Source: a bacterium (GTDB lineage Bacteria; Patescibacteriota; Minisyncoccia; Phycocordibacterales; Phycocordibacteraceae). Taken from it: DNA of 41,270 nt. Below, piece after piece: positions 1 through 41,270 of this stretch. Location of the stretch: assembly GCA_023267755.1 (NCBI GenBank), contig JAHFMR010000006.1, positions 1 through 41,270 of the forward strand. Reading direction: 5' to 3'. The position numbers were made by a program, and so were the translations under genes. Numbering within the stretch: position 1 is the stretch's first letter; the number at the start of each line of letters is the position of its first letter. The notes beneath the pieces are model-generated. The model saw nothing but the letters and a program-made list of their open reading frames with translations. It made no database searches and was not told where the DNA came from.

Positions 1-454
1 ACCTGCCAACCGTTCTTCTGATTGAAGGCTGGCTTGGGGAAGTAGCGGTCGAGAGCGGAGGAGAGGGAGATAGAGACAGTGCCCTCTGGGGGGTGGTGGA
101 GGTAGAGGAAGGGGGAGTTGCCGACGAATACGTAAGAACCCGATAAGGCGCTTGTTACGAAGTTCTGAAACCCATTCAGCGTGAAATCATCTATTGCACT
201 TGCGCCATATCCGGCAGCATAAGTTTTCGTGCAGGTCAGAGAGAAAAAACAACAGGTTGGCCAAACCATCCATGCAAGTCTGTGTAAGTGACATTTTTAG
301 TGCAGGAATACCCTGCTGCCGTGAGACTGTCCACGGCATACGGTAGGCTCTCTACGCCTGAGCGAGTAAGAATCTGATCTGCTTTCACTGTTGGCACTTG
401 CAGGAAAAGAGTCGGGATGATTATCAGGGAGATTACTATGAAAACCTTTTTCAT
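1..454 (-). pseudogene. Small secreted protein (signal peptide) whose frame is interrupted; ORF 236..454 continues in the -1 frame to the window edge
   Basis: ORF 236..454 starts MKKVFIVISLIIIPTLFLQVPTVKA (signal peptide). After its stop, another minus frame stays open to position 1 and reads coherently (..FSLTCTKTYAAGYGASAIDDFTLNGFQNFVTSALSGSYVFVGNSPFLYLHHPPEGTVSISLSSALDRYFPKPAFNQKNGWQ). The frames meet at an A6/T6 run near 244-249. Confidence 0.55.
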
Positions 455-497
455 ATCCTCTCATAGTACCACTGCTGAAGTGACTGTTTCCCACCAA

Positions 498-1601
498 TTA
501 CTGATACTGAATATAAATTGGTGCGGGAGTGAGGCCAAGTACTTCACCCGTGGTGAGTAGTCCGGTGGAGGGCGGCTTCAAGTCGGCTTTGTAGAAGAGC
601 TTGATGCCGGTGAACTGCACCGGCTCGGGGATGATGACGTGACTATAGGTCCCCTTCTTCTTAGCTTGTGAGCCCCAGCCGTCCATATCCATCACCACTT
701 GCACCTCCGGTAGCGGCCGTATCTGTTTATAATTCGTCACCATAGCTTCGGTGAAGCGATGCACGATAAGCACCTTCGGTGGGAGGTGATAGGCGTGCAC
801 GAGACTCGCGAGATAGCTCGCCGCGTAGTTCACGTCGGCGGCGTCGAAGGTGCCGATAACGGTGCCAGGCGGATTGCCGAACTTCATCGAGAACTCTGGG
901 TCGATAGCCAGATGCACGCGCGGCATACTTAAATATTTCTCGAGTTGCGGGAGCTCGTGCTGGAGTGTGCTCTGCCCTACCTGCACATCGAGGATGAGGA
1001 CGCCGTGTGCGCGGTCTGCCAAGTCGAGCGCGTGGTCGATCTGGTCGTCGGGCATCCGGAGGATATACTTCCCTTCCTTCCCTGCTGACCCTTGTGCCAC
1101 CACCGCGATGTATTGGATCGCGGGGAGCACCGGCGTGGTTGGGTCAGCCGCCTCCCACGTGGCCGTTGTGCTCGCGAGCATCGCAAGCATAGTGTCAGAC
1201 GGATACTCTCCGAGCACGCCCATCCTTGTGGAATAGAAATTGCCATAATACGCGACGATGCGCTTAAACGGGAAGATGGCATCGGTCCCGGGATAGACAG
1301 TGGGTACTGGCCACGCGCGCCCCGCTATAGACACGCTCGTTGTGGCAGTAGAAAATGGGGGGATTGGCGGAGTCGAACTGGCGGTCGTGGAGGCGACTCT
1401 CGCGGGAGGCGCGTAGTGCGCGAGCGCGAGCATACGCGCATTGTAGTCAGCCGTGTTGAACTCCGGCAGCGCGATGAACCGCTCGGGAGCGTCTGCCGCC
1501 TCAGAGCGATACTCGCTCATCACGAGACTAGAGAACGTCATCCCGTAGACGAGCACGAGTGTGGCAACACCCAGTCCGATTATCTGTACTCGTGTGCTCA
1601 T
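498..1601 (-). CDS. Membrane-anchored/secreted protein of unknown function, possibly TIM-barrel/glycoside-hydrolase-like
   Basis: 367 aa ORF, N-terminal hydrophobic anchor, low-complexity S/T/P linker, then a globular domain (VHLAIDPEFSMKFG, VQVVMDMDGWG). Confidence 0.6.
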   Translation of the reverse strand: MSTRVQIIGLGVATLVLVYGMTFSSLVMSEYRSEAADAPERFIALPEFNTADYNARMLALAHYAPPARVASTTASSTPPIPPFSTATTSVSIAGRAWPVPTVYPGTDAIFPFKRIVAYYGNFYSTRMGVLGEYPSDTMLAMLASTTATWEAADPTTPVLPAIQYIAVVAQGSAGKEGKYILRMPDDQIDHALDLADRAHGVLILDVQVGQSTLQHELPQLEKYLSMPRVHLAIDPEFSMKFGNPPGTVIGTFDAADVNYAASYLASLVHAYHLPPKVLIVHRFTEAMVTNYKQIRPLPEVQVVMDMDGWGSQAKKKGTYSHVIIPEPVQFTGIKLFYKADLKPPSTGLLTTGEVLGLTPAPIYIQYQ

Positions 1602-1644
1602 AGCGTCAGCTTATTCTAGCCGACTTGAGCAAAAAACGTTATGG

Positions 1645-4242
1645 CTAGGGGAAGACGAGATGGTAGGCCTTCACAATCAGACTTCTTAAGAAACCGAGGA
1701 AAGATTGCGAGGACTGCGCGTTGGCAACGGCGGCTGTCCCATTGGTAAGGTCGACAAACCCTGGCACGGTACCCACTCCTGATGACGGCGCGACCGAAGC
1801 GCCCGGCTTCTTCTTGCCAATTATTGCCGGAGTCTTTGTGCGCGCAGGAGTGGTGGTCGAGACGACAGGGCTGTGGATAACCGCCGAAATGCTCAAGATG
1901 CTCCCCGACGAAGTCGCATTTGTTGGCAAAAGCGATGCGAACCAGCCGATTGACCCGTTGTTGACTACGGCACCCCCTGCCCCGCTGCCTCCCGCTCCTG
2001 CTCCGCCGCCCGGAGCCACTGGAAGAGCTGCGACAGTTACTGGCGTTGAGAAGGTGGACACGAGACCGAAGGAGTCGGTGAGAGTGAGCGTCACGGTGTA
2101 AGTGCCCGCAGCAGCGTAGGTGTGTGCGGGAGTATCACCGATGAGCGCCACGGTCGTCGTCGCTCCCGAGCCATCGCCGAAGTTCCAGGTGTAGTTCCAC
2201 GAGTCGCCAAGTGTCCCTCCGCTGTTAGCATCACTGCTCGCATCAGTAATCGTGACAGCAAGCCCGGCGGCAGTGGTTGAGAAAGACGCGATGGGCGGAT
2301 AGTTAAGAAGATTGGCGAGCGGCGTCGAGGTCGCGATGATGATAGGTGCGCCTCCACCAACCGGGATGATAGAGCCCGAGAGGATGACGTTGTTCACCAC
2401 AACCGCGTTGATGAGAGTCGTATTAGATAGTGTCGAATTGGTCACGCTGGAGTTCGTGAGAAGTACGTTCGTGAGTGTCGAGGAAGCGATGTCCCACCAC
2501 GTGGAGAGCGTTGAGCCGGTGATAGTCGAGCCAGTTGTTGAAGCGGCCACAGCCTGAGCGAGCGTCGGAGAGAACACGCCGTAGTAGGTGCCGCCGATGG
2601 TCGAATTGGTGTAAAGCACGTTTGAATCAGAAAGGATGATTGGGCCGTAGACTGCCGATGGCGAAACGCTACCGGAAGTGTCGACTGAGCGCACGTGGAA
2701 GTAGTAGGTGTTGTACGGGAGGACAGCGAAGGTCGTCGATGTTGCCGCAGTATTTATCACCACACCTGGGACTGTGGTACTTGCCGAATCGAGGAGGAAT
2801 GCGTATCCGCCGATGCCGGGTCCGCCCACGTCAGTAGCGTCTGCCCACTGGATAGTCGCTGACGTGAGCGGCGAGATAGTCCCCGCGACAGGATTGGCCG
2901 AGACGAATACTGGTGTTGAAGGGAGCACTACTGGCAGCACTGCGCCCTGCACCGAGAACTGCGCATCAATCGTGTGGGCGGCGGCAATGGCGGCAAAGGT
3001 ATAGGTGGTGGAGGTGGCGATGGCAGTGCCGTCGATGGTAAGGGAGGCAATGTCATAGCCTGCTGCTGGGGTGATGGTGTACGTCTGCGAGGCGCCAGAG
3101 GCAACGGTGGTGGTGCCGAGCGGAGTCACCGATCCGTTGGTGCCGCTGGTGGCCACCAGGGCAAAGGTGACTGGTGGCGGGACGATAGCGGCATTGAAGA
3201 CCGCCACCGCTGCGGTGAGCGTCACCACCTCAGCATCTATCGTCGTTTGCGGCGAAGAGGTTGTAAGTGCGAGCGCGATATTGACTGCGTTTGTAAGCGT
3301 CGCACTCGAACCGACAATATGATTGCCCGGCACCACTCCTTCGACAACCCCTACAAGCGCCGCGTTTGCGATACCGATCTCGGCGTTGAGCGTTGTGAGA
3401 TTAGACGGGGGGACGACTGCGGCGTTGAAGGCGGCGAGAGCCGCAGCGAGTGTCGCGGCGGCTGTGTTGACCGTCAACTGTGGCTGAGCGCCCGTCACCG
3501 CCTGTGCGACCGCTATCGCGGTCGCGAGCGTCGCACTCGAACCAACGAGATGGTTTCCTGGCGTCGCTCCCTCGACAACGCCAACGAGCGCCGTGTTCGC
3601 AAGGATGACCTCAGTAGCGAGTACCGATGTGTCTGACAACGGAACAATTGCTGCGTTGAAGGCGGCGATTGCGTTGCTGAGCATCGTCGTTGCGGCATCG
3701 ATCGATGCCTGATCATTGTTCGCGCTCAGCGCACTTGCTGCTGCGATTGCTGCGGCGAGCACTGCTGAAGAACCGATTGTGTGTTGGCCAGGCGTCGTTC
3801 CTTCGGTCGAGCTCGCAAGCGTTGTGTTCGCGGCAGTGATTTCAGCGTTAAGCGCGAGAACATTTGATGGCGAAACAATCGACGCGTTGAAGGCCGCGAG
3901 GGCATCCATAAGCGCTGTCGTCGCCGAATTAACAGCCGACTGATCCCCGCTGCTCATCGCCGCATTTGCCGCCGTGATAGCGGCATTAAGCGCCGCTATC
4001 GAACCGGGTGTGTGTTGTCCCGGCAATGTCCCCTCAGTAACACCAACCAAAGCCGCAGTCGCAATCCCTATCTGCGAGTTAAGCGCTGTGTGATTTGCCG
4101 GCACCACGAGAATGATGATCGGCGGAGGTGGCGGCGGGGCGAACTGTGCCCGCGCGAACCCTGGTGCGGCAAGGAGAAAAAGCACCAGTACCGGCGCTAT
4201 CGCGACTGTATATGCTGCTTTCTTCAGGCCTGCACCCGTCAT
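1645..4242 (-). CDS. Large secreted surface protein: signal peptide, four ~77-aa FIVAR-like repeats, InlB-B-like repeat, FN3-like region, PKD domain
   Basis: 865 aa; repeats of the form LNAEI..AN.ALVGVVEG..PGNH.VGSSATL..A...FNAAIV; GSVTPLGTTTVASGASQTYTITPAAGYDIASLTIDG; PKD-like SWNYTWNFGDGSGATTT...AHTYAAAGTYTVTLTLTD. Confidence 0.75.
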   Translation of the reverse strand: MTGAGLKKAAYTVAIAPVLVLFLLAAPGFARAQFAPPPPPPIIILVVPANHTALNSQIGIATAALVGVTEGTLPGQHTPGSIAALNAAITAANAAMSSGDQSAVNSATTALMDALAAFNASIVSPSNVLALNAEITAANTTLASSTEGTTPGQHTIGSSAVLAAAIAAASALSANNDQASIDAATTMLSNAIAAFNAAIVPLSDTSVLATEVILANTALVGVVEGATPGNHLVGSSATLATAIAVAQAVTGAQPQLTVNTAAATLAAALAAFNAAVVPPSNLTTLNAEIGIANAALVGVVEGVVPGNHIVGSSATLTNAVNIALALTTSSPQTTIDAEVVTLTAAVAVFNAAIVPPPVTFALVATSGTNGSVTPLGTTTVASGASQTYTITPAAGYDIASLTIDGTAIATSTTYTFAAIAAAHTIDAQFSVQGAVLPVVLPSTPVFVSANPVAGTISPLTSATIQWADATDVGGPGIGGYAFLLDSASTTVPGVVINTAATSTTFAVLPYNTYYFHVRSVDTSGSVSPSAVYGPIILSDSNVLYTNSTIGGTYYGVFSPTLAQAVAASTTGSTITGSTLSTWWDIASSTLTNVLLTNSSVTNSTLSNTTLINAVVVNNVILSGSIIPVGGGAPIIIATSTPLANLLNYPPIASFSTTAAGLAVTITDASSDANSGGTLGDSWNYTWNFGDGSGATTTVALIGDTPAHTYAAAGTYTVTLTLTDSFGLVSTFSTPVTVAALPVAPGGGAGAGGSGAGGAVVNNGSIGWFASLLPTNATSSGSILSISAVIHSPVVSTTTPARTKTPAIIGKKKPGASVAPSSGVGTVPGFVDLTNGTAAVANAQSSQSFLGFLRSLIVKAYHLVFP
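3181..4101 (-). repeat. Four tandem ~77-aa coding repeats (FIVAR-like) in the surface protein
   Basis: Each unit holds xLNAEI..AN..L...EG..PG.H..GS...L..A...A and ends AxAAFNAxIV. Confidence 0.75.
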
Positions 4243-4295
4243 AAGGAGATTTCTGCTAAATCCTGATAATTCTGAACTTCCGAACTAATAGCCTA

Positions 4296-4322
4296 TAAAG
4301 GACATTGAGGAAATGTCCTTTA
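4296..4322. repeat. Intergenic palindrome, 11-bp perfect arms, 5-nt loop
   Basis: taaaggacatt-gagga-aatgtccttta, 54 nt upstream of the surface-protein start codon. Confidence 0.7.
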
Positions 4323-4464
4323 GATTACGCACCTTCATATGTCGAGAACACCGCACAGTGACTCACTTTTTTACTGATGACTGACCTTCCGAGAGAGCTC
4401 GAGAGGTGAAAGAACAGGGCCGAGAAAGGGCTGTTCAAATAGAAACGAAGAAGCTAGCTACGAT

Positions 4465-4734
4465 TCAGCGTACTCCGAGCTGTCCCTTTGTCAAATCGAG
4501 CTTCTTGGTGCGTGTCCAGCTCTTAATTTCTGCCTCCCTCTTCAGCGCCGCACTCCGGCTCGGAAGTGTCTCGGTATAGAGGATACGTCGCGCGCCTCTG
4601 GCGCGTGTATAGTGCGCTCCTGTACCGCTCTTGTGCTCGGCCAAGCGTCGGGCGATATCGATCGTCACGCCTGTATAGAGCGTTCCATCATTGCACTCGA
4701 GCACATAAACGAAATAAGGCTTCGTCGCTCCCAC
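4465..4734 (-). CDS. GIY-YIG nuclease superfamily protein (UPF0213/YhbQ-like)
   Basis: 89 aa: YFVYVLECNDGTLYTGVTIDIARRLAEHKSGTGAHYTRARGARRILYTE. Confidence 0.9.
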   Translation of the reverse strand: MGATKPYFVYVLECNDGTLYTGVTIDIARRLAEHKSGTGAHYTRARGARRILYTETLPSRSAALKREAEIKSWTRTKKLDLTKGQLGVR

Positions 4735-4756
4735 GTTAGGGTAAGTTCATATTTTG

Positions 4757-4827
4757 CTGCCAGGCAGGGAATCGAACCCCAATTCACGGCTTCAAAGGCC
4801 GCTGTCCTACCGTTAGACGACCTGGCA
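4757..4827 (-). tRNA. tRNA-Gln(TTG)
   Basis: Cloverleaf on minus strand: TGCCAGG..GCGGC CTTTGAA GCCGT..GGTTCGATTCC..CCTGGCA, discriminator G; no encoded CCA. Confidence 0.93.
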
Positions 4828-4859
4828 ATAGATAAACTTTAGCACTCTTTAGTAATTAG

Positions 4860-5663
4860 TTAAGACCCACAAACAGCGCGCAGGTCGGCGAGGTCGGCTG
4901 TGGTGGGCGCTAAGTTACCGCTCTCGTTCTTGGCGAACATAATCGACTTGGGGTCGCTGTTGTGTCCGAGACCGATAGCGTGACCGAACTCGTGCGCGAG
5001 CACCCGTTCGAGCTGGAGGGTGCCAACAAACTCGAAGATGTTGATGCGTTCGCCCGAGACATCGCGAGAGTATTGTCCCTCCTCGAAGGTGCGCCCAGCA
5101 CTCTGGTTGAACTGTGCTACCACCGCGTTTAAGTCAGCAACGCCTTTGTTGAAGACGGCAACCTGATTATTGATGGTGTCCCCGAGCGCGTTCAGCGAGT
5201 CGCGCTCGGCGTTCAGTGTGGCTAGCTCGCTCGCTGTAGCGCCGCCGCGCGCGTTTACCGTCGCCACCTCCTGATTGTAGGTGGTCTGCCGCGCTGCGTA
5301 GTCAGCCTGGAGCGAGTCGAGTGTCGTGCGCGCGGCGTCGGCATTAGCCTGCTCTCGCGCTATCTCGGTGCCGAATTTAGCGTTCGCCTCGCGCGAGTCG
5401 TAGATGAGATTGACCTTCAATGCTGCGGTCGGATCATAGGTGAGGATCGTCTTTCCTGCTGCTTTGTTCCAGATCGCCACCGCAGTCTTGGTGTTGGTGA
5501 TGAGTTCAGTCTTCGTGATATCAAAGCGCGGATCCACCGTACCGATAGCATATGGGATTGGGTGCACACACGAACGCGTCTGCTGGTAGAAGTAATATGC
5601 TCCGCCTCCCACCGTGAGCGCGATAGTTACGACGATAAGCCAACGCAGTGCCTTTCCTATCAT
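4860..5663 (-). CDS. Membrane-anchored metzincin (M10/matrixin-like) zinc metalloprotease with coiled-coil insertion
   Basis: N-terminal TM helix; HEFGHAIGLGHNSDPKSIMF (HExxHxxGxxH plus Met-turn); start codon overlaps dnaX stop. Confidence 0.85.
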   Translation of the reverse strand: MIGKALRWLIVVTIALTVGGGAYYFYQQTRSCVHPIPYAIGTVDPRFDITKTELITNTKTAVAIWNKAAGKTILTYDPTAALKVNLIYDSREANAKFGTEIAREQANADAARTTLDSLQADYAARQTTYNQEVATVNARGGATASELATLNAERDSLNALGDTINNQVAVFNKGVADLNAVVAQFNQSAGRTFEEGQYSRDVSGERINIFEFVGTLQLERVLAHEFGHAIGLGHNSDPKSIMFAKNESGNLAPTTADLADLRAVCGS

Positions 5664-6715
5664 TCTCCTTGATAGAGCTCCAGGACCGCAAGCTCCAGAG
5701 GTAGGGCGGGGATTGGCGCGTAACGGATGCGTTCTGCAGCAGTAAGGAAGGCAAGCATCGTCGCGTGAGTAATGTGGGACATCGTAAGTCCCACATTAGG
5801 GTTGGCGAACTTCTCAAGCGCAGCGAACTCATCAGTGCCAAGCTCTTGCTCGAGCTCTTCGCGCAGATCAGGCGCGTAGCGGATAAGCAGTGTGGTGCGC
5901 AGGGCCTCGAGCACCAGCTCGAGATAGAGCTTCATATCCGCACCGGCCTTTGCTGTCTTCTCGATAGCGGCGAGCGCCTTGCCTCGCTCGCCCGCGGCGA
6001 GCGCGCTGATGAGCGCGTGTACCTGTTCCTGTTTAGGCGCTCCCGTCACCTCCTCGACTATCTCGCGTGAGAGTTGCTTGGAGGTCCGGCCTCCAAGTGT
6101 TTTTTGGAGGATCGAGAGCGCGTCGCGATATGAACCGTCGCCCAGAAGCGCAATAAGCTCGGCGGCATCTGGAGCGAGCGTGTAGCCCTCCTTCTTCGCG
6201 ACTGCCACGACCATTTTGGCCGCTACAGCACGCGTCGGCTTCTTAAACTCGAACACCTGACAACGTGATTGCACGGTCTCGGGTACCTTCTCGAGCTCGG
6301 TCGTCGCGAGGATAAAGACTGCGTGTGCGGGCGGCTCCTCGAGCGTCTTGAGAAAGGCGTTCCACGCGCCCTTGGAGAGCATATGCACCTCGTCGAGAAT
6401 GTAGACCTTGTAGGGAGAGGAGAACGGGAGCGTGTAGACACCCTCGGTGAGCGCGCGGATATCCTCGACACTATTGTTACTCGCGGCATCAATCTCGTAG
6501 AGATCATTCTCACCACAGCCGATCTCGCGCGCGAAGATGCGTGCCACTGAGGTCTTACCTAGCCCGCGACTACCGGCAAAGAGGTAGGCGTGCCCGATTG
6601 TTTTACTCCTCGCTGCCTCTGCAAGCGGCTTGGTGACCTGCTCCTGCCCGACAACATCTGCGAAGGTCGCAGGTCGATGCGTTCTATATAAACTCTGATG
6701 CGCCATAGTGTCCAA
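5660..6715 (-). CDS. dnaX: DNA polymerase III subunit gamma/tau (short form)
   Basis: SLYRTHRPATFADVVGQEQVTKPL, GSRGLGKTSVARIFA, YEIDAASNNSVEDIRAL, VYILDEVHMLSKGAWNAFLKTLEEPP, ATTELEKVPETVQSRCQ. Confidence 0.95.
   Translation of the reverse strand: MDTMAHQSLYRTHRPATFADVVGQEQVTKPLAEAARSKTIGHAYLFAGSRGLGKTSVARIFAREIGCGENDLYEIDAASNNSVEDIRALTEGVYTLPFSSPYKVYILDEVHMLSKGAWNAFLKTLEEPPAHAVFILATTELEKVPETVQSRCQVFEFKKPTRAVAAKMVVAVAKKEGYTLAPDAAELIALLGDGSYRDALSILQKTLGGRTSKQLSREIVEEVTGAPKQEQVHALISALAAGERGKALAAIEKTAKAGADMKLYLELVLEALRTTLLIRYAPDLREELEQELGTDEFAALEKFANPNVGLTMSHITHATMLAFLTAAERIRYAPIPALPLELAVLELYQGE
5770..5798. repeat. In-gene palindrome in dnaX, 11-bp perfect arms
   Basis: taatgtgggac-atcgtaa-gtcccacatta; the GGGACATCGTAAGTCCC core recurs at 41217-41233. 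Confidence 0.85.
6077..6097. repeat. In-gene palindrome in dnaX, 8-bp perfect arms
   Basis: cttggagg-tccgg-cctccaag. Confidence 0.55.
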
Positions 6716-6824
6716 AGTATAGCAAAGATAGTGAATTGACTTGCTTCTTTTAGAATTGCTTGACTTTATATATGTATGATGTTTAACTATACGTAGTCAA
6801 TCTTGACCTTTCCGGGAGCGCGTT

Positions 6825-7238
6825 ATGTCACAGATTCTGTGGGCTTTTGCAATCGGCTGTGGCTTCGTCCTGTGGCCGATTGCCGGGAAATTCCTCGGTA
6901 TGAACGGTTCCTGGGTAACCACAATCGTAGTCGTAGGAACATCCCTAAGTGCACTTGCTCTGGCTAGTCAATCGGCAATGGCGAGCGGAGTTCCTTCGAT
7001 ACGGAGTTGTCTACTGCTTCTGATCGCGGGAGTTGTGAACGGGGTCGCTCTGTATTTCTACAGTGTGAAGGCGGCTGACCCCCTCGTCTCAACCGGTGTG
7101 TTCATTACGACAGTGACGACCGTCATGCTAGTCATGGGGCCAGTCCTTGGCTATTTCCTGAACGGAGAAACGCTTTCCTCAAGACAGGTTGCTGGACTCA
7201 TTGGTGCTGTTGTGTCGGTTTATCTTCTTGCAGGATAA
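6825..7238 (+). CDS. EamA/DMT-like small membrane protein (about 4 TM)
   Basis: 137 aa hydrophobic protein ending GPVLGYFLNGETLSSRQVAGLIGAVVSVYLLAG, typical of an EamA half-transporter C-terminus. Confidence 0.65.
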   Translation: MSQILWAFAIGCGFVLWPIAGKFLGMNGSWVTTIVVVGTSLSALALASQSAMASGVPSIRSCLLLLIAGVVNGVALYFYSVKAADPLVSTGVFITTVTTVMLVMGPVLGYFLNGETLSSRQVAGLIGAVVSVYLLAG

Positions 7239-7256
7239 GGAGGCCTGCGACTTCAT

Positions 7257-7278
7257 GGGGCACACTTCGGTGTGTCCC
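7257..7278. repeat. Convergent-gene hairpin with C(UUCG)G tetraloop
   Basis: ggggcacac-ttcg-gtgtgtccc between the EamA-like gene (+) and dus (-), abutting the dus stop codon; no T-tract. Confidence 0.65.
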
Positions 7279-8237
7279 TAACTATTTATAAGTTGTTCCA
7301 GCTCGGCGGCGGTGTTCGCCTCCATCAGCTTGGCGCGCAGGTCGGCGGCGCCGGGATAGCCGGTGATAAATGCTTTGATGTGTTTCTTCAATATTGAAAA
7401 GTTCTTGGAGGGTCTAAGCTGTTCGAAGAGGCGAGCGAGCTCAGTAAGCGCCGCGAGCTTCTCGACAAGCGGTGTGTCCTCGCTCTTACGGCCAGCAAAG
7501 ACCCAGGGGTTCCCGAACATCCCGCGACCGATCATCACGCCGTCGCAATCGGTCTCTGCCGCGAGCCGCTTCCCTTCTTCGACACTTTGCACATCGCCAT
7601 TGCCGATAAGGAGCGTATCGGGAGCGAGCGCGTCTCGGAGTGCTACTGCCCGCTTCATACGCTCCCAGTCGGCAGGTACGAGCGAGAGCTCCTTGCGCGT
7701 GCGCAGGTGGAGCGTGAGCGTAGCCGGCTGTGCCAGAAGAATCGGCGTGAGCCATTCCTCAAGTGTCTCCTTGTGGTAGCCGATGCGCGTCTTCACCGAC
7801 ACTGGGAGCCCCGCGGTCTTAGCGACGGCGATAAGCTCCACTGCAAGCGCCGGCGTCTTGATGAGTGCGGCGCCTGCGCCCTGTCGCTCGATGGCTCTAT
7901 CGGGACAGCCCATATTAAGGTCAACGCCATCGAAGCCGAGTTCGGCGACAAGCTTCGCGGCGTACGCGACCATCTCGGGCTTGCTTGAGAATATTTGCGC
8001 GACGATCGGATGTTCTTGCTCACTGTAAACGAGGTCGCGCATCAGCGGATTTTCAGCATCCGGCATCTTGGCGATCTCGCGTGTATGATACAGCCCGTCA
8101 GCCGAGACGAACTCGGTCCAGAAAACGTCCGGCTTGCCACGCGTGGCGACGAGCGCGCGGAAGGCCGCGTCGGTGACGTCGGCCATCGGCGCCATCACGA
8201 AGAACGGCTTCGCCAAGCGATTCCAAAAAGATTCCAT
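7278..8237 (-). CDS. dus: tRNA-dihydrouridine synthase
   Basis: FFVMAPMADVTDAAFR, DGVDLNMGCPDRAIERQGAGAALI, VSVKTRIGY, LIGNGDVQSVEEG, DGVMIGRGMFGNPWVF. Confidence 0.93.
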   Translation of the reverse strand: MESFWNRLAKPFFVMAPMADVTDAAFRALVATRGKPDVFWTEFVSADGLYHTREIAKMPDAENPLMRDLVYSEQEHPIVAQIFSSKPEMVAYAAKLVAELGFDGVDLNMGCPDRAIERQGAGAALIKTPALAVELIAVAKTAGLPVSVKTRIGYHKETLEEWLTPILLAQPATLTLHLRTRKELSLVPADWERMKRAVALRDALAPDTLLIGNGDVQSVEEGKRLAAETDCDGVMIGRGMFGNPWVFAGRKSEDTPLVEKLAALTELARLFEQLRPSKNFSILKKHIKAFITGYPGAADLRAKLMEANTAAELEQLINS

Positions 8238-8259
8238 CGCTTTACCGTATCAGAAAGCG

Positions 8260-9111
8260 TTACGGTTTGCCTACCGCCTGCCTCTTTACGTAGACTCGCC
8301 CGTTAAAGCGCAGGTCAACATATTCAATCGAGCTATCAGCGAGATTGACACTCTTTTGCGCCGATACGAGCGCGGTGAAAGCGTCCTGCTCGTGGGCGAG
8401 CAAGTAGGTAATCCGCGTTCCACTCGCGAGGTAGTCATCCACCTCATCGCCTCTAATGGCAATGCCGGCAACTGACCCGCCGAGCGTCGCGAGCTGGCGC
8501 GCGAAATCAAATGTGGATGGCAGATCAAGCGCGTTTGGAAGTGTAGAGGTAAGAGGGTCGGCTACGTCACCGAGCGGCTCGTATACTGCAAAAGCGTTCA
8601 CTGGTTGGAGCGCACTCGTTGTGGCGAAGATGAATCCACTCGCGTCAAAGAGATAGCATGTCGACGAGGAAAATGTGCCCCTTGTGGTGAGCGGGGTCGA
8701 ACCACACCAGCGCGCGATAGGAACACGGTCACTTACCTTTATCGAGAGTCCAGTGAAGCCATTACGGAAGATGGAGACAGCCGCGATATCTGGGTGGAGC
8801 GCGATTATATCGGAACGGATGCGCGACGCTGGGAAAAAGAGTGTGGAGTCGCGTGGGATGAGCCCGAGATATTTCCCCTGCATCGCGAGTGTAGCGATGT
8901 CGGCATAGGATTGGTCTGCACCGTACATCTGCACGTGCGCGATGCGTAGCACGCTCTGATTCAGCTCGTAGATAATCCCTGCACAAAGTAGTAGTAAGAG
9001 GACGGCGAGGACAAACGGCATACGCCGACGTGTGCGACGACGACGCGCGGCGAGCGACTCGCGGCGCAGACTACTGTGCTTTTCCACCGAGGACAGTCTT
9101 ACCAACATACG
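8260..9111 (-). CDS. ftsQ: FtsQ/POTRA-like cell-division protein
   Basis: Basic N-terminus, single TM (MPFVLAVLLLLLCAGIIYEL), then POTRA-like IAHVQMYGADQSYADIATLAMQGKYLGLIPRDSTLFFPASRIRSDIIALHPDIAAVSIFRN. Start placed at an internal Met overlapping the serS 3' end. Confidence 0.65.
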   Translation of the reverse strand, partial: RMLVRLSSVEKHSSLRRESLAARRRRTRRRMPFVLAVLLLLLCAGIIYELNQSVLRIAHVQMYGADQSYADIATLAMQGKYLGLIPRDSTLFFPASRIRSDIIALHPDIAAVSIFRNGFTGLSIKVSDRVPIARWCGSTPLTTRGTFSSSTCYLFDASGFIFATTSALQPVNAFAVYEPLGDVADPLTSTLPNALDLPSTFDFARQLATLGGSVAGIAIRGDEVDDYLASGTRITYLLAHEQDAFTALVSAQKSVNLADSSIEYVDLRFNGRVYVKRQAVGKP

Positions 9112-10393
9112 GTACAAGCGCCTCGGGCACCTTAATCGTGCCGTCGGCTTGCTGATAGTTCTCAATAATCGCAATAAGAGTTCTGCCGATAGCAAAAGCG
9201 GTGGCATCATTCATGTGGACATGAGTCAATTCCCCTGCCTTATTTTTTATGCGCGTATTAAGACGACGTGCCTGATATCCTCCCATGTAATCGGAGGTTT
9301 GTGTTTCTCGATACGTATCTTGTCCCGGCATCCAGGTCTCAATGTCAAATTGGCGCTGGTCTGGCTTCCCCATGTCGCCTGTGCAAATCGCAACAACCTG
9401 ATACGGTAATCCGAGCGATTGCATAAGGTGTTCCTGTATAGCGACGAAAAATTCCTGTTCCTTATAACCATCTTCCGGTCGACTGAAGCTTTCGAGCTCA
9501 ATCTTATCGAATTGATGTTGTCGTAATATGCCACGTGTATCCTTACCGGCTGCCCCAGCCTCACGTCGAAAAGCTGTCGAATATCCCGCGTATCGGATCG
9601 GTAGACGTTCTTCTTCAATAATTTCATTCATATGCAGAGGACCAAGTGTATGCTCGGCGCTTCCGATGAGCACCAAGTCGTCTTTCTCGAAGAAATATCG
9701 TTCATCAATCGGATTGAGTCTGGCCATGCGCCCCATGATGTCACTACGCATAAATACTGGAGGAATAACTGGCACAAATGGTGTTAGTGATATATCTAGC
9801 CCGGCCTTTTGAGCAATTTTCGTAAGCTCGTCACGGGAAGTCAATATCTTGAGTGCGAACGAGATAAGCGCGAATTGCATCATTGCGAGATCGCCCTTGA
9901 TATACGCAAAGCGTGCACCAGAGACTTCGGCAGCACGCTCGGTATCTATGATTCCGAGATCTCTCCCAATATCCCAATGTGCTCTCGGTTTGAAATCGAA
10001 TTTCGTCGGCTCACCCCACTTGCGAATAACAATATTCCCCGATTCATCCGGACCGACAGGGGTGTCGGGAGATGGGATGTTCGGAACTGCGAGGAGCAAC
10101 TTTGTCCAATCTTTCAAGAGAGTTTGATAACGTTCTTCATTCTCGGTCATACCGTCCTTCAAATGCTTCATTGCTTCAAGAATTTTCTCGCGTTCTTGGC
10201 CGGTCGCACGTACAATCTCGTTGCTTCGGCGATTCTGTTCTGCCTTCTTGGCGTCGAGCTCTTGGCGGATAAGTTTGCGTTCATCATCAAGCTTCAGAAG
10301 CAAGTCTATATCGACCTCAACATTTTTCTTGGCCACAGCATCCTTTACGATGTCCGCGTTCTCTCTGATAAATTTAATGTCGAGCATGTGCAC
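9071..10393 (-). CDS. serS: Seryl-tRNA synthetase
   Basis: MLDIKFIRENADIVKDAVAKKNVEVDIDLLLKLD; class II motifs FRREAGAAGKDTRGILRQHQFDKIELESF; GRTLIAIIENYQQADGTIKVPEALVPYVG; GTG start. Confidence 0.97.
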   Translation of the reverse strand: MHMLDIKFIRENADIVKDAVAKKNVEVDIDLLLKLDDERKLIRQELDAKKAEQNRRSNEIVRATGQEREKILEAMKHLKDGMTENEERYQTLLKDWTKLLLAVPNIPSPDTPVGPDESGNIVIRKWGEPTKFDFKPRAHWDIGRDLGIIDTERAAEVSGARFAYIKGDLAMMQFALISFALKILTSRDELTKIAQKAGLDISLTPFVPVIPPVFMRSDIMGRMARLNPIDERYFFEKDDLVLIGSAEHTLGPLHMNEIIEEERLPIRYAGYSTAFRREAGAAGKDTRGILRQHQFDKIELESFSRPEDGYKEQEFFVAIQEHLMQSLGLPYQVVAICTGDMGKPDQRQFDIETWMPGQDTYRETQTSDYMGGYQARRLNTRIKNKAGELTHVHMNDATAFAIGRTLIAIIENYQQADGTIKVPEALVPYVGKTVLGGKAQ

Positions 10394-10409
10394 CTAGTAT
10401 ACTGCACCT

Positions 10410-11267
10410 ATGGAGATTCGAGAACTCGCGCGAGAGGAGTGGCCGGAACAACTGCTCGAGATACCCCAGATACCGGAGCGTCTGTGGACGCGCGGTACGC
10501 TCCCGCCGCCCGGGACAAAATTGCTCACCGTGGTGGGCAGTCGCGCGATGACGCGCTATGCCGAGGAGGCGTGTCAGAAGCTGATTAGCGGGCTCGCGGG
10601 CTATCCTATCTCTATCGTCTCCGGACTCGCACTCGGCATCGACACCTGTGCACACAAGGCCGCACTCGCCGCCGGGCTCCATACGCTCGTCGTCCCCGGC
10701 TCGGGCCTCGGCGACGAAGTGCTCTATCCGAGAAGCAATCGCACATTCGCTAAAGAGATTCTCGCGAAGGGCGGTGGATTCATTTCTGAATATCCGCCCG
10801 ACGAACCTTCGCGGGTCTATTACTTCCCCGAACGGAATCGGATTATGGTCGGCCTCTCAGACGCCGTGCTTCTGATTGAGGCGGGACAAAAGTCGGGAAC
10901 GCTTATCACCGCACGTCTCGCGAGCGAGTATAATCGCGAGCTCCTCTGTATTCCCCATCGCATCGGTGATCCGCACGCCTTCGGCGGACATCTCTTCCTC
11001 CGGCTCGGCGCGACGCTCGTCACCGAACCGCTCCACATCCTCGAGGCGCTTAAGATACCGCCGCGCGAGGGAGCCGCGCGAGGCGAGGCACCGCGCGACC
11101 TCGAAGAAGCCGAGCTAGTTATCTGGAATATGCTCGCCGAGCCCCAGCCACGCGATGAACTCTTGCGCAGCACGAAGCTGCCCGTGGGCGAAGCCTTGAC
11201 CGCACTTGTCGCGCTTGAGCTACGCGGACTCATTAAAGAAGAGTTTGGTGCGTGGCGTCGTATTTAG
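10410..11267 (+). CDS. dprA: DNA processing protein DprA
   Basis: LTVVGSRAMTRYAEEACQKLISGLAGYPISIVSGLALGIDTCAHKAAL; GGGFISEYPPDEPSRVYYFPERNRIMVGLSDAVLLIEAGQKSGTLITARLASEYNRELLCIPH. Confidence 0.95.
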   Translation: MEIRELAREEWPEQLLEIPQIPERLWTRGTLPPPGTKLLTVVGSRAMTRYAEEACQKLISGLAGYPISIVSGLALGIDTCAHKAALAAGLHTLVVPGSGLGDEVLYPRSNRTFAKEILAKGGGFISEYPPDEPSRVYYFPERNRIMVGLSDAVLLIEAGQKSGTLITARLASEYNRELLCIPHRIGDPHAFGGHLFLRLGATLVTEPLHILEALKIPPREGAARGEAPRDLEEAELVIWNMLAEPQPRDELLRSTKLPVGEALTALVALELRGLIKEEFGAWRRI

Positions 11268-11292
11268 TTCGACTGTGTTCATCACAAGTAAT

Positions 11293-12063
11293 ATGAAAAT
11301 CTATTCCTGGAATATGCTGTACCGCAATAAGCGCCTCGATGAGGCCTTTACCTTTGTATCGAAGTCAGACTTCGATATTTTCTGTCTCCAAGAAGTGCCG
11401 GTTGAGTTCCTTGCACGCTTACGCACGCTCCCCTTCCATCTGGCAGAGACGATTGACGTCGAACGATTGCTCGGTGAAGTGAAGCGCAATCATCTTGTCA
11501 TTCTCTCTCGCAATGCTATCAAGAATCAAAGCGTCATCCCATTTCCTAATTATTGGCCGCTCTTACCGTGGCGCACCCACCTGTTCGTGCGTAGTATGCG
11601 ACCGTGGTTCTGGTCAAAGATTCAGAACCGCAGCGCGCTTTATGTAGATAGTATGGTCGGCGAGAGACTGGTGCGCGTGTTCAATTTACACACCGCCATC
11701 ACCCGAGTAGACTGGCGCATCCGCGAGTTCGAACAAACAATGGCCGAGCGCGACCCGACACTACCGACGATTGTCTGCGGTGACTTCAACGTGATGGAAT
11801 CTCCGAAAGTGTCGATATTGAATTGGCTCGTCGGCGGAAAGATAGGCGATGCGCTACGCTTTACGCGCGAGCGAACGCGTCTCGAGAAGCATTTTGTCGA
11901 ACACGAGCTGATGAATCCGCTTCGCGGAGTAACGACCCATCCCTTCTCGCGGAGTCAGCTCGACCACATCCTCGTCTCCAACTCTTTCTCAATACAAAAC
12001 GCCCTTGTCCTCAACGACCGCCACGGCTCTGACCATCATCCTATTTCTGTCGAAATCTTATAG
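11293..12063 (+). CDS. Endonuclease/exonuclease/phosphatase family protein
   Basis: MKIYSWNMLYRN, FDIFCLQEV, TIVCGDFNVMESP, SQLDHILVSN, GSDHHPISVEI. Confidence 0.9.
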   Translation: MKIYSWNMLYRNKRLDEAFTFVSKSDFDIFCLQEVPVEFLARLRTLPFHLAETIDVERLLGEVKRNHLVILSRNAIKNQSVIPFPNYWPLLPWRTHLFVRSMRPWFWSKIQNRSALYVDSMVGERLVRVFNLHTAITRVDWRIREFEQTMAERDPTLPTIVCGDFNVMESPKVSILNWLVGGKIGDALRFTRERTRLEKHFVEHELMNPLRGVTTHPFSRSQLDHILVSNSFSIQNALVLNDRHGSDHHPISVEIL

Positions 12064-12106
12064 CTCCTCTTGACCATATATAGGTATGCGCGTTATGAGT
12101 GAGTGA

Positions 12107-14536
12107 ATGAGTAACCGCTTACTTATCGTCGAGTCGCCCACCAAGGCGCGTACCATTGGCAATTATTTAGGCAAGGGCTATACGGTCCTCGCCTCGGTGG
12201 GCCACGTGCGCGACCTCCCCAAAACGAATAAAGACGCGGTAGATATTGAGGGCGGCTTTATCCCACGCTACGTAATCCCCGCCGAGAAGCGTGAGATAAT
12301 CGAGAAGATCCAGCATGCCGCCGCCAAGGCCGACGAGATCTATCTCGCGACCGACCCCGATCGCGAAGGCGAGGCTATCGCCTGGCACATTAAGGAGGTC
12401 GCCAAGCTGAAGAAGCCTAAGCGCGTCGCCTTCCACGAAATAACCAAGGCTGCTATCGAAGAGGCGCTTGCCCACCCGCGCACTATCGATGAACACTTGC
12501 GCGAGGCGCAAGAGGCACGGCGCGTACTCGATCGCATCGTCGGCTACGACCTCTCCGGTCTCATCTGGAAGAAGGTCCGCTACGGTCTCTCGGCCGGCCG
12601 CGTACAGAGCCCCGCGCTCCGCATCCTCGCTGAGCGCGAGCGCGAGATTAAAGCATTCATCCCGGTAACCTATTTCGTATTGAGCGCGCTCTTCCGCTCC
12701 AAGACCGGCGACCTCGCGACGACCTGTACCGAAGAGCCTAAGACGCGCGAGGAGGCCGATCGAATCGTAAACACGGGTCGAAGCGCCGCATGGAGCGTAG
12801 CCGATATAAACGAGCGCGCCGAAGAGCGTAACCCGCGACCGCCCTTCACCACCTCGACCCTCCAACAGACTGCGTCGACCCGGCTCGGCTTCGCCCCCTC
12901 ACGCACGATGCGTGCTGCGCAGAAGCTCTACGAGGCCGGTCATATCACCTATATGCGTACCGACTCGGTAAATCTTGGTGCAGAGGCTGTCGCGAAGATG
13001 GCGAGCGTTGTCGAGAAACAATTCGGCAAGGACTATGTGCAGGTGCGCGTCTATAAAACGACAAGTAAGAATGCGCAGGAAGCGCACGAAGCTGTCCGCC
13101 CCACCGACCCTTCTCACGAGCGCGCGGGCGCGACATCCGACGAGGTGGAGCTCTACGCGCTTATTCGCACTCGTGCGCTCGCCTCGCAGATGGCCGCTGC
13201 CAAGGTGATGCGCACGTCGGTGAGTGCGAAGGCCGACAAGGCAGATATTCCGTTCTTCACCGCGAACGGTTCGCGCACTCTCTTTCCTGGCTGGCTTGCG
13301 CTCGACACCGCTGCACGCGGTGAGGATGTCGAGCTCCCAAAGCTCGTTGTCGGCGACTCCCTCTCGCTCATCTCACTCGCAGCAGAGGAGAAGCAGACCG
13401 AGCCGCCAAATCGCTACACCGAAGCAGGGCTTATCAAGGAGCTGGAGAAACGTGGTATCGGCCGCCCTTCGACCTACGCGTCTATTATGAAGACGATTCA
13501 GGATCGCGGCTATGTAGAAAAGCTCGGCCGCGCACTGAAGCCCACTGCCACCGGTATGGTCGTCTCGGGCTGGCTCGAGGAACACTTCCCGCAGTACGTG
13601 AGCGACACCTTCACCGCCGAGATGGAGAACGAGCTCGATGAGATAGCACGCGGCGAGCGTGGCTACACACAAACACTGCAGGAATTTTATGGCCCCTTTG
13701 AGAAGGCGGTGCGTGCTAAGGATAAATTGCCTAAGGCCACATCGCTCGGCGATGTGCCAAGCGAATTCCCCTGCCCGCTGTGCGGCAGCCCGATGGAGTT
13801 TAAGCTCGGTCGTGGCGGTGTCTTTATGAGCTGTAAGAAGTATCCCGAATGCCTGGGCGCCCGCACCGAAGAAGGACTCGAGCTTAAGGGTGATGAGCCG
13901 ATCGGTGTGCACCCAGAAACTGGCGCACCTATTTATATAAAGACCGGAAGATTCGGCCCGTATGTTGAAATGGCTCTCCCAGAACCCGAATCAAGGTTCG
14001 ACCTTAAATCCGAATCCTCAAGGTCGAACCTTGATTCGGATGAAAAAGAATCGAAGAAGAAAACGCCGGCCAAACGTGGTAAGGGTCGCCCCAAAACGGC
14101 CGCCAAGCGCGCGAGCATCCCTGCCGGCACCGATCTTGCGGGTGTTACACTCGCCGATGCAGTGCGCTATCTCTCGCTCCCGCGCGAGCTGGGGATGCAC
14201 CCGAGTACCGGCAAACCCGTCTTCGCCTCAACCGGACGATTCGGTCCGTATGTCGGCAGCGACGGTGAGTTCCGCTCGCTCAAGGCCGCGGTCGGCGAAC
14301 CCTACACTATCACCCTCGACCAAGCACTCACGCTCCTCGCTGAGCCGAAGAAGCCGCCGAAGGGTGTTGAGATTGTACGAGAGATTGGCAAGCACCCGAA
14401 GACCGGCAAGGTCATCTCACTCTACAAGTCGAAGCAGGGTTACTTCCTCAAGAAAGGTCTCCGTCGTATTTATCTCCCTGATTCCGTCGCTCCCGACGCG
14501 CTCACTCCCCCAGAAGCAGCTGAATATTTGAAATAA
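12107..14536 (+). CDS. topA: DNA topoisomerase I
   Basis: LLIVESPTKARTIGNYLGKGYTVLASVGHVRDLP; DREGEAIAWHIKE; ITYMRTDSVNLG; CPLCGSPMEFKLGRGGVFMSCKKYPEC; C-terminal repeat modules. Confidence 0.98.
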   Translation: MSNRLLIVESPTKARTIGNYLGKGYTVLASVGHVRDLPKTNKDAVDIEGGFIPRYVIPAEKREIIEKIQHAAAKADEIYLATDPDREGEAIAWHIKEVAKLKKPKRVAFHEITKAAIEEALAHPRTIDEHLREAQEARRVLDRIVGYDLSGLIWKKVRYGLSAGRVQSPALRILAEREREIKAFIPVTYFVLSALFRSKTGDLATTCTEEPKTREEADRIVNTGRSAAWSVADINERAEERNPRPPFTTSTLQQTASTRLGFAPSRTMRAAQKLYEAGHITYMRTDSVNLGAEAVAKMASVVEKQFGKDYVQVRVYKTTSKNAQEAHEAVRPTDPSHERAGATSDEVELYALIRTRALASQMAAAKVMRTSVSAKADKADIPFFTANGSRTLFPGWLALDTAARGEDVELPKLVVGDSLSLISLAAEEKQTEPPNRYTEAGLIKELEKRGIGRPSTYASIMKTIQDRGYVEKLGRALKPTATGMVVSGWLEEHFPQYVSDTFTAEMENELDEIARGERGYTQTLQEFYGPFEKAVRAKDKLPKATSLGDVPSEFPCPLCGSPMEFKLGRGGVFMSCKKYPECLGARTEEGLELKGDEPIGVHPETGAPIYIKTGRFGPYVEMALPEPESRFDLKSESSRSNLDSDEKESKKKTPAKRGKGRPKTAAKRASIPAGTDLAGVTLADAVRYLSLPRELGMHPSTGKPVFASTGRFGPYVGSDGEFRSLKAAVGEPYTITLDQALTLLAEPKKPPKGVEIVREIGKHPKTGKVISLYKSKQGYFLKKGLRRIYLPDSVAPDALTPPEAAEYLK
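13986..14039. repeat. In-frame palindromic element in topA: 20-bp perfect arms, 14-nt spacer
   Basis: ccgaatcaaggttcgacctt - aaatccgaatcctc - aaggtcgaaccttgattcgg; each arm is itself a mini-hairpin (AAGGT-NNN-ACCTT). Confidence 0.92.
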
Positions 14537-14579
14537 ATCTCCAAGAAAAAATCGTGCGGCAGGTGTATAGTGGAACTTT

Positions 14580-16178
14580 ATGACCACCGTCAAGGAGATT
14601 ATCGGCGAAATGAGAGGAGCCTCCTCTGGGGATATCGCCTATGTCGAGAAGGCTTACGAATATTCCAAAAAGGCACACGAGGGACAGACTCGTTACTCGG
14701 GCGAACCCTATTTTATCCACGCAGCCGCTACTGCTAAAGGGCTCGCCGAATACGGGATGGACGCTGTCACTATCGCCGCGGGCCTCCTGCACGACGCCGT
14801 AGAAGACGGGCGTGTCTCGCGCGAGGAGATGGAGAAGGAATTTGGGGCTGAACTTCTCTTTATCGTCGATGGGGTCACCAAACTCGGTACGCATAAATAT
14901 CACGGCGCCGAGCGGCACGCTGAGAGCCTTCGCCGCCTCTTGGTGGCTACCGCGAGCGACATCCGCGTACTTATCGTGAAGCTCGCTGATCGTAAACACA
15001 ATATGGAGACGCTCGAACACGTGCCCGAACATAAGCGGCGACGCATCGCACTCGAGACGCTTGAGATCTACGCCCCCATCGCTGATCGTCTCGGTATGGG
15101 GAAGATGAAGAGTATTCTCGAGGATCTTGCCTTCCCATATGTCGACCCCGACGCGGCGCGACACACCGCCGAGATGCTCAAGACAAAGGAACAAGAGAGT
15201 GAGGAGGGTCTCGCCAAGATGCAGAAGGAATTAAAGAAAGAGTTGGCAAAGAAGGGTGTCCAGCATTTCCGTACGAAGATTCGTATGAAAGGGCTTTGGA
15301 GTCTCCATCAGAAGCTGAAGCGGAAGCGCGACGATATTAATCTTATTCACGATATCGCCGCATTGCGAGTCATCGTACCCACGGTCGAGGATTGTTACGC
15401 AGCGCTCGGCGTTACTCACGCGCTCTATAAACCACTCCCAGGAAAGTTTAAGGACTATATCGCTTTCCCGAAACCAAACGGTTATCAGTCTATCCACACG
15501 ACGGTCGTCACTCCCGAAGCGGGAATCGTTGAGATTCAGATTCGTTCCGAAGAGATGCATCGGAACGCGCAATTCGGCATCGCATCACATATGTCCTACA
15601 AACAGCTCGGAAAAGGCGTCGTGAAGCTCGACAAAGAGACCCAGAAGAGCCGCTTCTCTGCTCTCTCATTCTCTTGGATACGCTCGCTCATTCCTTCGCT
15701 TATGAAGATTACAAAGAAGGAAAACGGGGTGAAGAGTGTTGCTTCAGTTCCGTCGTGGCTCGCCGAACTCGCCGAGGCGCACGCAGACATCGCCGGCTCT
15801 GAAGAGTTCGTCGCGGGACTGAAGGAGGACTTCTTCTCGCATCGCGTCTTCGTCTTTACCCCGAAGGGTGACGTAATAGACCTTCCTGCCGAGTCAACAC
15901 CGATCGATTTCGCCTACGCGATACACAGCGACCTCGGCGATCATATCCAGGGCGCCAAAGTAAACGGCAAGCTCGTCTCCTTTGAGACACCGCTTGGCAA
16001 TGGCGATATTGTCGAGATTATACGTCGCGATTCAGCTCACCCCTCGGCAAAGTGGCTCGAGACCGCGCGCACCGCTATAGCGCGCCGACATATCCGCAAC
16101 GCCCTTGGTATGACCGAAGCGCCAAAGCCCTCTCGACGCCGACACTCGCATACGCGAAAGCGTAGTCCCGGACACTAA
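14580..16178 (+). CDS. Bifunctional (p)ppGpp synthetase/hydrolase, RelA/SpoT family (HD, synthetase, TGS; no ACT evident)
   Basis: HD: YSGEPYFIHAAATAKGLAEYGMDAVTIAAGLLHDAVEDG; synthetase: YIAFPKPNGYQSIHTTV; TGS: VFTPKGDVIDLPAESTPIDFAYAIHSDLGDHIQGAKVNG. Confidence 0.96.
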   Translation: MTTVKEIIGEMRGASSGDIAYVEKAYEYSKKAHEGQTRYSGEPYFIHAAATAKGLAEYGMDAVTIAAGLLHDAVEDGRVSREEMEKEFGAELLFIVDGVTKLGTHKYHGAERHAESLRRLLVATASDIRVLIVKLADRKHNMETLEHVPEHKRRRIALETLEIYAPIADRLGMGKMKSILEDLAFPYVDPDAARHTAEMLKTKEQESEEGLAKMQKELKKELAKKGVQHFRTKIRMKGLWSLHQKLKRKRDDINLIHDIAALRVIVPTVEDCYAALGVTHALYKPLPGKFKDYIAFPKPNGYQSIHTTVVTPEAGIVEIQIRSEEMHRNAQFGIASHMSYKQLGKGVVKLDKETQKSRFSALSFSWIRSLIPSLMKITKKENGVKSVASVPSWLAELAEAHADIAGSEEFVAGLKEDFFSHRVFVFTPKGDVIDLPAESTPIDFAYAIHSDLGDHIQGAKVNGKLVSFETPLGNGDIVEIIRRDSAHPSAKWLETARTAIARRHIRNALGMTEAPKPSRRRHSHTRKRSPGH

Positions 16179-16188
16179 TGTATTCGCA

Positions 16189-17169
16189 CTAGAGTGTGAA
16201 ATTACTCACCGAGTAGAGATCCTCTTCTGGAGTCTCATCTGGCGCAGCGGGGATAATCGGATCATCTGTAACCAGTGTTGTGTTCGGAAAAATGGGCAGA
16301 GATTCTTCTGCGATTGTCTCGATTATTTTTTGTTCAGCAGCGAGTGCGACGACCAACTGTTGCAAATCTTCAGGGGAGAAGAAATCGATAAGGAGACGCC
16401 CGCCCTCGGCGTTCGGCTCGATAATAACGCGCGTACCAAGACTCTCGGTGAGCGTCTTCTCGAGCTCGACGAATTCAGGCGTCTTCCGATGATAGGAGCG
16501 GACGCGTTCCTGCGCGATAGAGCGCGCGATACGCTCGGCGGCGCGCACCGGCAGCTTCTTGAGGATGATCTCTCGGAAGAGCGTCTCGCGCTCCTCTGGT
16601 CGATTATTAAGTGCCATAAGCGGGCGCGCGTGGCCCTCGTTAATCTCCCTCTGCATAATAGCGGTCTGCATATGCTCCGGGAGCGAGAGCAGGCGAAGCG
16701 AGTTGGAGACCCACTCGCGGCTTTTGCCGACCTTTGCGGCCGTCTCGGCATGTGAGATGCCAAACTCGTCGATGAGCTTCTGGAGCGCCTTTGCACGGTC
16801 GATTGCGTTGAGGTCTTCCCGCTGGAGATTCTCAATGATAGCAAGCTCAAGCTTGGTCAAGTTGCTCTCACCCTGACGAATCACCACTGGGATCTGCTTC
16901 AAGCCCGCGAGCCTGCTCGCGCGCAAGCGGCGCTCACCCGCAATGAGCTCGTACACACTCTCGAGACCACCGTCTAACTTCTCAACTTCAGAGCGGCTCA
17001 CCACGAGCGGCTGGAGTACGCCGTACTGGCGGATGCTCTCAGCGAGCGACTTGAGACCCTCCTCGCTGAACTCCTTACGCGGCTGATAGGGGTTGGGCAC
17101 GATGCGATCAACATCGATCCAGAAGACCGAATCATATTTGGTCGGTACGTAACGCGCCTCGTCATTCAT
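16189..17169 (-). CDS. parB: ParB/Spo0J-family chromosome partitioning protein
   Basis: VDRIVPNPYQPRKEFSEEGLKSLAESIRQYGVLQPLVV; YELIAGERRLRASRLAGL; HTH with GKSREWVSNSLRLLSLP. Confidence 0.95.
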   Translation of the reverse strand: MNDEARYVPTKYDSVFWIDVDRIVPNPYQPRKEFSEEGLKSLAESIRQYGVLQPLVVSRSEVEKLDGGLESVYELIAGERRLRASRLAGLKQIPVVIRQGESNLTKLELAIIENLQREDLNAIDRAKALQKLIDEFGISHAETAAKVGKSREWVSNSLRLLSLPEHMQTAIMQREINEGHARPLMALNNRPEERETLFREIILKKLPVRAAERIARSIAQERVRSYHRKTPEFVELEKTLTESLGTRVIIEPNAEGGRLLIDFFSPEDLQQLVVALAAEQKIIETIAEESLPIFPNTTLVTDDPIIPAAPDETPEEDLYSVSNFTL

Positions 17170-17190
17170 ACGAAATATCTTAACACGCTT

Positions 17191-17207
17191 GTAGTGCTAT
17201 GCACTAC
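17191..17207. repeat. Short palindrome in the parB leader
   Basis: gtagtgc-tat-gcactac, between tRNA-Leu and the parB start. Confidence 0.5.
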
Positions 17208-17225
17208 GCAGTTTTAACGCAGTAG

Positions 17226-17306
17226 TGCCGGGAGAGAGACTCGAACTCTCACGTCTTGCGACAATGGGTTTTGAATCCATCGCGTCTACCATTCCGCCAT
17301 CCCGGC
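17226..17306 (-). tRNA. tRNA-Leu(CAA)
   Basis: Minus-strand cloverleaf GCCGGGATGGCGGAATGGTAGACGC..TTCAAAA..GTTCGAGTCTCTCTCCCGGC, with variable arm. Confidence 0.9.
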
Positions 17307-17320
17307 CTACTCGTACTCTA

Positions 17321-17980
17321 TTAGATTTTGCCCACGAGGTCGAGTCCTGGTTCGAGCGTATCAGAACCCGGTTCCCACGAGGCGGGACAGACCTGCCCCT
17401 TGTGCGTATCGACGAACTGCGCCGCCTGGAGCTTGCGCAGCGTCTCGGCGCCCTTACGACCAATAGAGTTGTCATTAATCTCCATCGACCGGAGCGTGCC
17501 GGAGGGATCGATAATGAAGGTGCCACGCAGCGCGAGTCCTTCATCACTCGTGAGTGCCGCTTCCCCACCCTCGACAAGGACACCAAAAGCATACGAGAGC
17601 TTCCCAGAGGGATCAGCAGCCATCGGATAGGCAATCTCCCTGATGCCTGCCGAGGTATCGTGCCACGCCTTATGGGTGAAGACGGTATCGGTCGAGACCG
17701 AGATAATCTCGGCGTTCAGGCTTTGGAACTTCGGGTAGAGCTTCGCGAGCTCCTCGAGCTCGGTCGGGCAGACGAAAGTAAAGTCGGCTGGGTAGAACAC
17801 GAGTACCACCCACTTTCCGCGAAGCTTGGAGAGGCTCATCGTCTTAACCTTTTTCTCGTGATACGCCTCGAACTCAAAATCGGGTACCGTCTCGCCCACC
17901 TTCACCTGGGAGGTATAGTCACGCACCGGATCGTGGAATTCGCCGCAGTTCTCACAGTAATTACTCTTCATTTCTTTCAT
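17321..17980 (-). CDS. 2-Cys peroxiredoxin (AhpC/Prx1-like) with N-terminal CxxC extension
   Basis: VVLVFYPADFTFVCPTELEELAKLYPKF; resolving Cys in GQVCPASWEPG; N-terminal NYCENCGEFHDP. Confidence 0.93.
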   Translation of the reverse strand: MKEMKSNYCENCGEFHDPVRDYTSQVKVGETVPDFEFEAYHEKKVKTMSLSKLRGKWVVLVFYPADFTFVCPTELEELAKLYPKFQSLNAEIISVSTDTVFTHKAWHDTSAGIREIAYPMAADPSGKLSYAFGVLVEGGEAALTSDEGLALRGTFIIDPSGTLRSMEINDNSIGRKGAETLRKLQAAQFVDTHKGQVCPASWEPGSDTLEPGLDLVGKI

Positions 17981-18017
17981 AGTTGTCGTTGATAGGTTAT
18001 AGGATAGAGTATATCAA

Positions 18018-18890
18018 ATGTTGAAAATCTTGTGCATCGCAGGGCCGACCGCCTCAGGCAAGTCAAGTCGAGCTGTCGAAGAAGCGCTCGCGCGTGATGG
18101 TGAGGTTATTTCTATCGACTCACGTCAGGTCTATCGCGGGCTCGATATCGGGACCGAGAAGATATCGGCTACCGAAATGCGCGGCGTGCCGCACCATCTA
18201 ATAGATATCCGCAATCCCGAGGAGAATTATTCTGCCGGCGACTTTGTCACCGATGCAATACGCTTGATTGAAGAAATCACAGCGCGTGGGAACCTGCCGA
18301 TACTTGTCGGCGGGACGCACTTCTACTTCGATGCGCTTCTTAACGGCCTCCCAATCGGTGTCGACGCCAATCCGCAGCTGCGTGAAGAGCTCGAGCAGCT
18401 CTCGACCGAGGAGCTGTATGCGCGCGTCCGCCAAGCGGACGCGCGCCGTGCCGCAGAGCTGGACCCGCAGAACCGTCGCCGACTTATCCGCGCGCTCGAG
18501 ATTATCGCCTCCCTTGGGCACGTTCCACTCCGACACGAGGGGCACCCTCGTGCTGCACGAGGGTGCCCCTCGTGGGAGGTCGAGTGGATAGTGATTGACC
18601 CGTCGCGTGAAGAGCTGCGAGAGAGAATTAACACACGTCTCGCCACCGCCTTTAAGCGTGACCTCATCGAGGAGGTGCGCCAGGTGCGTACCCGTGTCGG
18701 CGATACGCGCCTTAACGAGCTTGGGCTCGAATATAGAATAGTCGGCGAGTACGTGTCCTCCTCCGCTGAAGCTACGGAGGACACGGCGCGTATCCAAGAA
18801 AAATTATTGCCGGTTCTATCGGCGAAGCTTTGGCAGTATGCCCGCCGCCAGAAAGCCTGGCTCCGCAAGCTTGGCCACTCGGCGTCCTAA
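18018..18890 (+). CDS. miaA: tRNA dimethylallyltransferase
   Basis: IAGPTASGKSSRAVEEAL, VISIDSRQVYRGLDIGTEK, GVPHHLIDIRNPEENYSAGDF, LPILVGGTHFYFDALLNGLP. Confidence 0.96.
   Translation: MLKILCIAGPTASGKSSRAVEEALARDGEVISIDSRQVYRGLDIGTEKISATEMRGVPHHLIDIRNPEENYSAGDFVTDAIRLIEEITARGNLPILVGGTHFYFDALLNGLPIGVDANPQLREELEQLSTEELYARVRQADARRAAELDPQNRRRLIRALEIIASLGHVPLRHEGHPRAARGCPSWEVEWIVIDPSREELRERINTRLATAFKRDLIEEVRQVRTRVGDTRLNELGLEYRIVGEYVSSSAEATEDTARIQEKLLPVLSAKLWQYARRQKAWLRKLGHSAS
18420..18446. repeat. In-frame palindrome 1 in miaA, 12-bp perfect arms
   Basis: gcgcgcgtccgc-caa-gcggacgcgcgc. Confidence 0.85.
18534..18574. repeat. In-frame palindromic element 2 in miaA, 20-bp perfect arms, 1-nt centre
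   Basis: cacgaggggcaccctcgtgc-t-gcacgagggtgcccctcgtg; each arm holds a mini-hairpin CACGAGG-GGCAC-CCTCGTG. Confidence 0.95.
18752..18785. repeat. In-frame palindrome 3 in miaA, 10-bp perfect outer arms
   Basis: cgtgtcctcc-tccgctgaagctac-ggaggacacg, encoding SSSAEATEDT. Confidence 0.85.
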
Positions 18891-19849
18891 TTACAGGTAC
18901 AAGAGTCTTTAAGGGTGTAGTGAACAGGATCTCCCGGGCCATACCAAGTCAAACACGAAGCTGTTGCTTTCGCTTGCGCATCTGAAGAAGATTGGTCGAA
19001 CCCAGTAACATCTATCGCCTTCCCTGCTGTGTGATTTGAATTCGTTGCTACTGGCCTACTGCAACTCAAAGCATGTCTTGTTAACTCTGCGGAGACACTG
19101 TTCTTGAGAGCGCTGCACGCAGTACTCGTATTATATTGAAGACCTTGCGTGCACCACCGATCTCGTATCTCAAATAAATGTGTCTGATATGTCTGCGGTC
19201 TATATGCAGAAGTAACCGTACCGCCAATCCCAGGTTGGGTGATGAATTTTGTTGCACATGGTCGTAATCGAGGATCCGCGCCGGTCCACACCACTGTTTG
19301 TCCGTCTTCCATCTGGAGCGCAGCCGAATCCGTAAGCGGTGTGAGCGCCGGTACAGAGCAGGCCACCGTAACACCTGCAGGTACGACTGCACCCGACGTA
19401 TACGGTGCTCCCGTCTGCGGCAGACAGAAATTCTGCCCGCCCGAGGTGATGAGGCTCGACCAGGACCCTAGCGAGCCGTTATAAAGCACCACCATCATTG
19501 CGTCGACAATCATCCAACCCGCGAGCGCGATGACGATGCCGACGATGGTATTGGTAAGGACACTCTTCGCTTTATCTATCCCACCAGAGTTCACCGGATT
19601 CACCACGAAAAGGAAGCCAGCATACGCGACTGAGAGCGGTGCGACAAAGACGATACCGAGCGTAATAAGAAACTCAATGACGTTATTGAAGACCTGAATA
19701 AGCATCCCCCAGCCCGCTGGACATGAAGCATAATTCCCTTGTTGTGGAATGATAGGCCCGAAAAACGGTATCATCGCGTGTGCCACGACAGGGAGCAGAA
19801 GCGAGCCTGTCACCAGGAAGAGTGCGAGAAGAGGGGCGCGAGAACGCAT
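18887..19849 (-). CDS. VirB2/T4SS-pilin-like N-terminal membrane domain fused to an M15 (VanY/D-Ala-D-Ala carboxypeptidase-like) domain
   Basis: Signal peptide plus two TM segments resembling the 30-33 kb cluster (FLITLGIVFVAPLSVAYAGFLFVV...KAKSVLTNTIVGIVIALAGWMIVDAMMVVL), then TSAYRPQTYQTHLFEIRDRWC...NSNHTAGKAIDVTGF, an M15-like S-x-H-x-x-G-x-A-x-D pattern. Confidence 0.7.
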   Translation of the reverse strand: MRSRAPLLALFLVTGSLLLPVVAHAMIPFFGPIIPQQGNYASCPAGWGMLIQVFNNVIEFLITLGIVFVAPLSVAYAGFLFVVNPVNSGGIDKAKSVLTNTIVGIVIALAGWMIVDAMMVVLYNGSLGSWSSLITSGGQNFCLPQTGAPYTSGAVVPAGVTVACSVPALTPLTDSAALQMEDGQTVVWTGADPRLRPCATKFITQPGIGGTVTSAYRPQTYQTHLFEIRDRWCTQGLQYNTSTACSALKNSVSAELTRHALSCSRPVATNSNHTAGKAIDVTGFDQSSSDAQAKATASCLTWYGPGDPVHYTLKDSCTCN

Positions 19850-19932
19850 ACTTCATATCATACCGCCCTTCTGTGCGTCTGGAACAGCTTTCCCCACTGC
19901 CCTTCCTCTGGTATCGTTCATCTGTGTGCGCA

Positions 19933-20003
19933 GGGTCCATCGTATAATGGTAGTACATCGGTCTCCAAAACCGACAGCCCAGGTCCGATTCCTGGTGGGC
20001 CCG
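19933..20003 (+). tRNA. tRNA-Trp(CCA)
   Basis: GGGTCCA..TCGGT CTCCAAA ACCGA..GGTCCGATTCC..TGGGCCC, discriminator G. Confidence 0.93.
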
Positions 20004-20042
20004 CAGCTTGTTATAACACCACCGTACCCATACAATTGACGT

Positions 20043-20966
20043 ATGGAACCGCAGAAAAGTATTTTGTTCGTGTGCACGGGAAATATCTTCCGCAGCCTTG
20101 CCGCAGAACAGAGTTTCAAGCAATACCTCGCCGCCAACGCTATCGAGGGGTGGCGCGTCGCCTCTGCGGGTATCGTCGCTGCGCCACAGCCGACCGACCC
20201 AAAGACGCTTGAGACACTTCAGGAGCTCGGTATGGATGGCACCCGTCACGAGCAGCAACGTCTCACTCGCGAAATGCTTACCGAATACGACGTCATCGTC
20301 GGTATGGCAGAGAATCATATCGCGTATATGAAGTCCGAATTCGGCTACAACTACGCCTTTCTCTTCAACGAGCTCGCGACAGGAGAGAAGACGTCTATCT
20401 GGGATATTGAAGATGAGGTGTCGGACTACGCTCATAATCGGCAGGGTGTAGAGGAAAAGATTGCGCACACCGTGAGAAGTATCCACGACAAGATCCCCGC
20501 CTTGTTCGAATCGGCCTCTGAACGCTTCTACCTATTTAAGGATTTCATTGACGGAAAAGTTGCTCACCGGCACAACGGGTATCCTTTTATCACGCTAGAC
20601 GAGACGCCTCATTCTATCGCGTTTATGTCTATCGATATTCCGTTCAACGAAGATGGGCACGTCCTCGTAATCCCGAAGAAACGCTACTTCGACCTCTCCG
20701 AGATCCCCGATGAGATCCTGAGCAACATTCTCGCTTCCATCAAGAAGATAGGGCGCGCTCTAAACGTCGATCATGGCGGCTATAATATTCTCCTCAACAA
20801 CGGATTCGATGCCGGGCAATATATTATGCATACGCACTTTCATATCATCCCGAGACGGAGCGATGACGGTATAACAGTAGAAGGATGGGCGCATCCGAAA
20901 ATCAGTCTGGAGGATTTTGTCAGACTCAACGAGAAGCTTAAGCGACAGATAGAAGCAGTCTCTTAA
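20043..20966 (+). CDS. Fusion: low-molecular-weight protein tyrosine phosphatase-like domain + HIT-family hydrolase
   Basis: N-term ILFVCTGNIFRSLAAEQSF (CX5R P-loop); C-term HIT fold ending GQYIMHTHFHIIPR (HxHxH). Confidence 0.88.
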   Translation: MEPQKSILFVCTGNIFRSLAAEQSFKQYLAANAIEGWRVASAGIVAAPQPTDPKTLETLQELGMDGTRHEQQRLTREMLTEYDVIVGMAENHIAYMKSEFGYNYAFLFNELATGEKTSIWDIEDEVSDYAHNRQGVEEKIAHTVRSIHDKIPALFESASERFYLFKDFIDGKVAHRHNGYPFITLDETPHSIAFMSIDIPFNEDGHVLVIPKKRYFDLSEIPDEILSNILASIKKIGRALNVDHGGYNILLNNGFDAGQYIMHTHFHIIPRRSDDGITVEGWAHPKISLEDFVRLNEKLKRQIEAVS

Positions 20967-20971
20967 CATAA

Positions 20972-21004
20972 AAGTAAAACCGCCCCGAAGGGGCGGTTTT
21001 ACTT
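20972..21004. terminator. Bidirectional intrinsic terminator
   Basis: aagtaaaaccgcccc-gaa-ggggcggttttactt between the convergent HIT-fusion gene and rpmG; A/T tracts on both sides. Confidence 0.93.
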
Positions 21005-21007
21005 ATT

Positions 21008-21163
21008 TTATTTCTTCGTTTCCTTGAAGAGGACGCGCTTTTTGAGTGTCGGGTCGAACTTCACGACCTCGATCTTGCGTTCGACGGTTTTCTTATTCTT
21101 GCGCGACCAAATAACGTGACTGGACTTGGTCGACTTGAGCTTAAGCAGGCGGTCTTGTGACAT
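21008..21163 (-). CDS. rpmG: 50S ribosomal protein L33 (cysteine-free type), absent from the supplied ORF list
   Basis: Minus-strand translation MSQDRLLKLKSTKSSHVIWSRKNKKTVERKIEVVKFDPTLKKRVLFKETKK (51 aa). Confidence 0.88.
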   Translation of the reverse strand: MSQDRLLKLKSTKSSHVIWSRKNKKTVERKIEVVKFDPTLKKRVLFKETKK

Positions 21164-21190
21164 AGAAGAAATCTACCAGATACACCGCTC

Positions 21191-23869
21191 TTAAGCAACC
21201 GCTGCCCTAGCGCGCGAGGCAGATGGCGTACGTTTCTTACTCACCTCGAAATGCGGCTCGCCGCCCTTTATCGAGACAGTAATCGTACCGCCCTCCATCA
21301 CGCCCTGTGCAACCATCAGCGAGGCGATTGGGGTCAGTATCTTGTCCTGTATCGTGCGCCGGAGCGGCCGAGCGCCATACTGCGGGTTGTAGCCCTTATC
21401 GGCAAGCCAGGTGTGCACCTCGCTTAGGAGTGTGAGTGCGATGCGCTTACCCGAGAGCCGCTTCATCACTTCGGCGACTTGAGTGTCGACAATCTTAGCG
21501 AGTGCCTCCTTCGCGAGTACGTCGAAGATGATGATATCGTCGAGACGATTGAGGAACTCGGGGCGGAAGTGCTCCTTAAGCGCGTCCATCACCTTCTCCT
21601 TGGTCTCTTCGTAGCGAGAAGCGTCGGTGGCGTCAGCAGTGCCGAAGCCGATATGCGCGAGTTTGTCGATGAACTCACCACCGATATTACTCGTGAGTAC
21701 GATAATCGTGTTCTTAAAGTTGACCTTGCGACCCTTGCCGTCGGTCAGATGTCCCGAGTCGAGTACTTGCAGGAGGATATTAAATACTTCCGGATGCGCC
21801 TTCTCTATTTCGTCGAAGAGCACCACCGCGTACGGACGATGACGGATGCGCTCGGTCAGAGTGCCTGACTCCTCATAGCCCACATAGCCCGGTGGCGCGC
21901 CGATAAGCTTAGCGACCGAGTGCTTCTCCATAAATTCGCTCATATCTACCCGCACGAGCGCATCGGGATCATTAAACATAAATTCTGCGAGCTTCTTAGA
22001 AAGTTCGGTCTTCCCCACGCCGGTGGGCCCCAGGAAGAGGAATGAACCGATAGGGCGATTAGGATCACTGATGCCCACGCGCGAACGCTTCACTGCGTCA
22101 GTAACCAGTTTTACCGCAACGTCTTGACCGATGATGCTTCCCTTGAGAGCCTCTTCCATACGACTAAGCTTCGCGGCTTCCTCCTCGAGCATACGCGCCA
22201 CGGGGATACCGGTCCACCGACTCACAACACCGGCGATATCCTGCTCGGTAACTTCTTCATTTAACACCCGCCGCGACTTCTGGAGCGTCTTCAGACGCTT
22301 CAGCTTGGTCTCCAAGTCCTTTTGGATGTGCGGGATCTTGCCGTAGCGAATCTCGGCGACAGTGCCAAGGTCAGCGGCGGCCTCGGCATTGTCCGCCTGT
22401 ATCTTAAGCGCTTCAAGCTCGGTCTTGGCCGAGCGAATATCCACCAGGACTTCCTTCTCATTCTTCCACTTGAGTTCGAGCTCGCTGGTCTTCTCCTTCA
22501 GATCGGCGACTTCTTTGTCGATAATCTTGATGCGCTCCTTAATCTCTTTGGCGTGCTCGCCCTCGAGATCCTTCTGGAGCGCCTGCCGCTCTATCTCGAG
22601 GCGGCGAATCTTCCGATCTGTCTCTTCAAGAAGCGGTGGTTTGTTCTCGAGTGCGATGCGCAATCCCGAAGCCGCTTCGTCGATAAGATCAATCGCCTTG
22701 TCGGGGAGGAACCGATCGCTGATATAGCGTGATGAGAGCTCCACTGCGGCGACAATCGCGCCGTCAGTAACCCGCACGCCGTGGAAAAGCTCATATTTAT
22801 CGCGGAGTCCGCGCAAGATGGCGATACCGTCTTCGATAGAAGGCTCATTTACAAAAACTGACTGGAACCGACGCGTGAGCGCGGCGTCCTTCTCGATATA
22901 TTTCTGATATTCCTTTATCGTCGTGGCTCCGATGACGCGTATTTCACCACGGCTAAGCGCCGGTTTGAGCATATTGGAGGCGTCGAGCGAGCCCTCGGCG
23001 CTCCCCGCACCCACGAGCGTGTGGAGTTCGTCGACGAAGAGTATTACCTTCCCTTCTGCACGTTCGACCTCCTTCATCACGTTTTTCATTCGCTCCTCAA
23101 ACTCGCCGCGGTACTTGGTCCCGGCGATTAAGAGTCCGAGATCAAGCGAGAGGAGCTCTTTCCCTTTCAGCGATTCGGGAACATCGTTCTGCGCCATACG
23201 CGCGGCGAGCCCCTCGGCTATAGCTGTCTTGCCGACGCCTGCTTCGCCGATGAGGATGGGGTTGTTCTTGGTGCGGCGCGCGAGAATCTGGATCACTCGA
23301 TTAATCTCCGTGTCGCGACCGATGACCGGATCAAGCTTGTTCTCAGCGGCAAGCTTGGTCAAGTTGCGCGCGTACTTGGCGAGTGCACGAAAACGCTTGG
23401 GCTCGGCGCCCTGCCCGTCCTTAGAGCTCTTGAGCTCTTTGAGGATAGCAAGCGCTGCATCACGCCCGATAGAGAAGCGTGCAAGGATGTCAGTGGCCGG
23501 ACCCGGATGCTCGATAACCGCGAGGAAGAGGTGCTCGGTGCCGACGAAAGAATCGTTCATCCTCGCTGCAATCTTGCCTGACGCCTCGAGTGCCTGCGCG
23601 AGGTCAGGCGTGAGGTATATCTGGTACGAGGGTGAGAGTACCGACGCACTCTCGGGCGCTTCGAGATGCTCGAGTACCGCATCAGCGAGCATAATAGTGT
23701 CGACCTCCATCCGATCGAGCATTGAGAAGACGAGCGACTCCTCCTGGAGCACGAGTGCGGCGAGGAGGTGGAGTGGCGAGACGTGGTTCTGCCCGCGCTC
23801 TATCGCGAGCTCGTGTGCGCGACGCACTGCTTCTTTAGCTTTGGTAGTCAGATTACTAAAGGGGGGCAT
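21191..23869 (-). CDS. clpB: ATP-dependent chaperone ClpB (Clp/Hsp100)
   Basis: Two AAA+ modules: [15 protein letters not shown] and [32 protein letters not shown]; coiled-coil middle domain; Clp N domain. Confidence 0.94.
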
Positions 23870-23884
23870 AGCGAATAATGATGA

Positions 23885-24655
23885 TTATTTTGCGACTGAC
23901 GCGGCAGCGGCAGTCGAGGTGGCGATGAGGAGCGCAGTAATCCTCTCTGTAGGGATGAGCAACCCGGCTGTCTCTCCAGCGCTGATACCGATAAGGTTGC
24001 CTGCGAGATCGACTGCAGCGCTCCCGACACCGATATTCGGCAGTGTGGTCTGAACACCCTTGTCGCCCACACGTGCGACGATGCCGGTAGCGGCAGCACC
24101 CTCGGCAGAGAGCGCGAGCGCTGTCTCGCCGAGTTTCAAGTCGCTTGTGGCGACCAAGACAGGAGAGGAGGTCGTCTTAGGCAACGCTGCTCCATCAGCA
24201 AACCCATAGATCATAATCCCCTTCCCTTGGTGTGCGAGCGACGCTGCGACGTAGGAGCCGTTCGGGAACTTAACAAGCACTTCTTTCGGCAGAGCGTCCT
24301 GTGCTGCTGTCACAATCGCGCGCGCCTTGGGGAGGTACGTCCCGACACTTATTGCAGGAGTCGAGGTACCCGTCTCAGCGGCGTAGAGCGCCACCGTGCG
24401 TGATGCTGCCGCGCCGATAGCGGCCGTAACGAGATCCTGGTTTGACGGCGCCGGCGCCTGGACGATTATCGCTGGCGCGGCTGCGGCCACCGTTTCAATC
24501 GTGTGCTCGACAACACGGTTCACCGTCTGCGTGACGAAAGCGGGTGCGTGATCAAGAAGCGACACGGTAAGAATCCCGGTCGCGACCGAAGTCACGAAGT
24601 TCACAAGAATCGTGAGGAGGATAAGCTGCGATTTGGAGAGTTCCTCTATGTTCAT
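23885..24655 (-). CDS. Membrane-anchored trypsin/HtrA-like fold protein, probably catalytically degenerate
   Basis: N-terminal [33 protein letters not shown] and [33 protein letters not shown] where HtrA proteins have PGNSGGPLLNLDGEVIGI. Confidence 0.6.
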
Positions 24656-24667
24656 ATCACTATAATG

Positions 24668-25828
24668 CTACCCTCTCGCGCCGCTGTCAACAAAAGCGAC
24701 TGCCCGCACGAGCTCACCTGCAAAACGCGTCAAATCACCCGCCCGTGTGGACGGTCCCCAGGAGACGCGCAACGTCGTGTGCGCTCTCTCCTTGTCGCCG
24801 GTGAGAATGAAAACTGCGTGCGAGCCCTCCTCTGAATCAGTCTCGCACGCGCTTCGCGAGGAGACGGCAATTCCCGCCTCATCGAGGAGTGCCACGAGAT
24901 AATCAGTGTCGCGTCCTGGGAGCGAGAGACTAAGAATATTCGGCGTTTGTCTGTGACCCTTATTTATATATACGTCTGGGATATCCCGCGTGACGCGCTC
25001 TACGAGCCTCTCTCGCTCTTGTTTAGCAGTCGTATAAAACACTTCGTGGCTTCGCGCAGCGGCGCTAAGCGCCTCCGCAAATGCTCTTGCGAGCTCGGGC
25101 GTCTCGCTCCCAGGACGCAATCCTCGTTCTTGACCGCCGCCACGATAGAGTGGTGCAAGCGGAATAGTGCGATGTGCGATGAGCACGCCAATGCCGCGAA
25201 GTGCGCCGACCTTCGCGCCGTCGAACGTGAGCAGATCGGCGCCAAAGTGTGCACGAGTTATCTTCTCCGTAAGCGGCGCCTGACTCGCATCCACGTGCAG
25301 CAGCGCAGCGGGGAAAGTGATTTCTTCGCGAGTGGCTGCCCTGCCTCGAGCGAGCGAGAAATTACTTTCCCCGCTGCGCGTGCCCCGAAGTGTTGCAGCC
25401 ACCTCGCGCGTATTCCAGATGACTCCCGTCTCACCGCATACCGCATCCATCGAGATGAGAACTGTCTCGGGTCGGAGCAGCCTTGCGAGCGCTTCTGTAT
25501 CTACCGCTCCATCCTTAATCGGGAGCGCTTCCACTACCGCTCCACGTTCTTCGGCCATCTTCATATTCTCCACGATAGACGCGTGTGCACTCGGCAAGTA
25601 GAGCAGATGAGCTCCGGGCCGAGCGAGACCGAGGATAGCAAGCGCGTTGGCCTCAGTCGCCCCGCTCGTGAAGATGACATCATCGGCCTGTGCCTCAACC
25701 AGCCGCGCGATAGTCGTCCGTGCGTCTTCGAGTACCGCCTTCGCCTGACGGCCCTCCTCGTGCGGCGATGATGGGTTCCCGGCCACGCCAGCGGCTTGAT
25801 CAAGATTGAGTCTCTTCTGCCACCACAT
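24668..25828 (-). CDS. Cysteine desulfurase (NifS/IscS family)
   Basis: NPSSPHEEGRQAKAVLEDARTTIARLVEAQADDVIFTSGATEANALAI; LLHVDASQAPL; LTFDGAKVGALRGIGVLI; AVSSRSACETDSE. Confidence 0.94.
   Translation of the reverse strand: MWWQKRLNLDQAAGVAGNPSSPHEEGRQAKAVLEDARTTIARLVEAQADDVIFTSGATEANALAILGLARPGAHLLYLPSAHASIVENMKMAEERGAVVEALPIKDGAVDTEALARLLRPETVLISMDAVCGETGVIWNTREVAATLRGTRSGESNFSLARGRAATREEITFPAALLHVDASQAPLTEKITRAHFGADLLTFDGAKVGALRGIGVLIAHRTIPLAPLYRGGGQERGLRPGSETPELARAFAEALSAAARSHEVFYTTAKQERERLVERVTRDIPDVYINKGHRQTPNILSLSLPGRDTDYLVALLDEAGIAVSSRSACETDSEEGSHAVFILTGDKERAHTTLRVSWGPSTRAGDLTRFAGELVRAVAFVDSGARG
25303..25379. repeat. In-frame palindromic element in cysteine desulfurase, 22-bp arms with one mismatch, 33-nt spacer
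   Basis: gcgcagcggggaaagtgatttc ... gaaattactttccccgctgcgc; encodes SGESNFSLARGRAATREEITFPAA. Confidence 0.92.
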
Positions 25829-25893
25829 ACGTTCATTCTACACGAACCGCCCTGATTGCAACTTAGTCATTTTTGTGATGAAATAGGGGCACT

Positions 25894-27375
25894 ATGGCGC
25901 GGGAACAACGACCGCCTGTCATCGCGGTGATGGGTCATATAGACCACGGCAAGTCCTCTCTTCTGGATTACATCCGGAAGGCAAATGTCGTGGCCGGCGA
26001 GGCGGGTGGTATCACTCAGCACGTCGCCGCCTATATCGCCCTGCATAACGGACGCCCGGTCACCTTCCTCGATACGCCCGGGCACGAAGCCTTTAAGACC
26101 ATCCGTGCGCGCGGTGCGGCCGCCGCAGATATCAGCATCCTCGTCGTCGCGGCCGACGAAGGCGTGATGCCGCAGACGCTCGACGCGCTCGCCGCGATAC
26201 GTGAGGCGGCTATCCCTTTTATCGTCGCGATTACGAAGATCGACAAGAACAATGCCGATATCGAACGCGCGAAGCACTCGCTCCTCGAACACGAGGTGCT
26301 TCTCGAAGGTCTCGGCGGCGATACCGCGTACTCTCTCGTCTCGTCGAAGACGGGTGAGGGTATCGACGAGCTCCTCGATCTCGTCCTTCTCTCTGCCGAC
26401 CTCCTCGAGCTCTCAGGCGACCCCGAGGTTGTTGCGACCGGCTTCGTCCTCGAGTCGACCCAAGACCCCAAGCGCGGCGCCTCCGCCACGCTCGTGATTA
26501 AGGACGGCACACTCACTAAGGACGGCTTCGTCGTCGCCGGCGAGGCCTATGCGCCGATACGCTTCATCGAAGACTTCCTCGGCACGCGTGTCGAGAGCGC
26601 GGGGCCCTCTGCGCCGGTGCGTATCTCCGGATTCAGCAAGCTACCCACCGCCGGATCTCTCTTTACCGTGGTGAAGACAAAGAAGGAGGCTGAGGCGGCA
26701 GTTGAGGAAAATAAGAAGGAGCTCGCTGCGATGCCTGAACGTATCGCCACAGTAGAGGGCATAACCGAGTTCCCGCTTATCGTGAAGGCTGACGTCGCCG
26801 GCTCTATTGACGCGATCGCTCACGAGTTGAAAAAGATTGCCCACGAGCGCGGGATCGTGCGGATTATCTCTTCTGGCGTGGGAACCGTTTCCGAGAACGA
26901 TATCAAGACGGCCCACGCGAGCGGCGGAACGATTATCGCCTTCAACGTCTCTACCGACGCCATCGCGAGCGAGCTCGCGGAGCGCGACAATGTTCCCCTC
27001 TTCACTTTTTCAATCATCTACGAGCTCTCGCAGAAGGTGCAGGAGCTTCTCGACGCAAGCATCCCCGCAGTCGCCTCTGAAAAGGAGCTCGGCCGCGCTC
27101 TGATCCTTAAAGTCTTTTCTTCAAGTGCTAAGAAGCAGGTATTGGGGGCGCGATATATCTCGGGCTCGCTCGCTGTGGGCAGCCGTGTGAAGCTCCTACG
27201 GAAAATCGGCGGCGAGCATAGCGAGATCGCCCGCGGGAGCATCAGTAATCTCCAGCAAGCGCGCAGCGATGTGCAGGAGATCCACACCGAGGGCGACTTC
27301 GGCACCGAGGTGGAGTGCCGCGCCGACGCAGCCTACGGCGACGAACTCGTCTCTTTCGTCGTCACCCAATTATGA
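25894..27375 (+). CDS. infB: Translation initiation factor IF-2, short form lacking the N-terminal extension
   Basis: VIAVMGHIDHGKSSLLDYIRKANVVAGEAGGITQHVAAY; FLDTPGHEAF; ITKIDKNNAD; ends after domain 4. Confidence 0.96.
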   Translation: MAREQRPPVIAVMGHIDHGKSSLLDYIRKANVVAGEAGGITQHVAAYIALHNGRPVTFLDTPGHEAFKTIRARGAAAADISILVVAADEGVMPQTLDALAAIREAAIPFIVAITKIDKNNADIERAKHSLLEHEVLLEGLGGDTAYSLVSSKTGEGIDELLDLVLLSADLLELSGDPEVVATGFVLESTQDPKRGASATLVIKDGTLTKDGFVVAGEAYAPIRFIEDFLGTRVESAGPSAPVRISGFSKLPTAGSLFTVVKTKKEAEAAVEENKKELAAMPERIATVEGITEFPLIVKADVAGSIDAIAHELKKIAHERGIVRIISSGVGTVSENDIKTAHASGGTIIAFNVSTDAIASELAERDNVPLFTFSIIYELSQKVQELLDASIPAVASEKELGRALILKVFSSSAKKQVLGARYISGSLAVGSRVKLLRKIGGEHSEIARGSISNLQQARSDVQEIHTEGDFGTEVECRADAAYGDELVSFVVTQL

Positions 27376-27707
27376 ACCCCGACAACCGATCACGCTCGCC
27401 GCGCCGACAGAGCGACCGCGCCACGCTCATCGTCGCGCACGAAGCCGCCCAGTTTATCGCTCGCGAAGCGAGCAAGGACTCGCTCATCACCGTCATCCGT
27501 GCCCAGAGTGTGGCACACGGCGAACGTATGTTGGTCTTCGTTAGTATCTTCCCTATCGAGAAGGCGCGAAGCGCACTCGCATTTCTCGAGCGCCAGCGTG
27601 AAGCCTTTTCCGATCACCTGAAGGCACACGCACGCTTACGCCTCCCGCGAATAGACTTTATGCTCGACAACGGCGAGGAATCGCTTCCCGACTCCCCCGT
27701 CAGGTAG
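27372..27707 (+). CDS. rbfA: Ribosome-binding factor A-like protein
   Basis: ATGA overlap with infB stop; SLITVIRAQSVAHGERMLVFVSIFPIEKARSALAFLERQREAFSDHLKAHARLRLPRIDFMLDNGEE. Confidence 0.8.
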   Translation: MNPDNRSRSPRRQSDRATLIVAHEAAQFIAREASKDSLITVIRAQSVAHGERMLVFVSIFPIEKARSALAFLERQREAFSDHLKAHARLRLPRIDFMLDNGEESLPDSPVR

Positions 27708-27721
27708 TATCATCAGGGAAC

Positions 27722-27793
27722 GGCCCGGTGGTGAAGTGGTAACACAGCGGTCTGCAAAACCGCGATGCGCGGGTTCGATTCCCGCTCGGGCCT
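27722..27793 (+). tRNA. tRNA-Cys(GCA)
   Basis: GGCCCGG..CGGT CTGCAAA ACCG..GGGTTCGATTCCCG..TCGGGCC, U73. Confidence 0.92.
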
Positions 27794-27825
27794 CACGTTT
27801 TGAAATAGAGTAAGATGTAGACATT

Positions 27826-27917
27826 GCCAAGGTGGCGGAATGGTAGACGCACAGGACTTAAAATCCTGAGAGGGCCTAAAAACCTTCGTGTGGGTTCGAG
27901 TCCCACCCTTGGTACCA
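27826..27917 (+). tRNA. tRNA-Leu(TAA), CCA encoded
   Basis: GCCAAGGTGGCGGAATGGTAGACGCACAGGA CTTAAAA TCCTG..GGGTTCGAGTCCCACCCTTGGTACCA. Confidence 0.93.
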
Positions 27918-27950
27918 GGATAAAATGTGCTAAATTATAAAAGTCAGTCT

Positions 27951-28023
27951 GCGCCTATAGCTCAGTTGGTAGAGCAGCTCCCTCTTAAGGAGACGGTCCC
28001 AGGTTCGAGCCCTGGTAGGCGCA
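27951..28023 (+). tRNA. tRNA-Lys(CTT)
   Basis: GCGCCTATAGCTCAGTTGGTAGAGCAGCTCC CTCTTAA GGAGA..CCAGGTTCGAGCCCTGGTAGGCGC. Confidence 0.92.
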
Positions 28024-28057
28024 CAAAAATCGTATCGACTTGGTATAGTACGAGCAG

Positions 28058-28139
28058 GCTGGGATGGCGAAATTGGTAGACGCACTAGCCTTAGGAGCTA
28101 GCGGGGCAACCCATGGAGGTTCGAGTCCTCTTCCCAGCA
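28058..28139 (+). tRNA. tRNA-Leu(TAG)
   Basis: GCTGGGATGGCGAAATTGGTAGACGCACTAGC CTTAGGA GCTAG..GGAGGTTCGAGTCCTCTTCCCAGC. Confidence 0.93.
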
Positions 28140-28140
28140 C

Positions 28141-28168
28141 TTGACTTTCTGTTAGTTTCGTGTATTAT
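28141..28168 (+). promoter_or_regulatory. Sigma70-like promoter for the SPFH operon
   Basis: TTGACT (28141-28146) - 16 nt - TATTAT (28163-28168). Confidence 0.75.
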
Positions 28169-28183
28169 GCACTCTAGAGTGCA
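28168..28183. promoter_or_regulatory. Perfect 16-bp palindrome overlapping the -10/TSS region; candidate operator
   Basis: TGCACTCTAGAGTGCA. Confidence 0.6.
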
Positions 28184-28219
28184 GCTCTTTCTGCTGCTCA
28201 TACATTAGGAGGAAACGTC

Positions 28220-29380
28220 ATGTCAGACATTCTGGTTGGAGTAGCACTGGGTCTCGTCATCGCAGCTGTTGTTGGTCTCGCTCTCCTTGTTTACCAGCTG
28301 GCGCAAAGTAAAGTCTTCTTTACCTCGCCGAAGGAAGGTACCGTGGAGTTCGTCATGGCCGGCAACAGTATCCGCAATATGATACTCGTATGGAAGGGTC
28401 ACCAGAAGCATGGTGTACCAAAACCAGACGATGCGTTTGCGGAATATGAAGTTGAAGTGTCGCCGTCAAATCAACCCCAAAGACTAACGGGCCGACGTGC
28501 ACTTAATCCCCTTAACTGGGGCGAGTCGTTCGGCATCTACTGGGTCGGCCTCTGGCCGTTCTACAAGATCTATCGCTACGACTTCTTTTGGGTCGAGGAA
28601 AAAATCGACGAAGGCACGAACCAACTGGTTCCGTTCGCAAGAAAGGCAACAAAGGAAGATAACGGGGGTCAAACGCCCTTCGCTTACGTGAACGACTTCA
28701 ACTATGTCTTCTTTGTCAATGACGTGAAGACGAAAGATGGCGTACCGCTGAAGCTCTCGTTCATCGTTACCATTCGTCTCGTGAACCCGTATAAGGCGCT
28801 GTTTCTCGGTGAGGACTGGCTCCAACGTGCGGGCGGAGCGATAAGTCTGATGACGATTCGTTACGCTGGTGTCCTCAGTTACGAGGAAATCATTGCGAAC
28901 AAGCCTGCACCGATTCCAATCATCGACAGTAGGACTGGTGGAATTATCGAAACACCTCATACTTTGGAAGACCTCATCAAGATGCTTGCCGATGGCCAAC
29001 CTCATGGCGGACTCGATCACGATCTTTTGACCGAATACGGCGTCAGGATTGTTGCTGCAAAAACCAACGCAATTGATTTTGCCGATGGTACCGCAGCAGC
29101 GGAATACAGCAAGGCAACAACCCAAAGATATGTTGCCGAGCAAAAGGGGCAGGCCGAATTGGCTGAAGCAAGAGGAAAAGCCGAGGCAATAGGAGTTCTT
29201 GCTGAAGCAGAGCGTAATCGCATCGAAACGGCATATAGTCCTATTGCCGGAACTGACAAGGATGCACGGATGAGAATCCGCCAGCTCGAAGCACTGGAGA
29301 AATCTGGTGAAAAGGGTGGGCACACCATTGTCATCCCGGACAACATACTCGGACTCGCAGGTCACTTGATTAACAAATGA
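28220..29380 (+). CDS. SPFH/band-7 domain membrane protein
   Basis: N-terminal TM; FYKIYRYDFFWVEEKIDEG, GVPLKLSFIVTIRLVNPYKALF; coiled-coil YVAEQKGQAELAEARGKAEAIGVLAEAERNRIE; strong SD taggagg. Confidence 0.8.
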   Translation: MSDILVGVALGLVIAAVVGLALLVYQLAQSKVFFTSPKEGTVEFVMAGNSIRNMILVWKGHQKHGVPKPDDAFAEYEVEVSPSNQPQRLTGRRALNPLNWGESFGIYWVGLWPFYKIYRYDFFWVEEKIDEGTNQLVPFARKATKEDNGGQTPFAYVNDFNYVFFVNDVKTKDGVPLKLSFIVTIRLVNPYKALFLGEDWLQRAGGAISLMTIRYAGVLSYEEIIANKPAPIPIIDSRTGGIIETPHTLEDLIKMLADGQPHGGLDHDLLTEYGVRIVAAKTNAIDFADGTAAAEYSKATTQRYVAEQKGQAELAEARGKAEAIGVLAEAERNRIETAYSPIAGTDKDARMRIRQLEALEKSGEKGGHTIVIPDNILGLAGHLINK

Positions 29381-29392
29381 AAGGAGTAGATC

Positions 29393-30061
29393 ATGCTTAT
29401 GATTATCCTAGCGTTTCTTGGGACGCTGGTGGCTATCGGCATCGTCGGAGGGATTGTTTACGCAGTCGTAACAAAGAAAAAACCTTCCGCTGATTGGCTG
29501 AAAGTGACCGCAGTAATCCTGGGTGTTGTCTTTATCGTCGGCCTTAGCATCTGGCTGGTCGGTAAGGACCTGAGCGCACCATCGTTGGCGACAGTCAACG
29601 CTTGGAGACAGCACTTCTGGCTCTGGATATTGATCTTCTCTGTTTTCGTCTACGTGGAAGCATCCTTCATCCCGAAGAGCGCGGCCACTCTAGCGGACAC
29701 ACTAAAGACCGTGCTGGCACTTATGGTCGTTACGCTCTTCATCGTCTTCCCGATTCTCGGGATGTTCAGTGGAGGGAGTGGTGACTCACAAGCTACAAGC
29801 AGCGCGCGGGAAGAGAGGCCGATGAACTCATTGGTCTTACCCGCAAACGGCTATTCCGAGCACGTCAACGCACCTGTGGGATACTTCGTAAGATTCCACG
29901 GTCACGGTTACACCGTTCACTGCGTCTACAGTGACGGACACGAGGGGGTGGTTGGCGATCAGTCGCGCCCCTGCGAAGACGGACCGACCTTGTACTGGTA
30001 TCTCCAAGATACAACAGGAGCGCCAAACATGGTCCCCTATGAACGAGTACGTTCCTTCTGA
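29393..30061 (+). CDS. Multi-TM membrane protein of unknown function, co-transcribed with the SPFH gene
   Basis: 222 aa; several N-terminal TM helices, soluble C-terminal domain (NAPVGYFVRFHGHGYTVHCVYSDGHEG); 12-nt gap to upstream gene; SD aaaggag. Confidence 0.75.
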   Translation: MLMIILAFLGTLVAIGIVGGIVYAVVTKKKPSADWLKVTAVILGVVFIVGLSIWLVGKDLSAPSLATVNAWRQHFWLWILIFSVFVYVEASFIPKSAATLADTLKTVLALMVVTLFIVFPILGMFSGGSGDSQATSSAREERPMNSLVLPANGYSEHVNAPVGYFVRFHGHGYTVHCVYSDGHEGVVGDQSRPCEDGPTLYWYLQDTTGAPNMVPYERVRSF

Positions 30062-30079
30062 CGTGAGCAGTTCTTGTAA

Positions 30080-30119
30080 AAGGCCGCCCCGGTTTACCGG
30101 AGCGGCCTTCTTCTTTTTT
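30080..30119 (+). terminator. Intrinsic terminator of the SPFH operon
   Basis: aaggccgc(c)ccgg-ttta-ccgg(a)gcggcctt followed by cttctttttt. Confidence 0.9.
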
Positions 30120-30125
30120 ATCTAC

Positions 30126-30386
30126 TTATCTTGTGATTGGAGTAACGCCAAAGGTGGAGAGAGCGAGGTTGATAATCCCGTACGCGCCGAAGATAATCAC
30201 TAGTCCAACGAGCCCCCAGAGGATAGCCTGCTTCCCTTCTGAGCGCTTCGCCTCGTCTCCTGCGTGCGCTATGAACTCGAACACTCCCCAAAGGAATACG
30301 ACGAAAGCGAGTGCCGCGAGAAGGAGAATAATCGGATTAACGATCTGTACGACGACCTTGTCGAGGAAGTTGTTAAGAGCAGGCAT
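30126..30386 (-). CDS. VirB2/T4SS-pilin-like two-TM protein, paralog 1
   Basis: AALAFVVFLWGVFEFIAHAGDEAKRSEGKQAILWGLVGLVIIFGAYGIINLALSTFG. Confidence 0.75.
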   Translation of the reverse strand: MPALNNFLDKVVVQIVNPIILLLAALAFVVFLWGVFEFIAHAGDEAKRSEGKQAILWGLVGLVIIFGAYGIINLALSTFGVTPITR

Positions 30387-30393
30387 TTATCCA

Positions 30394-30762
30394 CTAGCTT
30401 CCGATGTGCGTGCCCGTGCCTGGCACGGAGCTAGGACCAGTTGAATTGCCGAAAACGACAGTGCCGAGGAGGATGTTCACGAGACCCCAGATAGAGACCA
30501 TCACAAAGAAGCCGATAAGACCCCAGAGCATCAGGTTCTTACCTTTCTCCTTCACTTCCTCATTCTGGGCACCGATGATGAAGACCTCAAACGCGCCGTA
30601 GAGGAAGACGATAAAGGCGACCGCGAAGAGGACTGGGACGAGAACGTTATTGATAGTGGTGATAACGAAGGTTCCGACATCCGAGACATTGCTAATTGCA
30701 GCAAGAGAGACGAGCGGAGCGGCGAACGCGGCGGCAGTAACGAGGGCAATTACTTTTTTCAT
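30394..30762 (-). CDS. VirB2/T4SS-pilin-like two-TM protein, paralog 2
   Basis: Signal peptide; FIVFLYGAFEVFIIGAQNEEVKEKGKNLMLWGLIGFFVMVSIWGLVNILLGTV. Confidence 0.75.
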   Translation of the reverse strand: MKKVIALVTAAAFAAPLVSLAAISNVSDVGTFVITTINNVLVPVLFAVAFIVFLYGAFEVFIIGAQNEEVKEKGKNLMLWGLIGFFVMVSIWGLVNILLGTVVFGNSTGPSSVPGTGTHIGS

Positions 30763-30843
30763 GAGATAGATAAGTGATTAACAGGTTAATTGTAACGTTT
30801 CTAGGGGCGTGGTCAATGCACGTTTACGGCTCGTGTGGATATC

Positions 30844-31833
30844 TTATTGCCCGCACGTAGGATCGGTAGAACAACAACTATTGGAAAAATCCCATGATCC
30901 GTAGTCCGCTTCGCAAACACAGATTTCAGAAACGCCGGTGTTTTCCATACATGTTGTGTATGCGCTCGGCGTGACTCCGTTATTCGGCATACAACTCCCA
31001 GTATCATCACAGGTACCGGCCTGCCCACCAACCGTACAAGCAGTGTAGGCTGTACAACCACCGGTACCAACAGAAGCGGGGTCCTGACAAATATCACCAC
31101 CGTAGTTAGTATCGGGTGCACACTCGAGACCAGACGCACATGGTCGGGTGGCGCTGCAACTCCAACCCTGCTGAGCGACTGCGTCACTCCCTACGGGCGA
31201 CCCGGTCCCACCATATGCAGTGTATGCCGGGAGACATTCAATAGCTGTGTTGCCGCTATTAACACAAGAGTCGTAAGCTTGTTGCGCGAGGCCCTGACTG
31301 CTTCCGCCCAAACCATTTAACGCCGCGTTGTATGCATTCGTGGCAGTACCGCACGCAGCGCTCGACGCGCTGGCACCTGTACAAGCGGCCTGTTGTGCAG
31401 CGTATGCACTGTTCAACGCAGCTGTCTGTGCGGCAGTATAGCTCCCGCCAGTCACGTAGGAGCCCGCACCAATCGTCGGGAAGGCCGGCGCGGAGGTGCC
31501 AGCCGAGAGACCGAAGGTACCCATAACTAAGTTCACGATTCCCCAGAGCGAGAGAATGACGACAAAACCGATAACCCCCCAGATTGTGAATTGTCGGCCC
31601 TCGGTCCGATCCTTTTCATCAGCTGCACCGAGGATGAAGTACTTGTACACCCCGTAGAGAAAAACGAGGAACGCGATCGCCATCAGAAGCGGGACGAGGA
31701 GAGAGTTGATGACGTTGATAATACCGACAGAGTACGCCGAGATGGCAGAGGTGTTGATGCCCGTCTGTGCAGAAGCGAGGAACGGTGTGGCGAGGAGGGT
31801 GAGCGTCGTGACGAAGCGAAGAGTGTTTTTCAT
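30844..31833 (-). CDS. VirB2/T4SS-pilin-like protein fused to a long Cys-rich C-terminal region, paralog 3
   Basis: Start set at MKNTLRFVTTLTLLATPFLASAQTG (31833); FLVFLYGVYKYFILGAADEKDRTEGRQFTIWGVIGFVVILSLWGIVNLVMGTFGL, then a Cys-rich tail. Confidence 0.75.
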   Translation of the reverse strand: MKNTLRFVTTLTLLATPFLASAQTGINTSAISAYSVGIINVINSLLVPLLMAIAFLVFLYGVYKYFILGAADEKDRTEGRQFTIWGVIGFVVILSLWGIVNLVMGTFGLSAGTSAPAFPTIGAGSYVTGGSYTAAQTAALNSAYAAQQAACTGASASSAACGTATNAYNAALNGLGGSSQGLAQQAYDSCVNSGNTAIECLPAYTAYGGTGSPVGSDAVAQQGWSCSATRPCASGLECAPDTNYGGDICQDPASVGTGGCTAYTACTVGGQAGTCDDTGSCMPNNGVTPSAYTTCMENTGVSEICVCEADYGSWDFSNSCCSTDPTCGQ

Positions 31834-31844
31834 AAAACAGAATA

Positions 31845-32180
31845 CTACAGAGGGATTGAAGAGGGCGGCGTCGGTGCATAGAAGCCGCCGAGACCAAAGG
31901 TGCTTGCGACGACGTTCACGATGCCCCAGATGGAGATCATCACCACGAAGCCGATGATGCCCCACATAAGGAGCTTGTGCCCTTCTGCGACCTCGTCTGG
32001 CTCTCCGTGAGAGAAGATATAGGCCTTAGCGATACCATAGAGGAAGACGATAAAGGCAATCGCGAAGAGGACCGGTACCAGGACGTTATTAATAAGGTAG
32101 AGGAGGTTGGTCGCAATCTGGCAGATACCAGAAGCGCAACCAGAACCGAAGGAGAACGTGAGTGAACCGTTAATATTCAT
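31845..32180 (-). CDS. VirB2/T4SS-pilin-like two-TM protein, paralog 4
   Basis: FIVFLYGIAKAYIFSHGEPDEVAEGHKLLMWGIIGFVVMISIWGIVNVVASTFGLGG. Confidence 0.75.
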   Translation of the reverse strand: MNINGSLTFSFGSGCASGICQIATNLLYLINNVLVPVLFAIAFIVFLYGIAKAYIFSHGEPDEVAEGHKLLMWGIIGFVVMISIWGIVNVVASTFGLGGFYAPTPPSSIPL

Positions 32181-32204
32181 AGCGAGTGAGTATATTGTAA
32201 TACA

Positions 32205-32462
32205 TCAGGCCGAAGGCGCGATGCCGAGCGTGGATAAGAGCAAGTTGACGAAGCCCCAGACCGAGAAGAGCATCACCATCCCCAGGAAGCCCCAGAGGAT
32301 GAACGTGCGGCCTTCTTCCCTCTTCTTCTCGTCCCCCGGGTGGAGAAAGAAGTAGTTGACAATGCCCCAGACAAGCACGAGGAATGCGAGCGCGAAGATG
32401 ACCGGCACGACAATCGTGTTAAGGAGGGTGATGAAGTCGTGTACGTAGATGGCGAAGGTCAT
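32205..32462 (-). CDS. VirB2/T4SS-pilin-like two-TM protein, paralog 5
   Basis: FLVLVWGIVNYFFLHPGDEKKREEGRTFILWGFLGMVMLFSVWGFVNLLLSTLGI. Confidence 0.75.
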   Translation of the reverse strand: MTFAIYVHDFITLLNTIVVPVIFALAFLVLVWGIVNYFFLHPGDEKKREEGRTFILWGFLGMVMLFSVWGFVNLLLSTLGIAPSA

Positions 32463-32469
32463 ATTCTAA

Positions 32470-32844
32470 TCAGCCCCCGAGCGACTGTGCGGTCGCCTGT
32501 ATCGCGAGCGCTATCGCCTTGGCGCCGAGCAGGATGAGCGCGCCGACGACTGTCCAGAGGAGCATCGTGCGCGCCTCGCTTATCTTCGATTCATTCCCTT
32601 GCGCCGTGACGAACTTGTAGCCGACATACACCACCATTAAGACCACGACGATAGCCCCGATGCGGATGACAAAATCGAGAATGCCAAGAAGAAATGATTC
32701 AAGATTCCCTCCCCCTTGGAGCGGGTTGATGAGAGTAACGGCTGTATTGGTGTTGGTGTTTGTATCTGTTGCGTAGACAAACGCCATCGGCGCGAGAACG
32801 AATAAGGGGGTGAGAGCAAGAGCAGCAAGAGAGCGAAAGCGCAT
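32470..32844 (-). CDS. VirB2/T4SS-pilin-like protein, divergent paralog 6
   Basis: Signal peptide; FVIRIGAIVVVLMVVYVGYKFVTAQGNESKISEARTMLLWTVVGALILLGAKAIALAIQATAQSL. Confidence 0.75.
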   Translation of the reverse strand: MRFRSLAALALTPLFVLAPMAFVYATDTNTNTNTAVTLINPLQGGGNLESFLLGILDFVIRIGAIVVVLMVVYVGYKFVTAQGNESKISEARTMLLWTVVGALILLGAKAIALAIQATAQSLGG

Positions 32845-32846
32845 AA

Positions 32847-34154
32847 TTATTGTTGGAGGAGCGCAGTAAACGCTTGCTCGGTAGCGACGAGTGCGGCTTG
32901 GAGACTAAGGCGACCGATAATCACATTCGTAATCATACTCGAGAATAGGGCGTCTGTGCTCACGGGCATTGGGGACAGCCAGCCGTGCGCGTAGAGTGCC
33001 TCGGCGTAGGCGACCGCTGCGATTGGGTCGGAAGGGCGCACCGCGAGCTGGGCAAGCGTGGCGGGAGCGAGTCCGGTATCCGCTGCGACGGTCGCTTGGC
33101 TCGTTGCGTTGATGAGGATAGTAGCCGCCTGGAGCGCGCCCGATGCATTCTTCGCCCCGCGTGGCGTCATCAGTGAGTAGAGGAGGCCGTACGCGTTCTT
33201 TGTCGCAGCGGTGGCCGGTTGAGGTACGGGGGAAACGCCGAAGTTGAGGTTCGGATTCGCCGTTGTCATAAAACGCGCTTCAGATGCGTAGCCGAGGTAA
33301 AGAGCGAGATTCCCCGCGAGGAACATCCGCTGCGAATCTGGAAGTGATGCATTCCAGGTATACGAGACCTTCGAGGGATCAGCGAATTGGGTGTAAAAAG
33401 TGAGTACCGCGAGGCCCGGCGACTGCCCTCCTGACGCAGCTGCGTTGCCGAGATTCGCCGTAAGCGCCCCGCCTGTAGTATGTGTTGAGATTGGGACATT
33501 CGTTTGCAGAAAAATCGTAGAGAGTATCCCGCGTGCGTTGTGCACATTGTCGTACGTACCGAGCCCTATAAGGCCGCGTGTGACCTGTCGTGCGGGTGTT
33601 AGTTGCGCGACAGTCGGCACAAGACCGGTGAGGGCTTCCCATGTTGAAGGGGGTCGTGCGATACCATCAGACGAGAGGATAGAACGATTGGCGAAGAGAA
33701 CAAGCGGGTCAATAAGAAAAGGAATGCCGTAATACCCCCCTTCCGGCGCAGCGAGCACGCTCCCTTCTCCAACAAATGTGCTTTCGAAGGTATTCGCGGG
33801 GAGCGTCGCTGCCGATATTGGCACAATAAATTTTGCAAGCGTATGAAGCTCCTCTTGCGAGGCCAAAACGAGATCAGGAGCCTCGCCGGTGGCTATCGCC
33901 GCAGCGAGATCTGTCGGGAGGGTTGCTGCGCTCTTCTCTTGATAACTTACCCCCTTGAGGCCCACTTGTGTCTGGCCCAACGTGTTCAGAGCGGTAGTTA
34001 TGCTTTCCTTCGGTAAAGTTCCCCAGATTATGACTGGGCCGACCGCGTTACTACCCGTGTTCTTGCTCGTGTACGTGGCGAAAACGAAGAGCCCGATAAG
34101 TGCCGCGATGATGAATACGCCGTAGAGGATACCTTGGAAGAGGGAGACTTTCAT
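32847..34154 (-). CDS. Extracellular solute-binding protein (family 1-like)
   Basis: 435 aa; N-terminal TM anchor; DLAAAIATGEAPDLVLASQEELHTLAKFIVPIS, YYGIPFLIDPLVLFANRSIL, MFLAGNLALYLGYASEARF. Confidence 0.75.
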   Translation of the reverse strand: MKVSLFQGILYGVFIIAALIGLFVFATYTSKNTGSNAVGPVIIWGTLPKESITTALNTLGQTQVGLKGVSYQEKSAATLPTDLAAAIATGEAPDLVLASQEELHTLAKFIVPISAATLPANTFESTFVGEGSVLAAPEGGYYGIPFLIDPLVLFANRSILSSDGIARPPSTWEALTGLVPTVAQLTPARQVTRGLIGLGTYDNVHNARGILSTIFLQTNVPISTHTTGGALTANLGNAAASGGQSPGLAVLTFYTQFADPSKVSYTWNASLPDSQRMFLAGNLALYLGYASEARFMTTANPNLNFGVSPVPQPATAATKNAYGLLYSLMTPRGAKNASGALQAATILINATSQATVAADTGLAPATLAQLAVRPSDPIAAVAYAEALYAHGWLSPMPVSTDALFSSMITNVIIGRLSLQAALVATEQAFTALLQQ

Positions 34155-34705
34155 GGGGCTGTAAAGAGTATACCGTAGTGATGCGGCCCGGCGCGGAAGG
34201 ACTTGGTCTTATGGAATCCCCCGTTGATAAAAAACGCTTCAGCATCACTCTCGGGGACGACCTTCTCGCTCGTGGGGCCCATCCCGCCGTAGCTCCCTGC
34301 CCAATCAACCACGAGGAGCTTCCCGCCTGGTTTGAGAACACGTTTAATCTCCTCGAACAGCCCGAACCTGTTCTCGATCTGGAAGAAGGTGTTAGCGAGG
34401 ATAACTGCGTCAAGAGACTGATCGCGTAGGTGCGAGCCTCCCTGCTTCTCGATATCGCCCCAAACGGTGCTGATGATGCTCTGGTGGTGCTCGTGCGTGT
34501 TCAGCTTCAAGTGCTTGAGGATGTCTTCCTGCACGTCAACCGCGTAGACCTTCCCGCTGTGCCCCACCACTGCTGCCGCTGCACGCGCATAGTGACCGCT
34601 TCCGGCGCCGAAGTCGCCGACCTTCATCCCCTCGTGCAAGCCGAGCTGGAGCACTGTCTCGTGTGGAGAACTAAAATGCGCGCTCATACTCTTATAAAAT
34701 AACAC
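34151..34705 (-). CDS. Class I SAM-dependent methyltransferase
   Basis: LHEGMKVGDFGAGSGHYARAAAAVVGHSGKVYAVDVQEDILKHLK; LDAVILANTFFQIENR; RVLKPGGKLLVVDW. Confidence 0.9.
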   Translation of the reverse strand: MLFYKSMSAHFSSPHETVLQLGLHEGMKVGDFGAGSGHYARAAAAVVGHSGKVYAVDVQEDILKHLKLNTHEHHQSIISTVWGDIEKQGGSHLRDQSLDAVILANTFFQIENRFGLFEEIKRVLKPGGKLLVVDWAGSYGGMGPTSEKVVPESDAEAFFINGGFHKTKSFRAGPHHYGILFTAP

Positions 34706-34727
34706 GCGCGACCCTCCGGGTCGCGCG
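34705..34727 (-). terminator. Hairpin downstream of the 34745 gene, likely terminator
   Basis: cgcgcgaccc-tcc-gggtcgcgcg; on the minus strand followed by tgttatttta. Confidence 0.65.
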
Positions 34728-34744
34728 CAATCAACATCTCCAGT

Positions 34745-35047
34745 TCAAGCTATCCGGAGAATCTTCTTGAGCTTCCTTTCTCCTTTCTGAAAAGCCCTTA
34801 TCCTCTCGAGAGTCTGAAGGACTTTTGCTGCCGCCTCTTCCTCCGTTTCGCCGTAGGCAAACGTATCCTTGGTCTCCGACGGATGGAGTTTGTCGAGACC
34901 CCCGGTACCCGGTGTCACAACACGCACCAAGTATCTCGCCGGGCAATTCGGACTATATTCGACTTGGTAGACCAACCGACGCAACAGCTTCATCACGTCG
35001 CTGGTTACAACCCGCTTCTCTTCACTCTTCTTTTCCGCACGGCTCAT
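34745..35047 (-). CDS. Small protein of unknown function
   Basis: MSRAEKKSEEKRVVTSDVMKLLRRLVYQVEYSPNCPARYLVRVVTPGTGG...; start set at Met 35047, preceded by SD gggag. The upstream ORF extension runs through a palindrome and is unlikely coding. Confidence 0.6.
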   Translation of the reverse strand: MSRAEKKSEEKRVVTSDVMKLLRRLVYQVEYSPNCPARYLVRVVTPGTGGLDKLHPSETKDTFAYGETEEEAAAKVLQTLERIRAFQKGERKLKKILRIA

Positions 35048-35133
35048 GACTAATCTCCCTTGTTTGTGAAAAAACAATGAAATACCAAAACTTCCCCGAT
35101 AGTACTCTCCTCCCTCCATCCCCGCAATCTGTC

Positions 35134-35152
35134 TACAAGGTTCAACCTTGTA
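35134..35152. repeat. RAYT-associated palindrome copy 1 (upstream)
   Basis: tacaaggtt-c-aaccttgta, 9-bp perfect arms. Confidence 0.9.
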
Positions 35153-35164
35153 AAAATATACCGC

Positions 35165-35170
35165 TATAAT
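35165..35170 (+). promoter_or_regulatory. Perfect TATAAT -10 box of the transposase gene, 10 nt upstream of its ATG
   Basis: ccgcTATAATaaggggtgctATG. Confidence 0.65.
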
Positions 35171-35180
35171 AAGGGGTGCT

Positions 35181-35840
35181 ATGGCACGCACTTTTTCATT
35201 CGCTCCCGGTGAGTTTTATCACTTGTATAATCGCGGCACAGAAAAGCGGAATATATTCACTTCTAAAGCAGACCGCGACCGGTTCCTTACGCTTCTCTAC
35301 CTAGCAAACCAAGACATTCCCGCTGACTTAAAATTACAAGGTTCAACCTTGTTAGAGATAGTGAAACCAAAAGCGGGAGCTCCGCTTGTCGAGATCGTCT
35401 GTTATTGCCTCATGCCGAATCATTTCCACTTACTAGTACGCGAATTAGAAGACGGTGGGATTAGTAAATTTATGCAAAAAATTACGACTGGATACACGAT
35501 GTATTTCAATAAACGCTCCGACCGGAATGGCGCTCTCTTCCAAGGAAGATTTAAAGCGACTCACGTAGCTGATGATCGATACCTGCGCTACCTCATCTCA
35601 TACATTCATCTAAACCCTGTAAAACTTATCGAACCAAAGTGGAAAGAGACGGGTATTGCCAATCAAGTACACGCCGAGCGCTACCTCGAGACATATACTG
35701 CTTCAAGTTATCCCGATTATCTAGGTAAAAAACGCGCTGAAGGAATGATTCTTACTAAAGAAGCTCTGCCCGAATATTTCTCCTCTGGCTCCGACTTCAA
35801 AACCTTCGTCACAGAATGGCTTACCTATAAGTCCGATTAG
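35181..35840 (+). CDS. REP-associated tyrosine transposase (RAYT; Y1/IS200-like HUH transposase)
   Basis: FYHLYNRGTEKRNIF; HUH motif LMPNHFHLLV; catalytic Tyr region KITTGYTMYFNKR; FQGRFKATHV...YLRYLISYIHLNPVK. Confidence 0.93.
   Translation: MARTFSFAPGEFYHLYNRGTEKRNIFTSKADRDRFLTLLYLANQDIPADLKLQGSTLLEIVKPKAGAPLVEIVCYCLMPNHFHLLVRELEDGGISKFMQKITTGYTMYFNKRSDRNGALFQGRFKATHVADDRYLRYLISYIHLNPVKLIEPKWKETGIANQVHAERYLETYTASSYPDYLGKKRAEGMILTKEALPEYFSSGSDFKTFVTEWLTYKSD
35336..35352. repeat. RAYT-associated palindrome copy 2 (inside the transposase gene)
   Basis: acaaggtt-c-aaccttgt, 8-bp perfect arms, encoding LQGSTLL just upstream of the HUH motif. Confidence 0.9.
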
Positions 35841-35861
35841 TACAAGGTTCAACCTTGTACT
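35839..35861. repeat. RAYT-associated palindrome copy 3 (overlaps the transposase stop codon)
   Basis: agtacaaggtt-c-aaccttgtact, 11-bp perfect arms. Confidence 0.92.
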
Positions 35862-36040
35862 TAGGAGCCTATACCTTGGTTCGCCAATTTATTTCAAAAC
35901 AAATTGAATGCTTACCTGATATGTTCCATTTGGAAAATCTCAGCCAGAGGAATTGAAACTTGTTGTCGGCGATTTTCCCAAAACCAAACCGATTCAACGT
36001 AAGCTCTATATCTATAGACATACGCTGGGATGTTGATGTT

Positions 36041-38536
36041 CTACAACGCGGCCATCGAGGCAATCGAGTCGCCCTCGCGCATCTTCATCACGCGGACGCC
36101 CTGGGTGGCGCGCGAGAGCTGAGAGATGCTCTCGATCGAGGTGCGGATTACCTGCCCCTTCTTAGAGACAACAACTATCTCCTCGCCCTCTTGGCTATCA
36201 GTGACCACCTTGGCGCCGATAATCTCGCCGGTCTTGCTGGTCACCTCGGCAGTCTTAATCCCCGAGCCGCCACGGCCCTGCACCTTATATTCGCTCATCT
36301 TGGTGCGCTTGCCGTAACCCTTACTCATAATCACGAGGAGCGAGGCGTCCTTGGCGGCAAGCACGGGAATCACCTCCGCCGAGACAACACGATCACCCTT
36401 CTTCACTGTCATCCCCTTCACGCCGCCGGCGGTGCGACCCATCTCGCGCGCGTCCTCGACGTCGAAGCGGATCGACTGCCCCTTTGCGGTAACGATTGAG
36501 ACCGTGTCGCCTTCTGACGAGTGATTCGCCGAGACGAGCTTATCGCCTTTCTTAAGATTAATCGCGATGATGCCCGAGCGGCGAACATCGGCGAAGCTCT
36601 TAGCCGCCACACGCTTCACCACACCCTGTTCGGTGACGAAGGCCACCGAGGCCGCCTCGAGCGCTGCGCCCTTGGGCACCGGCAGTATCGAGGTCACCTT
36701 CTCTTCGCCGGCGAGCGAGAGGAAATTCATAATGCTCTTGCCCTTAGTGGCGCGCCGCCCCTCGGGAATCTCGTACATCTTGAGCTGATACGCCTTGCCG
36801 AGATCGGTGAAGAAAAGGAGATCGCTGTGCGCGGAGGCGACGACGAAATGCGTCACTATGTCTTCTTCCTTGGTCGCGATATCGACAACACCCACGCCTC
36901 CGCGCTTCTGACTCTTGTACTCGCTCGGATTGGTGCGCTTCACGTAGCCGCCCGCGGTGAGCACCAGGACAGAGTCTTCATCGGGGACGAGGTCCTCGAC
37001 CGAGATGTTCTGCACGCCGCCACGGACCACTCGTGTGCGGCGATCATCGCCATACTTCTCACCGAGCTCTTGGAGTTCCTTCTTCACCACCGCGAGAATC
37101 TTCTTAGGGGAGGAGAGGATATCCTTCAGCTTCTTGATAAGCGCCTGCACTTCAGCGAGCTCGTCTTCAAGCTTCTTACGTTCGAGACCGGCGAGCTTGG
37201 AGAGACGCATCTCGAGAATAGCGGCCGCCTGCAGTATGGAAAAACCGAACTTCTTCTGGAGCGCGAGGCTCGCCGATGGCACGTCAGCCGCCTTTTTGAT
37301 GATAGCGATAACCTCGTCGATATGGTCGAGCGCCTTGCAGAGCCCGAAGAGAATATGCTCGCGTGCCTCGGCCTGGCGGAGGTCGTACTCGGTGCGACGC
37401 TTCACCACCTCCTGGCGGTGACTGACGAAGTTCTCGAGCATCCCTGCAAGCGAGAGCATCTCGGGAACGCCGTCCACCAGCGCGAGCATATTGTAGTGGA
37501 AGGTGCTCTCGAGCTCGGTGTGCTTGTAGAGCGCGTTCAATACCGCCTGTGGATGCGCCGTTCCCTTAAGCTCCACCACAATGCGGACGTCCGGCCGGCC
37601 GTTGGCGTCGCCCGCAGACTCGTCGCGCAAGTCACGGATGCCCTCGAGCTTCTTGTCCTGTACGAGCTCGGCGATACGGACGATAAGCTCGCTCTTGTTC
37701 ACGCGGTATGGAATCGAGGTGATGATAATCTTGGTATCTTTCTTCCCATCATCAACAATCTCCGCCTCCCCGCGCACCACGACTGGCCCCTTGCCGCTGC
37801 CGTATGCGTGCTTGATATCCGCCTGATTGAAAGCGATGCCGCCCATCGGGAAGTCGGGCCCCTTCACGAACTGGAGCAGGTCGTCGGTGGTCGCGTCCGG
37901 ATTGTCGATAAGATGTACGGTGGCGTCTACCACCTCGCGCAGGTTGTGCGGCGGAATATTGGTCGCCATACCTACCGCGATACCAAGCGTCCCGTTGAGG
38001 AGGAGGTTCGGGAGTGCGGCCGGGAGCACCGTCGGCTCCTCGCGCGTGGCATCGTAGTTGGGCATCCACGCGACCGTCTCCTTCTCGAGATCAGAGAGGA
38101 GTGCATCGGCGAGACGCGACATCTTAGCCTCGGTGTAACGCATCGCCGCTGGCGAATCACCGTCGATAGAACCAAAGTTGCCCTGACCGAGCACGAGCGG
38201 ATAGCGGTAGGAGAACTCCTGCGCCATTTTTGCCATCGAGTCGTAGACGGCGATGTCCCCGTGCGGATGATACTTACCGAGCACGTCGCCCACCACGGTG
38301 GCCGACTTACGGAACTTCACATTCGGCGTGAGCCCCGCCTCCTTCATCGCGTAGAGGATGCGACGATGCACCGGCTTCAAGCCGTCGCGCACGTCCGGCA
38401 GGGCGCGCGCGGTGATTACGGTCATCGCGTAGTCGATATATGACTGCCGCATCTCGGCAACAATCGGCTGGATGATGACGTTCGCGGCGACAGGAGTCGC
38501 CGCGCCTTCTTCAATCTGTTCCTTACCGCGCGCCAT
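36041..38536 (-). CDS. gyrA: DNA gyrase subunit A
   Basis: [79 protein letters not shown]-like [22 protein letters not shown]. Confidence 0.97.
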
Positions 38537-38561
38537 AGTGATTCAATTAATAAATAGAAAA

Positions 38562-38921
38562 CTAGAACGGTATGGTTGTCTGTTCTGCTCGCTTCGCGGC
38601 CGGTGTCGAGGAAGCGGTGTCGACAATCTCAATATGCGCAGGTGCATTCGTGTTCTCGAGCGCTGCCGCCACGCCCGCCACACCGCGTGTCGCACCGACC
38701 GAGTCGCTCGTATGCGCCACGACAACCTGCGAGTCTCCCTGTCGAGCCGCGTCAGCGAATGAGGTCTGCGGGATAGCGAATGAGCCAAGCGAGAGATTCC
38801 CCACGAGCCACACGAGTGCGATAAATGCGGTCGCCCCAGTCGCCGCGCCGAAGGCGACACGCTTACGGACGTGATGCGGCTTACCCTTGATGTGCTGAAT
38901 ATGTTCGGAGACCGTTTTCAT
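38562..38921 (-). CDS. Single-TM protein of unknown function
   Basis: 119 aa; basic N-terminus, TM segment AATGATAFIALVWLVGNLSLGSF, periplasmic/extracellular tail; sits between gyrA and the MBL gene. Confidence 0.65.
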   Translation of the reverse strand: MKTVSEHIQHIKGKPHHVRKRVAFGAATGATAFIALVWLVGNLSLGSFAIPQTSFADAARQGDSQVVVAHTSDSVGATRGVAGVAAALENTNAPAHIEIVDTASSTPAAKRAEQTTIPF

Positions 38922-38922
38922 A

Positions 38923-39588
38923 TTAGGGTGTTAGTACTAGTATACTCCCGTCGCGCCCGGCAAGATCCTTTTTCTTCAACGTAAGCTTGTCGACTTTCTC
39001 GCTCCCGTTCCCCGCTTCCTTGAGGAAGGTGTCGAGCGCCTTGTCTGCGCCGATGCCGCTCCAGTGCATCGGGATAATAATCTTCGGTTCGAGCGAGACC
39101 GCGAGCTCGTGCGCCTTAGCAGCTGAGAGGACGCCGTCGCCGCCAATCGGGACGAAAAGCACATCAATCTCGCCAATACCCTCGCGTGCCGCGGCCGAAA
39201 GCTCGGTGTCGGAGAGGGCGCCCAAGTGGACGAGCGTCATATCCTCAAGCTCCACACTATATATAGTGTTCACCGCCTCCTCCTGCCCCTTCGCGAGACC
39301 ATAATGGCTCTTGGAGAGGAATCCCTGCACGACAACACCCTGTCGCTCGTATTCGCCGGGGCCAGTAATCGCGAAGGGCACTTTGCCTGCCCTGAGTGGA
39401 TTCGAAGGGTCGCCATAGGTAACCTCCTCAATCCCGTTCATATCGGGGTGATTGCGCGAGACAAGAGCGATGTCCGCGCCGAAGCGCACCGGCGGGAGCG
39501 ACGCCCCTTTAGCGATAGGGTCGAAGACGAGCGTGAGATCGCCGAGCGTCACCTTAAAACACTGTCCACCGTGATGCGTGATGACCAT
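38923..39588 (-). CDS. MBL-fold metal-dependent hydrolase (UlaG-like)
   Basis: MVITHHGGQCFKVTLGDLTLVFDPI; ALVSRNHPDMNG; PFAITGPGEYERQGVVVQGF; LVHLGALSD; IIPMHWSGIGADKALDTFLKE. Confidence 0.87.
   Translation of the reverse strand: MVITHHGGQCFKVTLGDLTLVFDPIAKGASLPPVRFGADIALVSRNHPDMNGIEEVTYGDPSNPLRAGKVPFAITGPGEYERQGVVVQGFLSKSHYGLAKGQEEAVNTIYSVELEDMTLVHLGALSDTELSAAAREGIGEIDVLFVPIGGDGVLSAAKAHELAVSLEPKIIIPMHWSGIGADKALDTFLKEAGNGSEKVDKLTLKKKDLAGRDGSILVLTP
39254..39269. repeat. Perfect 16-bp palindrome in the MBL gene
   Basis: acactatatatagtgt. Confidence 0.5.
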
Positions 39589-39750
39589 ACGTTATCTCAA
39601 TTATAGCACGAAGTTATCCCCATCGCCACGGTTAGAGTTGAGGATTCTGTGGCGTGTGTGCTATATTTCCGAGTGGACGTTCCTGACAGCTCGTATCGTT
39701 ATGGGGTGTCCCAATCTGCCTCAATCCGCCTTTCCTACAGGAGAAATGCC

Positions 39751-39915
39751 ATGAAGAAGAAACTGACCGCTCTGAAGAGTCCCGGCCTGGAGATCGCCGA
39801 CGTGCCGGCCCTGATTGCTACCGCTGCTGCTGCCGAGGTCAACGGCATGGCTGCCCCGCCGGTCGCCAACTCCGCTTCCTTCAAGGCAGAACGCGGCGAA
39901 GGCAAGGGCAGCTGA
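39751..39915 (+). CDS. Short Ala-rich protein of unknown function (54 aa)
   Basis: MKKKLTALKSPGLEIADVPALIATAAAAEVNGMAAPPVANSASFKAERGEGKGS; SD caggaga 7 nt upstream, followed by an intrinsic terminator. Confidence 0.6.
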   Translation: MKKKLTALKSPGLEIADVPALIATAAAAEVNGMAAPPVANSASFKAERGEGKGS

Positions 39916-39941
39916 CCGAACAACCGGAAACCATAAGGACT

Positions 39942-39973
39942 GGGCACTCGTCAAGGGTGCCCTTTTAATTTTT
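39942..39973 (+). terminator. Intrinsic terminator of the 54-aa gene
   Basis: gggcac-tcgtcaagg-gtgccc then ttttaattttt. Confidence 0.85.
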
Positions 39974-40084
39974 CCTCCCTCCTGATACAATCCCCTTGTT
40001 GCGTGCAGAGAAGTAGGGAGCAGCTAACCCTTGCGCCGAAAGGCGCGAGTACCGCTCTTGAAAATCCGCACTGCTTTTATACAT

Positions 40085-41212
40085 ATGTCTGAAACGACAG
40101 AAGAGAAGAAGGTTGTCGCCCCCGCGGTGACTATCCACCTTCCCGATGGCCATCCGATGGCGGAGCTCCTCGGCGCTATCCCGACGCCGCCAGGCGCCGG
40201 TGACTTGGTCGAGGGCACCATCATCGCGATGGACCGTGGCCGCGTATACATTGACCTGCCTCCGTTTGGTACCGGCCTCATCTACGGCCGTGAGTACCTC
40301 AACGCCGCTGACGTCCTGCGCAAGGCTAATTCGGGCGACACTATCAGCGCTAAGGTTATCGACCCTGCTGGCCGCGACGGCTATATCGAGCTCTCGCTGA
40401 AGGAGGCGCGTCAGGCCGCTATCTGGGGCGAGGCCGAGACAGCTATCCTCGCGCAGACGGTCTACTCGCTCCCGGTGGAGGAGGCGAACAAGGGAGGTCT
40501 TATCCTCACCTGGCAGGGTATCCAAGGATTCCTCCCTGCTTCACAACTCTCTAAGGAGCACTACCCGCGCGTCCCCGAGGGCGATAAAGAAAAGATTCTT
40601 GGCGAGCTTATGTTGCTCATCGGTCATCCGCTCTCGGTGCGCATCATCACCGCTGACGCGAAGGAGGGTAAGCTTATCTTCTCCGAGCGCGCAGAGAACG
40701 AGGCTGAGGAGAAGGCGACCCTTATCGACAAGTACCAAGTCGGCGATACTGCCGAGGGAGAGGTCACGGGCGTGGTCGACTTCGGCGTCTTCGTCAAGAT
40801 TGAGCAAGGGCTCGAAGGGCTCGTCCATATTAGCGAGCTCGATTGGGGTCTCGTAGAGGATCCTCATTCACTCTTCTCAGTGGGCGACAAAGTGCGTGTG
40901 AAGATTATCGAGATTAAAGACGGCAAGGTCTCCCTCTCTATCAAGGCGCTTAAGGAGAACCCGTGGCACACCGCCGCCGAGCGCTACTCCAAGGGGATGG
41001 AGGTGCCGGGAGTTATCATCAAGTACAACAAGCACGGCGCGCTCGCTTCTATCGAAGAGGGTGTTGCTGGTCTCGTACACGTGAGCGAGTTTGAGTCGCC
41101 TGCGGCGCTTCGCGAGACACTCGAGCTCGGCAAGACGTATCCCTTCTCTATCGTGCTCTTCGAGCCGAAGGAGCAGCGTATGACGCTCACCTTCGCCGGA
41201 AAGAAGAAGTAA
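40085..41212 (+). CDS. rpsA: 30S ribosomal protein S1 (four S1 domains)
   Basis: GDLVEGTIIAMDRGRVYIDLPPFGTGLI; GDTAEGEVTGVVDFGVFVKIEQGLEGLVHISEL; GMEVPGVIIKYNKHGALASIEEGVAGLVHVSEF; start set at MSETTEEKK. Confidence 0.93.
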   Translation: MSETTEEKKVVAPAVTIHLPDGHPMAELLGAIPTPPGAGDLVEGTIIAMDRGRVYIDLPPFGTGLIYGREYLNAADVLRKANSGDTISAKVIDPAGRDGYIELSLKEARQAAIWGEAETAILAQTVYSLPVEEANKGGLILTWQGIQGFLPASQLSKEHYPRVPEGDKEKILGELMLLIGHPLSVRIITADAKEGKLIFSERAENEAEEKATLIDKYQVGDTAEGEVTGVVDFGVFVKIEQGLEGLVHISELDWGLVEDPHSLFSVGDKVRVKIIEIKDGKVSLSIKALKENPWHTAAERYSKGMEVPGVIIKYNKHGALASIEEGVAGLVHVSEFESPAALRETLELGKTYPFSIVLFEPKEQRMTLTFAGKKK

Positions 41213-41214
41213 GT

Positions 41215-41235
41215 TAGGGACATCGTAAGTCCCTA
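41215..41235. repeat. Palindrome 3' of rpsA, same core as the dnaX element
   Basis: tagggac-atcgtaa-gtcccta. Confidence 0.85.
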
Positions 41236-41241
41236 GATGCA

Positions 41242-41270
41242 ACCTCGCGGCGCCGGAGGCGCCGCGAGGT
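41242..41270. repeat. Strong GC-rich hairpin at the window edge, 13-bp perfect arms
   Basis: acctcgcggcgcc-gga-ggcgccgcgaggt; may continue past the window, and may be an rpsA terminator or another palindromic element. Confidence 0.7.

Follow-up and report, generated by a model that had tools for sequence, protein, structure and literature searches.

What accounts for a palindrome that stands both in frame within dnaX and directly behind rpsA? The two copies lie in a window of 41,270 nt, the whole stretch of DNA analysed here, which is contig 15 of a 21-contig, 583,495-base genome (G000; Patescibacteria, 98.67% complete). A sequence-only reading of the window had reported the 17-mer GGGACATCGTAAGTCCC at both places, and we find it exactly at 5776-5792 (dnaX) and 41217-41233 (after rpsA), with no third exact occurrence in the window. 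With up to 3 mismatches allowed, the window gives 2 matches where 0.13 are expected, and none of 100 shuffles has as many. The copies, which we assign to palindrome family A, and the genes beside them are:

5770-5798, minus strand: single family A palindrome in dnaX, ATCGTAA core; in frame, encoding NVGLTMSHIT; missing in DnaX of most relatives
5660-6715, minus strand: dnaX (DNA polymerase III gamma/tau), host gene; Pfam DNA_pol3_delta2 and DNA_pol3_gamma3
41215-41235, plus strand: single family A palindrome after rpsA, ATCGTAA core; 2 nt 3' of the rpsA stop
40031-41212, plus strand: rpsA-like S1-domain gene, with the second copy directly at its 3' end; Pfam S1

The dnaX copy reads TAATGTGGGAC-ATCGTAA-GTCCCACATTA, and its arms extend to 11 bp over 5770-5798, as had been proposed. 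The rpsA copy, TAGGGAC-ATCGTAA-GTCCCTA, spans 41215-41235 with 7-bp arms, and the loop ATCGTAA is indeed the same in both. The suggestion that arm bases outside the core differ yet remain complementary holds at two positions (T-A to A-T and G-C to T-A); farther out, the rpsA copy is unpaired. This copy does follow the stop codon directly, but the distance of 3 nt needs correction, as the 17-mer begins 4 nt past the TAA at 41210-41212 and the paired stem begins 2 nt past it. Folded as single-stranded DNA, the copies have z scores of -5.5 (dnaX) and -3.5 (rpsA). Beyond the second copy, the contig terminates at 41243-41270 in a G+C-rich hairpin, CCTCGCGGCGCC-GGA-GGCGCCGCGAGG, which is possibly both the rpsA terminator stem and the reason for the assembly break. 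A perfect 15-bp inverted repeat with a 3-nt loop at 20972-21004 (AAGTAAAACCGCCCC / GGGGCGGTTTTACTT) is terminator-like and lies outside the families described below.

Pattern searches of the genome returned 4 exact copies of the 17-mer and 0 of its reversed control. The sequence GGACNTCGTANGTCC gave 14 matches, 12 exact and 2 with one mismatch. One of the latter, in dnaG at C1:1564 (GGACATCGTGAGTCC), encodes the conserved primase motif QDIVSPY, is non-palindromic and was set aside as chance. The proposed dispersed family in coding and intergenic sites thus has about 13 members in this genome, in both kinds of site. They fall into two sub-types: GTCGTAC, with three copies at a transposase gene and inverted pairs in alaS, in holB and after gyrB; and ATCGTAA, found in dnaX, in tgt, after rpsA and at one intergenic site. 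Three contigs labelled as viral in IMG/VR (L005, L006 and L007) each contain the exact 17-mer, with flanks common to L006 and L007; they could be mislabelled host contigs or phages with the palindrome.

The gene at the GTCGTAC copies is one of five Y1_Tnp genes detected in G000 by a PF01797 search, 3 of which score above the cut-off. A scan of genome contigs with one protein of this kind gave no match; a scan with an alignment succeeded. These genes resemble RAYTs (REP-associated tyrosine transposases). The one at C5:12541-12774 has GGACGTCGTACGTCC family A palindromes upstream, inside and downstream, and its internal copy is in frame and encodes NVGRRTSYI, paralleling NVGLTMSHI in DnaX. In G000 itself the exact ATCGTAA core was not found at any RAYT. 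That core flanks RAYTs in the sister species G060 (L115) and G079 (L100), and the TTAGGGACATCGTAAGTCCCTAGATG stretch after rpsA is identical to the stretch upstream of the G060 gene.

Palindromes differ from one RAYT of G000 to the next, and the window itself holds a RAYT with a palindrome family of its own, B:

35181-35840, plus strand: RAYT-like Y1/HUH transposase gene, 219 aa, cognate of family B; PF01797 E 1.3e-10; NF047646 E 1.1e-13, sub-cutoff
35134-35152, plus strand: family B palindrome upstream of this gene, TACAAGGTTCAACCTTGTA
35336-35352, plus strand: family B palindrome inside the open reading frame, in frame (LQGSTL), in a variable loop before the HUH strand
35839-35861, plus strand: family B palindrome across the stop codon

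The AlphaFold model of this protein has a pLDDT of 91.8, and its best fold match in the PDB is 4er8 (E 2.4e-6), a RAYT bound to a REP hairpin; the hairpin-binding structures 2a6o and 2xm3 are also among the fold matches. Searched with a RAYT profile, the PDB sequences gave no match. In NCBIfam, the sole match of all seven RAYTs tested was NF047646 (REP-associated tyrosine transposase), with scores of 21-51 bits where the cut-off is 80. Across the RAYT alignment, the HUH histidines and a tyrosine before an FN motif are conserved. An exception is L020 in G000, where NFH replaces HFH and the protein may be catalytically dead. It belongs to a lineage found directly upstream of the RNase P RNA gene rnpB in five species (L020:1330-1992 and 2037-2380 on G000:C11, L116, L119, L124 and L106); in the copies read, two palindromes precede the gene. 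This lineage looks fixed in place.

The window also carries copies of two further RAYT-linked families, making three besides the ATCGTAA family A. Family C belongs to the RAYT at G000:C5:3180, which has a palindrome pair on either side, and family D matches the palindromes of the RAYT at G000:C2:915. Outside the window's RAYT, the additional copies and their hosts are:

13986-14039, plus strand: family B inverted pair (REPIN-like), in frame in topA, SRFDLKSESSRSNLDS
12107-14536, plus strand: topA (DNA topoisomerase I), host gene; Pfam Topoisom_bac
18534-18574, plus strand: family C inverted pair (REPIN-like), in frame in miaA, HEGHPRAARGCP
18018-18890, plus strand: miaA (tRNA dimethylallyltransferase), host gene; Pfam IPPT
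11357-11377, plus strand: single family D palindrome TATCGAAGTCAGACTTCGATA, in frame in an endonuclease/exonuclease/phosphatase-family gene

We traced families A, B and C through the whole of G000; its C2 and C11 RAYTs have palindromes of their own that fall outside this count. Outside RAYT genes they occupy 21 sites (A 7, B 8, C 6), of which 15 lie in frame within recognisable conserved genes: dnaX, tgt, holB and alaS for family A; topA, dnaG, uvrA, tyrS, eno and recG for family B; and miaA, ligA, tsaD, rnhB and trmD for family C. The remaining 6 are intergenic, 4 of them shortly past a stop codon (rpsA, gyrB, glyS and the gene at L343), with the rpsA, gyrB and glyS copies within about 20 nt of it. 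Every family C copy is part of an inverted pair; both single and paired palindromes are found in families A and B. Judged on the traced sites without a background gene set, enrichment of replication and repair genes among the hosts looks strong.

Related genomes show the same sites occupied, empty or differently filled. The sequence-only reading had named, as the case against itself, a genome with just two copies and a dnaX peptide conserved, under different codons, in homologs; besides the four copies in the genome, we find that DnaX of most relatives has the short loop FAKEKGITH in place of the NPNVGLTMSHITH of G000, where NPNVGLTMSHIT is the predicted inserted peptide. Related palindromes fill this loop in G018 and G077, an imperfect one is found in G013, and the palindrome has decayed in G003. 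The arms covary at this homologous site, the pair beside GGAC/GTCC being G-C in G000, A-T in G018 and T-A in G077. A stem of at least 7 bp is present at the Tgt slot in 9 of 28 genomes and at the MiaA slot in 11 of 28, compared with 6.5% of background windows. On a weakly supported tree, the carriers of the dnaX palindrome do not form a clade, and parsimony requires 10 changes for miaA, 6 for tgt and 3 for dnaX. The occupants come from several unrelated families. Many of them are within 0-1 mismatch of RAYT flanks somewhere in the genus, and few have such a match in the genome that carries them. The DnaX, Tgt and MiaA loops switch family or stand empty between species. In holB, a pair occupies the same site in G000 and G013, with both loops differing together.

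Most Tgt proteins of the genus (L164-L191) lack the CxCxxC zinc ligands, independently of palindromes, and empty sites read PLDPETVVPGTEPFTRAY. We had considered that insertion destroyed the zinc site of Tgt; this is ruled out because the empty relatives already lack it. A GGACATCSGATGTCC family is common to several RAYTs and to the MiaA and Tgt slots of other species (L065, L090 and L062 versus L193, L174 and L173), and is a candidate for horizontally spreading palindromes.

The association between RAYT and palindrome extends well beyond this genome. Of 58 genomes from the genus, 40 have PF01797, as do 43 of 96 from the phylum. Matched palindromes stand on both sides of 57 of 77 RAYTs in the genus, whereas random pairing of flanks, partly from related RAYTs, matches in 5% of cases, and 243 control open reading frames gave 4 matches, every one itself a RAYT. 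Outside the genus, 55 of 74 Patescibacteria RAYTs are bracketed, and a common finder applied to both sets yields 84 of 111. The upstream palindrome ends a median of 22 nt before the start codon and the downstream one lies at the stop codon. Internal copies occur in 29 of the 84 bracketed genes, and, counted in residues from the HUH motif, all 34 of these copies fall into two slots, -28 to -12 and +74 to +78. RAYT and palindrome covary: in a Mantel test with shared descent left in, protein identity correlates with palindrome similarity (r 0.28; 0 of 1000 permutations). The tetranucleotide GTAG is unenriched beside the palindromes (1.5% of copies versus 1.8% background). Predicted RAYT reading frames are 209-352 aa long.

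We consider it highly probable that both hairpins are members of a RAYT-linked, REP/REPIN-type family mobilised by cognate RAYTs without a GTAG tag. A RAYT, as a Y1 HUH nuclease, would recognise its own palindrome as a folded single strand, then cut and rejoin it, leaving single or paired copies at new places; the same palindrome brackets the RAYT gene itself. We infer movement because the families have this structure and their sites are found both occupied and empty. Harmful insertions would be expected to be lost, and surviving copies would therefore persist only where they are harmless, just past stop codons or in frame in tolerant protein loops. A related RAYT, since lost or else unassembled, probably set the dnaX and rpsA copies in place, because their ATCGTAA core matches RAYTs of sister species and the family A RAYT of G000 carries the GTCGTAC variant. 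Many palindromes lack a RAYT, which argues for RAYT turnover. Counting against mobilisation by RAYTs are the missing GTAG tag, the sub-cutoff NF047646 scores, the profile search of PDB sequences without a match and the lack of an exact-core RAYT in G000. Near-perfect stems without a strand-specific mark do not fit the recognition model from E. coli.

Several other explanations deserve weighing against mobilisation by RAYTs. Coincidence, by chance or driven by codons, is already refuted: the sequence is short, and the dnaG near match did arise by chance, but the window exceeds the 0.13 matches expected at 3 mismatches and the genome holds four copies against none for the reversed control. That the hairpins are transcription terminators or RNA-level regulatory elements with cores alike by accident is very improbable. 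The positions of the rpsA, gyrB and glyS copies so soon after stop codons would suit such a role, and read on its complement strand the rpsA copy is accepted by a terminator-like scan; on the sense strand, however, no T-run follows this copy, most traced sites (15 of 21) lie within reading frames, and neither RAYT bracketing nor family switching would be explained. A DNA uptake signal for competence pili seems scarcely credible. Uptake signals likewise occupy intergenic as well as coding DNA and form inverted pairs close to the ends of genes, but here there are about 14 copies per genome rather than hundreds, each RAYT has a different palindrome, and palindromes sit at the borders of RAYT genes.

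The palindromes might instead be immobile relics, inherited vertically and kept by selection on the hairpin or the peptide, with RAYTs domesticated for another job. The shared holB site, the RAYT lineage beside rnpB in five species and the lack, for most occupants, of an exact RAYT match within the same genome would all be expected of relics. Yet sites switch family or stand empty between species, the dnaX carriers are not a clade on the weakly supported tree and the G003 palindrome has decayed, and we regard this explanation as unlikely. A more speculative extension of RAYT mobilisation, to which we give a modest chance, is that the occupied sites are slots overwritten by RAYTs, an existing hairpin being replaced by the palindrome of the active RAYT through hairpin-guided homing of its Y1 nuclease. 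Overwriting would explain the joint difference of both loops in the orthologous holB pair between G000 and G013, the internal copies that RAYT genes keep at two fixed positions with a match to their own flanks, and the family switching of the MiaA, Tgt and DnaX loops.

In Patescibacteria, whose genomes are very small, few mobile elements are known, and for tnpA-Y1 genes a bias to large genomes has been reported (PMC6006769). The genomes studied here hold multiple RAYT-palindrome systems each, which add codons to core proteins and so create new loops. Recurrent slots in essential proteins form a record of insertion, replacement and decay, and with the 84 natural RAYT-palindrome pairs there is a direct route to decoding hairpin recognition without a GTAG guide.

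These elements can be compared with several known systems. The REP/REPIN-RAYT systems of Proteobacteria (REPtrons; PMC3116915, PMC8266576) likewise have a Y1 HUH protein, a cognate, RAYT-specific palindrome near its gene and single and inverted-pair copies elsewhere. Our proteins have the HUH motif, single catalytic tyrosine and Y1 fold as well as cognate flanking palindromes, and score below the NF047646 cut-off; inverted palindrome pairs occur as a unit, and the repeats are neither extragenic as a class nor tagged with GTAG, which guides cleavage in the RAYTs studied (PMC8266576). In contrast to REPtrons, the stems are mostly perfect and symmetric save for the central 1-7 nt, copy number is low, and the copies are mostly intragenic in genomes of about 0.6 Mb. 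IS200/IS605 elements share the Y1 HUH fold, but the RAYT-type protein is longer, solo and paired palindromes are dispersed, and the RAYTs of G000 carry different palindromes and may not be identical copies. Rickettsia palindromic elements (RPEs) also lie in frame within protein genes of a reduced genome. In-frame palindromic insertions of this kind are what we observe, the likeness being one of arrangement. RPEs have a greater length or a CGTC tag, and PMC3733652 describes CGTC repeats as not associated with a transposase; here a cognate RAYT has the same sequence on both sides of its gene.

A further parallel is the TIRtron. Passages of Di Nocera et al. 2013 (PMC3733652) describe TIRtrons/TIRYTs as RAYT-like genes flanked by untagged inverted, at times self-complementary repeats that also form dispersed families, and RAYT-like genes bracketed by untagged inverted repeats are what we find. 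The same passages report intragenic REPs in replication, repair and tRNA genes, with different REPs near the same recB site in two Xanthomonas species. The REPs described there are mostly intergenic, whereas 15 of the 21 sites traced here are in frame, and those passages make no mention of palindrome slots within RAYT reading frames. Our literature search, with subscription journals mostly outside its coverage, found no report of such a system in Patescibacteria. RAYT-palindrome units and intragenic REPs, then, are known; to our knowledge it is new that such a system exists in Patescibacteria, that its copies lie mainly within genes, that RAYT reading frames have fixed slots and that the same protein loops are refilled repeatedly.

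Follow-up and report, generated by a model that had tools for sequence, protein, structure and literature searches.

The miaA gene of this bacterium, which encodes tRNA dimethylallyltransferase, carries within its reading frame a 41-nt perfect palindrome that is most likely a REPIN-like nonautonomous element mobilized by a RAYT-type transposase and tolerated in a permissive loop of the enzyme. The gene (18018..18890, plus strand, 290 aa) lies in the window, by which we mean the whole 41,270-nt stretch of contig JAHFMR010000006.1 that was analyzed, and is an intact ORF carrying the insertion (Pfam IPPT, PF01715, E 3.7e-62). The palindrome occupies positions 18534-18574, where it reads CACGAGGGGCACCCTCGTGC-T-GCACGAGGGTGCCCCTCGTG, with perfect 20-bp arms about a single central base, and as an inverted hairpin doublet it encodes most of the peptide HEGHPRAARGCPSWE. 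A sequence-only reading of this DNA had singled out the palindrome, and it is indeed far beyond chance: in ten shuffles of the window inverted-repeat arms never exceeded 12 bp. Its arm length ties for the longest in the window with one other 20-bp inverted repeat. That reading correctly located the palindrome within the MiaA peptide but numbered the residues 172-186, while HEGHPRAARGCPSWE corresponds to residues 173-187. The hairpin that it noted in each arm is present; an 8-bp stem closed by a 3-nt loop, CACGAGGG-TGC-CCCTCGTG, describes it better. It also proposed one long stem or two tandem hairpins as possible folds; as single-stranded DNA the long hairpin is favored, at -26.1 kcal/mol (z ~-9.5) vs 2 x -7.9 kcal/mol for the tandem hairpins. 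That reading, made from the sequence alone, did not include the repeat family, its transposase or the parallel insertions, all described below.

The palindrome is composed of two copies of a 17-nt hairpin unit, ACGAGGGTGCCCCTCGT (ACGAGGG-TGC-CCCTCGT), one on the minus strand at 18535..18551 and one in plus orientation at 18557..18573, each with zero mismatches. A search of the whole genome (583 kb in 21 contigs, a draft assembly) for this unit, which defines family F1, revealed eight inverted pairs on six contigs with spacers of 3-14 nt; the reversed-pattern control gave zero or one match. Two of these pairs flank a Y1 transposase gene, one is intergenic on contig C4, and five are located inside the conserved genes miaA, tsaD, trmD, rnhB and ligA, all in frame, such that 5/6 pairs outside transposase loci fall in coding sequence. 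The frame in which the element is translated differs from one host gene to another, and the encoded peptides are unrelated. In trmD it comprises 48 nt, or 16 codons, the rest of the loop having the length seen in relatives, and alignment to solved structures places the insert at a gap that precedes a conserved strand. In ligA, Pfam boundaries put the insert immediately ahead of the BRCT domain. F1 consists, by its eight pairs, of short palindromes in dispersed inverted doublets, as REPs and REPINs do. Its 16 hairpin units are below the more than 100 copies that also characterize REPs and REPINs, and its placement is not extragenic. By eye, the flanks of the 16 F1 hairpins showed no common tetranucleotide, neither GTAG nor a related one, on the 5' side.

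The transposase gene flanked by F1 is located at 2988-3617 on contig C5 and encodes a 209-aa protein with a Y1_Tnp domain (PF01797, over the cut-off). The two F1 pairs are at C5:2922-2968 and C5:3636-3682, one on either side of the ORF, and flanking by its own hairpin type on both sides is one mark of a RAYT gene. A structural model of the protein (pLDDT 86.5) has as its best PDB match 4er8, TnpA-REP bound to a REP hairpin (E 2.8e-7), with the IS608 and ISDra2 transposases matching next. The HUH histidines H77 and H79, the tyrosine Y137 and N141 are invariant among 17 homologues. Because the protein scores 49.9 bits against the NCBIfam model REP_Tyr_transpos (NF047646), under its cut-off of 80, we call it RAYT-like. 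Its two closest homologues, 44-46% identical, come from other families of the order, and the hairpins adjoining them share the GGCAC/GTGCC loop with F1, on both sides of the gene in genome G066 and on one side in G080. The G066 hairpins, ACAAGGG-TGC-CCCTTGT, differ from F1 in the stem by compensatory changes, so that what is conserved is the single hairpin. On contig C6, one half of the F1 pair is of this G066 type. The C5 transposase is likely the mobilizer of F1.

The product of miaA otherwise has the MiaA fold, with MiaA 2zm5 as a structural match (E 5.5e-18). In its model the insert lies between the helix of residues 153-166 and the strand of residues 186-192, which bears out the suggestion that it might fall in a surface loop, and confidence is lowered there, to a mean pLDDT of 72 over residues 171-180. 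The HEGHPRAARGCPSWE peptide is absent from the MiaA proteins of 29 congeners, and the loop, 19 aa here, measures 11-16 aa in 24/29 of them. Thus, the proposal of a recent insertion is supported, and it gains further weight from the recurrence of the same element in the reading frames of other genes. The same peptide with different codons, which would have spoken against the proposal, occurs in no homologue. Active maintenance of the long palindrome, the other explanation offered for its perfect arms, is not needed to account for the data. Long loops are the exception among the congeners and coincide with palindromes: each of the six loops of 19-26 aa, our own included (G000, G002, G003, G005, G017 and G018), contains a perfect palindrome, all of different sequence, compared with 2/24 loops of 11-16 aa, in which the palindromes are of 11-12 bp. 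Relatives have thus acquired insertions at this position independently and in parallel. Loops in TsaD, RnhB and TrmD vary among congeners in the same manner. The net gain in miaA is ~7 residues for a 41-nt element, so that, relative to the available homologues, the insertion is not clean; the simplest reason is earlier insertions and deletions in the loop. The comparison is one of congeners, among which neither a strain-level empty site nor a transposition event was seen.

F1 is one of four hairpin families in the genome, each linked to a transposase. Family F2 (AAGGTTCRACCTT) has its RAYT-like Y1 transposase in the window (35181..35840, plus strand, 219 aa; Pfam Y1_Tnp over the cut-off), which is 35% identical to the F1 transposase. 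F2-type hairpins lie 5' of this gene (TACAAGGTTCAACCTTGTA, 35134..35152), within its coding sequence (35336..35352) and at its 3' end (AGTACAAGGTTCAACCTTGTACT, 35839..35861). Outside this locus F2 has members in topA, tyrS and eno, the latter two holding single hairpins in frame. The topA member is a REPIN-like pair at 13986..14039, with AAGGTTCGACCTT cores and a 14-nt spacer, and is the second 20-bp palindromic doublet. It is in frame in the topoisomerase ORF 12107-14536 (Pfam), in the C-terminal part and, by alignment to solved topoisomerases, outside the catalytic core; its loop is TCG vs TCA at the window transposase. Family F3 (GACGTACGACGTC) has a transposase on C5 and an in-frame pair in alaS. 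Family F4 (GAAGTCNGACTTC) has a transposase on C2 and single hairpins in lysS, in frame, and in the window at 11361..11373 (GAAGTCAGACTTC), the latter in ORF 11206-12063, which encodes an Exo_endo_phos domain. With transposase loci left out, 11/14 elements of the four families are in coding sequence, in a census that covered 416 kb of the 583 kb, read as stretches and ~92% coding by a simple ORF caller.

Several further observations concern these hairpins. The topA gene of congener G024 holds a single hairpin of another family (L362:3129-3159). Many RAYT-like genes (window 35336-35352; L297, L289, L284, L291) hold their own hairpin inside the coding sequence, and these internal hairpins covary in sequence with the flanking ones, for which autoregulation or homing is a possible explanation. 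Peptides of the QLGGxxAK or QLGGxxSK type occur twice in each of four RAYT-like transposases. The window also contains simple hairpins, one terminator-like (AAGTAAAACCGCCCC-GAA-GGGGCGGTTTTACTT, 20972-21004) and one at the contig end (41242-41270). In a single ORF of the window (20043-20966), a HIT domain is joined with a domain of the low-molecular-weight phosphotyrosine phosphatase type.

The association of hairpin and transposase extends to relatives. An identical 13-nt hairpin core is present on both sides of 18/33 transposase ORFs, as compared with 4/502 control ORFs, and the four control ORFs with such a core proved to be two transposases and two neighbors of transposases. In seven cases, hairpins inside genes are the same as the hairpin flanking their own genome's transposase, when permutation gives a mean of 1.35 (p ~1e-4). 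Inverted repeats in four genes follow transposase number (Spearman 0.64) and were found in 17/20 genomes with a RAYT vs 6/13 without (Fisher p 0.026), both values ignoring kinship and resting on counts inflated by conserved nondoublet inverted repeats around residue 91 of TsaD and residue 62 of RnhB. These two repeats (L250-L278 and L220-L248, respectively), mostly of 11-16 bp, are found in many congeners at one place each; they lack the doublet form, and we do not claim them as REPINs. Nested pairs were present in 4/4 RAYT-bearing genomes sampled, our own included, compared with none in 280 kb of two RAYT-free congeners and one simple GC-rich pair in 120 kb of a third.

These data bear on the other ways in which the palindrome might have arisen. 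The hairpins could be selected functional sites, such as terminators or attenuators, uptake sequences, or nucleoid or RNase sites, their position in genes being secondary. In other bacteria, inverted GC-rich pairs do have terminator or uptake-signal roles, and the miaA mRNA has a strong fold at the hairpin (z -5.4). However, the family found at the same place differs between species, most copies are in midgene, a harmful position for a terminator, a genome has only ~16 hairpin units, and the hairpin type follows the transposase, which makes this explanation improbable. It is quite improbable, too, that the encoded peptide was selected, with palindromic codons supplying useful charged loops to RNA- and DNA-binding enzymes. 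The hosts here do include genes for tRNA modification, a tRNA synthetase, a topoisomerase, a ligase and RNase HII, but such genes are common in the core of a reduced genome anyway, and the peptides are unrelated, coming from different frames in different genes. In addition, the hairpin cores show no avoidance of stop codons (13/120 frames vs a shuffled mean of 9.8). A local template switch within miaA, at an inverted repeat that was short and imperfect, with nothing mobile involved, would yield perfect arms about a one-base center and would fit a net gain of seven residues that is no clean insertion. A local event cannot, however, place the same 17-mer in eight pairs on six contigs and beside a transposase, and we regard it as very improbable as the origin of the element, though template switching may contribute to the identity of the two arms. 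That assembly or binning went wrong at an inverted repeat, as might happen in a draft of 21 contigs, is scarcely credible given eight copies, positions in contig interiors, intact ORFs, a matching transposase locus and comparable elements in many independent genomes.

We therefore return to a mobile element of the REPIN kind, for which the known systems provide both parallels and differences. As in REPIN/REP systems with RAYTs (PMC3116915, PMC2817692, PMC8266576), the elements here are inverted doublets of a short hairpin that would disperse nonautonomously, a Y1/HUH transposase gene is flanked by its own hairpin type, and several families, each with a transposase, share a genome. Unlike those systems, the elements here are mostly intragenic and few in copy, with spacers of 3-14 nt and, in F1, no GTAG tag, and hairpins also occur within several transposase coding sequences. 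In Pseudomonas fluorescens SBW25, 14 of 1,067 REP 16-mers overlap genes (PMC3116915). GTAG/CGTC REP singlets and dimers have been described inside conserved genes, including uvrA and those for DNA ligase and tRNA synthetases, and recB carries them at nearly the same position in two Xanthomonas species (PMC3733652). Those REPs are mostly intergenic, in contrast to the present elements, which outside transposase loci are mostly in genes, and one MiaA loop here contains six different palindromes in six species. As far as Rickettsia palindromic elements (RPEs) are described where they are cited in PMC3733652, they resemble the present elements in being palindromic repeats within the protein-coding genes of a reduced genome, and in-frame palindromic inserts in protein genes are what we find. 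They differ, on the same partial account, in that each element type here is linked to a transposase gene, and the likeness drawn is one of description. With IS200/IS605 elements such as IS608 and ISDra2, the present system shares the transposase fold; unlike in that family, the mobile unit is without a gene and its two hairpins pair together. The hairpins of IS608 and ISDra2 are recognized as single strands.

When named genomes were scanned with AGGGGCACCCT..AGGGTGCCCCT, the matches were mainly in the actinobacterial genera Saccharopolyspora, Pseudonocardia and Lentzea (L052-L158). Doublets of 41 nt are numerous there; they share the AGGGGCACCCT/AGGGTGCCCCT core, and their 19-nt interior is constant. 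We claim no relationship with the miaA element, as the core only is common and the stems extend differently.

The following course of events would account for the miaA element. Two RAYT-type hairpins, inverted and separated by a very short spacer, would form the mobile unit, which the C5 transposase, in the manner of TnpA-REP and IS200/IS605 enzymes, would recognize as a folded single strand and insert at another site. One F1 doublet would have landed in frame in the length-variable surface loop of MiaA, and the insertion would have survived since the enzyme tolerated ~7 extra net residues; surviving copies in general would be those in frame in permissive loops. Movement by the C5 transposase, the single-strand chemistry and near-neutrality for MiaA are what we infer; the dispersed repeat, the transposase that it flanks, the in-frame position in a loop and the parallel insertions in relatives are observed. 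Whether the RAYT/REPIN system of this reduced-genome lineage is now mainly intragenic, with core enzymes repeatedly receiving species-specific doublets, in frame, in the same permissive loops and gaining new peptide segments from them, we judge to be evenly balanced.

REPs were named for their extragenic position, and to our knowledge no obvious enzyme has been linked to palindromic elements that lie in frame, such as RPEs. Intragenic REPs and RPEs have already been described; what is new here is a RAYT-linked, mostly intragenic form and the repeated use of a loop by different families, in a host that is probably a reduced genome of the Patescibacteria. We found neither this form nor a paper on RAYTs in Patescibacteria in the literature searched, which covers the field incompletely. 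The genome lacks ribosomal protein L30, and the control was found in 13/14 genomes. This absence and the 0.58-Mb size are compatible with Patescibacteria without being proof of it. If the system is indeed mainly intragenic, it would be a candidate mobilizer for protein-coding palindromic elements, RPEs included. In-frame palindromes and a probable transposase co-occur in several families and many related species, and their interaction is testable with short oligonucleotides. The elements show how mobile hairpins find room in a streamlined genome where intergenic space is scarce, and how loop length can change abruptly in a conserved enzyme like MiaA.

Follow-up and report, generated by a model that had tools for sequence, protein, structure and literature searches.

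Palindromic inserts in miaA and other genes of Patescibacteria: a REPIN/RAYT-like and Rickettsia-palindrome-like system, plus an orphan hairpin element

Results and discussion

The miaA gene of a small patescibacterial genome contains three palindromes, and these are three different things. In the explanation that we hold to be probable, one of them (palindrome 2) was spread by a RAYT-type transposase and survives as a harmless insert in a protein loop, and the other two (palindromes 3 and 1) are separate phenomena. Our account draws on the sequences of the palindromes, their copy numbers, the geometry of their doublets, their recurrence in the same loops and their association with transposase genes. 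What emerges in these Patescibacteria is a system that resembles both REPINs with their RAYTs and the Rickettsia palindromes, accompanied by an orphan element.

The host genome comprises 583,495 bases in 21 contigs, and its closest named kin is Candidatus Kaiserbacteria. The window, meaning the whole stretch of DNA that was analysed (41,270 nucleotides), carries the following features.

13986..14039, + strand: doublet of another family (AAGGTTCGACCTT ... AAGGTCGAACCTT), 54 bp, in frame in topA (TIGR01051, 5.1e-200)
18018..18890, + strand: miaA (tRNA dimethylallyltransferase, IPPT family), 290 aa, intact frame (Pfam IPPT, 3.7e-62)
18420..18446, + strand: palindrome 1, coding ARVRQADAR, a recurrent palindrome site with no indel in the MiaA alignment
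18534..18574, + strand: palindrome 2, a REPIN-like inverted doublet CGAGGGGCACCCTCG / CGAGGGTGCCCCTCG with spacer TGCTGCA, in the MiaA loop after VPLRH
18756..18785, + strand: SSAEATED hairpin element (palindrome 3), ~30 bp, consensus ~CCC[T/G]CCTYCGCTRAAGCTWCGG[A/C]GGRCAAG
35134..35152, no strand: left palindrome of the window's Y1 gene, TACAAGGTTCAACCTTGTA
35181..35840, + strand: RAYT-like Y1/HUH transposase gene (Pfam Y1_Tnp, 3.8e-10; NCBIfam REP_Tyr_transpos, 1.2e-13, 51.2 bits)
35839..35861, no strand: right palindrome of the window's Y1 gene, AGTACAAGGTTCAACCTTGTACT

An earlier note, made from the letters of this DNA, had described three palindromes within miaA, and all three are present: palindrome 1 at 18420-18431/18435-18446 (12-nt arms, loop of 3), palindrome 2 at 18534-18553/18555-18574 (20-nt arms, loop of 1) and palindrome 3 at 18752-18761/18776-18785 (10-nt arms, loop of 14). 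The peptides that it read from the first and third, ARVRQADAR and SSSAEATEDT, are also encoded as described. Its treatment of the three as a single class did not hold up, as they differ in kind.

An independent-base calculation predicts 1e-5 palindromes per genome with arms of at least 20 nt, and 0.06 per window with arms of at least 12 nt. Palindrome 3 alone is not significant, since 0.65 palindromes with 10-nt arms and a loop of at most 14 are expected per window; its significance comes from its recurrence and not from its arms alone. In 320,990 sampled bases of the host genome we found 42 palindromes (arms of at least 12, loop of at most 20), compared to one in a Markov shuffle. Some of the 42 are terminator-like, and many others belong to a few families. 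We defined five palindrome families in this genome by their cores, none of which matched the reversed, uncomplemented sequence. An identity as a terminator or known RNA was considered and rejected, with no Rfam match near its gathering score.

The palindrome 2 family

The unit of palindrome 2 is a 15-bp palindrome. Its core, CGAGGGKKSCCCTCG, has 15 exact copies in the host genome and another with one mismatch, and has no copies in the reversed control. Its copies pair up as inverted doublets, perfect in seven cases and degenerate in one (ligA). The spacers measure either 5-7 nt or 15-16 nt, a difference of roughly one turn of the helix. The outermost 2-3 bp vary among copies, yet are complementary in most of them.

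Doublets are found in miaA, in genes that we take to be trmD and tsaD from their sequence motifs, in ligA, in one 290-codon frame and at one intergenic place, and five of the six dispersed loci lie within open frames of more than 200 codons. Depending on the frame, the copies encode HEGHPRAARGCPS, PRGTLV...HEGAPRD, SRGAPSSDEGAPRD or TRVPLV, and because different frames are used, the unit is DNA and not peptide. Two doublets, at 2923-2967 and 3637-3681, bracket a Y1 gene elsewhere in the host genome (G000:C5:3180-3410). This repeat family and its tie to transposase genes had escaped the earlier note. The relatives compared are ~60-90% identical in protein and offered no clean near-identical empty site for a target-site duplication of the kind that marks MITEs of DDE transposons. 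We think there is a good likelihood that palindrome 2 belongs with REPIN-like elements that are non-autonomous, and that a RAYT-type transposase most likely spread it in trans.

Transposase genes and their flanking palindromes

Matches to Y1_Tnp occur in 40 of 58 genus genomes, with at most 11 per genome. The Y1 gene in the window, which adjoins a presumed gyrA-like ORF (36041-38536), has its own palindrome family, AAGGTTCAACCTT, distinct from that of palindrome 2, and an internal copy of it at 35338. Among six Y1 proteins tested, the best NCBIfam family was REP_Tyr_transpos in every case, at 20.9-51.2 bits, all under the curated cut-off of 80, while Pfam Y1_Tnp matched five at E <= 0.001, four of them over its cut-off. 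H23, H92, N119 and Y150 are invariant, and H90 nearly so, in 17 aligned Y1 proteins (numbered by the window protein as aligned), and the proteins appear to combine the HxH motif and the one predicted catalytic tyrosine by which RAYTs are defined. A profile search of solved structures gave only weak matches to transposase chains (for example 2xm3, E 0.028), and a single-sequence structure model of the window transposase (pLDDT 35) was unusable.

To assess flanking sequences, we examined 61 Y1 loci, picked by genome out of a longer list. L180 was omitted from the transposase alignment, where its frame was wrong, and from the flanking-pair test but retained in the flank set of the cognate test described below; one of the 60 others lacked 420 bp on a side, leaving 59 genus loci. 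Matched palindromes are present on both flanks of 42 of these and absent from 17. For class loci from other genera the corresponding numbers are 15 and 7 of 22. Only one of 600 random control windows had such a pair. Of 10 loci that represent the highest-scoring Y1 matches, most of them full-length, one had it. Each Y1 gene tends to have its own palindrome, and some also have a copy inside the frame.

Recurrent inserts in protein loops

miaA relatives are present in 52 of 58 genus genomes. The MiaA set consists of 80 loci retained out of 98 relatives, with 30 further loci from genus genomes; L078 was left out as no MiaA frame was found, and the 80 sequences do not equal 80 species, in that L033 and L034 share one bin. 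The alignment varies in length at two sites, one following VPxR, where palindrome 2 is found, and one following GE[FY]L, where palindrome 3 is found. The 80 sequences contain 52 palindromes in miaA (arms of at least 10, loop of at most 14), compared to 2.3 expected from synonymous codon shuffling, and these are concentrated at sites 1, 2 and 3. An assembly fold-back artefact was ruled out by the many independent assemblies that have inserts at these loops.

Site 2 has a palindromic insert in 22 of the 80 sequences. These inserts represent 14 families, assigned by hand, and at least 20 changes on a poorly resolved MiaA gene tree. The sister of the host genome (L032) has a different palindrome family at this site. 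In an AlphaFold2 model of MiaA built with 41 sequences (mean pLDDT 85.8), site 2, with residues 175-177, is in the lowest-confidence internal loop and site 3 in the loop that joins helices 237-247 and 256-284, whereas palindrome 1 lies within helices 130-140 and 142-147. In trmD and tsaD, for each of which 30 loci were aligned, unrelated palindromes likewise share one loop. The simplest reading is that hot spots reflect the tolerance of protein loops and not the target specificity of one element. The earlier note had suggested an insertion hotspot or a gene tolerant of loops; this is borne out for palindromes 2 and 3, which are insertions at loops where different species have different palindromes, but not for palindrome 1, which is in a conserved helix without indels.

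In a cognate test, palindromic inserts were compared with the flanks of Y1 genes. Inserts in miaA, trmD and tsaD were listed by hand and 25 were typed, of which 24 entered the test, as no Y1 locus was fetched for G008. Nine of the 24 have at least 15 nt in common with the flank of a Y1 gene in the same genome; G000 contributes three of these, all of one family. Counted as insert-by-Y1 pairs, 9 of 93 match within a genome, as against 4 of 1371 between genomes. Exact matches include those of inserts in miaA of G048 (22 nt), G024 (24 nt) and G002 (19 nt) and in tsaD of G024 and G015 (23 nt each). The other 15 inserts have no cognate Y1 gene among the fetched loci, and some of them were matched in another genome. 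These counts come from draft genomes and from samples of Y1 loci and inserts that were partly listed by hand.

These observations point to a single-strand-DNA (HUH, one-tyrosine) transposase of the RAYT type that would mobilize palindrome 2 in trans, and whose candidate gene lies elsewhere in the host genome, bracketed by copies of that palindrome. In Kaiserbacteria one genome can hold several such transposases, each paired with a palindrome of its own. Survivors would be in-frame insertions in disordered surface loops, with selection presumably retaining only the harmless ones, and this would be why miaA, trmD and tsaD gather unrelated palindromes at the same loops across species.

An alternative needs no transposition: template switching or the correction of quasi-palindromes would create the palindromes on the spot, and hot spots would simply be unconstrained loops. 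The complementary variation in the outer base pairs of palindrome 2 is compatible with this process, and palindrome 1, discussed below, suits it well. However, it does not readily produce one 15-bp core 15 times in a genome, including on both sides of a transposase gene, nor does it fit net insertions relative to relatives and cognates in the same genome. We therefore regard formation in place as improbable.

Alternatively, the hairpins could be RNA or DNA structures selected for regulation, mRNA stability or pauses in protein folding, and not selfish elements. Covariation in the stem of the SSAEATED element and the recurrent palindromes at site 1 would agree with such a role, but a mobile hairpin would be expected to show covariation as well. 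Moreover, sister species (L002 and L032) have unrelated families at one loop, many sequences have no hairpin there, and no Rfam family scored above its gathering score. Selected structure is likewise an improbable explanation, and transposition by a RAYT-type enzyme, followed by survival in loops, remains our preferred reading for palindrome 2.

In L064 and L081, MiaA has one more palindromic site close to its N terminus, in the region of residue 26, with arms of 23-24 nt.

The SSAEATED hairpin element

The arms CGTGTCCTCC/GGAGGACACG of palindrome 3 belong to the miaA copy, and the conserved element corresponds to ~18756-18785. Around the core, the sequence is sharply conserved between positions of approximately -4 and +25. 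An exact pattern, allowing up to two mismatches, was found in 15 of 92 genus genomes, and a looser pattern in 154 of 383 class genomes and 101 of 379 phylum genomes (a sample that takes in the class), with no control matches in either search. The earlier note's impression that SSAEATED-type peptides recur in CPR proteins proved right: copies are in unrelated genes, where nearly identical DNA is usually read as S[SF]A[EK]A[TS]E[DG], and the peptide is not confined to one position in MiaA orthologs. Within the MiaA set, the element is common to 5 of 80 sequences, with 4 changes on the weakly resolved tree. By its sequence, palindrome 3 is a distinct orphan hairpin element, found phylum-wide in coding and non-coding DNA.

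Open frames of at least 200 codons hold 28 of 42 copies, where the longest frame was taken (in L143 the true gene is probably another), and 20 of the 28 use the usual reading frame. The remaining eight use other frames, and the idea of a peptide-level module was rejected on that account. In the stem, positions -1 and 18 covary. Among 64 copies the pairs are T-A in 45, G-C in 9, T-C in 4, G-A in 1 and others in 5 (Fisher 5e-7 on the first four classes), where the search pattern left position -1 free and fixed position 18 to A apart from mismatches.

In 12 element-rich genomes we checked 22 Y1 genes and found the element beside none of them, and a partnership with Y1 genes was rejected on these grounds. 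There is one weak match near the genus Y1 loci. We also rejected the possibility that the element is the end of a larger transposon, as close pairs in G139, G386 and G443 enclose ordinary-looking ORFs with no obvious transposase by eye.

Palindrome 3 might still be moved by a Y1 transposase that is unsampled or extinct. Its hairpin form, its low copy number and its presence at the insert loop of trmD (as HSAKATRD in G013) would fit such an origin. Set against these are its absence beside the Y1 genes just described and the element-rich genomes G414 and G443 (92 and 86% complete), which have no Y1 match, and we find this origin possible but rather doubtful. Somewhat less likely than not, in our view, is the idea that the element is mobile with conserved pairing and free of RAYTs, that it has seeded approximately the same octapeptide into unrelated essential proteins throughout the phylum, and that multiple RAYT-like palindrome systems independently re-use the same loops.

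The core of the element is matched exactly by 35 stretches of IMG/VR viral contigs (L355-L389), which are perhaps from CPR phages or mis-sorted CPR DNA.

Palindrome 1

The region of palindrome 1 corresponds to an ungapped, conserved MiaA stretch, ELYARVxxxDxRRA. Judging from the alignment, palindrome 1 is ordinary conserved coding sequence and not an insertion. Perfect arms of at least 10 nt are nevertheless present at this place in 12 of 80 MiaA sequences, compared to a mean of 0.39 and a maximum of 3 when the codons of each gene were resampled 200 times within that gene. The carriers are scattered, requiring 12 changes for 12 carriers on the MiaA tree. CGC or CGG in the left arm partly tracks Ala or Pro on the right (16/11 versus 1/8, Fisher 0.02, a value that does not correct for the tree). 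Either repeated template switching or selection for a hairpin can account for this recurrence. Confinement to one place, the number of changes and the partial codon match all suit formation in place, and palindrome 1 may have been repeatedly perfected, probably via template switching within a quasi-palindrome.

Comparison with known systems

PMC3116915 describes REPINs as doublets of REPs in inverted orientation that are linked to RAYTs. The system described here is similar in its inverted palindrome doublets, family-specific Y1/HUH genes and several families per genome. It also has palindrome copies in frame inside the transposase gene, a feature that PMC6006769 attributes to RAYT subclass 2.4. 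Palindrome 2 shares with REPs and REPINs its dispersed copies, its inverted doublets and its position flanking a Y1 gene, but lacks the GT[AG]G foot and a mainly extragenic location. No GT[AG]G is visible at the feet of palindrome 2 copies, and it occurs within 6 nt of only 5 of 37 Y1 flanking pairs. Other differences are a low copy number (~15), doublets of ~39-52 bp, dispersed copies that are mainly intragenic where REPs are mainly extragenic, and transposases under the family cut-off. Because the foot is mostly absent, the copies are intragenic and the transposases are below cut-off, we use the term "REPIN-like" and not canonical REP.

In TIRYTs, the inverted repeats on either side of the Y1 gene lack GTAG, and some of the repeats are self-complementary and form small families; PMC3733652 reports TIRYTs from Acidobacteria, Pseudomonas, Stenotrophomonas and others, with a GGGGWSAS motif. 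The Y1 genes here also have inverted-repeat flanks mostly without GT[AG]G, but their host phylum is Patescibacteria.

The classical examples of palindromes read in frame within protein genes are the Rickettsia palindromic elements, as PMC3733652 and PMC6649704 describe them. Our inserts resemble them in form and placement, being palindromic and in frame within protein genes; they differ in phylum and in that several families here have a candidate transposase. PMC3733652 also notes intragenic REPs, in genes for ligase, uvrA, tRNA synthetases and tRNA modification, and a recB site that has received one REP in one Xanthomonas species and a different REP in another. By comparison, a single loop here was hit by 14 hand-assigned families, in relatives that are nearly all of one genus.

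We found no paper linking RAYTs or palindromic elements to Patescibacteria in the literature searched, whose scope excluded subscription journals and preprints. The analysis offers candidate transposases for intragenic palindromes of the type best known from Rickettsia, and it makes testable how single-strand transposases disperse repeats inside coding DNA. The inserts are natural insertion scans of protein loops, and account for lineage-specific CPR peptide insertions that could otherwise be mistaken for domains. Although genomes of Patescibacteria are very small, several palindrome families are found in topA, dnaG, uvrA, leuS, ligA, miaA, trmD and tsaD.

Other palindromes were encountered in the window and in related loci. 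The core family of the topA doublet is also in dnaG (L112) and in uvrA (L128), and the latter gene has two palindromic doublets of two families, at 1274-1327 and 1848-1898. A palindrome TATCGAAGTCAGACTTCGATA at 11357-11377 lies in a 285-aa ORF (11206-12063) and belongs to the family that flanks the Y1 gene of contig C2.

Follow-up and report, generated by a model that had tools for sequence, protein, structure and literature searches.

How does a patescibacterial T4SS cross the cell wall? A 2025 survey of 3,035 genomes (PMC12102498) found VirB2-like pilins in 1,948 assemblies with VirB4 and few homologues of VirB1, most VirB2-bearing Patescibacteria having none that is recognisable; its authors infer that the patescibacterial VirB2 pilus needs no VirB1, note that other enzymes might fill the VirB1 role, and cite in this regard peptidase and lysozyme genes of S. 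epibionticum that are essential and lie downstream of virB4. The question is raised anew by one gene in the 41,270-nucleotide stretch of patescibacterial DNA analysed here (the window), in which the initial annotation had recognised a pilin-like membrane domain fused to a peptidase-like domain. Our analysis places this gene in a family of pilin-anchored hydrolases that is a concrete candidate for the missing wall-opening component of the patescibacterial T4SS. The part of the literature covered by our search contained no description of pilin-hydrolase fusions, of the M15 fusion, of the pairing or of the locus.

The fusion gene and its locus

The fusion gene occupies positions 18887-19849, exactly as initially annotated, and we add that it lies on the minus strand; it starts with ATG and encodes a 320 aa protein with a T4SS-pilin-like (VirB2-like) membrane domain followed by an M15 peptidase domain. 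Read on the plus strand, the same interval contains stops throughout. The frame is intact in three congeneric genomes, with full-length identities of 56-59%, and the gene keeps a conserved chromosomal position, thus we consider it a real gene; a chance ORF or a pseudogene was ruled out since the frame is intact, syntenic and conserved. Its stop shares 4 bases with the end of the convergent miaA (18018-18890, plus strand), and the divergent gene upstream (20043-20966, plus strand) encodes a product with low-molecular-weight phosphatase and HIT domains. This phosphatase-HIT fusion is 307 aa long, and a similar neighbour was present in one other locus among the family loci clustered. Most genomes of the family have the fusion gene flanked by miaA and clpC; rel and a parB-like gene are found farther out.

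The source genome comprises 583 kb in 21 contigs and is 98.7% complete. A single-protein query against genome contigs found no relative, and a query with an alignment found 42 named loci; relatives carrying the fusion gene are recorded as Candidatus Kaiserbacteria, Paceibacterota, Parcubacteria or Nomurabacteria. Among the genomes of the same family, 97 of 105 were matched in a whole-protein search (N-domain, E<=0.001), a count obtained mostly via the N-domain and including plain pilins. Elsewhere in the window, 4860-5663 (minus strand) encodes a membrane-anchored protein that combines a coiled coil and a matrixin-like (M10) zinc protease domain.

The N-terminal domain is related to T4SS pilins

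The T4SS-pilin-like domain comprises residues 1-147 (19409..19849, minus strand, as are all features of the protein given below) and was delimited with a family profile. It begins with a predicted Sec signal region, residues 1-25 (19775..19849; MRSRAPLLALFLVTGSLLLPVVAHA), read from the sequence, in which P20 and A25 are conserved in alignment A5. In the AlphaFold2 model a signal-like helix (residues 4-22) precedes two long membrane helices, residues 47-83 (19601..19711) and 88-123 (19481..19588), so that the signal region and two long helices common to T4SS_pilin (PF18895) and TrbC/VirB2 pilins, including the patescibacterial VirB2 arrays, are all present. Lysines in, or just past, the short loop between the helices are consistent with the N-out/C-out topology of VirB2. 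The structural neighbours of the N-domain model were generic helical hairpins, uninformative on pilins.

The window protein alone gave no match to PF18895 at E<=10, and its N-domain is therefore tied to T4SS_pilin through the family, in which PF18895 is matched by 29 of 32 N-domains and TrbC/VirB2 by 9 of 32. The initial annotation had likened this half of the protein to pilin-like proteins at 30-33 kb, a resemblance borne out by the profile built from the 32 family N-domains, which matches the window at 32521-32832 (the best match, E=1.9e-11), 30147-30455, 31507-31830 and 31896-32129. The array, encoded on the minus strand, includes a VirB2/TrbC-like pilin of 124 aa (32470..32844), which matches the fused N-domain best within the window, two T4SS_pilin family proteins of 111 aa (31845..32180, E=4.6e-11) and 122 aa (30394..30762, E=1.7e-8), and a T4SS_pilin domain extended at its C-terminus by a Cys-rich segment (30844..31965, E=3e-9). 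It lies about 11-13 kb from the fusion gene; 8 genomes have gene and array on one contig, at a distance of ~11-15 kb. Moreover, the same profile matches a pilin-like gene ~2 kb from the VirB4 match on the VirB4-bearing contig (E=6e-7). By sequence comparison, the fused N-domain is thus a homologue of the T4SS pilins that the same genome encodes. The pilins themselves measure no more than ~85-125 aa here, whereas the fusion adds a catalytic extension of ~170 residues and a conserved PFFGPIIP segment, which the small pilins of the window do not have.

The C-terminal domain very likely belongs to the M15 peptidases

After a low-confidence linker, the peptidase domain spans about residues 176-320 (18890..19324), as delimited by Pfam VanY, structural matches and hhalign. 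It contains the TSAYRPQ segment (residues 213-219, 19193..19213), corresponding to the substrate-side arginine region of M15 enzymes, whose arginine is invariant in four close members; the SxHxxGxAxD zinc motif as SNHTAGKAID (residues 271-280, 19010..19039), with H273 and D280; and GDPVHY (residues 306-311, 18917..18934), with the candidate catalytic acid D307 and the third zinc ligand H310. An arginine motif, the SxHxxGxAxD motif and a second histidine with an acidic residue at -3 are also features of M15 peptidases such as VanY/VanX, LdcB, the phage endolysins Ply500 and LysECD7, and ChiX. The His, Asp and His expected of M15 zinc ligands are found, at residue level, in H273, D280 and H310; together with D307 they are invariant, as far as presence of the residue goes, in three close relatives, and in 12 M15-type members the equivalent positions H126, D133 and H163 of the domain do not vary. 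D307, at -3 from H310, is conserved in four close members, and M15 enzymes usually carry a Glu or Asp at this acidic position near the third ligand.

Pfam VanY matched the whole protein with E=5.8e-4 and the isolated domain with E=1.5e-4, at 22 bits where the cutoff is 25. L089 and L099, two relatives that share the locus and the anchor, scored E=2.8e-14 and 1.8e-13 (53.5 and 50.9 bits), and in each of them T4SS_pilin and VanY are both above the Pfam cutoff within one protein. An hhalign comparison between the window-type profile and the L089/L099 profile gave E=5.1e-5 with a probability of 67, covering the arginine and zinc motifs. The overall fold in the AlphaFold2 model also resembles that of M15 peptidases: the C-terminal matches listed for the full model are the M15 enzymes LysECD7, Ply500, ChiX and BaLdcB (8q2g, 2vo9, 5opz and 4mph, with Z of 6.7, 6.2, 5.8 and 5.0). 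Folded alone, from a shallow alignment, the domain reached a pLDDT of 74 in a poorer model than that of the full protein, and its matches included many M15/hedgehog entries with Z of 3-4.6, tied with unrelated ones. Foldseek returned nothing below E 0.001, and the C-domain-alone model had no clear match; phmmer of the window protein against PDB gave one chance match only, and a PDB profile search with M15-type domains reached hedgehog proteins, which have an M15-like fold, at E about 0.04, insufficient by itself. Compared with M15 peptidases, the window domain differs in scoring below the VanY cutoff, in an additional helix and cysteines in the stretch from the arginine motif to the zinc motif, and in being anchored by a pilin domain. 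Its conserved cysteines are consistent with an extracytoplasmic location. Altogether the M15/VanY-like reading of the initial annotation holds: we regard M15 identity as established for the fusion family, and the window protein is very likely a divergent M15 peptidase.

One anchor with different and often paired hydrolase domains

The window gene is one branch of a modular family whose members, frequently in pairs, occupy one syntenic locus in Ca. Kaiserbacteria relatives, where the anchor bears either an M15 peptidase domain or a lytic transglycosylase/lysozyme domain. We extracted 95 members and typed their C-domains by motif regex, followed by a check by eye and, for part of them, Pfam; 51 were lysozyme/transglycosylase (LT), 39 M15, 3 other or degenerate and 2 truncated. 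In 47 LT-type domains scanned, SLT was matched by 15 and SLT_3, the 'Lysozyme like domain' PF18896, by 23; the consecutive accessions PF18895 and PF18896 hint that Pfam curators met the pilin and lysozyme architecture together. The best LT-type scores were 7.5e-16 (SLT) and 2.5e-10 (SLT_3) and the best M15-type score was 7.6e-15 (VanY), with some M15-type members matching VanY, M15_4 and M15_3. A Glu is invariant in the LT group and an Asp in the M15 group, conservation that would fit active enzymes. No homology was seen between LT and M15 C-domains when tested. The M15 label of some subtypes is motif-based, because hhalign did not establish a relation between the window M15 type and the GGTE subtype.

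Where two members stand in tandem, the pair joined one LT and one M15 in 14 of 14 loci (P = 4e-4 for random pairing of the 28 genes with fixed totals, a value that ignores kinship and so overstates the evidence; the observations behind the pair and label counts are not independent of one another). Many genomes have a single family member only, and those of the window type carry the M15 member alone, with no transglycosylase partner of the fusion family. A tree of the N-domains requires no fewer than 24 switches of the LT/M15 label, a number that falls to 20 when weak branches are collapsed and to 7 at the strictest cut, compared with a mean of 29 after shuffling; the pattern is suggestive of repeated exchange, or of duplication and loss, although the N-domain is short.

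A ~190 aa single-TM protein is encoded directly downstream of 38 of the 51 LT members and of none of the 39 M15-type ones (p about 1e-13 by Fisher's test, kinship ignored). In its alignment (A7) it had no recognisable inhibitor or other family, and there is no copy beside the window gene. The protein is exported and has conserved cysteines (L098:7386-7955, L085:6366-6935, L044:4781-5374 and 37 more); it is possibly an inhibitor or partner of the LT-type fusion.

Some members depart from both types. At the same locus, L101:6026-7135 and L105:2246-3439 join the pilin domain to an unrecognised C-domain type (TWPELAxRYGLPxDTVFSA), which extends the range of exchangeable domains beyond the known hydrolases. 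In L192:1960-3699 the pilin domain is followed by two M15-like repeats seemingly without the zinc motif; the gene adjoins a member with an intact motif and, as read from its residues, could possibly encode an inactive partner. In L042:5446-8250 the open frame of the fusion extends upstream to take in a serine-recombinase-like sequence (a frame of 934 aa), probably an insertion just ahead of the fusion gene.

Beyond the family, a pilin-like match was present in 276 of 297 genomes sampled across the order. Pairs of LT and M15 were found in other families of the order (L201, L203, L204, L207 and L219, from long frames fetched and searched with local profiles and motifs), SLT being also confirmed by Pfam in L203. 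In other orders, L240 has SLT, and L238 and L236 match M15-subtype profiles. L241, from another order of the class, has a pilin domain and NlpC/P60 in one protein, and a pilin-like domain with a glucosaminidase in the next gene. Since the pattern recurs with LT and M15 elsewhere and with NlpC/P60 and glucosaminidase in L241, it is the combination that is conserved and not the enzymes: an anchor with a glycan cutter and a peptide cutter stays constant. The L241 protein itself (L241:1786-3063) joins glutaredoxin, T4SS_pilin and NlpC/P60.

T4SS genes and other wall hydrolases of the source genome

VirB4 is encoded near dnaA on contig C19, and the fusion gene lies on contig C15. Just upstream of VirB4 is a PrgI-like gene, and downstream, shortly before dnaA, are membrane and pilin-like genes; the PrgI-like gene and dnaA were named by eye from the sequence. 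The VirB4 region is read as two overlapping frames of 209 and 672 aa (L231:7144-7773 and 7574-9592), the longer of which holds the ATPase domain. No recognisable wall hydrolase was found in the frames of this locus, and a search of the source genome for SLT, NlpC/P60 or an LT-type fusion gave no match; one clear M23 peptidase gene is present elsewhere. The source organism has therefore the family's peptide cutter and lacks its glycan cutter, unless the latter is unassembled or unrecognised.

A possible role in opening the wall for the T4SS

The initial annotation had suggested that a pilin-like anchor carrying a wall-cleaving domain could help an envelope-spanning machine to pass peptidoglycan. 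This part of its proposal is the mechanism best supported, because the anchor is common to members with lytic transglycosylase, NlpC/P60 or glucosaminidase domains; the position of the gene outside the VirB4 locus speaks against it. We give about an even chance to a VirB1-like opening of the wall for the patescibacterial T4SS, with the VirB2-like domain as targeting anchor. Sec would export the fusion protein, the VirB2-like helix-loop-helix would hold it in the cytoplasmic membrane with the M15 domain outside, the pilin-like domain would bring about association with the T4SS or its pilins, and the M15 domain would cut peptide cross-links of the peptidoglycan where the T4SS assembles. The job of VirB1, or of a bifunctional enzyme of the TraG/PrgK type, would be divided over separate pilin-anchored enzymes, with M15 or NlpC/P60 as peptide cutters and lytic transglycosylase or glucosaminidase as glycan cutters. 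By carrying different, often paired cutters on a pilin anchor, the ultrasmall Kaiserbacteria may open up the wall that surrounds their secretion machine.

VirB1-type hydrolases (VirB1 of Agrobacterium, TraG of pIP501, PrgK of pCF10, Orf14 of Tn916) are likewise exported or membrane-associated and serve a T4SS. Gram-positive VirB1 proteins combine wall-cutting domains (PMC12857230), an SLT glycan cutter with a CHAP peptide cutter or a LytM-type domain, so that glycan and peptide cutting are paired there too (PMC12102498, PMC12857230). In the patescibacterial fusions, unlike these, each activity has its own VirB2-like anchor and the peptide cutter is M15. The window protein as VirB1 itself was rejected: it has an M15 domain and no SLT match, and its gene is not at the VirB4 locus.

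Counting against the VirB1-like role are the location of the fusion gene off the VirB4 operon, on another contig, the lack of a transglycosylase partner from the fusion family in window-type genomes, and the M23 peptidase elsewhere in the genome, which could do the same job; the window protein is also under the Pfam cutoffs for both domains. These enzymes might instead serve housekeeping remodelling of the wall, acting in growth, division or cross-link trimming on a generic anchor derived from a pilin, with no link to a T4SS. Ordinary wall maturation is also among the roles of M15 enzymes, and the neighbourhood (rel, parB-like, miaA, clpC) is a conserved housekeeping one away from VirB4; near-universality in the family, judged by N-domain matches that include pilins, and the single member of many genomes agree with this as well. 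A generic anchor, however, would not need to keep pilin-family sequence across very different cutters, and the architecture is seen again in other orders, so we regard housekeeping as rather unlikely.

Attack on a host wall, also raised in the initial annotation, would make the fused pilin a minor subunit of the T4SS pilus, borne along it or at its tip, with the exposed enzyme cutting the wall of the host. The two-helix arrangement of the pilin family is kept in the N-domain, cultivated Patescibacteria are epibionts, one of them, the only one studied genetically, with a pilin array and T4SS genes essential for epibiotic growth (PMC10633639), and it has been proposed that they use lytic transglycosylases against host envelopes (PMC11665869). 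An enzyme of ~170 residues on each subunit would nevertheless be hard to pack save at the tip, and PFFGPIIP, absent from the small pilins of the window, suggests a specialised role; such a weapon seems to us distinctly unlikely. Less probable still is delivery of LT members to neighbouring bacteria as effectors, with the downstream ~190 aa protein as the inhibitor. It would account for the tie of that gene to LT members, and T4SS effectors that kill on contact and have immunity genes beside them are known (PMC6759196, PMC8262851), but it would leave unexplained the M15 members, among them the window gene, which has no such neighbour, membrane anchoring is unusual for effectors, and the ~190 aa protein belongs to no recognisable inhibitor family.

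Returning to wall opening for the T4SS, its extension to Patescibacteria at large is more tentative, and we think it somewhat doubtful: VirB1 would be replaced by a modular 'VirB1-on-VirB2' set of paired glycan and peptide cutters, the transglycosylase being controlled by a dedicated exported partner. Some proteins counted as plain pilins by profile searches could be pilin-hydrolase fusions.

T4SS-pilin-like domains in giant frames

In more distant Patescibacteria, T4SS-pilin-like domains were observed inside giant frames of about 2,300 to 14,266 aa (G468:C1:501280, G626:C10:51724, G496:C15:116627, G604:C31:5954, G456:C1:86491 and G508:C1:73269), which often adjoin a frame of 650-760 aa that also has a T4SS-pilin-like domain.

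Follow-up and report, generated by a model that had tools for sequence, protein, structure and literature searches.

A palindromic repeat family with a constant core and variable arms in a cysteine desulfurase gene of a Patescibacteria genome

Protein-coding palindromes have hitherto been known chiefly from Rickettsia and Wolbachia, and other intragenic REPs are scattered in bacteria. Rickettsia palindromic elements (RPE) are repeats of 100-150 bp that are defined by sequence similarity and sit within open reading frames without breaking them (PMC3767692). In orthologs, RPE-4, -6 and -7 can be found at almost identical positions; the authors put forward two explanations, hotspots of insertion or divergence after a single origin (PMC3767692). 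A CGTC tag has been reported for RPE-4 and RPE-6 of R. conorii, and REPs inside genes as well as REPs inserted within palindromes have been catalogued (PMC3733652).

The family described here, A1, is of a kind already known, and what sets it apart is a hotspot used by multiple palindrome families together with its build of a constant core and variable arms. Like RPE, it is a dispersed palindromic repeat with several copies, and like RPE and the Wolbachia protein-coding palindromes it lies in-frame in conserved genes that stay unbroken, with several groups found at one ortholog place. Unlike these, it occurs in a different phylum and in low copy number. A1 copies have only the core in common, with arms that are different in almost all of them, which, judged by the descriptions of RPE, sets the family apart; in contrast to RPE-4 and RPE-6 its ends are variable, with CGTC starting the aligned footprint in just two of ten copies. 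With REPs and REPINs it has in common that it is palindromic, presumed to be non-autonomous and in some cases intragenic, and that RAYTs are present in the same genomes. However, REPs and REPINs have a GTAG-type tag and a palindrome of 20-40 bp, whereas A1 is without a GTAG tag, has a long stem and a conserved core, is not located beside RAYT genes (23 loci) and has only one to three copies per genome. Being short, non-coding and dispersed with inverted ends, A1 also resembles MITEs, but its ends are not common to the copies (outer 14 nt 35% identical). In the open-licence literature we found no description of such elements in Patescibacteria, and A1 is, as far as searched, a real and previously undescribed family.

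The window, that is the whole stretch of 41,270 nucleotides analysed here, is a single contig of a 583-kb genome (labelled G000), the close relatives of which carry the labels Candidatus Kaiserbacteria and other Patescibacteria. The host is a tiny uncultured bacterium, and the gene in which the element is located encodes an essential enzyme handling sulfur. Gene and element have the following parts (arm sequences in gene orientation):

24668-25828, minus strand: cysteine desulfurase, IscS/NifS-type, 386 amino acids, open throughout (PF00266, E=1.5e-35; its best relatives among solved structures are cysteine desulfurases)
25301-25381, minus strand: A1-family palindromic element, footprint of covariance model R1 (47.7 bits, E=3.6e-8)
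25357-25379, minus strand: 5' arm, GCGCAGCGGGGAAAGTAATTTCT, 23 nt
25326-25356, minus strand: loop, CGCTCGCTCGAGGCAGGGCAGCCACTCGCGA, containing the conserved core in a shortened form; this core matches that of the desulfurase gene of genome G022 at 27/28 positions
25303-25325, minus strand: 3' arm, AGAAATCACTTTCCCCGCTGCGC, 23 nt

The arms are complementary at 22 of 23 positions (96%, one mismatch) and are separated by 31 nt. The inverted repeat of 77 bp with one mismatch, on which the preliminary description was based, is real: it ranks top in the whole 41-kb window with a score of 20, compared to a maximum of 13 when the desulfurase gene was shuffled 150 times among synonymous codons. Hairpins scoring at least 13 occurred once in 210 kb of simulated sequence compared to 39 in the real sequence. 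The covariance-model footprint slightly exceeds the 77 bp and corresponds to residues ~150-176 of the desulfurase; the peptide encoded by the element is SGESNFSLARGRAATREEITFPAA and stands directly before LLHVDASQAPL, exactly as described earlier. The alignment of desulfurases supports the proposed insertion: close orthologs are without it, and the distance from WNTREV to HVDAS is 21-30 residues in insert-free orthologs compared to 45 in the window gene. No target-site duplication was found, the closest ortholog for comparison being just ~72% identical in DNA. The single mismatch, suggested earlier to mark an older or mutating copy, says little on age; the degenerate part is the core, in which the apical stem is shortened as in the G022 copy. 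An intrinsic terminator was ruled out for the window copy because it is located inside a gene, and ribosomal bypassing is unneeded since the frame is open in every coding copy seen.

As to the repeated nature of the segment, the outcome is divided: the whole 77 bp is unique in the genome according to BLAST, but the core belongs to a repeat family. The whole appears to be single-copy because the arms vary from copy to copy and dominate the BLAST result. The insert of another desulfurase gene (L017, genome G061) used as query led to dispersed copies that have about 37-45 nt of core in common and not the arms, and one dispersed A1 copy lies elsewhere in the window's own genome (G000:C16). The model R1 was built from ten A1 copies with the window copy left out, and it recovers the window element with the score given above. 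In all, 19 A1 copies were found in 11 genomes. Searching the genus with R1 gave 17 copies in 10 of 92 genomes, one to three in each; beyond the genus, one copy was found in another family of the order (397-genome sample of the order), and among the retrieved loci one more, weak copy turned up in the desulfurase gene of G022 (31.9 bits). The element measures about 80-94 bp, its conserved core about 30-40 nt.

At least 13 of the 19 copies are located in genes recognised with Pfam and NCBIfam, namely in those for desulfurase (six), DEAD-box helicase (four), infB, prmC and ileS (one each); four are intergenic and two are without assignment. The intragenic copies use several reading frames and both orientations, the opposite one being found in infB and prmC, and the genes stay unbroken. 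The nearly identical cores in the desulfurase genes of G000 and G022 are read in different frames and stand between different arms, showing that conservation is at the nucleic-acid level and not at that of the peptide. When six loci with A1 or A2 copies were searched against Rfam, only a tRNA reached the gathering score of its family, and the element itself had no match at that level. A frame in genome G213 (L206, 1-2403, minus strand) encodes an isoleucyl-tRNA synthetase (residues 15-517) fused to a histidine-phosphatase domain (517-689), and an A1-like palindrome lies in its synthetase part.

A second family, A2, has the same constant-core, variable-arm build, with the core GCGCTC-GGCCGCTAGGCC-A-TC-AC (L142-L159, L176-L205). 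With the model R2 about 140 copies were found in 49 of the 92 genus genomes; most are intergenic and some lie inside class-I tRNA synthetase and desulfurase genes. R2 found no copy in G000 and gave no match in the window, so that an assignment of the window copy to A2 was rejected in favour of A1. In G042 an A2 element is found about 150 bp from an IS200-like transposase; a link between the two was also rejected, since the element is apparently not part of the IS.

The site in the desulfurase gene is an insertion hotspot shared by several unrelated palindrome families. Across orthologs the protein varies most in the segment from WNTREV to LHVDASQ, and in 24 of 84 desulfurase genes this zone contains a hairpin (score at least 12). 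Hairpins are ~19-fold denser here than in the rest of the gene (24 in 5.9 kb compared to 19 in 89.5 kb), and they come from at least five families:

A1: G000, G061, G006, G079, G031, G022
A2: G015, G088, G090, G087, G080 and others
RAYT-type palindromes: G009, G014, G023, G065
GC-rich hairpins with 3-nt loops: G050, G056, G040, G068, G091, G045, G053
CCATCCCGAGCG..CGAGGGAT type: G070, G021, G067

In the AlphaFold model the pLDDT falls below 50 only at residues 1-16, 153-171 and 235-237, the remaining fold being confident, and residues 153-171 sit between the helix 140-152 and the strand 176-180. Thus, the insert is predicted to be a floppy linker between helix and strand. In a desulfurase tree calculated with the zone left out, the labels A1, A2, RAYT-type and other look scattered, with weak support. 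We claim many families at this site and not many A1 insertions, because a single A1 clade in the desulfurase was not rejected by the AU test (p=0.60, four rows). Outside the desulfurase, three intergenic A1 copies (G000, G061 and G023) precede the same gene and share place and orientation. Most simply, they are one old insertion in which the arms have since diverged yet still pair.

The arms vary in sequence and keep their pairing. Identity between A1 copies is 0.81 in the core and 0.35 in the outer 14 nt of the arm. At these outer 14 positions 0.87 are paired within a copy, compared to 0.46 if the left arm is combined with the right arm of another copy. In an alignment that took no account of structure, covariation scored 0.498 compared to 0.12-0.18 for slid structures, and of the 26 outer-helix pairs 22 showed compensatory changes; a larger A1 alignment gives the same picture but was fitted to the model. 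Selection for RNA folding is expected to favour wobble pairs. The non-Watson-Crick pairs comprise 18 A-C and 9 G-T in A1 and 10 A-C and 4 G-T in A2, thus no excess of G-T, in small numbers and with A-C on one strand being G-T on the other. Since pairing persists despite sequence turnover and G-T pairs are not enriched, the complementarity of the arms looks DNA-made, that is, it may have been generated or renewed by DNA copying.

The window also contains a transposase gene and further palindromes:

35181-35840, plus strand: Y1/RAYT-like transposase gene (PF01797, E=3.4e-10; NCBIfam REP_Tyr_transpos, E=1e-13, below cut-off)

It is one of three Y1 transposase genes in G000, and copies of one short palindrome border it on either side (35134-35152 and 35839-35861). 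Most of the 23 RAYT loci examined in the genus have short palindromes on one or both sides; these (L227-L246, L210, L211) have arms of 10-17 bp and usually a single central base, and they differ from RAYT to RAYT. The palindrome in miaA (18534-18574, 20-bp arms) shares the 17-mer ACGAGGGTGCCCCTCGT with palindromes that lie to either side of a RAYT gene of the same genome (contig C5; L210, 621-671 and 1338-1382). In other species (L010, L016) miaA has different palindromes at the same place. The element in topA (13986-14039) is an inverted pair with CAAGGTTCGACCTT as its basis, similar to the ACAAGGTTCAACCTTGT palindromes flanking the window RAYT gene, and perhaps matches these RAYT-flanking palindromes. 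The elements in topA and miaA thus resemble palindromes next to RAYT genes of the same genome, in agreement with the earlier view that the desulfurase element is of a different family. A perfect 15-bp hairpin with a 3-nt loop (20972-21004) just past the gene ending at 20966 is probably an ordinary terminator. At 41242-41270 a perfect 13-bp hairpin runs right up to the last base of the contig, as though the assembly had been interrupted at a palindrome.

We consider it probable (about 0.75) that A1 is a family of small, non-coding, non-autonomous palindromic repeats of one Kaiserbacteria-like genus, spreading at the DNA level and inserting in-frame as harmless loops. Copies in coding regions would survive only if the reading frame remains uninterrupted and the extra 20-30 residues make a harmless surface loop, and harmful insertions would be removed by purifying loss. 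In the desulfurase the tolerant place would be the connection from helix to strand before the HVDASQ motif; A1, A2, RAYT-type and other palindromes would gather there because insertion is tolerated. The insert would be read through as a disordered loop, most likely doing nothing for the enzyme. One arm might have served as template for the other, through fold-back synthesis or a switch of template. A tentative extension, which we regard as rather unlikely, is that the mobile palindrome carries only the short core and that the arms are made anew at each site by fold-back copying of flanking sequence. If true, each copy would have unique and well-matched arms, survival in-frame would be a by-product, and ordinary repeat searches would miss the element.

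The leading candidate for mobilising A1 is a Y1/RAYT transposase acting in trans. A closer relation, with A1 itself serving as REP to one of the RAYTs of these genomes, is unlikely: A1 flanks none of the 23 RAYT loci, it is far longer than the palindromes found there and has a large core, and in G022, a genome with several A1 copies that is only 83% complete, no Y1 gene was detected. Such a relation would fit the resemblance of other palindromes in the desulfurase zone (G009, G014, G023, G065) to RAYT-flanking ones, and the presence of Y1 transposases in 9 of 10 A1 genomes compared to 53 of 92 genus genomes overall, a co-occurrence that is weak and confounded by ancestry. It might also be that the hairpin is selected as a functional structured element, its RNA or single-stranded DNA form binding via the core, for instance with a role in the stability of mRNA or in the pausing of translation. 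The core is invariant at many positions and more conserved than expected of a neutral relic, its apical stem shows compensatory changes, its differing frame in the G000 and G022 desulfurases excludes conservation for the peptide, and the three intergenic copies keep one orthologous place and orientation in three genomes. However, the restriction of A1 to 10 of 92 genus genomes with one to three copies each, most orthologous genes being without it, the missing enrichment of wobble pairs and the negative Rfam search of the tested loci make such a function quite improbable.

Formation of each palindrome in place by template switching during replication, with no mobile element involved, is very improbable for A1. 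At the desulfurase site several species (G050, G056, G040, G068, G091, G045, G053, G081) have short, perfect hairpins with loops of 1-3 nt; these hairpins and the DNA-level signature in the arm complementarity are in line with such an origin, but it cannot account for a core that is common to unrelated genes and genomes; since the core is shared, local origin is refuted as the sole source of A1. Local template switching may lie behind the loopless GC-rich hairpins and may also renew the arms.

The constant-core, variable-arm build of A1 leads to a testable prediction on how such elements are formed and explains why a plain BLAST with the whole repeat reports a single copy. The presence of several unrelated palindrome families at one loop of an essential enzyme in these small-genome Patescibacteria offers a natural experiment that shows which places in a protein can accept random insertions.

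Follow-up and report, generated by a model that had tools for sequence, protein, structure and literature searches.

The RAYT-type transposase gene found at positions 35181-35840 of the forward strand in the window (the whole stretch of 41,270 nucleotides analysed here, contig C15 of a 583-kb genome, G000, that is 98.7% complete) carries a REP-like palindrome at three places, upstream of the start codon, in frame inside the coding sequence and at the stop codon. Among relatives the three copies are found at the same locations and match each other, the internal one is conserved at the nucleotide level, and all three have changed in concert without leaving their place. That they change together suggests that the enzyme acts on its own gene, which is probably subject to autoregulation by the RAYT.

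The initial annotation had called this open reading frame a RAYT transposase gene, a claim borne out by a match to the Y1 transposase family above its cut-off (Pfam PF01797, E 3e-10) and by structure. The AlphaFold model of the 219-residue product (pLDDT 90.8) had as best PDB match in a fold search 4er8, the E. coli RAYT with a REP hairpin (E 7e-6), and it was this search that gave the identification, a sequence search of the PDB having returned only a weak match (E 0.59). The protein combines the Y1_Tnp domain and its HUH motif with one probable catalytic tyrosine (H81, H83 and Y141 over 65 sequences). Its score on NCBIfam REP_Tyr_transpos, 51 bits, lies under the cut-off of 80, which is a curated annotation threshold and no biological feature, and Patescibacteria sequences may escape the model. 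The GTAG or GTGG foot of canonical REP hairpins occurs only sporadically in the flanks of 30 RAYTs and, according to the part of the HUH classification that we consulted (PMC6006769), is also missing from some known RAYT subclasses, so that the window gene would be a RAYT of a non-canonical subclass. The elements of the locus are:

35134..35152, no strand: upstream REP-like palindrome TACAAGGTTCAACCTTGTA, perfect, with arms of 9 bp, over the -35/spacer region
35165..35170, forward strand: TATAAT, a probable -10 box 16 bp before the ATG, pointing to a near-leaderless transcript (from the sequence; relatives similar)
35336..35352, no strand: internal in-frame palindrome ACAAGGTTCAACCTTGT, perfect, with arms of 8 bp
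35421..35429, forward strand: codons of the HUH motif (H81-F82-H83), H83 being invariant and H81 nearly so in 65 RAYTs
35601..35603, forward strand: probable catalytic tyrosine Y141, invariant in 65 RAYTs and placed in helix 132-144 of the model
35839..35861, no strand: downstream palindrome AGTACAAGGTTCAACCTTGTACT, perfect, with arms of 11 bp, abutting the stop codon with an overlap of 2 bases

The positions of the three palindromes and their perfect arms of 9, 8 and 11 bp agree with the initial annotation, which was less exact about their surroundings. The internal copy, written by the codons CAA GGT TCA ACC TTG (QGSTL, residues 53-57), had been placed next to the HUH motif, and it lies instead 24 residues before H81-H83, in a loop of the model between helix 29-41 and strand 70-77. 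The third copy was said to lie across the stop codon; the overlap is real, but it is limited to the final two bases of the TAG (35838-35840), and the 19-bp core of the palindrome begins directly 3′ of the stop. Both flanks of the gene hold matching REP palindromes, an arrangement already known for RAYTs, which are flanked by two REPs coevolving with them (PMC2817692). The window contains 5 sites of CAAGGTTSAACCTTG with up to 2 mismatches, compared with 0.03 expected from dinucleotide shuffles. Palindromes arising by chance were ruled out by this expectation, by a reversed control run genome-wide and by counts of hairpins in windows, the last two given below.

A search for relatives yielded 80 close RAYTs from Kaiser-, Zambryski-, Yonath-, Taylor-, Nomura-, Vogel-, Lloyd-, Adler- and Ryanbacteria, among others. 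Because a loop like TTCGA, mismatched at its centre, escapes a search for perfect palindromes, stem-loops were searched for instead. In this way, an apical stem common to the upstream and downstream hairpins was found in 72 of 105 RAYT loci, and 41 of the 105 RAYTs have an internal hairpin with the apical stem of their own flanks, whereas permutation of the flanks gave 4.7 on average and at most 13. When the flanks were ignored altogether, a hairpin with a stem of at least 7 appeared at nt 135-215 of the gene in 52 of 147 RAYTs, against 3-10 in other windows of equal size, and 40 of these 52 hairpins match their own flanks within one base of 13. Taking only Patescibacteria RAYTs with matching flanks, 43 of 89 have their own palindrome inside the ORF, and 38 of the 45 copies fall in one and the same loop; the arrangement, initially described as unusual, is accordingly not rare inside this clade, where about half of such RAYTs possess it. 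In other Patescibacteria classes, internal copies of the own type recur near nt 150-200, 284 and 457-485, with two copies in several RAYTs, and another RAYT of the same genome (contig C5, L123) has its own-type copy at nt 169. The rayT of E. coli K-12, our single control, has flanking REPs, and no internal REP was found in it.

Several observations indicate that the internal copy is no ordinary piece of coding sequence. In eight orthologues a single codon is used throughout at 4 of 4 conserved palindrome residues, compared with 7 of 106 residues elsewhere (~6e-5 by chance); in other words, among 110 invariant degenerate residues only 11 keep one codon, and these include the 4 of the palindrome. 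Free variation at synonymous sites, which would have told against the initial annotation, is thus not what the copy shows. Hairpins of the own type reach a density of 0.80/kb in the RAYT ORF and of 0.072/kb in the surrounding 0.2-2.5 kb, an 11-fold difference. Local hopping around the RAYT was considered and ruled out by the rarity of own-type copies in those adjoining 0.2-2.5 kb. On the other side, the internal copy is dispensable, because about half of the RAYTs have none.

The strongest case for concerted change is the synteny of five orthologues, the window gene (L044) and L045, L049, L050 and L127, all of them located between the same methyltransferase gene and gyrA. These five carry three versions of the palindrome, ACAAGGTTCAACCTTGT, ACAAGGTCGAACCTTGT or CCAAGGTCGAACCTTGG (on either strand), and in each gene all three places are alike. 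That the internal copy follows the flanks in syntenic orthologues fits a gene that would serve as a site for its own product. A phylogeny of 99 RAYTs provided 15 independent pairs whose flanking cores are not the same, and in 15 of 15 the internal copies show the corresponding difference. The selection of internal copies enters in part into this test, and its unconditioned counterpart is the flank-blind count at nt 135-215. Moreover, the RAYT copies of G000 are of the TTCAA type and most dispersed copies of the TTCGA type, and the change is therefore confined to the gene. The suggestion that the palindromes define the ends of a mobile unit found no support, as the gene keeps the same neighbours in several species.

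If the initial annotation was right, the motif should also be in excess outside this locus, and this is the case: with up to 2 mismatches allowed, the 583-kb genome has 14 sites, whereas the reversed control gives none, and 38 of 106 genomes of the family have the motif, with up to 25 exact copies each. A RAYT match was obtained in 35 of the 38 motif-positive genomes, compared with 27 of the 68 others. Outside the RAYT most sites of G000 are in frame in housekeeping genes, whose names were assigned by reading translations, as pairs in dnaG, topA and uvrA and as singles in tyrS, eno and recG. The inverted pairs of this genome are 42 bp long, exactly 14 codons, as in the window:

13992..14033, no strand: 42-bp inverted pair of the same palindrome family, in frame in topA (ESRFDLKSESSRSNLD), from the motif search

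In all, 20 inverted pairs were counted, 13 of them of 42 bp, and like REPINs they consist of two inverted REPs with a short spacer and are dispersed with similar spacers, which suggests that a pair may move as a unit. The dispersed copies of relatives fall in def, dnaG, tsaD, topA, uvrB, uvrC, alaS, mutY, tyrS, leuS, dusB, tgt, miaA and other genes, and alignments of UvrC and UvrB show the palindrome inserted in a variable loop. In dispersed singles the outer base pair agrees with the type of RAYT that the genome has: G036 and G010 show A/T in 10 of 10 cases, whereas G065 and G062 show C/G in 5 of 8 and no A/T. In G036, where two RAYTs coexist, each has its own three copies and its own dispersed copies. 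Such a dispersal of cognate REPs over the genome is a further trait of RAYT systems.

A pair of a different REP type occurs in the window:

18534..18574, no strand: 41-bp inverted pair CGAGGGTGCCCCTCG in the miaA ORF, matching the flanks of the RAYT at C5:3009-3563

The genome has 15 copies of this type, and the same miaA loop holds a CAAGGTT-type palindrome in G010. At 5770-5798 of the window, the hairpin TAATGTGGGACATCGTAAGTCCCACATTA, which ends an ORF resembling DNA polymerase III gamma/tau (minus strand), is similar to the palindrome of the third RAYT of G000 (C5:12370-12951), and a perfect palindrome, TATCGAAGTCAGACTTCGATA, lies at 11357-11377 in an endonuclease/exonuclease/phosphatase-like ORF. 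Depending on the species, the UvrC loop (L235-L264) contains palindromes of at least 3 unrelated families, of the CAAGGT, GTGGACATCGGATATCCAC and CCCTTCGACAAGCTCAGGGC types. Many inverted pairs (L090, L091, L095, L096, L099, L100, L107, L108) have extra complementary bases outside the two palindromes, with a median of ~6, which gives the impression of an inverted copy of the flank. Another palindromic in-frame insert, encoding GGHLVSTHLDTRCPP or similar, occurs in several genes, including uvrB of G065 (L205) and tsaD (L091).

Our preferred reading, to which we would give not quite an even chance, is that of a REPtron, or REP/RAYT system, in which the RAYT protein would recognise sites in the very gene that encodes it. 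A Y1 HUH enzyme would recognise a short hairpin with a 3-nt loop, and its gene has this hairpin at three fixed places, namely on the promoter, within the ORF and by the stop codon. Further cognate hairpins are dispersed over the genome, often in frame at positions that code for surface loops of essential proteins. The copies of the gene would be kept since the RAYT protein binds them, most likely in negative autoregulation: upstream, the protein would bind an operator in the promoter, and at the internal and 3′ copies it would find its sites in the gene while this is transcribed or single-stranded. If the RAYT binds all three, a RAYT with drifting specificity would drag all three along. Recognition by the protein, autoregulation and maintenance by selection are what we infer from comparing sequences. 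As for the operator, a -10-like box lies 12-16 bp 5′ of the start codon in most of the 76 loci with a matched upstream copy, and therefore the transcript is probably near-leaderless. The centre of the upstream hairpin has a median position of -36.5 from the start codon in 76 RAYTs, over the -35 or spacer region, and RAYT protein bound there could repress its own promoter. The RAYTs studied so far bind single-stranded DNA hairpins and not double-stranded operators (PMC8266576), which counts against this reading.

The main rival is concerted change without function, in which the RAYT would cut at the feet of the hairpins and rejoin them, swapping or re-inserting copies near its gene, so that the internal copy would be a harmless resident of a tolerant loop (codons 50-65), updated by the enzyme. 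We consider it a serious contender, somewhat less likely than the preferred reading. The E. coli RAYT does cleave and rejoin REPs in vitro (PMC8266576), and the orientation of the loop flips between orthologues, as expected of hairpin exchange. The internal copy is either near-perfect or gone, a bimodal presence, and other slots of the ORF have been taken independently. Moreover, palindromes recur at one loop in each of several housekeeping genes, tyrS, eno, uvrC and miaA, and a permissive hot spot can yield part of the pattern. In eno (L317, L321) and tyrS (L347, L348, L360 and L368, taking only alignment rows with a conserved SLAEALV context) a single palindrome even replaces a stretch of equal length with no net insertion, at the same place across different species and with different palindrome types. 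Exchange of this kind, however, does not sit well with the 11-fold scarcity of own-type copies in the adjoining DNA, nor with the dispersed copies of G000, which have not been converted to the current type of the RAYT. In addition, 38 of the 40 flank-matching copies at nt 135-215 (slot 1) share one reading phase, whereas among dispersed copies in confirmed genes two frames are similarly frequent (13 and 15 cases, with a single one in the third frame). Unconverted dispersed copies, the single phase and the density contrast together speak for maintenance specific to this locus.

An RNA hairpin in the RAYT mRNA, affecting stability, translation speed or 3′ termination and matching the flanks by shared descent, seems improbable to us. 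The internal and downstream copies are within the transcript, and a role in mRNA is attributed to REPs elsewhere (PMC3733652); a generic hairpin, however, needs a stem and not a 13-nt core in common with a promoter copy that is probably untranscribed. More doubtful still is horizontal transfer of the palindrome-gene-palindrome unit, in which internal and flanking copies would match because they travelled together: RAYTs are patchy within the genus, yet simultaneous change in place, with three palindrome versions among five orthologues that have the same neighbours, is left unexplained. Block transfer as the sole cause was rejected on the synteny of these orthologues. Finally, a constraint at the protein level, with the loop requiring a [QK]G[RS]T[LF] peptide and codon choice producing the palindrome incidentally, is hardly credible, since codons are fixed at the palindrome residues and vary at 99 of 106 other invariant ones, since covariation of the internal sequence with the flanks refutes it as a full explanation, and since the QGKSF, HGKTL, EGRTF or similar peptides often retained at that site by RAYTs with no palindrome, which would favour it, look like decayed palindromes.

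The preferred reading, a RAYT acting on its own gene, has much in common with the REPtrons of E. coli rayT and the Stenotrophomonas RAYTs (PMC2817692, PMC8266576): a Y1 HUH enzyme is encoded between two REP hairpins, the gene coevolves with these REPs, further copies of the hairpin are dispersed and, as in S. maltophilia REPs, the stem is ~8 bp long with a loop of 3 nt. It differs in the third cognate hairpin, which lies in the ORF and tracks the flanks, in the ~10-40 copies per genome, known REPs exceeding 100, and in the NCBIfam score below cut-off. Intragenic REPs are also known from other bacteria, many of them in repair and replication genes, and the consulted part of PMC3733652 describes monomers and dimers in uvrA, uvrB and others, some of which recur at much the same position in related species; here, in contrast, about one in three genomes of a single Patescibacteria family has them, 42-bp inverted pairs being frequent, and the RAYT gene itself is among their hosts, which that part does not report. 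With REPINs and BIMEs the pairs share two inverted hairpins, a short spacer and dispersal, but they measure mostly only 41-43 bp, are in frame in genes and have no GTAG ends. The palindromic elements of Rickettsia (RPEs) are similar by behaviour only, as in-frame palindromes in ORFs of a reduced genome, and we know of no transposase for them, whereas the palindromes described here match the flanks of their own RAYT. The consulted part of the HUH classification paper (PMC6006769) mentions neither an internal copy nor these phyla, and the openly available journal literature yielded no account of such repeats from Kaiserbacteria or other Patescibacteria; an in-ORF cognate REP in step with the flanks appears to be undescribed there.

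The locus touches two open questions, how RAYTs and REPs stay matched over the long term and how a domesticated transposase is restrained. With three sites of one gene co-changing in place, enzyme specificity, expression control and site evolution become testable in a small locus, in organisms with tiny genomes whose essential genes include REPs in their reading frames. For the Patescibacteria at large we would suggest, more tentatively than for the window gene, that the built-in third REP copy of RAYT genes is a self-recognition site, ancestral and then lost and regained in other loops, so that specificity, operator and in-ORF hairpin may form one coevolving unit that limits the transposase via its own gene.
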